The position numbers were made by a program, and so were the translations under genes. The notes beneath the pieces are model-generated. The model made no database searches. It was not told the origin of the DNA and was given only the letters and a program-made list of their open reading frames with translations. A stretch of 44,070 nucleotides of DNA from Thermoflexus hugenholtzii JAD2 (GTDB lineage: Bacteria > Chloroflexota > Chloroflexia > Chloroflexales > Roseiflexaceae). The stretch is taken from positions 1 through 44,070 of the forward strand of contig CAMCVW010000028.1 of NCBI GenBank assembly GCA_945881915.1, written 5' to 3'. Each line of letters starts with the position of its first letter. The stretch's first letter is position 1. Positions 1 to 44,070 of this stretch are shown piece after piece.

Positions 1-1815
1 TCAGTACGATTTATCCGAGTCGGGGCATGGACATATAACAAAATTGGCGCTTCGTTGAACTTCCGCACCAACACAAACGCCGCTATGGCAATTTTGCATG
101 ACGCAGGTCTTGCCTATGCGCAGCAGGTGCAAAATAGCGACTTTGATGACTTCGATGCGGTTGCGTCAAGTGCCGATAAGGCGCTTGCCGACTTTCAATT
201 CTTCTACCTCGAGACACCGGATGTTGGTGTCGACAAAGCCCTACGCATGCAAGACATTGAAATTGCTTCACGGGCAATCATGAACGAGGACCTCTCGCAA
301 AAGTTCCAAATCATCATGGTCAATATCGGTCCTATAGACTGGTTCAAGGGCGTCTTTGTGCGCGTGGGCTACTGGGCCAATGAAGTCGATTTGCAGGCGA
401 CGTATCGTGAGACGTTAGAACAATTGCGGGCCAAGATGACGCGATTGGTAACTCCGAACTATCGAAATATTGTCGAAAAACTGCGTTACGAAGTCCAACC
501 AAATGCATCAATTGTCAGTTGGCAAGTAGAGCGCTTGGTCGAGCAGAAAGAGCCGAGCAAAGCGAAGTCCAAGCTCAGCTCGCTCAGTCCAAACCGCTAT
601 GACGAAGATTCCACAGCAGAGTATATCAAGTCACAAGATTTCATGACCAAATGGACCAAAATGTCGGACTTCCTGCAGGACTATGTCGGTATGCAGGACA
701 AACACGGCTATACATACGATTTCCGCGTTGGGCCTGAGGATCCGCAGTCATCGCTTGATATGGTCGCCTTCGATCAACAGATTGCTCCAAAATATTCCGC
801 TCAGTACATCAACAATGTATATCGGGCACATGACGTGCGTGCAATGGCAATCCGTTTGCTTGCAGGTGGTGGAACCGAGAAGAGTGTCATAGAACGACTC
901 TTCAATCAATGGAATGTAATGGTTCCAAGCATGTTCGATGGGAATAAGGCAGTCGATGCAAAGGTACGCGACAACATAAAATCATTTGTCGAAACCTTCG
1001 TCCTCGTTCGGATGCTCACGTCGGTCGTCGAAAAATCAGATGCACTCATCTCGGATGTTCGAGATTGGTTAGCGGTGATGGTCGACTTCATCAAAAAGCA
1101 ACAAGACGGAATGCCAGCACAGGCTCAGGTTGTTCTGACGAGCAGTGCAGAGCTCACTGATTTGCTCGACACCAAGACATGGATTGCGTCTATACACGAT
1201 ACACTCATTGGCAATCTCCAATCGCCAATGGTGGTCAATAACTTCAAGTCAGCGGTAGTCTGGGGCTCACGTGGACTCACGACGCATGGTTTGCGCCATG
1301 TGATGGGGATACCACAGCAAGCTTCCAGTCAACAAGTCGTTGCTGAACTGAATTCTCGAGCTGGGCGTTTAATGGTCGATAACAAGCCAGAAGAAGCCAA
1401 GTGGTGGCAGGGCCAGGTGTATAGCATCGGCGCCCCTGGGCAATTTGACTTCTCATACCGAGTATTGCCGCCACTACCGCCAGAAGAGTTGTTCGAGATA
1501 ACAGCTGCAAATGACGAATATGCGAAGAATCATGGTTTTGCACCAAACTACATTCAGGCTCCGAATGCCTTTACCGGGCTGAAAATTCTTTCGGTCGAAT
1601 GTGTTCGCAGTCAGCGACAGCTCGTGCCCATCATGTTGGCCCCGCTCCTCAATAGCCTGCAAATCAAAGACTCCGATCGGAACGTCGAGGGGTATATCCA
1701 GCGACTCGCAGGGTCTTCAATCGGTGAACCAATTTATCTCACCGTTGAAATGAATGAACAAATCGGCGGCGGTCGTGTTGACCTTCGCAAGTACTTCATC
1801 ACGGTGGGCGAGTAA
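1..1815 (+). CDS. Large protein of unknown family, 3' part only
   Basis: The reading frame is open from the first base, so the gene starts upstream of the window; 604 residues are visible. A TTG at 55 could serve as a start but has no ribosome binding site, so I treat the gene as 5'-truncated. No catalytic motif or membrane helix is evident. The protein is charged and mostly alpha-helical in the middle, and ends with a compact C-terminal motif, QIGGGRVDLRKYFITVGE. A decayed second copy of this C-terminus lies at 8231-8361. The next gene, a vWA protein, starts 21 bp downstream with a good AGGAG site, which indicates one operon. A speculative possibility is the C-terminal part of a bacterial tubulin-like (Tubulin_2 type) protein, since these are large and often sit near vWA genes. 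The diagnostic N-terminus is outside the window. Confidence 0.8.
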   Translation, partial: SVRFIRVGAWTYNKIGASLNFRTNTNAAMAILHDAGLAYAQQVQNSDFDDFDAVASSADKALADFQFFYLETPDVGVDKALRMQDIEIASRAIMNEDLSQKFQIIMVNIGPIDWFKGVFVRVGYWANEVDLQATYRETLEQLRAKMTRLVTPNYRNIVEKLRYEVQPNASIVSWQVERLVEQKEPSKAKSKLSSLSPNRYDEDSTAEYIKSQDFMTKWTKMSDFLQDYVGMQDKHGYTYDFRVGPEDPQSSLDMVAFDQQIAPKYSAQYINNVYRAHDVRAMAIRLLAGGGTEKSVIERLFNQWNVMVPSMFDGNKAVDAKVRDNIKSFVETFVLVRMLTSVVEKSDALISDVRDWLAVMVDFIKKQQDGMPAQAQVVLTSSAELTDLLDTKTWIASIHDTLIGNLQSPMVVNNFKSAVVWGSRGLTTHGLRHVMGIPQQASSQQVVAELNSRAGRLMVDNKPEEAKWWQGQVYSIGAPGQFDFSYRVLPPLPPEELFEITAANDEYAKNHGFAPNYIQAPNAFTGLKILSVECVRSQRQLVPIMLAPLLNSLQIKDSDRNVEGYIQRLAGSSIGEPIYLTVEMNEQIGGGRVDLRKYFITVGE

Positions 1816-1836
1816 TTAGCACCTAGGAGCAGTTGC

Positions 1837-3411
1837 ATGATTCGGTACATTTTCTTTTTGCTGTCTGTCGTTGCCGGATTCTTCTTGGCACAGTTCGTCG
1901 GCACACAGTTTCTTGTCAATATCATGGCCCAGTGCCAAGGCATGTTGCAGACCTTTACCATAGGGGCCGCAATCCTCGTGTTGGTCTTTGGGTTGTTCTT
2001 CATGCTACGAGAGATGTTCGGGCTTGATGATTCGCTCATTGGCATCGTGTTTTCCGTCGCCGGCGGTGCGGTTGCTACTGCAATTCTTCCTATTGTTTTG
2101 GTGCTCACTGTAGGGCAGCTTGCACCTGTCAAAGCAGTATTTTGCTTCGACTGTGCTCCGCCCAAAAAAGGGGCAGAACTCATCGAAAACGGTGATTTCG
2201 CAGGTGCTCGCGTGCTCCTCGAAAACTTTCTCAAGGATGAAGAGAAGCGACTCGATTCGATGCCAGCCCAGACTCCTGATGCCCTCAAGGAACAAGCGCA
2301 AGGTTGTGTCGGCGATGCCGAAATTCAGCTTGCCCAAGCGTATTTTGAGCTCGCAGCTGCTCCAATTAAGACACTACGGGATCTCCCTTCTCCCGGCACT
2401 GACGATGCAATCACGAGCTGCCAAGAGAAAGTCGCGGAAGCAGGCAAGCTGCTCGACGATGCAAAGAAACTCGCCGAAGAACATACGTTAACCTCATTAC
2501 TCAGCGCAATTGAAGTCCAATCGCAACGTCTCGACGAAGCAGCGCAAAAGTGTAAACCGAGTGTCCTAATTCGAACAGAACACGTCAAAGCATCGAAGGA
2601 AGCACTCACCTTTGATATCCGTTTACTGAAGAACCTCGAGTCAGGTGACACTCCCATCGAGGATGCCAGTGGCGATGTTATTGTACGCAATGACGATACA
2701 TCAATGGATGCTTTTGTCACTGAGCACAAACAAGACGAGCAAGTATGTATGCTGCTGTTGTCGGACTCATCCGGCTCCGTCGGCAAACAAGGTTTGGAGC
2801 AAGTCCGAGCGGCAGTAGACCAACTCAACGGATATCGCAAACCGGCAGATTACTACGGTTTGCTTGCATTCTCGGGCAAAGATTCAATCATTCCCGTTGA
2901 CATGACCAGTCTCGAGCCGATTGATATCGATCTGCTGAATATCAATGGTAAGAGTACATATATCTGGGACGCAGTCGATTCCGGTATACAGAGTATGAGT
3001 ACGTGTAAGCCCGAAATCACGCGCCGTACGTTGGTCCTCTTGACAGATGGCAAGGATAACGGAAGCGAGTTCATGGCCGACGCCGAAGAGGAATCCGCGA
3101 AGGCTACCGCACTACACACTGCAGCGACTGACAACAAAATCGATATCTGTGTTATCGCGGTGACTGCAGGGGCAAAGGAGAATAAAGATTCCTCCAAAGC
3201 ACTGTCAGAGCTTGCAACCGGCTGTGGTTTTCACTATGTCGATGATTTTGAAGGGCTAGCAGCGGAGTTCGCAGATATCTTCGGTGTTTCAGGGCATTAC
3301 TATAGCGTCTCGGTGCCCGCTGCAAAAGTCGGTCGCAAAGAAGATCTGCAGGTCTGCTATACGCCAACCGACGTATGTGCAGAAATTAAAATCCCCGAAT
3401 CCCAAGATTAG
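1837..3411 (+). CDS. Membrane-anchored von Willebrand factor A (vWA) domain protein
   Basis: The 524-residue protein has hydrophobic segments near residues 5-25, 40-57 and 68-92, then a helical, partly coiled-coil linker (about 110-240). A C-terminal vWA domain follows at roughly 303-500. The metal-binding MIDAS residues are intact: D310-S-S-G-S314, T374 (in GKSTYIWDA) and D404 (in LLTDGKD). vWA domains of this kind bind a divalent metal and mediate protein-protein contacts. Which side of the membrane the domain occupies cannot be decided from sequence. The start at 1837 has an AGGAG site about 8 bases upstream. It is the second gene of the operon that ends at the 7511 terminator, with 18 bp to the next gene. 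There is no neighbouring MoxR-type ATPase, so this is not the usual MoxR/vWA pair. Confidence 0.85.
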   Translation: MIRYIFFLLSVVAGFFLAQFVGTQFLVNIMAQCQGMLQTFTIGAAILVLVFGLFFMLREMFGLDDSLIGIVFSVAGGAVATAILPIVLVLTVGQLAPVKAVFCFDCAPPKKGAELIENGDFAGARVLLENFLKDEEKRLDSMPAQTPDALKEQAQGCVGDAEIQLAQAYFELAAAPIKTLRDLPSPGTDDAITSCQEKVAEAGKLLDDAKKLAEEHTLTSLLSAIEVQSQRLDEAAQKCKPSVLIRTEHVKASKEALTFDIRLLKNLESGDTPIEDASGDVIVRNDDTSMDAFVTEHKQDEQVCMLLLSDSSGSVGKQGLEQVRAAVDQLNGYRKPADYYGLLAFSGKDSIIPVDMTSLEPIDIDLLNINGKSTYIWDAVDSGIQSMSTCKPEITRRTLVLLTDGKDNGSEFMADAEEESAKATALHTAATDNKIDICVIAVTAGAKENKDSSKALSELATGCGFHYVDDFEGLAAEFADIFGVSGHYYSVSVPAAKVGRKEDLQVCYTPTDVCAEIKIPESQD

Positions 3412-3429
3412 TAGAGGTGACGGTGATAT

Positions 3430-5844
3430 ATGGCACAACCAACACTCATCCTGTGGGTAGACAGCGTTAACGCAAAAACGCACCAGGAAGAGCGCGTGCG
3501 TTTGCACGCGCTGACCACCGGGGTCACATCCCGCGCACATCGTCTCGTCGAGTCGAAACTCCTCGCTCAAGCAACAATTCGCCCCGAAAACGCAGAACTG
3601 ATTACCGATAGTCTTCCATCCAAAGGTTGGCTCTCGCCAGAACAGATTGTTATCTGGCAACTTTCGGGGCTCATTCCTGCCCAATATCAAGCTCGCGTCT
3701 GTGTGGTCTGTCTCGATCACGAATTAGAGCCAGCGACACTAGACCTTATCTATGCAACAGTGAACCGATATTATGCAGATTTGCAAATTCCCTTTGAGTT
3801 TTCACTGATCTGGTATAAAGCAGATTATGCCTGGACTAAGGGCTCCTGTGCGAATTATTTCCCACGGTATGCAGTCAGTGACAGAGTCACCGATTGGCAA
3901 AATGTCATCGAACATCTGGTTATCGCTTCAATAGATTCCGAGCTGAGTGGATTTATCGCACAGCAAGGTGATGCAGCGGTAGAAGTCGTCTGGTGTGGTG
4001 CGGCTGCGGTTGTTCTTGGGATGGACCTGGCACAACAGACGGTCCTCGAAAACATGTATCGACGCATGATCGAAATTCTGCGCGCCGACGATCTCACCCA
4101 AGAAGAGGTCGATGACTCGAAGCGTGTGGCTGCACAAAATCGCGTCTCCTACGCACGCGACATAATGAAGCTCATTCAAAAGCAAGTCAACGAAAACTTC
4201 GACTTTTCGGTCGAATATACCGTGGATGAGCAATCGGTTGCGCCTGTTGTGCTTGGGACTCCACCCACCCATTCACAAAAGACCAGAACAGCGGGGTTTG
4301 GCATACGCAAGGGTTCCGTACTCGGGAAAACACTCTTCCCAACGCGCGCAAACTGGTGGCTGGCTGGTGATGCAGACTTTTCGGCGACACAAATGCTCAT
4401 GGATCTGTTGCAAAAGGACAGTTCTGTCGAGGTTCACCCGAAGCAAGCAGATATTCTGCCTATGCTTCAGACAAACTTGATACGATTACATGATCGAGTA
4501 ACGGTCGCCGTTCGGGATTCATCGCAAAAGTCACTCGATTCCTTCTTTGCCCAAATCTTTCAACAGATTGAAACACAAAGTAGCTATGGCTTGCGGAATA
4601 TTCAACAGAGTTTGCAGGATTACATTCAGCAAATGGAAACGTCCCACTTGCTTACCTACAAAGGAAAACTCGTTGCAAGTTCCAAGGTAAGCACAACGTC
4701 CTTCTTCACGCAAATCTCTGAAGGAATCCATGCGGAACTGACTGACGGCATGAACCGGATCACCCGTCGCCGTCGCTCTGTATTCAGCCTACCAGGCTCG
4801 GTCATCCGTATGGCCTTGTTGATTCCGTTGTTAAATGGGATTTTTTCGATTGTTGGGCCATCGCAGTACCAAGATATCGCTGCATTTGTCATCCCGCTCA
4901 TCGTTCTCGGAACCGGGATGCTGAGTGCCATTGACTCATATCGCCAATATCATCTCTACGCCCGTCAGGTACGGAATCGTGTGATTGAGGACGTAATCGG
5001 GGGCGCAGTCATTGAAGTCATCGAATCGGTGTTCATTCGTGAACGCGATCGCGTGCTCTCGCACCTGCGGCACCTCAACAGCATCTACATCGATCTCATC
5101 GACTCGTATGATCATACGCACGCAGAGCAGGTAAAACCGAACGATATCATAACGTCGAATGCATGGATTCTGCAGCAAATTGACACCGTCTGGGGCGAAA
5201 CAAAAAAACTCGTGAACTCAGATGCAGATAATCTCGGGGATTGGGATTTGATCATCGGTGAAGAAGTTACCACGTATCAAATCGATGGCCAAACGCGCTT
5301 GAGCCTTCAATCTGCGACACAGGTTGAAGTGAACCGCGACGCTCGGGGCAAAGGGCTCTATCGCGGGAGTGTATTGCTTTTGCAGCAAGTTGCCGAACAA
5401 TTGCGCCGCAGACCTTTGACAAAGCAGAGTGTTGAAACTCGTATGCGTAACTTCTGCAGTCTGTATGTCAAACGGGTATTCGAAAATCCCATGAATAAGT
5501 TGCATTTGCTCTACGAAATCAACCGTTCAGCAAGTGTCGTAATGCCGTCCACGGGCACACGACTGAATCGGACCACAATGCTCGGTGAAGGAAAACATTG
5601 GGTGTGGCTCAACACTGCGGCAAATCAAAATGCGACGCCACGTGCTGATACCCCTGCATCTACCAAAAGTATGTCCGTCTTGTTAGTACCGTCTTTTCTC
5701 CAAGGATCGCTCGAGGGACGCTACGGGAAACCGAATCCGAATTGGATTGAACCAAGCGCAATTGTCCCCACATCAAAAGCGTTCGATGAAGAGATTATCC
5801 AGGTCCGCATGGACATCGATTTTGATGAAGTGAGCACAATATGA
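3430..5844 (+). CDS. 804-residue protein of unknown function with a central membrane hairpin
   Basis: I do not recognise this family. The first ~450 residues are soluble-looking. Residues 365-440 are helical and glutamine-rich, suggesting a coiled coil, and are followed by a basic patch (TRRRRS near 445-450). Two hydrophobic segments follow near 460-476 and 482-500, forming a hairpin. The C-terminal ~300 residues are again soluble, so both ends should lie on the same side, probably the cytoplasm. The start is preceded by AGAGGTGA. The stop codon overlaps the start of the next membrane protein in an ATGA arrangement (5841-5844), which implies translational coupling and perhaps a shared complex. 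Its length, the coiled coil and the hairpin suggest a scaffold, but that is inference. Confidence 0.75.
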   Translation: MAQPTLILWVDSVNAKTHQEERVRLHALTTGVTSRAHRLVESKLLAQATIRPENAELITDSLPSKGWLSPEQIVIWQLSGLIPAQYQARVCVVCLDHELEPATLDLIYATVNRYYADLQIPFEFSLIWYKADYAWTKGSCANYFPRYAVSDRVTDWQNVIEHLVIASIDSELSGFIAQQGDAAVEVVWCGAAAVVLGMDLAQQTVLENMYRRMIEILRADDLTQEEVDDSKRVAAQNRVSYARDIMKLIQKQVNENFDFSVEYTVDEQSVAPVVLGTPPTHSQKTRTAGFGIRKGSVLGKTLFPTRANWWLAGDADFSATQMLMDLLQKDSSVEVHPKQADILPMLQTNLIRLHDRVTVAVRDSSQKSLDSFFAQIFQQIETQSSYGLRNIQQSLQDYIQQMETSHLLTYKGKLVASSKVSTTSFFTQISEGIHAELTDGMNRITRRRRSVFSLPGSVIRMALLIPLLNGIFSIVGPSQYQDIAAFVIPLIVLGTGMLSAIDSYRQYHLYARQVRNRVIEDVIGGAVIEVIESVFIRERDRVLSHLRHLNSIYIDLIDSYDHTHAEQVKPNDIITSNAWILQQIDTVWGETKKLVNSDADNLGDWDLIIGEEVTTYQIDGQTRLSLQSATQVEVNRDARGKGLYRGSVLLLQQVAEQLRRRPLTKQSVETRMRNFCSLYVKRVFENPMNKLHLLYEINRSASVVMPSTGTRLNRTTMLGEGKHWVWLNTAANQNATPRADTPASTKSMSVLLVPSFLQGSLEGRYGKPNPNWIEPSAIVPTSKAFDEEIIQVRMDIDFDEVSTI

Positions 5845-6491
5845 TTTTGTTACTTCTTTTTCTCCTCAGTCTCTTTGTTTGGCTTGGTGCTCGCCTGTTT
5901 GAGGTACGCAATCACTGGACGGACATCGTTTCGCAGATCACGATTCCCATCGGAGGCGAATTGGAGAAATTCATCATCCCAGGAATCGGCCTCGTGATTT
6001 TTGTCGCTGTGGGGATTGGTATTTTGTATGTGACCAATCTCTTGTTGCAATCAATATATGCAGCTCTCGTGAGCCAAATTCATCTCAAAGATCAGACGCA
6101 GAAGCTACCCATACAACTCGTTGGTGCTTCTGTCCACACCGATGCAATGAACGAAAACATCGAACCGGTCGTCGCGTGGTTGCCGTTACGCCTCGCGAAG
6201 TGGGTCATCGGGTTCTTTGTCTACAAACTCATCCTCGCGCTGATTATTTTTGTGCTGGCTGTCGTCATTCCTATTATCGCGAATGCACTGGGTGCAGCCG
6301 AAACGGGGAGAATGATCGCCGAAATTCTCAAGGAAGTCTGTTTCACTATTTTGCGATATGCAATGAATGTCAATGGTATGGTTATCTTCGGTTACTCCAT
6401 TCTCGTTGTCTACGCATATTCACTCTATAAGATCGAGCGCATCTTTATCCGAGATTATGCAATTATGCAGAAGCAGATTGCCAACAGATAG
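5841..6491 (+). CDS. Small integral membrane protein, four predicted helices
   Basis: The 216-residue protein has about four strongly hydrophobic segments (near 1-20, 45-70, 118-150 and 165-195). They are separated by short polar stretches including a polar region at about 75-115. The family is not recognised and no transporter signature is visible. The start overlaps the stop of the preceding 804-residue gene by four bases. The SPFH-like gene starts 8 bp after its stop. Coupling on both sides suggests that it is the membrane platform for the operon's complex. Confidence 0.75.
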   Translation: MILLLLFLLSLFVWLGARLFEVRNHWTDIVSQITIPIGGELEKFIIPGIGLVIFVAVGIGILYVTNLLLQSIYAALVSQIHLKDQTQKLPIQLVGASVHTDAMNENIEPVVAWLPLRLAKWVIGFFVYKLILALIIFVLAVVIPIIANALGAAETGRMIAEILKEVCFTILRYAMNVNGMVIFGYSILVVYAYSLYKIERIFIRDYAIMQKQIANR

Positions 6492-6499
6492 GAGATTCA

Positions 6500-7498
6500 A
6501 TGTTTTCTGTATCGAACAGCAGCTTCAACGTGGTTGCAAAAGCAACAAATATTGGTGGTGAAGGTAGACCTGGCTATGCGGGACGAAAAATTGTCGTCGA
6601 GCCTGGTCAAATCTATGTGTTTATGACAGGCATTATGGACCAGAATGGCTTGCACGAAACCTATCGCGGCGGCGAGATTATCTATGTTTCCGACACCGCA
6701 GATATGAAGTCTCGCAAATTCGTTGCACTCAACGAACGTGCTGCGGAACTCACCATCGTTGGTGAACGCAATATCCTCGGTATCACCACGTCTTCTGACA
6801 AAGCAACCATCACGGTGCGCCTCTCGTTGACCGTGAAAGACCCAGTAAGACTGGCAACACTGTATAATTCTGCGTCTGATTTTGACAATGACCTTCGTGT
6901 GAAGGTCGAAAGTGCGGTCTTGTATTACATTGAAAACACTCTGGCCATTTGGAGTCAACCAGAGCACGAGCTCATCAACATCATCGCGACACGCATCAAC
7001 ACGCAGGTAGAAAACTACGGTTTGACGCTCCTGCATGCGAATACCTTGGTGCAACGTACGATGCCCAAAGCGCTCGACGCAGTGCAGGCAGAAGCACGTA
7101 TGGCGGATCTGCGCCTACTCGAAGCAATTGAGGCAAAAGAAAACGGCTCTGCAGCAGATGCGTTGCATGAGTTCGATAGCAAATTTGAACGAAGTATCTT
7201 TACATCACAGCGTATCGAAGAGTGGCTTGCGACTGCACAGGGAGGCAACAAATCAAACCATGGGAAGGCTTTCTTGCAACTCGTCGTTGCAAGTGCAACC
7301 ATGGGTGTCACTGGTGTCCCTGCAAGCGACGATTTGAACCTCAAACAGGCAGAGATGCTCAATTCCTTTATGCTCGAAGGCTTCCAGGCAGTGGCAATCT
7401 CAAAGTACATCAAGTCGCTACGCGGTGACCAAATAAACATCCCCAGCCAGGAGCAGATTCAAGATTCTGTTGAGGTTGTTATCAATAGCTTTGTGTGA
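6500..7498 (+). CDS. SPFH/band-7-like domain protein without a membrane anchor
   Basis: The 332-residue protein resembles SPFH (stomatin/prohibitin/flotillin) proteins. It has an N-terminal beta-rich part (about 15-110) with VEPGQIYVFMTG and GGEIIYVSDTADM. A segment of the type ATITVRLSLTVKDPVRLATLY follows, as in the band-7 core, and then a long alpha-helical part with alanine- and glutamate-rich helices (about 185-245). Band-7 proteins oligomerise into rings or cages, usually on membranes. Here the usual N-terminal hydrophobic anchor is missing, so recruitment by the neighbouring membrane proteins is plausible. GGAGA lies at a suitable distance before the start. It is the last gene before the strong terminator at 7511. 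The family call is from pattern recognition and is moderately sure. Confidence 0.7.
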   Translation: MFSVSNSSFNVVAKATNIGGEGRPGYAGRKIVVEPGQIYVFMTGIMDQNGLHETYRGGEIIYVSDTADMKSRKFVALNERAAELTIVGERNILGITTSSDKATITVRLSLTVKDPVRLATLYNSASDFDNDLRVKVESAVLYYIENTLAIWSQPEHELINIIATRINTQVENYGLTLLHANTLVQRTMPKALDAVQAEARMADLRLLEAIEAKENGSAADALHEFDSKFERSIFTSQRIEEWLATAQGGNKSNHGKAFLQLVVASATMGVTGVPASDDLNLKQAEMLNSFMLEGFQAVAISKYIKSLRGDQINIPSQEQIQDSVEVVINSFV

Positions 7499-7510
7499 TG
7501 CTCATACGAG

Positions 7511-7547
7511 AGCCACTGTCTGCAACATCGCAGACAGTGGCTTTTTT
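7511..7547 (+). terminator. Rho-independent terminator of the vWA/SPFH operon
   Basis: A perfect 12-bp inverted repeat (AGCCACTGTCTG / CAGACAGTGGCT, arms 7511-7522 and 7531-7542) with an 8-base loop is followed by a T run to 7546. It lies 12 bp after the last stop of the operon. Confidence 0.93.
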
Positions 7548-7578
7548 GTCGTGAGGTATTCCAGCTGTGTGCCTTGGA

Positions 7579-8172
7579 TTAGTCATTCACAATCACAATG
7601 TCGTAGTCACTCAAATAGAGGAAACACGCTTGCCCAATAGACATCACACTATGAATGTCCTTGTCACGTTTTTGGCCTTTTGACGCACCGTAGATAATAT
7701 TGTAAGACTGTGAGTAGTTACGCTCATCATTTGCCAAATTGTACGAAACTTCAATGTTGAAGTCACGTTTGTTTGTCCAAATTGCTTCGTTCGTTACAAC
7801 ATCCGTTATTGTGACACCTGGTTGTCGATTGATATATTCACGCAAAAATGGACCGACGTCGTCCGCAGTTTTGAGACTTTGGAATTCTTCATCGGTCATT
7901 GGATTTTTGCACACCGCCGAACGTAGTTTGGATTCAAGTTTTGTGACCGTTACCTTCTTGTCTTCGACTTCTCGATTCAGATCTGTCACATCACGCCCGA
8001 GGTCTTTGACCTTTGCTTCGAGGGTGACGACCGACACCTTGAGTACATTTGCAGCGTCGCGTAGCAGGGTATTATTGCCGACGAGATCATAAAGCCAAAA
8101 CACCAGGAACGCATTGACGAGAAAACTCGCGAAAATGATGAACCGTTTCAAGAACCGATAGCTGTTGCGCAT
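7579..8172 (-). CDS. Single-pass membrane protein with a coiled coil, unknown function
   Basis: From the start at 8172, chosen because AGAGGGA precedes it, the product is 197 residues. The frame extends upstream to 8238 but without a ribosome site. A short basic N-terminus (MRNSYRFLKR) leads into one hydrophobic helix (about residues 10-30). A heptad-like coiled coil rich in Val, Leu, Lys and Asp follows (about 35-80), and then a soluble C-terminal domain of about 110 residues. The topology is N-in with the coiled coil outside. The gene is convergent with the vWA/SPFH operon, sits between it and the relic of that operon's first gene, and may belong to the same locus. I do not recognise the family. 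Confidence 0.7.
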   Translation of the reverse strand: MRNSYRFLKRFIIFASFLVNAFLVFWLYDLVGNNTLLRDAANVLKVSVVTLEAKVKDLGRDVTDLNREVEDKKVTVTKLESKLRSAVCKNPMTDEEFQSLKTADDVGPFLREYINRQPGVTITDVVTNEAIWTNKRDFNIEVSYNLANDERNYSQSYNIIYGASKGQKRDKDIHSVMSIGQACFLYLSDYDIVIVND

Positions 8173-8230
8173 GTTGTTCCCTCTTACGTAAATTACTATG
8201 GGATTGTATCCTATCATATTTATGGATTGA

Positions 8231-8361
8231 TATGGCAATGATGTGATTTACGTCACCGTACTGATCTACCTCCCGATGCCCTACATTCCCGTATCACCGT
8301 TGGCAAAGTAGACCTGCGCAACTATATCTGCACCGTTGGGCCAGACCAGCCCGTTGTGTAA
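8231..8361 (+). pseudogene. Decayed 3' fragment of a paralogue of the first operon gene
   Basis: The plus strand reads NDVIYVTVLIYLP in one frame up to about 8275, then continues after a one-base shift as DALHSRITVGKVDLRNY and ICTVGPDQPVV, ending in TAA at 8359-8361. The gene at 1-1815 ends in EPIYLTV, then GGGRVDLRKYFITVGE. The shared VDLR(N/K)Y-x-x-TVG motif, the matching IY(V/L)TV segment and the stop just after it identify this as the C-terminal remnant of a related gene. An in-frame TGA at 8228-8230 closes it upstream, and the minus-strand gene begins 59 bp away. The match is seen in the sequence; the deletion or rearrangement history is inferred. Confidence 0.7.
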
Positions 8362-8443
8362 CCCCCCAATTCTCACACCTCTATCAGTTAAAAATGAATT
8401 AAATGAATCTAACCAAAACAGGGCGAAAAGCTCTGTTATTCTA

Positions 8444-8471
8444 TTGACAAATTTTTCACAATGTCTATACT
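8444..8471 (+). promoter_or_regulatory. Strong sigma70-type promoter upstream of the DoxX-like gene
   Basis: TTGACA (8444-8449) and TATACT (8466-8471) are separated by 16 bp. The -35 box is a perfect consensus and the -10 box matches five of six. Transcription would start near 8478, leaving about 270 nt of leader before the DoxX-like gene at 8748. Confidence 0.75.
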
Positions 8472-8477
8472 GACGGC

Positions 8478-8747
8478 AGTTGGGGGTAGCGCGATATGGA
8501 GTACTCACGACGCACCCCAACGAATCCTGCACAGGGGTGCAGGTGAATCACGTGGATGATGTTGCATAGAAAAGCAAAAATGCACGCCACAGTTGATTCC
8601 GGTGTCGTACCGTATGGACATGGTCATCTGCGCTGACGGGATTTGGCAATGCAGAATACTCCCGTTCCGCCCGATGCCCCAGCCTACGTGGTACGCATAA
8701 TTGTTCGCGAGTGTCTTCATATTCACGAACGCAGAAGGAGCCCCCGT
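8478..8747 (+). other. Long untranslated leader with a hairpin
   Basis: About 270 nt lie between the predicted transcription start and the gene. They contain a perfect 7-bp inverted repeat with a 4-base loop (CCTGCAC AGGG GTGCAGG, 8526-8543) but no T run after it. An upstream in-frame extension from 8643 exists but lacks a ribosome site. I recognise no known riboswitch class here. Confidence 0.4.
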
Positions 8748-9323
8748 ATGAGTGAGCGCATTACCAGTCCCGTCCAACTCCGCGAGTCCATGGTGGCCCA
8801 CCTCTTGTTTGCAGACCCACGTGCCAGCATCATCTGGTTGATAGTCCGCATATGGGTCGGCTATCAGTGGCTCGAGTCGGGATGGGGTAAAATCACCAAT
8901 CACGCAGGGGTGTGGGTCGGTGCCAAGGCCGGCGTGGCGATTACGGGGTTCGTCCAGGGCGCGATCGAAAAAGCGACCGGCGAACACCCTGCCGTCCAGC
9001 AGTGGTATGCCGATTTTCTGACGACTGCTGTGCTGCCCAACGCATCGTTGTTTGGCTATCTGGTGGCCTTCGGCGAAGTCGCTGTCGGGCTCGGCCTCAT
9101 CCTGGGTCTACTGACCGGTATTGCTGCGTTCTTCGGCGTGGTGATGAACACCAATTTCCTGCTCGCAGGCACGGTCAGCATCAACCCGATGTTGCTCATT
9201 CCCAGTATCTTTATCATCTTGGCCTGGCGCAACGCCGGCTGGCTCGGGCTCGACCGTTTTGCGTTGCCGCTGGTGGGTACCCCGTGGCAGACCGGCGCCG
9301 TATTTGATCACACCAAAAAGTAA
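8748..9323 (+). CDS. DoxX/DoxD-family membrane protein
   Basis: Starting at 8748, where AGAAGGAG lies 8-9 bases upstream, the product has 191 residues. It has about four membrane helices and the pattern WLIVRIWVGYQWLESGWGK near residue 30, which is typical of DoxX/DoxD proteins. A conserved acidic/glycine segment, LVAFGEVAVGLGLILGLLTG, supports the call. Relatives include the thiosulfate:quinone oxidoreductase subunit DoxD and many DoxX proteins of unknown role. There is no DoxA partner next to it, so an enzymatic role is not supported. It is a single-gene unit with its own promoter (8444) and terminator (9335). Confidence 0.85.
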   Translation: MSERITSPVQLRESMVAHLLFADPRASIIWLIVRIWVGYQWLESGWGKITNHAGVWVGAKAGVAITGFVQGAIEKATGEHPAVQQWYADFLTTAVLPNASLFGYLVAFGEVAVGLGLILGLLTGIAAFFGVVMNTNFLLAGTVSINPMLLIPSIFIILAWRNAGWLGLDRFALPLVGTPWQTGAVFDHTKK

Positions 9324-9334
9324 TCTCATGTGCC

Positions 9335-9368
9335 AAACCCCCGCTGTCAGCGACAGCGGGGGTTTTCT
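9335..9368. terminator. Terminator between the DoxX-like gene and the flavoprotein gene
   Basis: A perfect 14-bp inverted repeat (AAACCCCCGCTGTC / GACAGCGGGGGTTT, 9335-9348 and 9352-9365) with a 3-base loop is followed by TTTT on the plus strand. On the minus strand the stem ends in TTT as well, so it may also end the convergent flavoprotein transcript. Confidence 0.9.
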
Positions 9369-9443
9369 CATACCAATCCAGATACCCATCGACACGCAAT
9401 CACGACACGCTGACATATGCGGTAGCTGTACCACCAGGCACAA

Positions 9444-10568
9444 TCAAGCCAACAGCGTATCGACCAAGACGCGTCCGATGGCATCACTGCTCTTGGCCAA
9501 CGAGCCATTGCACCCCACCATAGTGGCCACGCGCTCATGCACCTTGGTGACCTCGGGGACACCGCTGGGGGTGCGCGTGATGATGCACGGCATCGATTGG
9601 AAGCTCAGCCAGTCGATCCCACCAAACAACGACCGTATCAAAGCAATATGTGCGTGGTGCGTCGTCGTCTGATCACCCGACACAACCCAATGGCGGATCT
9701 GCTCTGGGGATTCCAAAAAGACATCGTGGATGCTATTGCTCCCCAGTTTGAGATACCACTTGCCGTCGGGGTAGAGCACTGGTGGCGTCAAATACGCATC
9801 CGAAATGACGCTGGATGCGCAATCGACCATCATGCTGGGCATGCCGAGCATCGCTTCGACGTGCGCCGACGATACCTCTGCCAGGGTCACGGTTTCGCTC
9901 TTGACGGTGTGGGTAATCGGCGCTGGCAAGAGTCCGCTCAGACCACTATAGGCTCCAGCGGCGACTATCGCCTGCGCTGCCTGGTAGCTGTGCCCATCGG
10001 CAGTTTGTACGGTAACGCCATCGCCGCTCACAGAGAGCTGCGTGACGATGTCACGGTTGAGTTGTGCGCCGTATTGCACTGCCAACATCAAGTGCGCCGC
10101 GACCATGCGCCGTGGATTGATAATGCCAGACGGCGGTGCGTCATACACACCCGCATAGGGCAAATCTGCTGCCAACATCGGGAAGCGCTGGGTCAGTTCA
10201 GTAGGCGCGTAGTCTTGGTAGGTAAAGCCCAATGCAGCTTCGAGCTCGGAACGGATACGGGTATAGCTGAACGAATCCATATTGGTGCTCAAGCTGAGGG
10301 TGCCGCAGGGTGTATAAAACGAAATGCCACTGCGCTGTTCGATTTCGCGGTAGCGTTGGATGGATTCGTTTGCCCACAATGCCAGCGGAACATTCCGCGC
10401 GGAGCGGTGGGTCAATCGGCCCTGGTCGTAGTGACTGCTCCAAACGCGATGGGTGGCCCGCGGCGCTTCGCTCGGTCCAATCACGCGAACGTGCATGCCG
10501 CGCTTGCTGGCATGATGTGCGGCGGCCGAACCGATCGGTCCTGCTCCAATGACGATGACGTCGTCCAT
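9444..10568 (-). CDS. FAD-dependent oxidoreductase, monomeric sarcosine oxidase / N-methyltryptophan oxidase-like
   Basis: The 374-residue length is typical for monomeric sarcosine oxidases of the DAO family. The N-terminus carries the dinucleotide-binding motif VIGAGPIGSAAAHHASKRG. Near the C-terminus a CIITRTPSGVPEV segment (Cys about 328) aligns with the CxYTxTPD pattern, where the family attaches FAD covalently to the cysteine; the tyrosine is replaced. A second family feature, NGSLAKSSDAIGRVLVD, follows. The enzyme would oxidatively demethylate or deaminate a secondary or primary amine in the cytoplasm, but the substrate is unknown. A -10 box and a 16-bp palindrome lie just upstream (10605-10625), suggesting repression by a dimeric regulator. 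No partner genes are adjacent. Confidence 0.85.
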   Translation of the reverse strand: MDDVIVIGAGPIGSAAAHHASKRGMHVRVIGPSEAPRATHRVWSSHYDQGRLTHRSARNVPLALWANESIQRYREIEQRSGISFYTPCGTLSLSTNMDSFSYTRIRSELEAALGFTYQDYAPTELTQRFPMLAADLPYAGVYDAPPSGIINPRRMVAAHLMLAVQYGAQLNRDIVTQLSVSGDGVTVQTADGHSYQAAQAIVAAGAYSGLSGLLPAPITHTVKSETVTLAEVSSAHVEAMLGMPSMMVDCASSVISDAYLTPPVLYPDGKWYLKLGSNSIHDVFLESPEQIRHWVVSGDQTTTHHAHIALIRSLFGGIDWLSFQSMPCIITRTPSGVPEVTKVHERVATMVGCNGSLAKSSDAIGRVLVDTLLA

Positions 10569-10607
10569 GTGTCGCTACTCCGTACGTACCGATTGAGTCA
10601 TTCCATT

Positions 10608-10625
10608 ATTATACCGATTGGTATA
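10608..10625 (-). promoter_or_regulatory. -10 box overlapped by a palindromic operator candidate
   Basis: TATACC GATT GGTATA (10610-10625) is a perfect inverted repeat with 6-bp arms. On the minus strand it overlaps TATAAT (complement of 10608-10613), about 40 bp before the flavoprotein start. The geometry suits a TetR-type or similar dimeric repressor. No -35 of good quality was found. Confidence 0.45.
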
Positions 10626-10764
10626 CTACGCAAAACCTGCACAACTCGAACGTCTTTTGTTTGCAAGACTGCCGAAATCAGAGGATTCCAAGTGTGCGCT
10701 CGGACCCGTCGTGCGCCATTACCGTAACGAAAAATACACACCGAGGCAGTTTTGAAGTGGTTTA

Positions 10765-10799
10765 TGTTACAATAGCATGACGTGGTGCAAGGGCACTAC
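10765..10799 (+). promoter_or_regulatory. Extended -10 promoter and inverted repeat before hrcA
   Basis: TG-T-TACAAT (10765-10773) is an extended -10 element. Just after it lies GTGGTGC AAGG GCACTAC (10782-10799), an inverted repeat with six of seven pairs matching, placed over the expected transcription start. It does not match the usual CIRCE operator (TTAGCACTC-N9-GAGTGCTAA), which I did not find between 10569 and 10837. Confidence 0.45.
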
Positions 10800-10837
10800 G
10801 CTGTTTGGTGCGAACCAGCCAGGTATCGGGAGACGCC

Positions 10838-11896
10838 ATGTTTGCAGAGATGACCGAGCGCCGCCGGCACATTCTCAAACTGGTCATACACGAATTCGTC
10901 GAATCATCTGCTCCGGTAGCATCCGAGCATTTGGTACGGCGGTACGGCATGACCGTGTCATCAGCGACGATACGCAACGAACTTTCGGCTCTCGAAGACC
11001 TCGGCTTTTTGACGCACTTTCATACGTCAGCGGGGCGCGTTCCGACGGATGCCGGGTATCGTTTTTTTGTGGAAAATCTGATGGACCGGCCCACGCTGGC
11101 GACGCACGAAGAACACGCGATACGCCAACAGTTTTTGACTGCACATACGACCCTCGATCAATGGATTCACATGGCTGGTGCGGTGATGGCGCGGACCGCC
11201 CAAAATGTTTCGGTCGTGATGCCGCCGCGCGGACCCGTGGTGCGACTGCGCAATGTCCATCTTGTACCCATTCACGATGCGGTCATTCTCGCGGTGATGG
11301 TACTCAACGACGGCATGGTACGCCAACAGACGTTTGTCACAGAACACGCGCAGACCATCGACGAGCTGCAGCACGTCGCCAATATGATGAATGCCCATTG
11401 CCACGATGCCTCTGTCGGCCAAATCCGTGAACGGATGGATGGCTTCAGCGATGGGAACGTAGGAGTTCTGCGGCAAGTAGTCGATCTGGTCTGTGCGACA
11501 TTGCGCCTGTATGATGATGCATTGTCGATAGATATGCGCTCCGACGGTCTGCTCGAGATGTTCAATCAGCCCGAGTTTGCCCACACCGATCGCGTCCGAC
11601 ACATGCTCGAGTTGGTCCAGACGAGCACCGCGTTGGCCCCGCTCATCCCACAAGTCACCCAGAGTGATGGGGTACAGGTGTTTATCGGGGCAGAGTCGCA
11701 ACAACCCGATCTGCGTGAAGTCAGCATGGTGCTTGCCCGCTATGGAATGGACAACGAGATGGTCGGTGTCCTCGGTGTGGTGGGCCCGACGCGGATGCCC
11801 TATGCACGCGCTATTGCCACCGTTCGCTACATCGCAGGTGTGATGAGTGATTTGGTATATGAATTGCACGGAGAGACCCGTACGGACCGTGAATGA
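10838..11896 (+). CDS. hrcA: Heat-inducible transcription repressor HrcA
   Basis: The 352-residue protein begins with the conserved N-terminal winged helix (TERRRHILKLVIHEFVES, then SSATIRNELSALEDLGFL, then HTSAGRVPTDAGYRFFV). These are signature blocks of HrcA. The C-terminal GAF-like part includes a VFIGAE block. HrcA represses groE and dnaK operons and is activated by GroEL. The start at 10838 is supported by GGGAGA about 5 bases upstream; an earlier in-frame ATG at 10805 lacks one. It is first in the operon hrcA-grpE-dnaK-dnaJ, so it should regulate itself. Confidence 0.95.
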   Translation: MFAEMTERRRHILKLVIHEFVESSAPVASEHLVRRYGMTVSSATIRNELSALEDLGFLTHFHTSAGRVPTDAGYRFFVENLMDRPTLATHEEHAIRQQFLTAHTTLDQWIHMAGAVMARTAQNVSVVMPPRGPVVRLRNVHLVPIHDAVILAVMVLNDGMVRQQTFVTEHAQTIDELQHVANMMNAHCHDASVGQIRERMDGFSDGNVGVLRQVVDLVCATLRLYDDALSIDMRSDGLLEMFNQPEFAHTDRVRHMLELVQTSTALAPLIPQVTQSDGVQVFIGAESQQPDLREVSMVLARYGMDNEMVGVLGVVGPTRMPYARAIATVRYIAGVMSDLVYELHGETRTDRE

Positions 11897-11924
11897 CACC
11901 CTGGTTCATCAAATGGAGAACGAC

Positions 11925-12449
11925 ATGACGACGAACGACACCCCCGAACAGCAGCCTGAAACACCCGCAGAGACTCCTGCGGCGAACAATATGCAGGCGC
12001 GCATCGACGCCCTCGAAAAGGAAGTCGCTGAGCATAAGGATGCATATCTGCGTGCAACTGCAGATTACAAAAACCTCAAACGCCGCTATGATGCAGAGCG
12101 CATCGAGCTCATTTCACGCGCGGGGGCAGCCTTGTTGCTCAAACTCATCCCCGTCGTGGATGACATCGAACGGGCAGTCGCCAGCGTCACACCAGACGTC
12201 GAAGGTACGCTCTGGTACAAGGGTTTTCGCCTGATTCCGCAGAAGTTTCAGAGCCTCCTCGACAGTGAAGGGGTAACCCTGGTCGCGTCGGTCGGGCAGC
12301 CCTTTGACCCTAATCTGCACGAGGCGATTGCCTACGAGCCATGTGCCGCCGAGGTGGACGGTCAGGTCGTGGCAGAGTTGCAGCGTGGCTACCTGCTGCG
12401 AGACAAAATACTGCGCCCTGCGATGGTCAAAGTTGGTCAAAAAGCATAA
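11925..12449 (+). CDS. grpE: Nucleotide exchange factor GrpE
   Basis: The product has 174 residues from 11925, where GGAG precedes the ATG at good spacing. A disordered Pro/Thr/Glu-rich N-terminus leads into a long coiled coil ([20 protein letters not shown]) and the family block ADYKNLKRR. The C-terminal beta domain contains [10 protein letters not shown] and [19 protein letters not shown], the GrpE signature. It releases ADP from DnaK. It sits between hrcA and dnaK, 28 bp after hrcA. Confidence 0.95.
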
Positions 12450-12508
12450 TTGCGAACGGCGTTCGCGGGATGCGCACGCGTGTAATACAGAGGTACGGCG
12501 AGGAATGC

Positions 12509-14410
12509 ATGGCGAAAGTAATCGGAATTGATCTCGGCACCACAAATTCAGTCATGGCGGTAATGGAAGGCGGAGAGCCGACGATTATCCCCAATGCGGA
12601 AGGATTGCGCGTCACCCCGTCAGTCGTTGCGTTCAGCAAATCTGGCGAACGATTAGTCGGCCAGGTCGCCAAGCGGCAGGCTGTGGTGAATCCCGAGCAG
12701 ACGGTTTTTTCGGCAAAACGCTTCCTCGGACGCAAGTACAGCGAATCAGATGTGCAAGCCGACAGCACGATGGTGCCGTACCATCTGGTGAGTGCCGACA
12801 ACGGTGATGTCAATATCACCCTGATTGGCCGGAATTACGCCGTGCCGGAGATTTCTGCTATGGTTCTGCAGAAGCTCAAACTCGATGCAGAAGCGTTCCT
12901 CGGTGAACCGGTCACGCAAGCCGTCATCACGGTGCCCGCGTACTTCAATGATGCCCAACGCCAGGCGACCAAAGACGCTGGCCGGATCGCAGGCCTCGAT
13001 GTGCTGCGCATTATCAATGAGCCGACTGCATCTGCATTGGCGTATGGCCTCGACAACAAAATAACCAGTCAAACGATAGTGGTCTACGACCTCGGCGGTG
13101 GAACCTTCGACGTGTCGATTCTCGAGCTGAACGACAACATGTTCGAGGTTTTGTCGACCAATGGCGATACCCACCTCGGTGGGGATGACTTCGACGAACG
13201 CATCGTGCATCATCTGCTCGAAATCTTCAAAAAAGAAACAGACATCGACCTGCGCAATGACCGGACTGCGCTCCAGCGTATGCGCGAAGCAGCCGAAAAA
13301 GCCAAGATGGAACTATCGTCGGTCCTCAAAAGCGAAATAAATCTGCCCTTCATCGCGTCCGACGATGCTGGTCCACGCCATTTGACCGTGGACCTGACCC
13401 GTGCAAAACTCGAATCGTTGACCCGTGACTTGATCGAGCGATCACTCGCACCGGTCCGTCAAGCCCTCGAGGACGCTCAGCTCAAACCGAGCGACATCGA
13501 AGAAGTCGTCTTGGTTGGAGGGCAGACACGCATGCCCGCCATTCAAGCGGCAGTCAAGAAGTTTTTCAAAAAAGAGCCACACAAAGGCATCAATCCTGAC
13601 GAAGTCGTCGCCATCGGCGCTGCCATTCAAGCCGGGGTGTTGTCGGGCGAGGTAGAACATGTCTTGTTGCTGGATGTGACCCCACTGACACTGGGGATCG
13701 AAACCTCTGGTGGCGTGATGACGCCGTTGATTCCCCGCAACACCACGGTACCCACCCTCAAAAGCCAAGTCTTTTCGACCGCGCAAGACAATCAGCCCGC
13801 CGTCGAGGTCCATGTGCTCCAGGGTGAACGAGCCGAGGCGATCAATAACAAACTCCTCGGGAACTTCATTTTGGACGGAATCCCGGCTGCCAAGCGCGGC
13901 ACCCCCAAAATCGAAGTGACATTCGACATCGATGCAGACGGCATTTTGGACGTCCGCGCACGCGATCTCAACACCGATCGCGAGCAACACATCACCATCA
14001 CTGCTTCGTCGGGTTTGAGCCAATCGGAAATCGACGCACGCGTGATAGAAGCTGCAAAATTTGCAGAATCTGATCGTCGCAAACGCGACTTGGTGGCACT
14101 CCAGAATCGTATCGAAACGCTGGTCTACAACGCCCAAAACATCATCGACGACGATGAATCCGTATCCGATGCGCGGAAGCAAATCCTGACTGAGGCAATC
14201 GCTGCAGTCAATACCGCCTGGGAAAGTACCGATCCGCAGGTCATCAGTGATGCAATTGCAGACATCACGATTGTGTTGCACGACGTGCAAAACAAGCACC
14301 GGACCGAATCTGTGGGAATCACCGATGAGCTCGATCAACTCGATCCCCATAAATCCCTTGCACCTGCGCAGCTCCTAAGTGGCCTTTTGGACCGATTGCG
14401 CTCGCGGTGA
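12509..14410 (+). CDS. dnaK: Chaperone DnaK (Hsp70)
   Basis: The 633-residue Hsp70 starts at 12509 ([19 protein letters not shown]), with GAGGAA just before it. Phosphate-binding signatures are present: [23 protein letters not shown] and [14 protein letters not shown]. So are the linker [14 protein letters not shown] and the substrate-binding domain. The nucleotide-binding domain is about 1-385, the peptide-binding domain 390-505, and the helical lid follows. The extreme C-terminus ([13 protein letters not shown]) is hydrophobic and basic, unlike the acidic tail usual in bacterial DnaK. It works with the flanking GrpE and DnaJ in cytoplasmic protein folding. Confidence 0.97.
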
Positions 14411-14447
14411 GTGCGCGCAAGTCACATACGCCTGGTAGGAAGACGAG

Positions 14448-15596
14448 ATGACGAATAAACGTGACTTTTATGAAGTACTTGGTGTGCCACGCGATGCGTC
14501 AGCGGATGATATCCGCAAGGCATATCGAGGATTGGCACGCAAATACCATCCCGATGTGAACCGCGAGCCGGATGCTGAATCCACGTTCAAAGATATCAAC
14601 GAAGCGAACTCGGTCCTTTCTGACCCCGAGAAGCGAGCCGTCTATGATCGCTTTGGTCACAACGGCCCACAAATGGGCGGCGGCGGTGATCCATTTGGTG
14701 GGGAGGATCCTTTTTCGGCGATATTCGAGTCCTTCTTTGGTGGTGCAGGAGGCGGCCGCGGGCAGCGCGGTCCCAAATCCGGTGCAGACCTCAAATACGT
14801 CCTCAAGCTTTCGTTCGAAGAAGCAGTTTTTGGTTGCGAAAAAACCATTGAATATCGCCGCCAAGAAACCTGCTCACCGTGTAAAGGAAGTGGCGCGCAA
14901 GAAGGTACCGAGCCCACCCGATGCACCCGGTGTAGTGGCACCGGCGAGGTTCGTCAACGCTCGCCGATATTCAACATGGTCACCGTCATGGCGTGTGAAG
15001 CGTGCCGCGGCGAAGGGGTGGTGATTGCCATTCCCTGTCGTGAGTGTCGTGGTGATGGGCGGGTTCGCACACTCCATAGTCTCAACCTCAAAATTCCAGC
15101 CGGAATCGACAGTCAATCACAGTTGCGCATGACCGGTGAAGGCGAAATAGGCCCCCGCGGTGGTACATTCGGGAATTTGTATGTGGTATTTGAAATCCAG
15201 CCGCATGCTTTTTTCCGACGCCAAGAAAACGACGTTGTCTACGAGATGTCGGTCAATGTCGCCCAAGCAGCCTTGGGAGCGACGATGACCATTCCCACGC
15301 TCGAGGGCACCGAGCAGCTCAAAGTCTCACCCGGTATGCAGTCTGGCACGACATTCCGATTACGGGGTAAAGGCGTGCCGATGTTGCGTTCGAGTGGGCG
15401 CGGCGATCAGATTGTGATTGCCAAAGTCGTTATTCCCGAAAAGCTCTCTGAAGAACAGCGCGTGCTTTTTTCGGCGTTGGCTCATACATTCTCACCCTCG
15501 ACCGGCGCCGATGCGGGGAACGCAGGTCACAGTAGCGGGACACACCCGCATGACGAGGGTATCTTAGACCGCATCAAGAGTGCCTTAGGCTTATAA
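14448..15596 (+). CDS. dnaJ: Chaperone DnaJ (Hsp40, type I)
   Basis: The 382-residue protein has a J domain (1-70) with the catalytic HPD motif (KYHPDVN) and a Gly/Phe-rich linker (about 72-105). Four zinc-binding CxxCxGxG repeats follow ([32 protein letters not shown]; about 145-210), then the two C-terminal substrate domains. A His/Ser-rich insertion occurs near 355-370. It delivers clients to DnaK and stimulates its ATPase. It follows dnaK by 37 bp, and its stop is one base before the rlmB start. Confidence 0.97.
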
Positions 15597-15597
15597 C

Positions 15598-16347
15598 ATG
15601 ACAGAGCTCATCTACGGGCGGAACGCAGTTCGCGAGGCGTTGCGTGCGCAACGTCGGACGCCGCAACGGCTGCTGGTAGCCAATGGCGCACAGATATCAG
15701 GAACCCTTGCAGACACGGTTGCGTCCGCAAAGCAACAAGACGTCGTCGTCGAAATGGTCGATAAGCGCCTTCTCGAATCCAAATTGCACGGGCTCAACCA
15801 TCAGGGGGTCATCCTCGAGTGCAGTGAGTATCCATACAGTGACCTCGATGATATGCTGGCTCTGGCGAAATCACGCAACGAGATGCCGTTTATTCTGTTG
15901 CTCGATCACCTCCAAGATCCACAAAATCTCGGCACGTTGCTGCGTACTGCCGAAATCGTCGGTATGCACGGGGTCATTATTCCTGGCAGACGTGCCGCCG
16001 AAATCACTCCGGCTGTGGTCAACGCGTCATCAGGTGCTGTCGAACACCTCCACATCACTGTCGTCACCAACCTTGCGCAAAGCATCGAAAAATTGCAGAA
16101 GCAAGGGGTCTGGGTTGTCGGTGTCGAAGATGACGAAAAAGCGCAGTACTATGACCAAACCGACCTGAATATGCCGCTCGCAGTGGTGCTCGGCTCGGAG
16201 GGTGCGGGTATGGCTCGCTTGACCCGTGAACGCTGTGACTTTATGGTCAAACTCCCGATGCACGGGCAGATTCAATCACTCAATGTCGCGGTGGCCGGTT
16301 CGGTCGTGCTCTACCACGCACTGCATGCCCGCACAACGGCCAAATAA
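15598..16347 (+). CDS. rlmB: 23S rRNA 2'-O-ribose methyltransferase RlmB (TrmH/SpoU family)
   Basis: The 249-residue SPOUT enzyme has the N-terminal substrate-binding domain (ELIYGRNAVREALRA) and the three SpoU motifs. These are LDHLQDPQNLGTLLRTAE (motif 1), LAVVLGSEGAGMARLTRERCD (motif 2) and LNVAVAGSVVLYHAL (motif 3), which form the knotted SAM site. RlmB methylates the ribose of G2251 in the 23S P loop. The paralogue TrmH acts on tRNA, but the N-terminal domain and length favour RlmB. It is read through from the chaperone operon. Confidence 0.9.
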   Translation: MTELIYGRNAVREALRAQRRTPQRLLVANGAQISGTLADTVASAKQQDVVVEMVDKRLLESKLHGLNHQGVILECSEYPYSDLDDMLALAKSRNEMPFILLLDHLQDPQNLGTLLRTAEIVGMHGVIIPGRRAAEITPAVVNASSGAVEHLHITVVTNLAQSIEKLQKQGVWVVGVEDDEKAQYYDQTDLNMPLAVVLGSEGAGMARLTRERCDFMVKLPMHGQIQSLNVAVAGSVVLYHALHARTTAK

Positions 16348-16374
16348 CGGAATTTTTGGCTGAAAGGGACGCAC

Positions 16375-16959
16375 ATGACACTGACTACACGTGCACACGC
16401 AATTGTGTTTGAATGGGTGACGTCTGAGGTGTTGCGCAAACACTGCGGCGCCGTCGCGGCTTCGATGGCATACCTCGCGGCCAAGAATGGCCAAGACCAC
16501 GACCTCTGGGAGGCCACCGGCTGGTTACACGACATGGATTACGAACGTCATCCCACCCTTGAAGATGCAGAAAACGCACACCCGTTTGTCGGTGTACGCT
16601 ATCTGCGTGAAAACGGCTGGAGCGAAGGTATCTGTCGCGCCATTCTGTCACACGCGGATTATGCGGGAGTGTCCCGCGATTCGCAGTTGGAGAAAACGCT
16701 GTACGCTGTCGATGAATTGTCGAGCTTCGTCGTTGCCGTGGCGTTAGTTCGCCCCAGCAAAAATATCGCCGACGTCGACCTCGCCGCAGTCAAAAAGAAA
16801 ATGAAGGACAAAGGTTTTGCACGCGCGGTCAATCGTGACGACATCCTCCAAGGTGCTGCAGGCCTTGGGATTGATGTCGATGAGCTCATCGGTGACGTGA
16901 TTGCAGCATTGACGGCACGGGCATCAGGACTGGGTATTGCAGGTGCGCCAGCGACCTAG
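16375..16959 (+). CDS. HD-domain protein (predicted metal-dependent phosphohydrolase)
   Basis: The 194-residue protein carries the HD superfamily ligands: H in RKHCGAVAASM, the HD pair in TGWLHDMDYE, H in AILSHADY and D in YAVDELS. This is the fold of cytoplasmic nucleotide or phosphate-ester hydrolases. No nucleotide-specific motif is visible, so the substrate is unknown. It follows rlmB by 27 bp with an AAGGGA site and is the last gene of the chaperone operon. Its stop overlaps the stop of the convergent SDR gene by four bases, so there is no room for a separate terminator. Confidence 0.85.
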   Translation: MTLTTRAHAIVFEWVTSEVLRKHCGAVAASMAYLAAKNGQDHDLWEATGWLHDMDYERHPTLEDAENAHPFVGVRYLRENGWSEGICRAILSHADYAGVSRDSQLEKTLYAVDELSSFVVAVALVRPSKNIADVDLAAVKKKMKDKGFARAVNRDDILQGAAGLGIDVDELIGDVIAALTARASGLGIAGAPAT

Positions 16960-17699
16960 GCGACTGATCCACCATCCACGGGGAGTGCTGCCCCGGTGAT
17001 AAAACTCGCGGCCGCGCTACACAAAAAGAGCGCGGCCGCTGCTATTTCGCTCGGGTCACCATACCTGCCCATCGGTGTGCCTGCAGTGAGTGCGGCACGA
17101 ACCTGTTCAGGCGGAGCAGATTGTTCGAGGGTCCGAACCATCGCGGTATCTGTCGGGGCGGGACATATTGCATTGACGCGCACGTTGCGTGTCGCCAGCG
17201 CTTTGGCAGCAGATTTGGTGATGCCAATGACCGCGTGTTTACTCGTTGCGTAGCCAATAATCCGAGGGCTGCCAGCTAGACCAGCATTGGAAGCCACGTT
17301 GACGATGGCACCTGCAGTACCATAGGCCACCATGCGGGCAGCGGTGTACTTGGTGCCGAGGAACACGCCACGGGCGTTGACTGCCATGACGCGGTCATAC
17401 GCATCGTCTGGGTAGGTCAGGAAGTCGCAGATGGGACCAGCGATGCCTGCGTTGTTTATCAATGCGTCGATTCTGCCGTAGCGTGCGTGTGTCTGGTCGA
17501 GCCAGTGCCCCCAATCGGAAGCGTTTGCAACATCGCCAGTCAGGCACAGCATGCCAGGTGCGAGCTGCTGCGAAGCCGTCCAGTCCGTCCCAGGAACATC
17601 AATCGCAGCAATTACCCAGCCAGCATCGGAAAACGCGCGAGCACAAGCAGCACCGATTCCTTGGGCCGCCCCCGTGATCAGGACTACTGGGTGTGTCAT
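16956..17699 (-). CDS. Short-chain dehydrogenase/reductase (SDR)
   Basis: The 247-residue classical SDR has the cofactor motif TGAAQGIG, the NNAG structural motif, a YATSK catalytic Tyr-Lys pair and the C-terminal ITGAALPVDGG segment. An Asp after the second strand (AAIDVPG) predicts NAD rather than NADP. It would oxidise or reduce an alcohol or sugar in the cytoplasm. It is third in the operon with the VOC and Gfo/Idh genes, 17 bp after the VOC stop, with GAGGAA before its ATG. Substrate unknown. Confidence 0.88.
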   Translation of the reverse strand: MTHPVVLITGAAQGIGAACARAFSDAGWVIAAIDVPGTDWTASQQLAPGMLCLTGDVANASDWGHWLDQTHARYGRIDALINNAGIAGPICDFLTYPDDAYDRVMAVNARGVFLGTKYTAARMVAYGTAGAIVNVASNAGLAGSPRIIGYATSKHAVIGITKSAAKALATRNVRVNAICPAPTDTAMVRTLEQSAPPEQVRAALTAGTPMGRYGDPSEIAAAALFLCSAAASFITGAALPVDGGSVA

Positions 17700-17716
17700 T
17701 GGTTATTCCTCACGAT

Positions 17717-18580
17717 TTAGGTTGCCCGCCATAATGATTCTATGCGCGCGATAATCCCTGGCTCGCTGCGTGTACCGAGTCCCAATGCCGCCACAGTGGC
17801 TGTCGTAATGAGTTCGATACCGTTGCCGTCAGGGTCAAACCAGCGTGTGCCAGACGGGTCCAGCGGGTCCATAGTGGCTCCGCCTTGGACGAGGTGGTCT
17901 TGGGCACTCTGAAGGTCGTCGCAGACAAAACTCATCGAAGCGTACCCCACCATCTCCCGATCTTGTAGCGGTAGCCGGGTTGTTTGGGGAGAATGGAATT
18001 GCCAGAGTTCGATGGTCAGATTGAGTCCGCGGATCCAGGCTGCCTGTGCGCGGATACCCGAGTGCTGGGCAATAGTGTCAATCCCGGGATTATCAGCGAT
18101 GAGCGCGCTTGTTCGGATACTCCCCCCGGTGAGTTCGCCGTAGAATGCACCGAGCCGCTCGAGATTTGCAGTGGCAATTGCAACGTGGGCGAGCCACGCA
18201 GTTTGTTCAGGTGGTGCGTACGGTACGCCTTCACATTCCGTGACGATGGCATCATCGTCGTCCAAATAGGCATAGCGATGGCCGGTGCCTAGGTCGACGG
18301 GCTGCGAACGCGGGCGAACATCGGTATTTGCGATTTTGTCGAAAAAGTGACTTATTGATGGGGTCTGCATGCAGCAGTGACTGAAGCCCGAATCGAAGAT
18401 TGTTCTGTCATTGCGGATTGGTCGCTCTGGAACGCGGAGCAGGATGAGACAATTGGGGGCACTCAGCCACGCCTCTAGGCTGGTGTGTCGCAGACACACC
18501 AGCCCAAATGCGGTATACCGGCGCAGTGCGACGGCGATCGAACGGACGTGAATGGTGATGTGATGAATCTGCGTCAACAT
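17717..18580 (-). CDS. Tandem vicinal oxygen chelate (VOC / glyoxalase-like) protein
   Basis: The 287-residue protein appears to contain two VOC modules. The first begins ITQIHHITIHVRSIAVALRR-like at the N-terminus, and the second is at about 125-280 (LAHVAIATANLERLGAFYGEL, ending FDPDGNGIELI). Such proteins are metal-dependent dioxygenases, isomerases or lyases; some are fosfomycin-type resistance enzymes. The C-terminal His and Glu positions are recognisable, while the N-terminal module looks degenerate. Context between a Gfo/Idh dehydrogenase and an SDR favours a catabolic isomerase or lyase. GGAGAAAT precedes the start. Confidence 0.8.
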   Translation of the reverse strand: MLTQIHHITIHVRSIAVALRRYTAFGLVCLRHTSLEAWLSAPNCLILLRVPERPIRNDRTIFDSGFSHCCMQTPSISHFFDKIANTDVRPRSQPVDLGTGHRYAYLDDDDAIVTECEGVPYAPPEQTAWLAHVAIATANLERLGAFYGELTGGSIRTSALIADNPGIDTIAQHSGIRAQAAWIRGLNLTIELWQFHSPQTTRLPLQDREMVGYASMSFVCDDLQSAQDHLVQGGATMDPLDPSGTRWFDPDGNGIELITTATVAALGLGTRSEPGIIARIESLWRAT

Positions 18581-18604
18581 CCCATTTCTCCGCGTACCGG
18601 TTGC

Positions 18605-19705
<1,101 letters not shown>

Positions 19706-20006
19706 AGTATTCCTCATTCAGTGAGTGACGCACTATCTTAGCATTAGTTACCCGTGGTTCACAACAGCGTTGGGTAGGCACAGCGATTCATTTTTTGCTC
19801 GTGGACCATCCCATCGCGGCGCTGTAGGGTTCCCGATTGGTTGCTGGGATGCGGCGACCGATACGGTGGCTACGTGAATCCTGCGGAATCCGTTCAAAAG
19901 TGCGGGAGGTATTGTGTCATACCTACAGCGCGTTGCAGAGACGTGTGTGGAGGTTTTTTCTCTAAAAAAATACGGGTGAAAAAGAGGCTTTCTCGACGGG
20001 GGTAGG

Positions 20007-20984
20007 TTAGTCAGCAGGAAAAACCGTTGCGTCGCTGAGCCAACTGCCCCATTGAGCATCCCGGGCGGCACGGTATGCATCGCGACTCCGTTTGGGAACA
20101 TTACTGGTCACAATCCCCCGCGCTGAACAGTGTTCGAGGGTGATATACCCTTTGTGGGTACTGCTGTCGTGCATCACACGGACACCCTGATACGTCAGCG
20201 GTTGACGACTCACCGCGATGTAGCTGTACTTCGCTTCTTCGTAGGGGAGCGATGCACCGCGGGCGAGGCGTTGGAAGTCGGGACGGGCGATTTTGTTAGC
20301 AAAATGGCACCAGTCATCGCTGAGTGGACACGGTTGGGCGTGCGTACACGGAGCGATGACGTGTCCTCCGAGGTCGATGAGTTGTTGACGGATGTCTTTT
20401 ATTATGGGGAAAAACGCAGATGTCCCCGGTTCGACGATGATGAGGGTCTGTGCGGTGGCAGCCCACGCTTTGGCGAGGACGTCGCTGCGTTGTGCCGGCG
20501 TCAGTTCATTGAGGACATGACCAATGATGACGAGGTCGTGGGTCGACCAGTCGCGCGTGCGCGTGATGTCTTGGCGGAGCTGTTGCACCGGTGTGTCATG
20601 CGCCCGATGAAGGGTTTGGGCGAGTACATCGAGGTGCGCATCTTGTTCAACCGTGGTGATGTGTTGGAGTGACGGGAATCGCTGTAGCCCCGCCCAGACA
20701 GCGGTACCAGGGCCACTGCCCAAATCAAGCAACGACGTAGGTGCCATGTGAGGCAGACGTTGCTGCGTTGCGCGCAATGCACCGTCGAGTTGGGCGTACG
20801 TGGCAGGCATCAGGAGTGCAGCATACGAGAGGGCATCGAGGGAAGTGCGAATGAGTGGACTTCCGTCCCGGGCGCCACGATACCGTTCACTGAGTGCCGT
20901 TGCATTGGGAACCCACTGAGCGCTTGGGGTCTTGTGAAGTTCGGCGCGTAATGCCACCGTCAGGCGGGCTGGAAGTTCAATCAT
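20007..20984 (-). CDS. Rsm22-type class I SAM methyltransferase (ribosomal small-subunit associated)
   Basis: The 325-residue protein has the SAM motif LLDLGSGPGTAVWAGL and the acidic TTVEQD after it. A middle block LVIIGHVLNELTPAQR is characteristic of the Rsm22 family. A cysteine cluster, C-x5-C-x6-C within APCTHAQPCPLSDDWCHF, matches the Fe-S-type site described for mitochondrial Rsm22. It is likely a ribosome-assembly or rRNA methyltransferase. Its ATG overlaps the stop of the kinase gene (ATGA at 20981-20984), implying co-translation. No clear terminator follows it in the 300 bp downstream. Confidence 0.85.
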   Translation of the reverse strand: MIELPARLTVALRAELHKTPSAQWVPNATALSERYRGARDGSPLIRTSLDALSYAALLMPATYAQLDGALRATQQRLPHMAPTSLLDLGSGPGTAVWAGLQRFPSLQHITTVEQDAHLDVLAQTLHRAHDTPVQQLRQDITRTRDWSTHDLVIIGHVLNELTPAQRSDVLAKAWAATAQTLIIVEPGTSAFFPIIKDIRQQLIDLGGHVIAPCTHAQPCPLSDDWCHFANKIARPDFQRLARGASLPYEEAKYSYIAVSRQPLTYQGVRVMHDSSTHKGYITLEHCSARGIVTSNVPKRSRDAYRAARDAQWGSWLSDATVFPAD

Positions 20985-22654
20985 GGTGTGGCGGTCGGTA
21001 CAGGGACTGCCGTTACCGTCGGCGGTACGGGGGTGACGGTCGGTGGAACTGCGGTTGGCGGCACAGGAGTCGCAGTCGGCGGGACACTCGTCGCTGTGGG
21101 CGGCACAACAGTGTTCGTAGGAGTGCGCGTGTGTGAGTACGTGCGGGTAGCGGAAGGTATTGCAGTGACACTGGGTGTTTTGGTTGCTGTTATGGTCAGT
21201 GTCTGGGTTGCCGTAGCAGTAGTGTTCTGCGTGGCTGTGGCTGTTTCGCTTGGCAATGCCGTCATGCTCGGAGTCTCGGTAGGGGGTAACGGAGGACTCG
21301 TCGGCGCGCTGGTAACGGCGGGCAGGGACGTCTGTGTTGGAGGAATGAGTGTTGGTTTTTTGGTGCGTGCAGGCTTTTGAGTGGGGATTGCGGTATCATT
21401 CGCAATCGTCGGCAGAATCACAATCGGTTGCACCGTCGCCGATGTAGCGCTCAGCACATCAGTAGGTGACAGTGTCGGGGTGCTCGTCGTCGTTTGCGTG
21501 GGAGTGATTGTTGGTATCTGTAGGGAAGCCGCCTGCGAACGAACCAGCAAAAAAGCGGCAATGAGGATACCGACAGCGACTGGCGCAATGATAGAGAGCG
21601 GGAGACTGGCAGCAATCGAAGCAGGCCGAAGTGGCGCATTGCTGCGCGCTTCGAGTATATTGCGCTTACGTGGCGCTGTAGGTGACCCCGTCTGGTAGGG
21701 TGGCGGAGCAGCATTGAGTTCGCGGGTGGTGTCGATATCGGATTCGATCATGCGCGTTGAGCGCGGGGATTCGTTGCGTGGTCGTGCCAAACCAGCGACC
21801 ATCGACGCTGCAGTTGTGCTGACGGGGAGTTCTGCAAACGCAGCATCGATGGCCATCGAAAACGCAATACCGGTCTGATAGCGGTCCTTTGGATCTTTGG
21901 AGAGTGCTTTGTGCAGAACCGCGACGAGTCCCTCCGGCAGACCATGACTAAACACCGGCAATGGTGGGGGTGATTTTTGCGCGTGAGCGACAATGAGCTC
22001 GGGAGTATTGCCAATAAAAGGCACTTCACCTGCAAACATTTCGTAGGCGCTTACGGCAAGCGAATACAGGTCGGTGCGCTGGTCTACCTGTATGCCAGAT
22101 ACTTGCTCCGGCGACATGTATTCCGGGGTACCCATGAATAGTCCGGTCTTGGTGAGGCGGCCCGAGTCATCATCAGTAGACACCGATATTCCGAAATCGG
22201 TCAGCAGGATGCGACCGTTCTGATCGATGAGGATGTTTTGCGGCTTAATGTCGCGATGAATCGCGCCGCGAATATGAGCGTAGTCGAGTGCAAGTGCAAC
22301 CGCGCGAATCAGTATCGCGACGGCTTCGCCGGGCAGAGCCCCTCGTTCACTGATGACGGCATAGATGCTGCGGCCGTCGATGAATTCCATGGCGAGGTAC
22401 TGTATACCTTCGGATTCACCGACGTCAAAGAGTGTGACGATATGCGGATGTTGGAGCGCAGCGACGATTTTGCCTTCGCGTCGGAAGCGAGCCGAAAATT
22501 CGGGGTCACTGGCGAGTTGCGGTGACAGAACTTTGAGTGCAACTGAACGACCGAGGATGGTGTCGGTTGCACGATACACGCGTGCCATACCGCCACGTCC
22601 GATTTCGGCATGGATTTTGTACCGTTCAAATCGCCGCCCAACTAAATTCAGCAC
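20981..22654 (-). CDS. Membrane-bound eukaryotic-type Ser/Thr protein kinase (PknB-like)
   Basis: The 557-residue protein starts at GTG (22654) with AAGGATG upstream. The kinase domain (about 11-275) has the glycine loop IGRGGMARVYRA, Lys41 in VALKVL, HRDIKPQN (Asp135), DFGIS (153-157) and GTPEYMSPEQ, so all catalytic residues are intact. One membrane helix lies near 350-371. An external tail of ~180 residues follows, made of Pro/Thr/Val-rich repeats, with no PASTA or other sensor domain. The tail probably spans the wall or is glycosylated, which is an inference. It is coupled to the Rsm22-type gene and divergent from an FHA-winged-helix regulator, a likely phosphorylation-dependent partner. 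Confidence 0.93.
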   Translation of the reverse strand: MLNLVGRRFERYKIHAEIGRGGMARVYRATDTILGRSVALKVLSPQLASDPEFSARFRREGKIVAALQHPHIVTLFDVGESEGIQYLAMEFIDGRSIYAVISERGALPGEAVAILIRAVALALDYAHIRGAIHRDIKPQNILIDQNGRILLTDFGISVSTDDDSGRLTKTGLFMGTPEYMSPEQVSGIQVDQRTDLYSLAVSAYEMFAGEVPFIGNTPELIVAHAQKSPPPLPVFSHGLPEGLVAVLHKALSKDPKDRYQTGIAFSMAIDAAFAELPVSTTAASMVAGLARPRNESPRSTRMIESDIDTTRELNAAPPPYQTGSPTAPRKRNILEARSNAPLRPASIAASLPLSIIAPVAVGILIAAFLLVRSQAASLQIPTITPTQTTTSTPTLSPTDVLSATSATVQPIVILPTIANDTAIPTQKPARTKKPTLIPPTQTSLPAVTSAPTSPPLPPTETPSMTALPSETATATQNTTATATQTLTITATKTPSVTAIPSATRTYSHTRTPTNTVVPPTATSVPPTATPVPPTAVPPTVTPVPPTVTAVPVPTATP

Positions 22655-22672
22655 TAGTCATCCTTCAACATG

Positions 22673-22696
22673 ACGACGATATGGTATAATCGTCGT
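22673..22696. promoter_or_regulatory. Palindrome over the promoter of the FHA regulator
   Basis: ACGACGAT (22673-22680) and ATCGTCGT (22689-22696) form a perfect 8-bp inverted repeat spaced by 8 bp. The spacer and right arm contain the extended -10 box TGG-TATAAT (22682-22690) reading toward the FHA-winged-helix gene. The site lies 18 bp before the divergent kinase gene, so one bound dimer could control both. Confidence 0.55.
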
Positions 22697-22783
22697 TAAT
22701 GCTGTCATTGTAGCACATGACTTTTTTATTACACGCCGAATCCCGCATCGACATGCACTGCGTCCGACAATAGGAGGCACCAC

Positions 22784-23443
22784 GTGATACATACGAATCC
22801 CGTACCCATGTTGCGTATTCGCCATCCCGAAATCAGTGAAGTGCAGATCGAATGGCACCGCGATACCATCACCATCGGTCGTGATCAGCAAAACGACATT
22901 GTCATTACGCACCCTTTGGCATCACGTCGTCATGCAACGCTCGAGCACGACGCACATGGGTATTTGGTGCGTGACCTCAATAGTACCAACGGTACGTTTG
23001 TAAATGGTCAGGTCATCTCAGAATTGATGCGATTGAACAGCCAAGATGTGATTCTGGTTGGTGCGACCGAAATAGTATTTATCGATCCCGAAGCGACACA
23101 AAAAGGTGAGTTGCCCAATTTCTCTACACGACGCACGCCTGAGGGTGATATCCAAATCGACGATGGAGCCAAAACCGTTCAGATAAAAGGTGTCTTATTG
23201 GACCCACCATTGACGGTCAAAGAATTCCAGTTGTTGCATTTGTTGCACCGCCGTAATGGCAATGTAGTGAGCAAAGAAGACATCGCCAAAGACATATGGG
23301 ATTACGAAGTATATGACTTCAATGCCATTGATGCACTGGTCTACCGGGTCCGGCAACGCATCGAGTCAGACCCAGCGGAACCGAAGTTTTTGGTGACCGT
23401 ACGTGGATTTGGGTATAAGTTGGTCATGAACAGCGACGCCTAA
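22784..23443 (+). CDS. FHA domain fused to an OmpR-type winged-helix DNA-binding domain
   Basis: The 219-residue protein starts at GTG (22784) with an AGGAGG site. An N-terminal FHA domain (about 10-100) shows the phosphothreonine-binding residues: IGRDQQNDIV, SRRHATL and NSTNGTFVNG. A C-terminal winged helix (about 120-215) has the trans_reg_C pattern LTVKEFQLLHLLHRRNGNVVS and ends VRGFGYKL, as in OmpR-family output domains. A receiver domain is absent, so control by phospho-Thr binding replaces the two-component input. The natural partner is the divergent Ser/Thr kinase; autoregulation through the intergenic palindrome is inferred. aroA follows 30 bp downstream. Confidence 0.92.
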   Translation: MIHTNPVPMLRIRHPEISEVQIEWHRDTITIGRDQQNDIVITHPLASRRHATLEHDAHGYLVRDLNSTNGTFVNGQVISELMRLNSQDVILVGATEIVFIDPEATQKGELPNFSTRRTPEGDIQIDDGAKTVQIKGVLLDPPLTVKEFQLLHLLHRRNGNVVSKEDIAKDIWDYEVYDFNAIDALVYRVRQRIESDPAEPKFLVTVRGFGYKLVMNSDA

Positions 23444-23473
23444 GATAGGTGTTGCAGCCACGAAGGAACCATA

Positions 23474-24772
23474 ATGGCAGAGGTACAACTATCCGCAGCG
23501 CCGCGACTCCGTGGCGCTCTTTCTGTGCCCGGGGACAAATCGATTTCTCACCGAGCGGTGATGTTTAACGCGATTGCCGAAGGTAAAGCCGAGATTACGC
23601 ATTTTTTGATGGGTGCAGATTGCCTGTCGACGATTGCTTGCTTCCGGGCAATGGGTGTGCAGATTGATCAATGCGTAGACCGAGTAGTGGTCCATGGGGT
23701 TGGATTGCGGGGTTTGCGTGAGCCGGCCGATGTGCTCGATTGCGGGAATTCAGGCACCACGCTGCGCTTGATGACCGGTCTGTTGGCAGGAATAGATGGT
23801 ATGTATGCGGTGATGACGGGGGATGCTTCGTTGCGTTCGCGACCACAACGCCGTATTGTTGACCCACTTCGTGGACTAGGGGCAACCGTCGACGGTCGAC
23901 AAAACGGGGCATTGGCTCCATTGAGTGTACGCGGCGCCACCCTTCATGGTGGGTCATACGACCTCAAGATTGCCTCCGCCCAGGTGAAAAGCGCCGTCTT
24001 GTTGGCTGGATTGTCTGGTGATGGCGTCATGACTGTGACCGGCCGGACAGATGGGCGTGATCACACAGAGCGTATGTTGACGGGAATGGGTATTGATGTG
24101 CAGACACGCGGCAGCGTGGTGACGTTGACTCCGCCCGTCCACCCTGTATTCCCCTATGCATTGTCATTACGTGTCCCCGGTGACCCGTCGTCTGCGGCAT
24201 TCTGGTGGGTAGCGGCAGCGATTCATCCCAATGCCGAGATAACCACCACGGGGGTGGGAATGAACCCCACGCGTGTCGGTGCGCTCGAAGTGCTCCGGCA
24301 AATGGGAGCACAGATTACCGTCAGTAACGCACGTACCGAGGGCAGTGAACCGGTGGCAGACGTGACGGTCAGCTCATCGAGTCTGCGCGCAACCACCATC
24401 CACGGCGCGATTATTCCACAACTCATCGACGAAATTCCCGTGCTGGCAGTGGCGGCTGCAATGGCGGTTGGGCAAACCATCATCGCCGATGCAGCAGAAC
24501 TCAAAGCAAAAGAAACCGATCGGATTAGCACGGTGGTGACGGCGCTGCAGGCAATGGGTGTGCGGATTGAGGCGACTGCAGATGGAATGATTATCGACGG
24601 TCGCGGCGCGCTGGATGGTGCAACGGTCGACAGTCATGGCGATCACCGCCTTGCGATGGCATGGGCGATTGCTGCGCTGGTTGCGCGCAGCGAAATGACG
24701 ATTCGAGGGAGCGAAGCAGTCGATGTCTCGTACCCCGAATTTTGGCGTGATCTGGCGGCAATAGCCGAGTAA
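23474..24772 (+). CDS. aroA: 3-phosphoshikimate 1-carboxyvinyltransferase (EPSP synthase)
   Basis: The 432-residue protein contains the family signatures [34 protein letters not shown] and the KETDRI segment with SHGDHRLAM. It catalyses the sixth shikimate-pathway step, joining phosphoenolpyruvate to shikimate-3-phosphate. Length and motifs are complete. AAGGAACC precedes the ATG. It is not with other aromatic genes here; galE starts 10 bp after it, so the two are co-transcribed, possibly with the FHA regulator upstream. Confidence 0.96.
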
Positions 24773-24782
24773 GGATAGACAC

Positions 24783-25766
24783 ATGAAGATTCTCGTCACC
24801 GGTGGGGCTGGGTATATTGGCAGTGTCGCAAGTGCTGAGTTATTGGCTGCCGGCCACGAGGTCGTGGTCGCCGATAATTTGTATCAAGGCCATCGCGAAG
24901 CAGTGCACCCCGATGCCGCATTCGTGCAGGTAGATTTGTGCGATGAAGCTGCGGTCCAGCAGCTGTTTGTCGCACATCGTGGCATCGATGCTGTGATGCA
25001 TTTTGCGTCGTACACGCTGGTGGGCGAAAGTATGCAGAACCCCGCAAAATATCTGCGCGACAATACGGTGGCCGGAGTCAACCTTGTCGATGCAGCAGTC
25101 AAAGCAGGTGTAGAGCGATTCATTGTTTCTTCGACGGCGAATCTGTTCGAAGAACCCGAGTCGATGCCCATTGAGCCAGAAAACAAAATCGTTCCTGGCT
25201 CCCCGTATGGTGAGTCCAAGTTCATCCTCGAGCGCACGTTACATTGGTACGAGCGGATCTATGGCATCAAATATGCCTGTTTGCGCTACTTCAATGCAGC
25301 GGGTGGCACCCCGCACCGCGGTGAAGATCACACACCTGAATTACATTTGATTCCGGTGGTCCTTCAAGTAGCCCTCGGTCAACGTGCGCACATTACGTTG
25401 TTCGGTGGCGATTATGCGACTCGCGACGGCACCTGTGTACGCGATTATGTGCATATCGTCGATTTGGCATCGGCACATATCTTGGCGCTAGATGGCATCG
25501 CTCGATTAGGAAGCCGCAAATACAACTTGGGGAATGGCGATGGCTTCACTAACCTCGAGGTGGTCCAAGCTGCACGACGCATTACCGGCCACGCTATCCC
25601 CTGTAGTGTTGGTGATCGACGCCCGGGCGACCCGGCAATTCTGATTGCATCAGCGACCAAAATTCGCACTGAACTCGGCTGGCAGCCCAAATACCCGAGC
25701 ATCGATGACATCATCGGCAGCGCATGGGAATGGCATCGGACTCATCCACACGGGTATCGGAGTTAG
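24783..25766 (+). CDS. galE: UDP-glucose 4-epimerase
   Basis: The 327-residue extended SDR has the NAD motif TGGAGYIGS, an SST segment, and the YGESK catalytic pair with RYFNAAGG downstream. The latter is strongly GalE-like. It interconverts UDP-glucose and UDP-galactose for envelope sugars, though related sugar-nucleotide epimerases cannot be wholly excluded. AAGGAT precedes the ATG. Its length is standard. Confidence 0.9.
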
Positions 25767-26070
25767 GAGAGAGTAGTCAGTAGTCAGTAGTTTTACGTGA
25801 TGAAAAAAGCAATCAGCCCTTTCGGCGCACGCGCTGAACGGGCTGTCCTATTCGATTCACAGAGAAGGTGCGTTCCGTGTGTGTCGGTGTGCCATGAACC
25901 GCTGAAGGATGTACCGACGATGACTGCGTGTGTCGCTGCAAGAGGCAAAGGTTCTCCGAATTATCGAGGGCTGGATTCTTGACGCAGAGGCAAGAATTGG
26001 ATAGCAGCCTCATCTGCAGCAGCAATGTTGGTATGCACTAGGCACATCATGATTCACGGGTGGTTATGCC
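25767..26070. other. Intergenic stretch between convergent galE and sugar operon
   Basis: No gene is supported. It begins with a short tandem repeat (TAGTCAG twice plus a partial unit, 25774-25791). It also holds the terminator hairpin at 25814-25845. The rest, 25846-26070, shows nothing I recognise and would be the 3' untranslated part of the minus-strand transcript. Confidence 0.5.
25803..25845 (-). terminator. Probable terminator of the MFS/fucosidase operon
   Basis: A hairpin spans 25814-25845, with a CAGCCC/GGGCTG outer stem and a GC-rich inner stem interrupted by one mismatch. On the minus strand it is followed by ATTGC and a run of six T's (25803-25808 region). It lies about 225 bp after the last stop of the operon. 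Confidence 0.65.
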
Positions 26071-26832
26071 TCATTTCGTCCCAGTTTTCACATACTGCAC
26101 GAACTGATTGTAGTCACGGATATAGTCATCGGCATCGTAGTAATCAGATGCAAAAACCAACAGAACCGCGTCTGCCGAATAGCGGTATTGAATTCCCCAG
26201 GTGAGCGGAGGAAGGTAGAGCCCCACGTGTGGCCGGTCGAGGATGAACTCTTGGCGATTGGTGCCATCGTCGGCGACGACGGCTACGCTGCCTGCGACCG
26301 CAATGAGGAACTGGTGGCAGGCTATATGGGCATGCTCACCGCGGGTTTCGGCAGTGGGGACTCCGAGCACGAGGAAGTACCGTTTGGGGGCAAACGGGAT
26401 GTCGCGCAGAAACTCGCCCACAGACAGTGATCCGCGCATATCGGGCACGTACTTGAGTGTCGAGAGGGTCACGTTGTTGACTGCGCTAGCAATTGTGGTC
26501 GTGTCGCTCACACGGGTCTGAGCGACACCGTGCTGGTAGAGCGGGGTGTCGACATAGCCCACGATTTTGGCCGGATTCCCCATCACCACTGCTTTGGGTG
26601 GAACCGACGTCGTCACCACGGAACCATGATTGATACGGGCACGTGCGCCGATGACGACATCGCCGTAGATCGTACAGTTTGCGCCAATCCAGACATCGTC
26701 TTCGATACGCGAGGAGCGAGCCTCACCGGCCAAAACAACGGAATTTGCACCGATGGTGATGCGCTGACCGAGCGTGACGCCGGGTTCCACATAGGCACCG
26801 GGCAACAGTACGATGTCTGGATTGGTCGGCAT
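26071..26832 (-). CDS. Fusion of a hexapeptide-repeat acyltransferase and a FdtA/WxcM-type cupin
   Basis: The 253-residue protein has an N-terminal left-handed beta-helix acyltransferase (about 1-95). Its repeats read VTLGQRITIGANSVV, IEDDVWIGANCTIY and VVIGARARINHGSVV, with the closing VVMGNPAKIVGYV. A C-terminal cupin (about 120-245) has the RGEHAHIACHQFLIAVAGS block of FdtA/WxcM 3,4-ketoisomerases. Such fusions (WxcM) make N- or O-acylated dTDP-deoxysugars. It lies 24 bp behind the fucosidase gene with a GAGGAG site. Sugar-nucleotide work next to a glycosidase and a transporter is unusual. Confidence 0.88.
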   Translation of the reverse strand: MPTNPDIVLLPGAYVEPGVTLGQRITIGANSVVLAGEARSSRIEDDVWIGANCTIYGDVVIGARARINHGSVVTTSVPPKAVVMGNPAKIVGYVDTPLYQHGVAQTRVSDTTTIASAVNNVTLSTLKYVPDMRGSLSVGEFLRDIPFAPKRYFLVLGVPTAETRGEHAHIACHQFLIAVAGSVAVVADDGTNRQEFILDRPHVGLYLPPLTWGIQYRYSADAVLLVFASDYYDADDYIRDYNQFVQYVKTGTK

Positions 26833-26856
26833 GGGGGGCTCCTCGTCTGGGTGCAG

Positions 26857-28143
26857 CTACTTCAAGAAAATCTCGATTACCGGTACCACTACGTCGGGTT
26901 TGATGATGGGTACTTGGAATGCTAAGGGGACCTGGTCCGCATACCCGCCCATCCCGGCCCAACTGGCTTCGCCCACAGCACCGAAGTGGACTTCACTGCC
27001 GTCGTGCAGGAATTGCGCATAGGCAACTTGATCACCCAATCCGGGGCAATAGATGTCGCGGAATGGCCAGGCAAAAATATGCAAGTAGAGGCGATTGGTC
27101 TGCGCATTATAGGTGTAGCGGCAGTCAGTGGGTTGCGTCATACCATCGGGCATCGCGCCACAGCCGTAGATGGATTTGCTGTGCAGGCGCATCCAATCGG
27201 CAATGCCTTCGAGGCGGTCGATGGCGCGCTGGTCGAACAGTCCACGCGCAGTTGGTCCCACATTGAGAAGAAGATTCCCACCCTTGCTTACGCCGTCGAC
27301 GAGCATGCGTACGAGCATGTCGACACTCTTCCAGTCGTGTTCGTCGCGGTAGTACCCCCACGAGCCGCTGAATGTCTGGCAGGCTTCCCAGACCACGGGT
27401 TTGCCGTCAGCCCCGCGCAGTCCGCCCGCGGGCTGGAATTGCTCGGGCGTGACAAAATCACCCACATCGGGCAGGTCGAGGCGATTATCAACGAGCGCAT
27501 GCGGCTGCAACTCTTGCACAATGGCATAGAGCTCTTCGGATTGCCAATCTTGGTGCCCTTTGCCATCCTCGCCTGGGTACGAGAAGTCGAACCAAAACAG
27601 ATCGATTTTGCCATATTGGGTACAGAGTTCGAGAACTTGGTTGCGCATGTATTCGGCATATTTGCGCATATCTCGGAGGGGATTGCGGGCTCGTTCGGCC
27701 GCGTTATTGCGCATGGGATGAATGCGGTCGATGGTAAACTCGGGATGGTGCCAGTCTATCAGCGAGTAGTAAAAGCCGACTTTTATCCCTTCGGCCCGGA
27801 AGGCATCGACCGTCATGCGGATCAAGTCTTTTTGGTAGGGGGTATTGCTGATGCAATAATCGGTGTGTACCGTGGGCCACATGCAGAAGCCATCGTGGTG
27901 CTTTGTGGTAATGACAAAGTACTCCATCCCAGCACGTTTTGCCATGCGAGCCCATGCGATGGGATCAAACAAATCAGGATCGAAGTGCTCAAAGTGCTTC
28001 TGGTAGTCGGCAATACTGATTTCTTCGCGGCTCCGGATCCACTCGTGTCTGGCCGGCATTGCGTAGAGCCCCCAGTGAATAAACATGCCAAAACGATCGT
28101 GGACGAACCAGCGGGAGTCGGGTTTGGTAAAGCGTGACGTCAT
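26857..28143 (-). CDS. Alpha-L-fucosidase, GH29 family
   Basis: The 428-residue enzyme has the family's FGMFIHWGLYA block (residues 18-28), the YFVITTKHHDGFCMW block (75-89) and the GFYYSLIDWHHPEF block. The likely nucleophile is Asp186 in DLFWFDF. No signal peptide is present, so it acts in the cytoplasm on imported fucosylated compounds. Length fits a GH29 catalytic domain without extra modules. AAGGGA precedes the ATG. It lies between the MFS gene (24 bp) and the acyltransferase/cupin gene (24 bp). Confidence 0.92.
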   Translation of the reverse strand: MTSRFTKPDSRWFVHDRFGMFIHWGLYAMPARHEWIRSREEISIADYQKHFEHFDPDLFDPIAWARMAKRAGMEYFVITTKHHDGFCMWPTVHTDYCISNTPYQKDLIRMTVDAFRAEGIKVGFYYSLIDWHHPEFTIDRIHPMRNNAAERARNPLRDMRKYAEYMRNQVLELCTQYGKIDLFWFDFSYPGEDGKGHQDWQSEELYAIVQELQPHALVDNRLDLPDVGDFVTPEQFQPAGGLRGADGKPVVWEACQTFSGSWGYYRDEHDWKSVDMLVRMLVDGVSKGGNLLLNVGPTARGLFDQRAIDRLEGIADWMRLHSKSIYGCGAMPDGMTQPTDCRYTYNAQTNRLYLHIFAWPFRDIYCPGLGDQVAYAQFLHDGSEVHFGAVGEASWAGMGGYADQVPLAFQVPIIKPDVVVPVIEIFLK

Positions 28144-28167
28144 TGTCGTTCCCTTCTAAGCATCAGT

Positions 28168-29412
28168 TTAGCGTGCCAGTGTCTCGGGAGTGTCCAGTGT
28201 ACGCAGTTCTGGGACTTTGAGGGCTGTCCCGGTCACCAGTCCCACACACAGGATACCGCCAATCAGGACGGCGAGTGGTACACCAATGATACTTGCCGTA
28301 ATGCCTACCACGAATTCCCCCAGTTGTGGTCCACCCGCCACAAAAATCATGTTGACGGCAGTCATCCGCCCACGCAGGTCGTCAGGGGTCAGCAATTGGC
28401 GCAACGTGCCACGAATAATCATGCTGATGGTGTCGGCTGCGCCGGACAACACAAGCGCAATAAGTGTGAGTGGAAACCAACTCGACGCCCCGAAAACGGC
28501 CATCGAAACGCCAAAAATGGCCACAGAAATGAGTAGTACGGGACCTTGTTTGGTGATGCGCCGCGATGACAACAACACTGCGGCTGCGACTGCGCCGACC
28601 GATGGTGCTGCGCGCATCAAACCGTACCCTTCGGCACCGACGCCCAGTATCTCGTTGGCAAAAATCGGCATTAGTGTGGTAGCCGCACCGAAGAACGTTG
28701 CAAAAAAGTCAAGCAGCATGGTTGATGACATGATCCGGTGTTTGAAGACGAATTTGAGCCCCTCGAACGCATCCTTCATCTGAACGGGTGGTCGGGTCGA
28801 CACCACTAGTACGGGTCGCATCATCACTGCTGCAGCGACCACGGCCAAGTAAGACGCAGCATCGATCCAATACAACGGCACAACGCCATAGATCGAAATC
28901 AAGATGCCCGCTATCGATGGCCCCAAAACGGTAGCCAGCTGCCACGAAATAATGCCGGCGCTCATCGCTTGTGAGAGCATGGGTGCGGGCACCAGTGCCG
29001 GGATGAGTGCTTGGCGCGCGGGCATCTCGAACGCAGATGAAATAGCAGTGACCACCACCATCGCATACACGATTAAGAGATTTGGTGTTTCTAAACTGCC
29101 TGCGAGTGCCAGAATGATTGACGCAAACAATGCGATGAACGACGTAACCATAATGACTTTGCGTCGCTCGAAGCGATCAGCTGCGACGCCTGCAAATAAC
29201 GCAGACAAGGTCATCGGGATGACACGCATGAGTCCGATGGTGCCGAGCGCGAGGGCAGGATTGAGACCTTGTTTGGTGGCGATTTCGTAGACTTGCCAGT
29301 CGACTGCCACCATACGCATCTGCGAACCAGTGATCGAAATCAGCTGCCCCGTCCACAGGAGACGGAAATCGCGAAACTTCATCACATCGAGAAATCCGGC
29401 CTGACGTTCCAT
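28168..29412 (-). CDS. Major facilitator superfamily transporter, EntS-like branch
   Basis: The 414-residue protein has about 12 hydrophobic segments and the MFS loop GVAADRFERRKVIM (about 78-92). The N-terminal FRDFRLLWTGQLISITGSQM is typical of EntS-like (MFS_3) drug or siderophore exporters. The substrate is unknown; operon position before a cytoplasmic fucosidase makes oligosaccharide import possible, but this branch usually exports. A TATAAT box lies about 30 bp upstream on the minus strand (complement of 29442-29447). It is the first gene of the operon. Confidence 0.88.
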   Translation of the reverse strand: MERQAGFLDVMKFRDFRLLWTGQLISITGSQMRMVAVDWQVYEIATKQGLNPALALGTIGLMRVIPMTLSALFAGVAADRFERRKVIMVTSFIALFASIILALAGSLETPNLLIVYAMVVVTAISSAFEMPARQALIPALVPAPMLSQAMSAGIISWQLATVLGPSIAGILISIYGVVPLYWIDAASYLAVVAAAVMMRPVLVVSTRPPVQMKDAFEGLKFVFKHRIMSSTMLLDFFATFFGAATTLMPIFANEILGVGAEGYGLMRAAPSVGAVAAAVLLSSRRITKQGPVLLISVAIFGVSMAVFGASSWFPLTLIALVLSGAADTISMIIRGTLRQLLTPDDLRGRMTAVNMIFVAGGPQLGEFVVGITASIIGVPLAVLIGGILCVGLVTGTALKVPELRTLDTPETLAR

Positions 29413-29441
29413 TATGCAATTCCATTAAACTGAATGAACAG

Positions 29442-29447
29442 ATTATA
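29442..29447 (-). promoter_or_regulatory. -10 box of the MFS/fucosidase operon
   Basis: TATAAT on the minus strand, about 30 bp before the MFS start. No convincing -35 box is seen. Confidence 0.4.
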
Positions 29448-29530
29448 CCCCTTATGGTGCGAACCATGGCTTGTGACACCATCATACAGCGCGCGCATTC
29501 CACTAACCATGCGTTAGTCACATATACAGA

Positions 29531-29561
29531 AACCCCGCCCATGCATGCATGGATCGGGGTT
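29531..29561 (-). terminator. Hairpin after tRNA-Ser
   Basis: AACCCCG (29531-29537) pairs with CGGGGTT (29555-29561), with a self-complementary CCATGCATGCATGG core between them. On the minus strand a short TTT follows. It begins two bases beyond the tRNA CCA end. Confidence 0.55.
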
Positions 29562-29563
29562 AT

Positions 29564-29651
29564 TGGCGGGGAGAGAGAGATTTGAACTCTCGAAGGGTTG
29601 CCCCTTACGGAATTTCCAATTCCGCGCACTAAGCCACTATGCGACCTCCCC
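29564..29651 (-). tRNA. tRNA-Ser (anticodon GGA)
   Basis: A class II tRNA of 88 nt with a long variable arm. The 7-bp acceptor stem (GGGGAGG with TCTCCCC, one G-U pair) is followed by G73 and an encoded CCA. The anticodon loop is TTGGAAA, giving GGA, which reads UCC/UCU. The TTCAAAT T loop is present. It is the last tRNA of the cluster. Confidence 0.95.
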
Positions 29652-29655
29652 AGAT

Positions 29656-29685
29656 GGAAAAACAGCCAGCCTAGGGCTGGCTGTT
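29656..29685 (-). terminator. Hairpin with T run between tRNA-Phe and tRNA-Ser
   Basis: A perfect 10-bp inverted repeat (AACAGCCAGC / GCTGGCTGTT, 29661-29685) is followed on the minus strand by TTT (about five T's in a row counting the end of the stem). It fills the 38 bp between the two tRNA genes, only five bases before the tRNA-Ser 5' end. Confidence 0.75.
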
Positions 29686-29689
29686 CTGC

Positions 29690-29765
29690 TGGTGCCAAGT
29701 ACCGGGCACGATCCGGTGACCTCGTGTTTTTCAGACACGCGCTCTACCAACTGAGCTAACTTGGC
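29690..29765 (-). tRNA. tRNA-Phe (anticodon GAA)
   Basis: 76 nt including an encoded CCA. The acceptor stem GCCAAGT/ACTTGGC is perfect, the discriminator is A and the anticodon loop CTGAAAA gives GAA. The D arm reads TAGCTCAGTTGGTAGAGC. Confidence 0.97.
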
Positions 29766-29773
29766 ATATGGAC

Positions 29774-29849
29774 TGGTGGGCGATGACGGGCTCGAACCGC
29801 CGACACCCTCGGTGTAAACGAGGTGCTCTACCAACTGAGCTAATCGCCC
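29774..29849 (-). tRNA. tRNA-Val (anticodon TAC)
   Basis: 76 nt including CCA. The acceptor stem GGGCGAT/ATCGCCC is perfect and the discriminator is A. The anticodon loop TTTACAC within CCTCG/CGAGG gives TAC. It lies 8 bp before tRNA-Phe in the transcript. Confidence 0.97.
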
Positions 29850-29865
29850 TGACCAAGAGGGTGTG

Positions 29866-29954
29866 TGGTGCCGAGAATGGGACTTGAACCCATACGAGCA
29901 TTGCTGCTCACTAGCCCCTCAAACTAGTGCGTCTGCCAATTCCGCCACCTCGGC
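29866..29954 (-). tRNA. tRNA-Leu (anticodon GAG)
   Basis: A class II tRNA of 89 nt including CCA. The acceptor stem is GCCGAGG/TCTCGGC. The anticodon loop TTTGAGG gives GAG (codons CUC/CUU), and a long variable arm follows. It is first gene of the Leu-Val-Phe sub-unit. Confidence 0.96.
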
Positions 29955-29965
29955 AACTGAACGGT

Positions 29966-29995
29966 ATTATAGACGCCAGGAAGGGCGTTTGTCAA
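29966..29995 (-). promoter_or_regulatory. Promoter of the tRNA Leu(GAG)-Val-Phe unit
   Basis: On the minus strand TTGACA (complement of 29990-29995) and TATAAT (complement of 29966-29971) are both perfect consensus with an 18-bp spacer. The -10 box lies 11 bp before the tRNA. Confidence 0.88.
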
Positions 29996-30116
29996 ACCGA
30001 GTTTTAAACTGCACGATTGGCGCAATACAGTGCCGTGACGCCTACAAGAATCGGCGGTCTTGTGTGCTTGGGATGAGGTCCCGAAACGCGCCGCAGGGGA
30101 AGCTCCGTTCACGGAC

Positions 30117-30150
30117 CAAAGAAAAATCCTCCCGCTCAAGCGGGAGGATT
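30117..30150 (-). terminator. Terminator after tRNA-Gln
   Basis: A perfect 12-bp inverted repeat (AATCCTCCCGCT / AGCGGGAGGATT, 30125-30136 and 30139-30150) is followed on the minus strand by TTT-C-TTT. It starts three bases after the tRNA CCA. Confidence 0.9.
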
Positions 30151-30153
30151 GGG

Positions 30154-30227
30154 TGGCTGGGGTACAAGGATTCGAACCTCAACTGTCTGATTCAGAGTCA
30201 GATGTACTACCGTTATACTATACCCCA
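30154..30227 (-). tRNA. tRNA-Gln (anticodon CTG)
   Basis: 74 nt including CCA. The acceptor stem TGGGGTA/TACCCCA and the weak U1-A72 first pair are typical of tRNA-Gln. The discriminator is G. The anticodon loop CTCTGAA within TCTGA/TCAGA gives CTG. Confidence 0.95.
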
Positions 30228-30238
30228 CCAAGGTCAAG

Positions 30239-30325
<87 letters not shown>

Positions 30326-30346
30326 ACAGCCACTTGATACTCAGTT

Positions 30347-30376
30347 ACTGTACACGATAGACGGACCGTTTGTCAA
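30347..30376 (-). promoter_or_regulatory. Promoter of the tRNA Leu(CAG)-Gln unit
   Basis: On the minus strand TTGACA (complement of 30371-30376) and TACAGT (complement of 30347-30352) have an 18-bp spacer. The -35 region shares AACTCGRTTTGACAAACG with the other tRNA promoter at 29990, differing at one base (R = A or G). Confidence 0.78.
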
Positions 30377-30430
30377 ATCGAGTTGGCGCTCTGTGGCGTG
30401 TGGAATGCCTTTGCACCATGATATTCTGCG

Positions 30431-31237
30431 CTAGCGGAATGTCACCACACTGAACGATTCTGGGATATGCGAGTCGTAGACGCCGTGTGGATTCAGACTC
30501 CAGCCGGGGTTTTGTGGAAGATTGGCACCATGAACCTGGAGTGCTTCGAAGCGCGAAAAATCGCAACGCAGCGTTTTCCCTGGCTCTGGCGTGAACGCTC
30601 CCGAGGCGAACATAAATCCGATGCTCTGCCAGGGAATGGCGAGTTCTACGGTCCACCCTTTGTCGACGTCGCTATGGTTATTGATGGTGCCTTGTACCTG
30701 CGTGCCACAGCGGAGCCCCGGCAGATCATAGTCGAGAAATCCCCATCTTCGGCCGCGGGGATGTTTGCCATAACGGAAGTCTTGGAAGCCGCCGAGTATG
30801 TCGACGTTCCGTTCGTAGACATCGAATTCAGAGCGATCGAAGCGTCCGCCTTTTTTGTGCGCATCCTGCCATATGAAAAAGCATTCGTAGAGGGTACCGT
30901 AAGAATTTACCTCGAGCTCGTAGTAACAATCATCCCCACCAATGAAAATTTCGATATCGTTATCGAACCAAATGAAGCTGTCACGTTCGGTCATGGTTGC
31001 AGATACGAACGGTTCTTCGACCCAGTATCCCACGTAGAGGTGAGTGTCATCATAGAGGCAGGCCACACGCGTGTCATAGATAGCTGGTGCACCACTCACC
31101 ATATCGACAAAACGGGGCGAGCGCCGTGCGTTCGTCCAGACTGCTTTGGTCAAATCGCCATCGATGGTAATCGGGACAGGGGTACGGAACGCATCGATGT
31201 GGGTCAGTTGCTCGGGGCCGATGCCGTAGGACGTCAT
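30431..31237 (-). CDS. CBM9-like carbohydrate-binding domain protein
   Basis: With the start at 31237, where AAGGAG lies seven bases upstream, the product has 268 residues. It begins near residue 20 with PITIDGDLTKAVWTNARRSPRF, continues DTRVACLYDDTHLYVGYWVEEP and IWFDNDIEIFIGGDDCYYELEV, and ends with WTVELAIPWQSIGF. These are blocks of the CBM9/DOMON-like family that binds sugars. No signal peptide is evident, so a cytoplasmic location is likely, which is odd for a binding module. A -10 box lies at 31266-31271 on the minus strand. It is a single-gene unit upstream of the tRNA cluster. Confidence 0.85.
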   Translation of the reverse strand: MTSYGIGPEQLTHIDAFRTPVPITIDGDLTKAVWTNARRSPRFVDMVSGAPAIYDTRVACLYDDTHLYVGYWVEEPFVSATMTERDSFIWFDNDIEIFIGGDDCYYELEVNSYGTLYECFFIWQDAHKKGGRFDRSEFDVYERNVDILGGFQDFRYGKHPRGRRWGFLDYDLPGLRCGTQVQGTINNHSDVDKGWTVELAIPWQSIGFMFASGAFTPEPGKTLRCDFSRFEALQVHGANLPQNPGWSLNPHGVYDSHIPESFSVVTFR

Positions 31238-31265
31238 AGTCATGCTCCTTGTGATGGGTATCGCT

Positions 31266-31271
31266 ATTATA
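31266..31271 (-). promoter_or_regulatory. -10 box of the CBM9-like gene
   Basis: TATAAT on the minus strand about 30 bp before the start at 31237, with no good -35 partner. The rest of 31272-31487 shows no gene I can support. Confidence 0.4.
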
Positions 31272-31487
31272 CGGAGTTCCTGTGTCGCCGCTGTGCGGCA
31301 AAAACACCAATGAATCACGACTGCAGGGTACATAGCGAGACAGACCGATCCGAAAAAGGAAGCCTCCCCCGTCATCCTGACCGTTTCGCATTCCGTCGAT
31401 CAAAGAAAAAACCGCAGACCTGTCTGGAACACCAGCTGATAAGGCGTGCTGTATTCGGATGACATCCATTACCCACGCTCTGTCGAC

Positions 31488-31527
31488 AAAACCAAAACCG
31501 CCACCGTCGGACGACGGCGGCGGTTTT
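31488..31527 (-). terminator. Terminator after the PhyH-ABC-SDR operon
   Basis: AAAACCGCC (from 31494) pairs with GGCGGTTTT (to 31527), extended by CCGTC/GACGG past one mismatch, with a 4-base loop. On the minus strand the stem ends TTTT and continues GGTTTT. It lies 10 bp after the SDR stop. Confidence 0.85.
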
Positions 31528-31537
31528 CACCTGCAAG

Positions 31538-32305
31538 TCACTCTGTGGGAGGGGTCAGTTGCGCCAACATACCCCCGTCGGCGTGAATGGCAGCGCCGAG
31601 CACAAATCCGGCAGCGTCGCTCGCCAACCAACAGATGACCTGCGCAATATCGTCAGGTTGGCCGACCCGCCCGATGGGCTGCACCCGTGCCCAGCCAGCA
31701 AGGCTTGCTTCGACCCCGTCACCGTGCGCAATATCGCTCCGCAGCATGGCGGTATCGATGGCGCCAGGGACGACACAATTGGTGCGAATGCCGAGTCTCC
31801 CATAGTCCATTGCCATTTGCCGTGTCAACGAGACCACCCCGCCTTTCGAGGCGGCATATGCAGCGATATTGGAAGTCGTTGCGAACGAATGCGGTGATGC
31901 GAGATTGATAATCGCTCCTGCGTGTTGCGCCAACATGGTGGGTAACACCGCAGCACTACACAAGAAAATGCTGCCCAGGTTTGTATTGAGAACGCGTTGC
32001 CACTCGACCCAACTCGTCAAATGTAGGGGTTTGCTCAAAAGGATCCCGGCATTATTAACCAGTACATCCACGCGACCATACCGATCAAGCACTGCGGCGA
32101 CCATCATCTGGACGGAATGTTCGTTCGACACATCGCAGATGTGCACCATGTGCGCGCTCGGATCAGCAGTCTGTGCGAGGGTTGCACGTGCCGCGGATTC
32201 GTTGATGTCGGTTATCACGACCGCATCCTGTTGTGTTGCGAAGCGCAACGCGGTTGCCTGGCCGATCCCCGAACCTGCGCCGGTGACAATCACTACACGG
32301 GTCAT
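31538..32305 (-). CDS. Short-chain dehydrogenase/reductase (SDR)
   Basis: The 255-residue classical SDR has TGAGSGIGQA, the Asp of VITDINES (NAD preference), NNAGI and YAASK, and ends GAAIHADGGM. The catalytic Ser precedes the Tyr in NLASPHSFATTS. It follows the ABC exporter gene by 57 bp with an AAGGAG site, and a terminator follows. It is probably the last gene of the PhyH-amidohydrolase-ABC-ABC operon. Substrate unknown. Confidence 0.88.
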   Translation of the reverse strand: MTRVVIVTGAGSGIGQATALRFATQQDAVVITDINESAARATLAQTADPSAHMVHICDVSNEHSVQMMVAAVLDRYGRVDVLVNNAGILLSKPLHLTSWVEWQRVLNTNLGSIFLCSAAVLPTMLAQHAGAIINLASPHSFATTSNIAAYAASKGGVVSLTRQMAMDYGRLGIRTNCVVPGAIDTAMLRSDIAHGDGVEASLAGWARVQPIGRVGQPDDIAQVICWLASDAAGFVLGAAIHADGGMLAQLTPPTE

Positions 32306-32362
32306 GCGGTACTCCTTCTGGACGTCATGGTGGTGGAAAACTGATTTCTCGGGGTGAATCGT

Positions 32363-34114
32363 TCATCCTGCGCGTGGTGCCTCGGGGCGTTGGATGGCGG
32401 ACCACAGCTCTTGCATGGTCGTATTTGTACGCAGCAGCTCTGTCAGCGTGCCCGTTCCGACGACGCGGCCGTCGGCTACGACGATGATAGTATCAGCCGC
32501 TTCGACGATGGCTGGCCGCGTACTACTCGCGAGGATCGTTCTGGATTGATGCTGACGAAGGTTCTGCAAAATACGTGCCTCGGTAGCGCTGTCGAGTGCA
32601 CTGCTGACGTCGTCGATGATCAACAGCTCGGATTGCACGAGCAGTGCCCGCGCAAGTGCCACACGTTGGCGCTGCCCTCCCGATAGGCGGACCCCACGCG
32701 GACCCACAATGGTGTCGAGCCCAGCAGGCATTTGCGCAATGTCCTCTGTGAGCATGCTGGAGGTGATGACCGCAGGGAGCGCACCCCCATTGCTTCCAAA
32801 ACAGATGTTCTCACGCAAGCTGGCGCTCAACAGAAACGGAAGCTGAGCCACCGCTGCAACGGGTGCGCCACGGAGTGAATGGCAGCGCTGTGTATTCCAG
32901 ACGAAGTCACCCGCAGCGGGATCGAGCAACCCAGCGCACAGATCCAACAGCGTACTCTTGCCACTGCCGATATGCCCGGTCACGACGGTGAAGCTCCCAC
33001 GGGTGATGTTGAGTGAGACATCCGTGATGCCACGACCATCTGCGTGCAGATAGGATACGCCACGCACCTGTAGCTGCGCAAGTGGTTCAAACGGCACGCG
33101 TTGCGCACGTCTCTGTGATGGGCTAAGCCACCAGCCTCGTGGGGTAATCAGCGCTGCGGGGCGCTGCGGCAAGGCGTCGGTCAGACGTTCAATCGATACG
33201 CGTTGTTGGGCATAGTCGCCAATGAATGTCGCCCAGGTCTGGGGTAGGCTGGCCACGATACTCAGACCGCTGAAAAAAACCAACAAATCGCCGACCCCGA
33301 TGCGCAGTGCCGCGACTTCAGGAACCGCGTACCAGAGGCACAGCGCACTGGAGATAGCAACGCTCACATCGACCATGTTACTGGTCGATAGTTGCTCGTA
33401 GGCGGTCTTGGCGAGTGCGTTGCGCCGACGTTGTGTGCCCAGAGCCTTTACCTTCGAGACAAAGACTGACTGTAATGCAAGGATACGGATGGATTGCGCT
33501 TTGCCGACGATGGTCCCGATCAGGACGCTGTACGCATCGTCGAGCTTTCCTTCGGCATAACGGTAGTACAAATAGACACGCCAAAATGCCAATGCAGCCA
33601 TTCCTTGCAGCAGTAACGGCATCATCGCCAGCAGGCTCAGTGGTGCATCGACCTGCCACATGACGATGAATGCGCTACTCGCCGCGATGCTCGTTCCGAC
33701 GACCTCAGGGAGCCACAGGGGGAAGTCTGCAACTTCACCGGCGTCGTCACGTAAGCGGTTCAGCCCTTCCAGTGGCTGGACGGGCGATGCGGCTGCACCG
33801 GGACGATCGAGTGCACTGGCCACGGTGTTGAGTTGGAGTGTGCCCATGGCGCGATACCGGAACGTGATGTTGGTCCAACACTCGAGCAACAGACACCCCA
33901 ATCGGACCAGACTGACTGCTGCATACGCAGCCACAAACCACCACACCGTGGTCCGCTGGACGGGAATACCAAATGCATTGAAGAATTCCTGCTCGATGAG
34001 CAAAACTCCAAACGGCGCAAAAAAAGTCACAATCCGTGCCAGGCTATAGCTGACGAACGGTAACGGCGACAGACGAATCATTGCAGCGGTGAACTGCGGG
34101 GTGGAAATCTTCAT
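32363..34114 (-). CDS. ABC exporter half, degenerate-site partner (B)
   Basis: The 583-residue protein has an N-terminal six-helix membrane domain (about 10-315) and a C-terminal ATPase. Walker A is GHIGSGKST and the signature is canonical (RLSGGQRQRVALARAL). Walker B reads LLIIDDVSSALD, with Asp in place of the catalytic Glu. The switch His is lost (LASSTRP). This pattern marks the degenerate half of a heterodimeric exporter. Its ATG overlaps the stop of the partner gene (34111-34114). It would export a small molecule or peptide with the partner. Confidence 0.92.
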   Translation of the reverse strand: MKISTPQFTAAMIRLSPLPFVSYSLARIVTFFAPFGVLLIEQEFFNAFGIPVQRTTVWWFVAAYAAVSLVRLGCLLLECWTNITFRYRAMGTLQLNTVASALDRPGAAASPVQPLEGLNRLRDDAGEVADFPLWLPEVVGTSIAASSAFIVMWQVDAPLSLLAMMPLLLQGMAALAFWRVYLYYRYAEGKLDDAYSVLIGTIVGKAQSIRILALQSVFVSKVKALGTQRRRNALAKTAYEQLSTSNMVDVSVAISSALCLWYAVPEVAALRIGVGDLLVFFSGLSIVASLPQTWATFIGDYAQQRVSIERLTDALPQRPAALITPRGWWLSPSQRRAQRVPFEPLAQLQVRGVSYLHADGRGITDVSLNITRGSFTVVTGHIGSGKSTLLDLCAGLLDPAAGDFVWNTQRCHSLRGAPVAAVAQLPFLLSASLRENICFGSNGGALPAVITSSMLTEDIAQMPAGLDTIVGPRGVRLSGGQRQRVALARALLVQSELLIIDDVSSALDSATEARILQNLRQHQSRTILASSTRPAIVEAADTIIVVADGRVVGTGTLTELLRTNTTMQELWSAIQRPEAPRAG

Positions 34115-35835
34115 AGCACACCACGCAATTCGCGAGCGCGGAGTTGCGCATACTGGCTGTTTGGAGCAGAAGAAAGCTCCTCAGGTGTTCCCTGCTCGAC
34201 GATCTCTCCGCTAGACATAACCACGACAACATCTGCATGTTCAATGGTTGAATAACGGTGGGCGATGGTGATGGTCGTGCGTTCCTTTGTGAGTAATTGG
34301 GTCGCCTGTTGGAGGAGGCGTTCGGTGTGTGGATCGACGTGGGCACTGGCTTCGTCCAAGATGACGAGACCAGGTTGACGCAATGCAACGCGTACCACTG
34401 CGACTAATTGTGCTTCGCCGGGGGTGAGTTCGCGATGACCGCCCCCGAGGATGGTATCCAGACCGCCGCTAAAGCTGGCATACCAGCGCTCGAGACCAAG
34501 TGCCGCAATCTGAAGGTCAATGGCTGAGTCGGTAATGCTGGCATTGTATGCAACCAAGTTTTCACGGAGTGTTGCAGGGAACACGTCAATGTCTTGGGTG
34601 ATGACGCCGACACGCTGCCGAAGGGACGCCTCGCTCACGTCAACGAGGGGAATTCCGCCAATCCGAATCATGCCGGAGTCCGATTGTTCGAGGTTGGCAA
34701 TCAGGCGACCCAACGTCGTTTTGCCACTGCCGGTACGACCGATAATCGCGACATGCAGTCCGGCCGGGATGCTGAGGGTGGTACCTGCAAGGGAAAATCC
34801 GTCGTTTTCGGGGTAGGCAAAGGTCACTCCCTCTAACTGGACCGAGAGTGCACCAGCAGGTAAACGTACCCCACGGTCTGCACGGATAGTCGGCGATGCG
34901 AAGATTTCGTCACAGCGCGAGAACGCAGCGAGCGCTTGTTGCAATGCAGCATATTCTGTGCCGAACGTCGTCATTGGCCCGTTCAATAGGCGTACATACA
35001 CCAGGAGTGCGACCGCATCACCGACGCTTGCGGTCCCTGCGCGGTAGCGCCAGATGACGATGACCGCTGCGAGTACCCACCCCGCCGCGTTGACAATGCC
35101 TGCAGCGATAGCGCCCCACTGGCTTTGCATGCTCGCACGTCGATGCGTCTCGAGCCGTGAGGTCAGACGAGGTACGAGAATCTCATACGCGAATTGCGGT
35201 GCCTGTACTGACTGCAGTGCTGGTATCGCAGCGAGTGTCTCTTCGAGCGTGTCGAACGCCGCGGCATCTGCACGACGCTCATCCTCCCACAACGCGGCAT
35301 TGGTATGCTGTGTAGGTGCCACGATGAGCACTCCAGCGACGATGTATACAGCCAATACTGCTGCCGTTCCTCCATCCGAGGCGACGACGATGCCGCACAC
35401 CGTCACCACGACGACCCCCGCTCGGAGGAATTGTGCGCTGCTCAGCGCAAACACACCGGATACTGCGTTGATATCTGCTTCGAGGCGTTCGGTCAGTTCG
35501 CCGATTCCATGGCTGCGAAAGAACGCCACCGGTTGCGCCACGAGATGCTGCACCAACGCGCTTCGTAACGCATTCGTGCCAGCCCAACTGGTGTGTGTTG
35601 CGAGTAAGCTACAGAGCCACAACAAAATCTGTACCAATATCGCAGCTAATGCGTACCAGAGAATCATCACGCTCGAAACCGTCGTGCTGACGGCACTATC
35701 GATGAGCGTGCCCAGCAGGGCAGGGAGTTGCGCCTGTGACCAGCCTGCCAAAACGGTCAGAATCAGGAGGATGCTCAGAAACGAACTGTTGCCGAGCAGG
35801 GTGCGTAGACTCGCTGACGATACATACCGTTGCAT
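34111..35835 (-). CDS. ABC exporter half, catalytic partner (A)
   Basis: From 35835, where GGAG lies five bases upstream, the product has 574 residues. The frame extends to 35931 without a ribosome site. A six-helix membrane domain precedes the ATPase. Walker A is GRTGSGKTT. Walker B has the catalytic Glu (LVILDEASAHVD) and the switch His is kept (IAHRYSTI). The signature is degenerate (LTPGEAQLVAVVR in place of LSGGQ). It therefore supplies the working Walker motifs and the poor signature, exactly complementary to the second half. The start is one base after the amidohydrolase stop. Confidence 0.92.
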   Translation of the reverse strand: MQRYVSSASLRTLLGNSSFLSILLILTVLAGWSQAQLPALLGTLIDSAVSTTVSSVMILWYALAAILVQILLWLCSLLATHTSWAGTNALRSALVQHLVAQPVAFFRSHGIGELTERLEADINAVSGVFALSSAQFLRAGVVVVTVCGIVVASDGGTAAVLAVYIVAGVLIVAPTQHTNAALWEDERRADAAAFDTLEETLAAIPALQSVQAPQFAYEILVPRLTSRLETHRRASMQSQWGAIAAGIVNAAGWVLAAVIVIWRYRAGTASVGDAVALLVYVRLLNGPMTTFGTEYAALQQALAAFSRCDEIFASPTIRADRGVRLPAGALSVQLEGVTFAYPENDGFSLAGTTLSIPAGLHVAIIGRTGSGKTTLGRLIANLEQSDSGMIRIGGIPLVDVSEASLRQRVGVITQDIDVFPATLRENLVAYNASITDSAIDLQIAALGLERWYASFSGGLDTILGGGHRELTPGEAQLVAVVRVALRQPGLVILDEASAHVDPHTERLLQQATQLLTKERTTITIAHRYSTIEHADVVVVMSSGEIVEQGTPEELSSAPNSQYAQLRARELRGVL

Positions 35836-35836
35836 A

Positions 35837-37096
35837 CTACTCCTGGGAACGGGTATAGAAAAGACGTTGATTTTCGGATAACAGTGCCTGAGCGATACGG
35901 ATTGCCGCGGGTATTTTGAGTGTGCCGGCATCGACCTCGGCCCGAAGCGTGCGGTTCATCCATGCACGCAGTTGCAACGAGAACCCGACGGTCTGCGTAG
36001 GCAAAAAAGCATCCCCGCCGAAGCCGAATAACTTGTTGATGGGTACGGTGTGAATCCAGCGGCGTACAAAAGCGCCGCTCGTCACCGGATCGATACTCCA
36101 TGCCCAACACAGGTCGACATAGACGTTTGCGTAGTGCTTGGCGAGACTGAGCAGCTCATCCTGGAATGGGTAGCCGATGTGCATACACACAAAGCGTGCT
36201 GCAGGGAATGCCCGCAAGAGCGGAATGAGCAGTCGCGGCGAAATCCATTCGAGCGGCATGTTGCCATTCCCTGCATGGTGACCGGTGTGAATCTTGATGG
36301 GCAGCTGCGCCGTACAGGCAGCATCCACGATGACAGCAAACGCCCAGTCCCCCAGAAGAATAGCATGGTGCGACGACAACGGCACGCCAGCCAGGTGCTG
36401 TGCGCAAACGGCTTCAACCGCTTCATCGCTGACGGCACTCCACGCTAACGTGCGTGTATAAGCGTGCTGTGTCTTGATTGCAACGACATCTCTTGCGTGC
36501 TTTTGGATGAGCGTCTGCAGTGCAGTTCGATAGGAAGCGATGTTGGTAATCGCTATTTCGGTGTGGAGTGCCAACGCTGCAAAAGATACACTGCCATCGA
36601 CGATGGTTTGGACATTCAGGTCGTAGTGTAGTGCAGGAACCTCTGTGGTCACCGGTGGCTGCCAGGTGAAGGCATCAATCTGCACGTGACTCAGATTCGC
36701 CAGTGTCATCAGCTTCTGATAACCAGCGATGCCCGTGTATTGTGCATGCAACGCAGCTGCCGCTTCAAGAGACGTGGCATCCAGATGGTTGATTTCATAC
36801 AACGCATGGGCTGAAAATCGCACGGCTTCGCCGTACCCCGTGTATTGGCAGTGCGCCCAAAACGGTGCGATGAGTGCCCAGCGGGCAGCAATGTCGTGAT
36901 TGTGTTGATCCAAAAACGCATCCAGAGTGGAGTAGGAGCACCCCGCACTGATGAGGTCGTGCTGGATGTAGGCGTGCATACCAAACAACGCAGTGATGAT
37001 ATCGGGGTTCAGTGCGGCGTATGCTGCGGGCGTGATGAGGTGTTCGTGCGTGTCGTAGATGGCAATCTGGTCAATGGCTTGTTTGAGGAGGGACAT
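35837..37096 (-). CDS. Amidohydrolase-family protein (TIM-barrel metallohydrolase)
   Basis: From 37096, with GGAGG five bases upstream, the product has 419 residues. The N-terminal metal motif HxH appears as THEHL (His17, His19). Further candidate ligands are the His of KIHTGHHAGNG, the His of VCMHIGYPFQDE and the Asp of FGFGGDAF. This is the amidohydrolase-2 type, which includes hydrolases and decarboxylases such as uronate isomerase relatives. The substrate is unknown. It lies 47 bp after the PhyH-like gene and one base before the ABC gene. Confidence 0.85.
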   Translation of the reverse strand: MSLLKQAIDQIAIYDTHEHLITPAAYAALNPDIITALFGMHAYIQHDLISAGCSYSTLDAFLDQHNHDIAARWALIAPFWAHCQYTGYGEAVRFSAHALYEINHLDATSLEAAAALHAQYTGIAGYQKLMTLANLSHVQIDAFTWQPPVTTEVPALHYDLNVQTIVDGSVSFAALALHTEIAITNIASYRTALQTLIQKHARDVVAIKTQHAYTRTLAWSAVSDEAVEAVCAQHLAGVPLSSHHAILLGDWAFAVIVDAACTAQLPIKIHTGHHAGNGNMPLEWISPRLLIPLLRAFPAARFVCMHIGYPFQDELLSLAKHYANVYVDLCWAWSIDPVTSGAFVRRWIHTVPINKLFGFGGDAFLPTQTVGFSLQLRAWMNRTLRAEVDAGTLKIPAAIRIAQALLSENQRLFYTRSQE

Positions 37097-37143
37097 ACAG
37101 GCCTCCAGTGGGGTTGCTATGGAATCGACCGCTGCATACGCTG

Positions 37144-38070
37144 CTAGTCGCAGATGCGTTCTTTTTGCCAATGGAGCGATTCATCCCAAGGCGAGAGGGG
37201 TGTTCCCCGTTGCAACCAGTAATATTTGAGTGCTGTTTCGGGCCAGTCACGATAGATATCGTCCCAACCTGCAACCTGCATGTGCGGCACGAGCGATTTC
37301 GCTTCGATGTCCTCGCTAGCCGGCTGGAAACGGAAGTCGCACGACAATCGCACCGTGTCGGGTTGCTGATGTGGGAGCGATTTGTGGAGCAAACAACTGT
37401 TAAACGTCAGGACGTCGCCCATTTCATAATCATGTTCAATCCACGGCAGGTCGACATCGCACAGATTTGTTTCGAGGTTGCCGGCACCTTCGGCGGCACG
37501 TACGGTGAGTACGCCCAAAGCGTGAGAACCGTGCAGCACGGTCAACCCGCCGAGTGCGCGCGGTACATCGCCCACCGGGAGCCAGCAGGTCCAGGTATCA
37601 CGCGTGCCTTGGATGTGGATGTAGTCTTGGTGCATGGGGGTGGGGCGGAACGATGGACAGGGAATCATCATCCGTGCGATGGTGCGTGGATGCGGCAATA
37701 CCGCCTCGCCGAACAATGTCTCATATAGGCTGATTAATCGTGGATGGTGTTGGAATTGCTGGAATGTCTGGTGCGTTTGTAACGCACGGTAGGCGGCTTC
37801 GTCGACGCCCGTCCCACCCCACGATTCGAGGTTCGCCACCGCTTCTGCGTCGACGCGCGCACGGTCGCGTGCGGATCCTGAATCGAGCCAACCGCGTTCC
37901 GCGATGATGTCAAGCATGACGTCGCGCAGCGCTTGGACATCTGTTTTAGGGAGGAGTTGTTTGAAGAACAAATATCCATCTGCAGCTGCCCGCGCGCGCA
38001 ATGCGATAGGATCAGCAAACAGAGTGGTAGAATCGCGAAATCCGACGATGGTTGCAGGTGTGTGCGTCAT
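37144..38070 (-). CDS. Phytanoyl-CoA dioxygenase (PhyH)-family Fe(II)/2-oxoglutarate oxygenase
   Basis: The 308-residue protein has the iron-binding facial triad of this family: His147 and Asp149 in PMHQDY, and His229 in LLHKSLPH. Arg241 in DTVRLSCDFRF probably binds 2-oxoglutarate. Members hydroxylate or halogenate small molecules, often in secondary metabolism or betaine/ectoine pathways. It is first gene of the operon with an amidohydrolase, an exporter pair and an SDR. GGAG precedes the ATG at seven bases. A TATAAT box lies about 30 bp upstream. Confidence 0.9.
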   Translation of the reverse strand: MTHTPATIVGFRDSTTLFADPIALRARAAADGYLFFKQLLPKTDVQALRDVMLDIIAERGWLDSGSARDRARVDAEAVANLESWGGTGVDEAAYRALQTHQTFQQFQHHPRLISLYETLFGEAVLPHPRTIARMMIPCPSFRPTPMHQDYIHIQGTRDTWTCWLPVGDVPRALGGLTVLHGSHALGVLTVRAAEGAGNLETNLCDVDLPWIEHDYEMGDVLTFNSCLLHKSLPHQQPDTVRLSCDFRFQPASEDIEAKSLVPHMQVAGWDDIYRDWPETALKYYWLQRGTPLSPWDESLHWQKERICD

Positions 38071-38097
38071 TGCAGTGCTCCTGTAAGTGATGTGCGG

Positions 38098-38103
38098 ATT
38101 ATA
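38098..38103 (-). promoter_or_regulatory. -10 box of the PhyH-ABC-SDR operon
   Basis: TATAAT on the minus strand (complement of 38098-38103), 27 bp before the PhyH-like start. No good -35 box is visible, so an activator may be needed. Confidence 0.45.
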
Positions 38104-38155
38104 GCATTACATGCATTTCTTGATGCATAGTGCTCGATTTGATGATGCGGGAAAA

Positions 38156-38911
38156 CTATGGTGCCTGAATGGTCACCCGGCACAAGACAGTATTATTGGT
38201 CTTGAGGTCTGGCCCCCAGATGAATTGCGCGCTGGGGTCCCAGCTAATTTCGTCGTAGCCGTCTTTGGGTCTGACCACACGCGCATCATAGATAATCGCA
38301 GCTTGCCAACTCGACTCATCAAACCCCTGCGTCATCCAACCGTCTGGCTCAGGCAAGATCGCATTGGTACAGGCGCCTTGGCCAGCGACCGGATTTGCTT
38401 CGGCTGCACAGGAAGGGTCGAGGGGTGCGATATGGATGGGAATACACTTCCAGCTACTATCTGTGACCGCAATTCGTTTGCCGGTGGCTGTATCACTGAA
38501 TTGTGCAATAAAGCCGCCGTCACCGATTTGTTGGCGTTCGGTCCCGATATACTCCAGGCCAGTGTCGTCTTGGATGTAATCTTTGAGCACGACGTTGAGG
38601 TAGAGTGGATATGTCGCCGCAAACGAAAAGACTTCGCTGTTGAAGGAGCGTTCTGTCGTAATCGATACCGAGTCTTCTTTGAACAGCGTCTCGTCGACGT
38701 AGAGCGCAAACCAGTTATCTGACCACACTTCGGCAGTGATTGTTTGTGCTCCTGGTGTGGCATTGGCTTCGAACGCCTCTGCAGGGGGCGCATCGGCAGG
38801 AGTCGTCGGTGCGTTGATGCGATCTTCTGAAGGCGGGGGAGGTGCGCCACTCATTCGACCACAATTCGTCAATACGAGTAACGCGAGGAGGCAGAGAGTC
38901 AAATGCCGCAT
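38156..38911 (-). CDS. Secreted lipoprotein of unknown function
   Basis: With the start at 38911, chosen for AAGGAAAA upstream, the product has 251 residues. A lipoprotein signal peptide (MRHLTLCLLALLVLTNC) places the lipid-modified cysteine at residue 17. A Pro/Ala-rich linker (about 20-50) follows, then a beta-rich domain with paired aromatic residues (WSDNWFALYVDET near 64). Four further cysteines (WKCIPIHIAPLDPSCAAEA, and later GACTNAIL and LCRVTI) may form disulfides. The family is not recognised; a galactose-binding-like jelly-roll fold is possible. A TATAAT box lies at 38943-38948 on the minus strand. Confidence 0.8.
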   Translation of the reverse strand: MRHLTLCLLALLVLTNCGRMSGAPPPPSEDRINAPTTPADAPPAEAFEANATPGAQTITAEVWSDNWFALYVDETLFKEDSVSITTERSFNSEVFSFAATYPLYLNVVLKDYIQDDTGLEYIGTERQQIGDGGFIAQFSDTATGKRIAVTDSSWKCIPIHIAPLDPSCAAEANPVAGQGACTNAILPEPDGWMTQGFDESSWQAAIIYDARVVRPKDGYDEISWDPSAQFIWGPDLKTNNTVLCRVTIQAP

Positions 38912-38942
38912 GATGTTTTCCTTAAAAAATCTAATACTTTTT

Positions 38943-38948
38943 ATTATA
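38943..38948 (-). promoter_or_regulatory. -10 box of the lipoprotein gene
   Basis: TATAAT on the minus strand about 30 bp before the lipoprotein start. No clear -35 box. Confidence 0.4.
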
Positions 38949-39470
38949 CGCGATGCACGAGACTCCATTTTCGAATGATTAGCGGGTGCGTGTGCGTGTT
39001 TTTCTCTTTGTCGATGTGACGGCTCATGCCGAATCACGTCCACATTCATGATTCAACTTTCGTGTCAACGCATGGGTGTGCAGTAAAATGCTCAGTTTCA
39101 CTGTGCCAACGGGATGATTGTGCAATTCAAATGCTTGACAAGTGTTCCCCTGTTCGGAAGGCTCGTGCAGTAACATCCAGCTAATTTGCTGCGGACGATC
39201 ATGAGGAGAAAAAACAGACGTAGCTTCAAAATGCACCCATGTAGCTTCGGCGCAACGGAGTAAAATCTGGTCTCTTCGTTTTGCTCAATCCAACAAGGCA
39301 ACAGTTCAAGAATGGCATGCAATTGCACATGAGTGTAGATGTCGATTTACGCACCGTGGATGTAGTATCCGAAAACACAGACATAAGGACAACGTTTGTT
39401 TTGTGTGGTGTGGGGTCTTTTGAGTAACTTACTAGATTAAGATGTATCTCAAGCGAAATAAAATGCTTCA
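38949..39470. other. Gene-poor AT-richer stretch, possibly decayed coding sequence
   Basis: About 520 bp separate the lipoprotein from the glycosyltransferase. Three short minus-strand frames (39024-39236, 39098-39328, 39226-39480) overlap in tandem in a way that could be one frameshifted gene. I do not recognise a family in any of them, and none has a convincing ribosome site. Treat it as non-coding unless a database match is found. Confidence 0.3.
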
Positions 39471-39499
39471 TGGACATCAACGAGATGTAAGTGTAAAAT
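39471..39499 (+). promoter_or_regulatory. Candidate promoter of the GT-C glycosyltransferase gene
   Basis: TGGACA (39471-39476) and TAAAAT (39494-39499) are spaced by 17 bp and lie about 75 bp before the start at 39575. Confidence 0.5.
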
Positions 39500-39574
39500 A
39501 AGATGGCAAAGTGTTTGCTCCCTGATGAATGCCATGACTAGCTGACCAATGATACAAGTGAGTAGGTATTTAGT

Positions 39575-42500
39575 ATGACAAAACCCCTTACGCTCGGGAA
39601 ATTTTTTCTAGTTATTGGAATTTTTCTTGTCGTTCAATTGTGCGTTGTGCTGTTGATGCCTCCACAAACCAAAGAAATGCTTGCTGCTGATCTTGCATTT
39701 CCGAGCATCATATCGTCAATTCAACCTATTGAATACAGCAATGATTCCGCATCCCCAGGTGCTTTTCGCTGGAGTTTAACGAACAACACGTTGCGATTGT
39801 TTGGACGGACGATGCCAGTGGCACAATTGGTAAGTCTTCATTTGCACCATGGGCGTAGTGTGGACTCATCTGTTGAACTCGAACTTATCAAAGGCGAAAA
39901 AACACAGAAATTGATACTTCCCAGTGGTTGGCGACACGTAAAAATTCTGATAATTGATGGTGAACGAAGCGGAGTGTATCGTGACATCGATTGGAACATC
40001 AATGCGGAGCCAATTGTCGGGGATCCGCGAGAATTAGGTGTAGCTGTTAACGCTATAAAGCTCACTGATACAACGTTGAATTCTCAATATAGCGCGAGCT
40101 TATTGCGTTTTCTCTATATTGGGTTGCTATGGTTGTGGGTTGTCATTATCTGTTATTGGCTCCGCTGGCCATTGTGGAGCGCTCTTGCCGTTCCAAGTAT
40201 GTTGTTAACCACGTTGTGGTTTGCACCACTTATTGTTGAGATGTATGTACCATCTGATTGGTATGTGCTTTGGTCGGGATATGCTCTTTTTACGATCACG
40301 ATTCTGCTTACGGTCACGATTCCGCGTATGGTCACGTTTGGTCGTGAAGGCACGATTCCGCCCACAATCACGATTCCGCGTATGTTCACGATTCCGCGTA
40401 TGTTCACGATTCCGCGTACGATCACGATTCCGAACATACGTGCCTTGCAGGATCAATGGTGGTACAAGCTGACTTTTATGGGATTTGGTTTTTTGATTTT
40501 GGTTAGTACAAGTCTGTATTTTACCCAAAAAACTGTCGAATTAGATGCGTTGGCTTGGATGTGCGCCGTCGCTCTGGTGGCGGTTGTTCTTGGGCTGATT
40601 TTGCCCCGATCGGCACATGTATCTATGCTGATTGCAGTACTGTTGTATCTGTTTGTCGGGGTTGGGTTGATTGAAATTGCTTTTGTCATATTGTGGGTAG
40701 CGAGTTCCTGGAGTTTGGGTGTATTGATACTAGAAAAGGTGCAATCCAATGAGCATCCCGCACACATCAGCACCACTGCAGCAGTTTCGGTCGGTGCTGC
40801 CGTTTGGCTCGCCATCTGGGGTGTGATGCTCCATTATGCGGTTAACTATCAGACAGGACATATTATTCTAAGTTTATTGCCATGTGTATACATGGCTAAC
40901 CGATTTTCATTGATCCGCAACGGTGTACGTGCCGGGGTACGTGCCACCCAAGATTGGTTACACACGATACCGTATTGGGCTTGGGTCGTGGGCATAGGAG
41001 CATTGAGCTGGGTTCTGCGCTGGGTGAGTTTTCCTACCGTAGGGCCCGATGAGCATGCAACCCACTTGCGAATGTGGACTGAACTTCTGACACTGCATCG
41101 GTACACCTTTGATTTCACTACACAGATTTGGTCTGCGACACCGTTTAGTGTCAATTTATTGCACGCTGGTTTGTCCCTTATGGCTGGGAGTGATGCGCGT
41201 AGCGCCATGAACCTGGGTTTGACCATCCTCCTGCTACTCCTCGTGCTGGGGATACTCCGTACGTTGAAACTGCCTGCTTGGACACAGTGGTTATTGGTAG
41301 TGCTGATGGCCAGCACCCCAATGTTGGGAGCATTGCTTTTCTTTTTGCAAACCGAATTGATGCTCGCTGTTGTCGCGTTAGCAGGGATGCGCCTCGTGAT
41401 CGACGCTCAAGGCGGGTATCGTGGTCAGCATTTCATGGGAGTGCTTGCTTGTGCTGCTCTATGTGTCAGCATAAAATTACCAGCTACGGTACTGGGAGCG
41501 ACACTTCTTATTGCCTTTGCAGTCCACTGGTGGACCCAGCGTGATGAGACCTTGCCAACACGTCAGGTGTTTCGCTGGCCAGCACTCGTGCTTCTCGTAC
41601 CGCTGGTTTTTGTTGCTTTTCACTCGTACGCAGCCGCTTGGGTACTTACCGGAAACCCAGTTTTTCCGCTCCTGAATGGAATATTTCGATCATCGTATGC
41701 GGATCCTGTAAACTTTAGCACTGACACATGGGAGCAAGGATTCAGTCTTGGAAGCTATGTGACTGCCTTCTTTAACACCACAGCATACTGTGAGTGCGGT
41801 CAGTATACTGCCGGATGGCAGTACCTGATTATATTGCCATTGGCAATGTTCGCACTCATCCGATCAGGCACACCTATCGGATTTCGAGTCTTATTGATAC
41901 CGATTCTGGGTTTTGGTTTAATCATGTTTTACACTACTACGTACTGGCGCTATCTGTTTCCTGTTATGCCATTGGCGGTGGTTCTCATGGGGTCACTCTT
42001 TCTCCAAAAAAAGCCTGTGATACGATATGTGGCTGTGATTCTTTCAGTAGGCTGTATTGCATCAAATCTCTTATTCTTTGCGCAAGTTTCGGGGAAGATG
42101 CGCTTTCCCGCATGGATGGCATTTTCCCGTGAAGGCAGAGAAGCATATACAAGTATGTATGCACCCACAGCACTTCTTACAGAACGCATTAATGCAATGG
42201 CACCAGGATCGCGAGTTCTCTACCCGCGCAAAAGAACGCTTGGTGCAACGCTCCACGGTACCCCTATTTACAATAGTTGGTATCAGCCATTACGTGAAAA
42301 GGAGCTTCGCGAAGTAAAGGATATTGATGGGCTCAGACAGTTTTTGGTGAATGAAAAAATTGACTTTGCGATTCTTGACAGTGACGTCTTTCGTTATTCT
42401 CTGACGGTTTTGTTGCGCGAGTATATGTCGCAATACGGGTATGTGGAAAGTCAAGAGAATGGCTTCTATCTGCACAGAATTAGTGATACTCTAGTCCAGT

Positions 42501-42874
42501 ATCGCAAAGTATTTGCCTTGCACCTATCGGAAGGAGATAAGTTAGGAAATAGCGAGTTGCAGACACTTGCTACAGACCAGGCCGTAACAACAACGGATAA
42601 GGACAGAATTCTGGCAGTCATGCCTACGCTACGGGCAAGACAGGCACGCTACACAGTCGAATATCTTTGCCCATCTGAGGATGGTTCTTTTGTTGCGCAG
42701 ATCAAATGGGACATTGGTCCTTCGTATCGCCGACTGCTTCCTTGTGGGCCTAGTAACGTCACATTCACTGAAGCCATCCCAATACCAATTGGTGCGAGCA
42801 ATGGTTCGATTCTTATATCTTCGAAATATACATCATCAATCGAAGTTAAAAACATCATTGTGGAAGTGAATTAA
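39575..42874 (+). CDS. Giant membrane glycosyltransferase-like protein (GT-C fold, GT39/ArnT-like) with repeat loop
   Basis: The 1099-residue protein has a first helix (about 8-30), an extracytoplasmic stretch (about 31-170) and then many membrane helices. Two parts can be told apart. The first is a helical region (about 175-450) interrupted at residues 240-287 by eight hexapeptide units (TITIPR-like). The second (about 465-830) resembles GT-C transferases, with an acidic first loop VGPDEHATH (Asp492, Glu493), where such enzymes keep catalytic carboxylates. A soluble C-terminal part (about 850-1099) follows. These proteins move sugars from polyprenyl-phosphate carriers onto lipids or proteins outside the membrane. 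A GT2 gene downstream fits as carrier-sugar supplier. The ribosome site is weak. Confidence 0.8.
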   Translation: MTKPLTLGKFFLVIGIFLVVQLCVVLLMPPQTKEMLAADLAFPSIISSIQPIEYSNDSASPGAFRWSLTNNTLRLFGRTMPVAQLVSLHLHHGRSVDSSVELELIKGEKTQKLILPSGWRHVKILIIDGERSGVYRDIDWNINAEPIVGDPRELGVAVNAIKLTDTTLNSQYSASLLRFLYIGLLWLWVVIICYWLRWPLWSALAVPSMLLTTLWFAPLIVEMYVPSDWYVLWSGYALFTITILLTVTIPRMVTFGREGTIPPTITIPRMFTIPRMFTIPRTITIPNIRALQDQWWYKLTFMGFGFLILVSTSLYFTQKTVELDALAWMCAVALVAVVLGLILPRSAHVSMLIAVLLYLFVGVGLIEIAFVILWVASSWSLGVLILEKVQSNEHPAHISTTAAVSVGAAVWLAIWGVMLHYAVNYQTGHIILSLLPCVYMANRFSLIRNGVRAGVRATQDWLHTIPYWAWVVGIGALSWVLRWVSFPTVGPDEHATHLRMWTELLTLHRYTFDFTTQIWSATPFSVNLLHAGLSLMAGSDARSAMNLGLTILLLLLVLGILRTLKLPAWTQWLLVVLMASTPMLGALLFFLQTELMLAVVALAGMRLVIDAQGGYRGQHFMGVLACAALCVSIKLPATVLGATLLIAFAVHWWTQRDETLPTRQVFRWPALVLLVPLVFVAFHSYAAAWVLTGNPVFPLLNGIFRSSYADPVNFSTDTWEQGFSLGSYVTAFFNTTAYCECGQYTAGWQYLIILPLAMFALIRSGTPIGFRVLLIPILGFGLIMFYTTTYWRYLFPVMPLAVVLMGSLFLQKKPVIRYVAVILSVGCIASNLLFFAQVSGKMRFPAWMAFSREGREAYTSMYAPTALLTERINAMAPGSRVLYPRKRTLGATLHGTPIYNSWYQPLREKELREVKDIDGLRQFLVNEKIDFAILDSDVFRYSLTVLLREYMSQYGYVESQENGFYLHRISDTLVQYRKVFALHLSEGDKLGNSELQTLATDQAVTTTDKDRILAVMPTLRARQARYTVEYLCPSEDGSFVAQIKWDIGPSYRRLLPCGPSNVTFTEAIPIPIGASNGSILISSKYTSSIEVKNIIVEVN
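40292..40435 (+). repeat. Coding minisatellite: eight tandem 18-bp units
   Basis: Eight in-frame 18-bp units encode TITILL, TVTIPR, MVTFGR, EGTIPP, TITIPR, MFTIPR, MFTIPR and TITIPN. Units six and seven are identical at DNA level (ATGTTCACGATTCCGCGT), and the others differ by a few bases. The array lies in a loop of the membrane glycosyltransferase. Any change in unit number keeps the frame. Confidence 0.93.
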
Positions 42875-43108
42875 TGTTATGACTCGTTCTGCGCAAAAAA
42901 TGGATATTCGGGTGGAAGGTTGAATGGTTCGGGTTCTCCATGATAATGAGATTACCGTAGACGCGTAGGGCGATCGAGGGGGCTCAAGAACAAGGGTGCT
43001 CAATTGTCTCCGCTGTTTTCCTGTTTTTTTGGAGCGAGTACGCACAGTATTCGAAACACTCGTTTTCGTGTGCTTCGAAGTCACTCAGACGGAGAAACCT
43101 TGCTTTTC
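42875..43108. other. Intergenic region, nothing recognised
   Basis: No gene, RNA or convincing hairpin terminator is visible between the GT-C gene and the promoter of the GT2 gene. Short frames on the minus strand (for example 42984-43217) lack recognisable content. Confidence 0.4.
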
Positions 43109-43136
43109 TTGACACAGTGCGCAGGAATGATAGAAT
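43109..43136 (+). promoter_or_regulatory. Promoter of the GT2 glycosyltransferase gene
   Basis: A perfect TTGACA (43109-43114) and TAGAAT (43131-43136) are spaced by 16 bp. Transcription would start near 43143, giving a leader of about 85 nt. Confidence 0.72.
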
Positions 43137-43228
43137 GATTTTCGATTGAGTCGAAACTGCGTCATTGTGATTAGATTCATGATTTGTGCTGTACGCAGAA
43201 CAGTATAACCAAATCAAGGAGCGTTAAC

Positions 43229-43927
43229 TTGACTAATACACGTAAGGCAACGCAAGTTGCTGTGGTTATCCCGACATACAAAGCACGTAATCATATTTTG
43301 GCAGTGATCAACGGCATTGGCCCCGAGGTCGCTCGAATATATGTCGTTGATGATTGTTGTCCCGATGGCTCTGGTGATTTCGTCGCTGCAAACTGCAAAG
43401 ATATACGTGTCACTGTCATAAAGCACACAGAGAATCAAGGTGTCGGTGGTGCCGTTATGACAGGCTACCAAGCAGCAATTGTGGATGGGGCGGAAGTATT
43501 GGTCAAAATCGACAGCGACGGGCAAATGGATCCGACATTGATCAAGGATTTTGTGACCCCTATTGTCAATGGAGAATCTGATTACACGAAAGGCAATCGC
43601 TTTTTTGATCTTGAAAAAGTACAATCAATGCCTAATGTACGCATCTTCGGCAATGCTGTGCTTTCACTCATGTGCAAGTTTTCGTCCGGTTATTGGAATA
43701 TTTTTGATCCGACAAATGGGTTCACAGCTATACACGCTGAAGTAGCGAGTCGGTTGCCATTCAAAAAAATAAGTCGACGTTACTTCTTCGAGACAGATAT
43801 GCTTTTTCGGTTAAACATACTGCGCGCTGTCGTGATGGATATACCAATGGACGCAAACTACGGTGACGAAGTCAGTAATTTACGGATATCCAAAATTATT
43901 GGAGAGTTTTTAGTGAAGCATGGATAA
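43229..43927 (+). pseudogene. GT2 family glycosyltransferase, 3' end lost to an insertion
   Basis: A TTG start at 43229 is chosen because AAGGAG lies seven bases upstream; this gives 232 residues. The GT-A domain is clear: VAVVIPTYKARNHI at the N-terminus, VVDDCCPDGSGD, NQGVGGAVMTGYQAA and the DxD motif IDSDGQMDP, then NIFDPTNGFTAIH and FFETDMLFRLN. This is the polyprenyl-phosphate (DPM1/GtrB-like) group, which normally continues with a basic linker and membrane helices. Here the protein stops straight after ISKIIGEFLVKH, one residue into foreign-looking sequence. It would load a sugar on a lipid carrier for the adjacent GT-C enzyme. It is probably inactive or altered. Confidence 0.75.
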
Positions 43928-44070
43928 TGTCTCTAGACGTGGTGTAAATTCGCCGGATTGACACAATGGTCACTCTGTGGTTTCGTTGAAGTGCAAACCA
44001 AACGAAAGGCCACAGAATGACCAACACGAATGTATCACTGTTCGATGACCTGCGCAACATGCTCGAGCAA
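43922..44070 (+). mobile_element. Left end of an insertion sequence, IS256-like, cut by the window edge
   Basis: Right after the point where the GT2 reading frame breaks, a non-coding leader containing GTCTCTAGACGTGGTGTAAA runs to a new start codon at 44017. The TGTAAATTC-type end and the N-terminus of the following frame resemble IS256-family elements. The right end, the inverted repeat partner and the target duplication are outside the window, so the exact boundary (43918-43930) is not fixed. Confidence 0.5.
44017..44070 (+). CDS. Probable transposase, N-terminal 18 residues only
   Basis: An ATG at 44017 opens a frame that runs off the right edge: MTNTNVSLFDDLRNMLEQ. The short amphipathic N-terminus (NVSL-x-DLR-x-L) is like that of IS256-family mutator-type transposases, but 18 residues cannot prove the family. 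No strong ribosome site precedes it, only GAAAGG about ten bases upstream. Confidence 0.4.
   Translation, partial: MTNTNVSLFDDLRNMLEQ

What the first reader, a model, noticed from the sequence alone, without database searches (positions are those of the whole stretch)
1..7547. Five-gene vWA / SPFH / membrane-protein operon not matching a system I know
Seen directly: tight spacing, one ATGA overlap, good ribosome sites and a single strong terminator tie five genes together. Domains: a large unknown protein, a membrane vWA protein with intact MIDAS, an 804-residue protein with a coiled coil and membrane hairpin, a four-helix protein and an anchorless SPFH-like protein. Known knowledge: SPFH proteins build membrane rings or cages and vWA domains mediate metal-dependent contacts. 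Inference: the set builds a membrane-associated complex, perhaps a stress, compartment or defence device; a tubulin-like partner may be upstream.
Basis: partly seen in the sequence, partly recalled or inferred. Interest (0 to 1): 0.72.

Follow-up and report, generated by a model that had tools for sequence, protein, structure and literature searches.

The report
Fast-evolving membrane vWA–SPFH gene set
This is a real five-gene operon for a membrane complex, known only from one genus of Roseiflexaceae bacteria; it sits at a chromosomal spot where a sister species carries a tubulin-like/vWA operon, so it is probably a far-diverged or substitute version of that poorly understood system.

Summary
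The operon is real: five same-strand genes, one ATGA overlap, ribosome sites, a strong terminator. Gene 1 is cut by the contig edge, so the full set is unknown. Gene 5 is an SPFH protein (fold match to prohibitin, flotillin, stomatin, HflKC); gene 2 has an intact vWA MIDAS. Relatives of genes 1, 3, 4 and 5 were found only in the same genus (UBA965, Roseiflexaceae): genes 3–5 in one genome (22–27% identity, although the neighbouring doxX is 97% identical) and gene 1 in another, plus decayed gene 1 ends beside doxX in three.

In a sister genome the same site holds a Tubulin_2 (FtsZl1)/vWA operon; at a second site a gene-1 relative and a Tubulin_2 operon share a downstream flank. Many Chloroflexota Tubulin_2 operons run vWA – tubulin – large protein with central membrane hairpin – small polytopic protein; window genes 3 and 4 match the last two in order, size and topology, but sequence homology is only suggestive. 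No Tubulin_2 domain occurs in this 98.6%-complete genome, so it cannot be filed as a member.

Best reading: a fast-turning-over variant or substitute of the Tubulin_2/vWA membrane system, with an SPFH scaffold inside and a vWA sensor outside. Function is inferred, not shown.

The parts
1..1815 (+). Gene 1: 3' part (604 aa) of a soluble protein, 5' end lost at the contig edge
   Evidence: open at 5' side; window starts at contig base 1; relative in G010 at 25% identity and decayed ends in G001 and G008; only same-genus relatives credible among 158 class genomes
1837..3411 (+). Gene 2: 524 aa, three N-terminal membrane helices and C-terminal vWA domain with intact MIDAS
   Evidence: Pfam VWA E 1e-8; helices at residues 5-23, 39-57, 74-92; DSSGS at 310 and TDG at 403
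2764..2778 (+). MIDAS DSSGS codons of gene 2
3430..5844 (+). Gene 3: 804 aa with central membrane hairpin; diverged homologue in G001
   Evidence: counterpart by order and topology of the second large protein (T2) of Chloroflexota Tubulin_2 operons; weak profile signal
4801..4932 (+). Membrane hairpin of gene 3 (residues 458-501)
5841..6491 (+). Gene 4: 216 aa, four membrane helices; overlaps gene 3 by ATGA
6500..7498 (+). Gene 5: 332 aa SPFH protein without membrane anchor
   Evidence: AF2 model with two sequences, Foldseek and VIA leading matches SPFH; homologue in G001
6587..7150 (+). SPFH region of gene 5 (residues 30-217)
   Evidence: prohibitin 9o9z_A Z 9.9, rmsd 4.9, 155 aligned, residues 32-217
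7509..7547 (+). Intrinsic terminator closing the operon
   Evidence: z -7.7
8281..8340 (+). Decayed remnant of a gene 1 C-terminus (LHSRITVGKVDLRNYICTVG) beside doxX; scar of an older copy
   Evidence: tblastn 50% over 20 aa, E 0.015 in a small search; DNA 8264-8484 is 76% identical to the G001 stretch that carries the clearer remnant

Best explanation
The operon encodes a membrane-anchored complex that is a fast-diverging variant of, or site-for-site substitute for, the Tubulin_2 (FtsZl1)/vWA membrane systems of Chloroflexota. Shown: five linked genes; vWA with intact MIDAS; SPFH fold of gene 5; conserved gene 3-4-5 block in a second genome; occupation of the chromosomal site that holds a Tubulin_2/vWA operon in a sister genome; repeated turnover at that site (decayed gene 1 ends, strongly diverged operon beside conserved flanks). 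Inferred: the gene 2 vWA domain faces outside (three N-terminal helices, N-in) and makes metal-dependent contacts; gene 3, anchored by its hairpin with both large domains inside, and the four-helix gene 4 form the membrane platform; the anchorless SPFH protein assembles a ring or cage on the cytoplasmic face and, with gene 1, takes the scaffold role that tubulin-like filaments are thought to play in the sister operons, so that binding outside reorganises the membrane inside. The rapid divergence suggests that the partner recognised outside changes quickly (phage, predator or kin).
For: Same site: window order g1..g5 - doxX - FAD oxidoreductase - hrcA - grpE; G007 order vWA(1171) - Tubulin_2(1056) - 1032 aa - 359 aa membrane protein - doxX - FAD oxidoreductase - hrcA - grpE - dnaK. 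The far flank agrees too: the gene beyond the G007 operon has its orthologue at the very start of own contig C22, facing the gap. Second site: the gene 1 relative of G010 and the Tubulin_2 operon of G002 are each followed by the same 183-aa reverse gene, 87% identical. Gene-order match: in Chloroflexota Tubulin_2 operons the tubulin gene is often followed by a 750-960 aa protein with one or two central hydrophobic stretches and then a 140-250 aa protein with 3-5 helices (L114-L116, L118-L122); window genes 3 and 4 have this order, size and topology. The second large protein is itself a diverged tubulin-like protein (hhalign E 1e-10 to 2e-15). Gene 3 against that family: best raw score of the non-tubulin proteins tested, at a collinear place just after the hairpin (32.3 with two sequences, 25.7 alone, controls up to 24.6). 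SPFH fold. Divergence: doxX 97%, FAD oxidoreductase 76%, genes 3-5 22-27% between G000 and G001. G+C of the operon 0.46-0.50 against 0.57-0.59 in its flank, as for the G007 operon (0.48-0.52 against 0.55-0.56).
Against: No Tubulin_2 domain in own genome at E<=0.001. Gene 1 shows no profile similarity to the tubulin families. The gene 3 signal (E 0.003-0.04 depending on the alignment, short stretch) is not significant alone. No SPFH protein was found in the Tubulin_2 operons looked at (one search tested ten proteins). vWA architecture differs: N-terminal helices and C-terminal vWA here, signal peptide and C-terminal helix there. Sharing a site can be mere hotspot behaviour.
Confidence: 0.5

Rival explanations
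1. An independent SPFH-vWA membrane microdomain or stress complex, unrelated in descent to the Tubulin_2 system; the two merely use the same variable chromosomal spot beside doxX.
For: No significant sequence link between genes 1, 3, 4 and the tubulin operon proteins; Tubulin_2 absent from own genome; SPFH protein is an extra not seen in tubulin operons; operon G+C is low, as expected of inserted cargo.
Against: Agreement at two sites, order vWA - hairpin protein - small polytopic protein, and gene 3 scoring above all controls against the hairpin protein family.
Confidence: 0.3
2. An anti-phage or inter-bacterial conflict system: an outside-facing vWA sensor and a cytoplasmic SPFH/gene 1 effector assembly, kept diverse by an arms race.
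For: Extreme divergence beside conserved flanks and remnants of older copies; in the same genus Tubulin_2 and gene 1 loci lie within 10 kb of cas6e and, in one case, a HerA/TraG-type ATPase; tubulin/vWA gene sets are classed among predicted conflict systems in PMC7159879.
Against: No PADLOC match above chance for any of the five or for the G007 operon; the site lies among chaperone and housekeeping genes; no phage or plasmid relatives of the genes tested; no toxic effector domain recognised.
Confidence: 0.15
3. Decaying leftover: a horizontally acquired set on its way out, with no current function.
For: Patchy presence, low G+C, decayed gene 1 ends at the site.
Against: All five frames are open with tight spacing, ribosome sites, intact MIDAS and a strong terminator; genes 4-5 and the held part of gene 3 stay open and ordered in G001 at 22-27% identity.
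Confidence: 0.05

Closest known systems
FtsZl1 (Pfam Tubulin_2, PF13809)/vWA predicted membrane-remodelling systems (Makarova and Koonin 2010, PMC2875224)
   Same: vWA protein with intact MIDAS and membrane helices, large hairpin protein followed by small polytopic protein, same chromosomal site within the genus
   Different: no Tubulin_2 domain found, extra SPFH protein, gene 1 of no known family, no kinase or GTPase
SPFH/Band 7 proteins (prohibitin, flotillin, stomatin, HflKC)
   Same: fold of gene 5 residues 30-217
   Different: no membrane anchor, no Pfam-level similarity, partners are vWA and membrane proteins, not FtsH or NfeD
GTPase- and MoxR-vWA-centred conflict systems of multicellular bacteria (Kaur et al. 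2020, PMC7159879)
   Same: vWA proteins with several membrane helices and vWA outside, in operons with tubulin-like proteins, in Chloroflexi among others
   Different: no MoxR ATPase, TRAFAC GTPase, HSP70 or recognised effector in the window operon

Membership tests
FtsZl1 (Tubulin_2)/vWA system | a Tubulin_2 GTPase-like protein in the operon | tested here: not met
   PF13809 finds nothing in own genome at E<=0.001; gene 1 lacks its N-terminal part and the assembly gap is unread, genome 98.6% complete
FtsZl1 (Tubulin_2)/vWA system | membrane or secreted vWA protein with intact MIDAS | tested here: met
FtsZl1 (Tubulin_2)/vWA system | Chloroflexota pattern: large hairpin protein (T2) then small polytopic protein | tested here: inconclusive
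   order, size and topology match; profile similarity weak
FtsZl1 (Tubulin_2)/vWA system | genomic site shared with a bona fide member | tested here: met
   G007 and G000 share the site; G010 and G002 share a flank at a second site
SPFH/Band 7 | SPFH1/SPFH2 fold followed by a helical region | tested here: met
   model confidence is low (pLDDT 44.6) but the leading matches are nearly all SPFH
SPFH/Band 7 | Pfam Band_7 sequence match | tested here: not met
   no match at E<1; very diverged, so the fold is claimed and not subfamily membership
MoxR-vWA or GTPase-centred conflict system | MoxR AAA+ ATPase or TRAFAC GTPase next to the vWA gene | tested here: not met
   no such domain in genes 1-5; region upstream of gene 1 not read
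Known anti-phage systems (PADLOC) | match to a system model | tested here: not met
   best 0.024 on a vWA stretch

The most novel reading that the evidence does not exclude
A genus-restricted, arms-race-driven surface-recognition system in which an SPFH ring plus a new large protein has replaced tubulin-like filaments as the cytoplasmic half of a vWA membrane complex, whole versions being exchanged at fixed chromosomal sites.
Probability: 0.22. Interest if true: 0.75.

Novelty: new variant of a known kind. Interest (0 to 1): 0.46.

Why it matters
The FtsZl1/vWA systems have been predicted since 2010 to remodel membranes; the searches run here turned up no experimental work on them, though the literature was not searched exhaustively. 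Two alternative operons at one site in one genus, one with tubulin-like proteins and one with an SPFH protein, offer a natural comparison for what the cytoplasmic scaffold does. Divergence to 22-27% beside a 97% identical neighbour suggests recognition of something that changes fast.

Tried and rejected
Sequence libraries (Pfam, NCBIfam, PADLOC, PHROGs) gave only vWA. Gene 1 as the C-terminal part of a tubulin-like protein: profile comparison with 26 such proteins gave nothing. AF2 of the gene 3 N-terminal 260 residues from one sequence was unusable (pLDDT 38.8), so its fold stays untested. Small families gave no power in the first profile test. Mobile origin: plasmid searches with genes 1 and 3 and phage/viral searches with gene 5 found nothing. 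Wider relatives: gene 5 and gene 3 profiles over 400 phylum genomes and gene 1 over 158 class genomes gave none outside the genus; the marginal hits in G072 and G024 sit in unrelated surroundings. Genome-contig scans returned only the G010 contig, which names the genus (Roseiflexaceae UBA965). Contig breaks at the site in four of five genomes were considered as a sign of hypervariability and dropped: three of those assemblies have contigs of only about 5 kb on average.

Full report
Observation. The window is the first 44,070 bases of contig C28 of a 3.09 Mb, 98.6% complete assembly. Five plus-strand ORFs follow each other with gaps of 21, 18, -4 and 8 bases, with ribosome-site-like sequences before genes 2, 3 and 5 and an ATGA overlap between genes 3 and 4. 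A terminator at 7509-7547 closes the operon. Gene 1 runs off the contig start, so its N-terminus and anything before it are unknown.

Products. Gene 2 has three N-terminal membrane helices and a vWA domain with intact MIDAS. Gene 3 has a central membrane hairpin (458-501), gene 4 four helices, genes 1 and 5 none. Gene 5 has no Pfam match, but a two-sequence AF2 model of low confidence gives SPFH proteins as nearly all its leading matches: prohibitin, flotillin, stomatin, HflKC and the vault shoulder (prohibitin Z 9.9, rmsd 4.9, 155 aligned). This fits the recognisable SPFH pattern in the sequence.

Relatives. Genes 3, 4 and 5 have diverged homologues in the same order in one genome of the same genus, G001. 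Gene 1 has a relative in G010 (25%). Decayed C-terminal ends of gene 1 lie beside doxX in G001, in G008 and, faintly, in the window itself. Nothing credible was found outside the genus in 158 class genomes (gene 1) or 400 phylum genomes (genes 3 and 5). A contig title names the genus: Roseiflexaceae UBA965.

The site. In G007 the same place, between doxX/FAD oxidoreductase/hrcA/grpE/dnaK and a membrane glycosyltransferase-like gene, holds vWA - Tubulin_2 - 1032 aa - 359 aa. The orthologue of the far flanking gene begins own contig C22, facing the gap, so own C22 and C28 most likely flank the same site. At another place the gene 1 relative of G010 and the Tubulin_2 operon of G002 share a downstream reverse gene, 87% identical. 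Between own genome and G001, doxX is 97% identical, the FAD oxidoreductase 76%, but genes 3-5 only 22-27%. The operon is lower in G+C than its flank, as is the G007 operon.

Comparison with Tubulin_2 operons. A survey found PF13809 in 45 of 400 phylum genomes. In twenty neighbourhoods read, many run vWA - Tubulin_2 - a large protein with one or two central hydrophobic stretches - a small polytopic protein. The large protein is itself tubulin-like at its N-terminus (hhalign E 1e-10 to 2e-15). Window genes 3 and 4 match the last two in order, size and topology. Gene 3 scores highest of the non-tubulin proteins tested against this family, at a collinear place after the hairpin (32.3 with two sequences, 25.7 alone, best control 24.6), but E-values of 0.003-0.04 over a short stretch do not prove homology. 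Gene 1 shows no such link. Tubulin_2 is absent from the own assembly. The operon is therefore not filed as a member; 'works like' remains the better-supported claim.

Mechanism. Inferred: vWA outside (N-in, three helices, cysteines after the third), gene 3 and gene 4 in the membrane, SPFH assembly and gene 1 inside. Makarova and Koonin 2010 (PMC2875224) propose membrane remodelling for the tubulin relatives; Kaur et al. 2020 (PMC7159879) place vWA/tubulin sets among predicted conflict systems and describe a vWA protein with several membrane helices and vWA outside. Neither paper reports an experiment in the parts read here. The turnover at the site favours recognition of a changing partner, but defence is not shown.

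Noticed in passing
window 7579-8238 (-): Reverse-strand 219-aa protein with one N-terminal membrane helix and a coiled coil, G+C 0.43, lowest of the region; no family found. It lies between the operon terminator and the gene 1 remnant and is not seen in G001.
   Followed up: partly
L014:3708-4523 and L074:9149-9937: cas6e-like genes (Pfam CRISPR_assoc E 1e-37) directly before the Tubulin_2/vWA operon of G002 and about 7.5 kb from the gene 1 relative in G010.
   Followed up: partly
L074:4608-8861 (-): 1417-aa protein joining a HerA/TraG-type ATPase, RCC1-like repeats and an RNA polymerase alpha-CTD-like segment; PADLOC mad8 E 7e-17.
   Followed up: no
L014:2-2050: In G002 the C-terminal part of a second vWA protein (27% identical to that of G007) lies before the complete Tubulin_2 operon, another sign of tandem copies.
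   Followed up: partly
L016:4299-14840: A 3513-aa protein in G056 with two Tubulin_2 domains in one frame.
   Followed up: no
window 1-45 and 352-390: Gene 1 holds the motif (I/V)RVGxW twice about 115 residues apart (residues 5-10 and 120-125), as if built from repeats; the second copy is conserved in G010.
   Followed up: no
L015:2919-5654 (-) and L115:681-3095 (-): Other Chloroflexota Tubulin_2 operons include a HerA-like ATPase or an AAA+ ATPase downstream.
   Followed up: no
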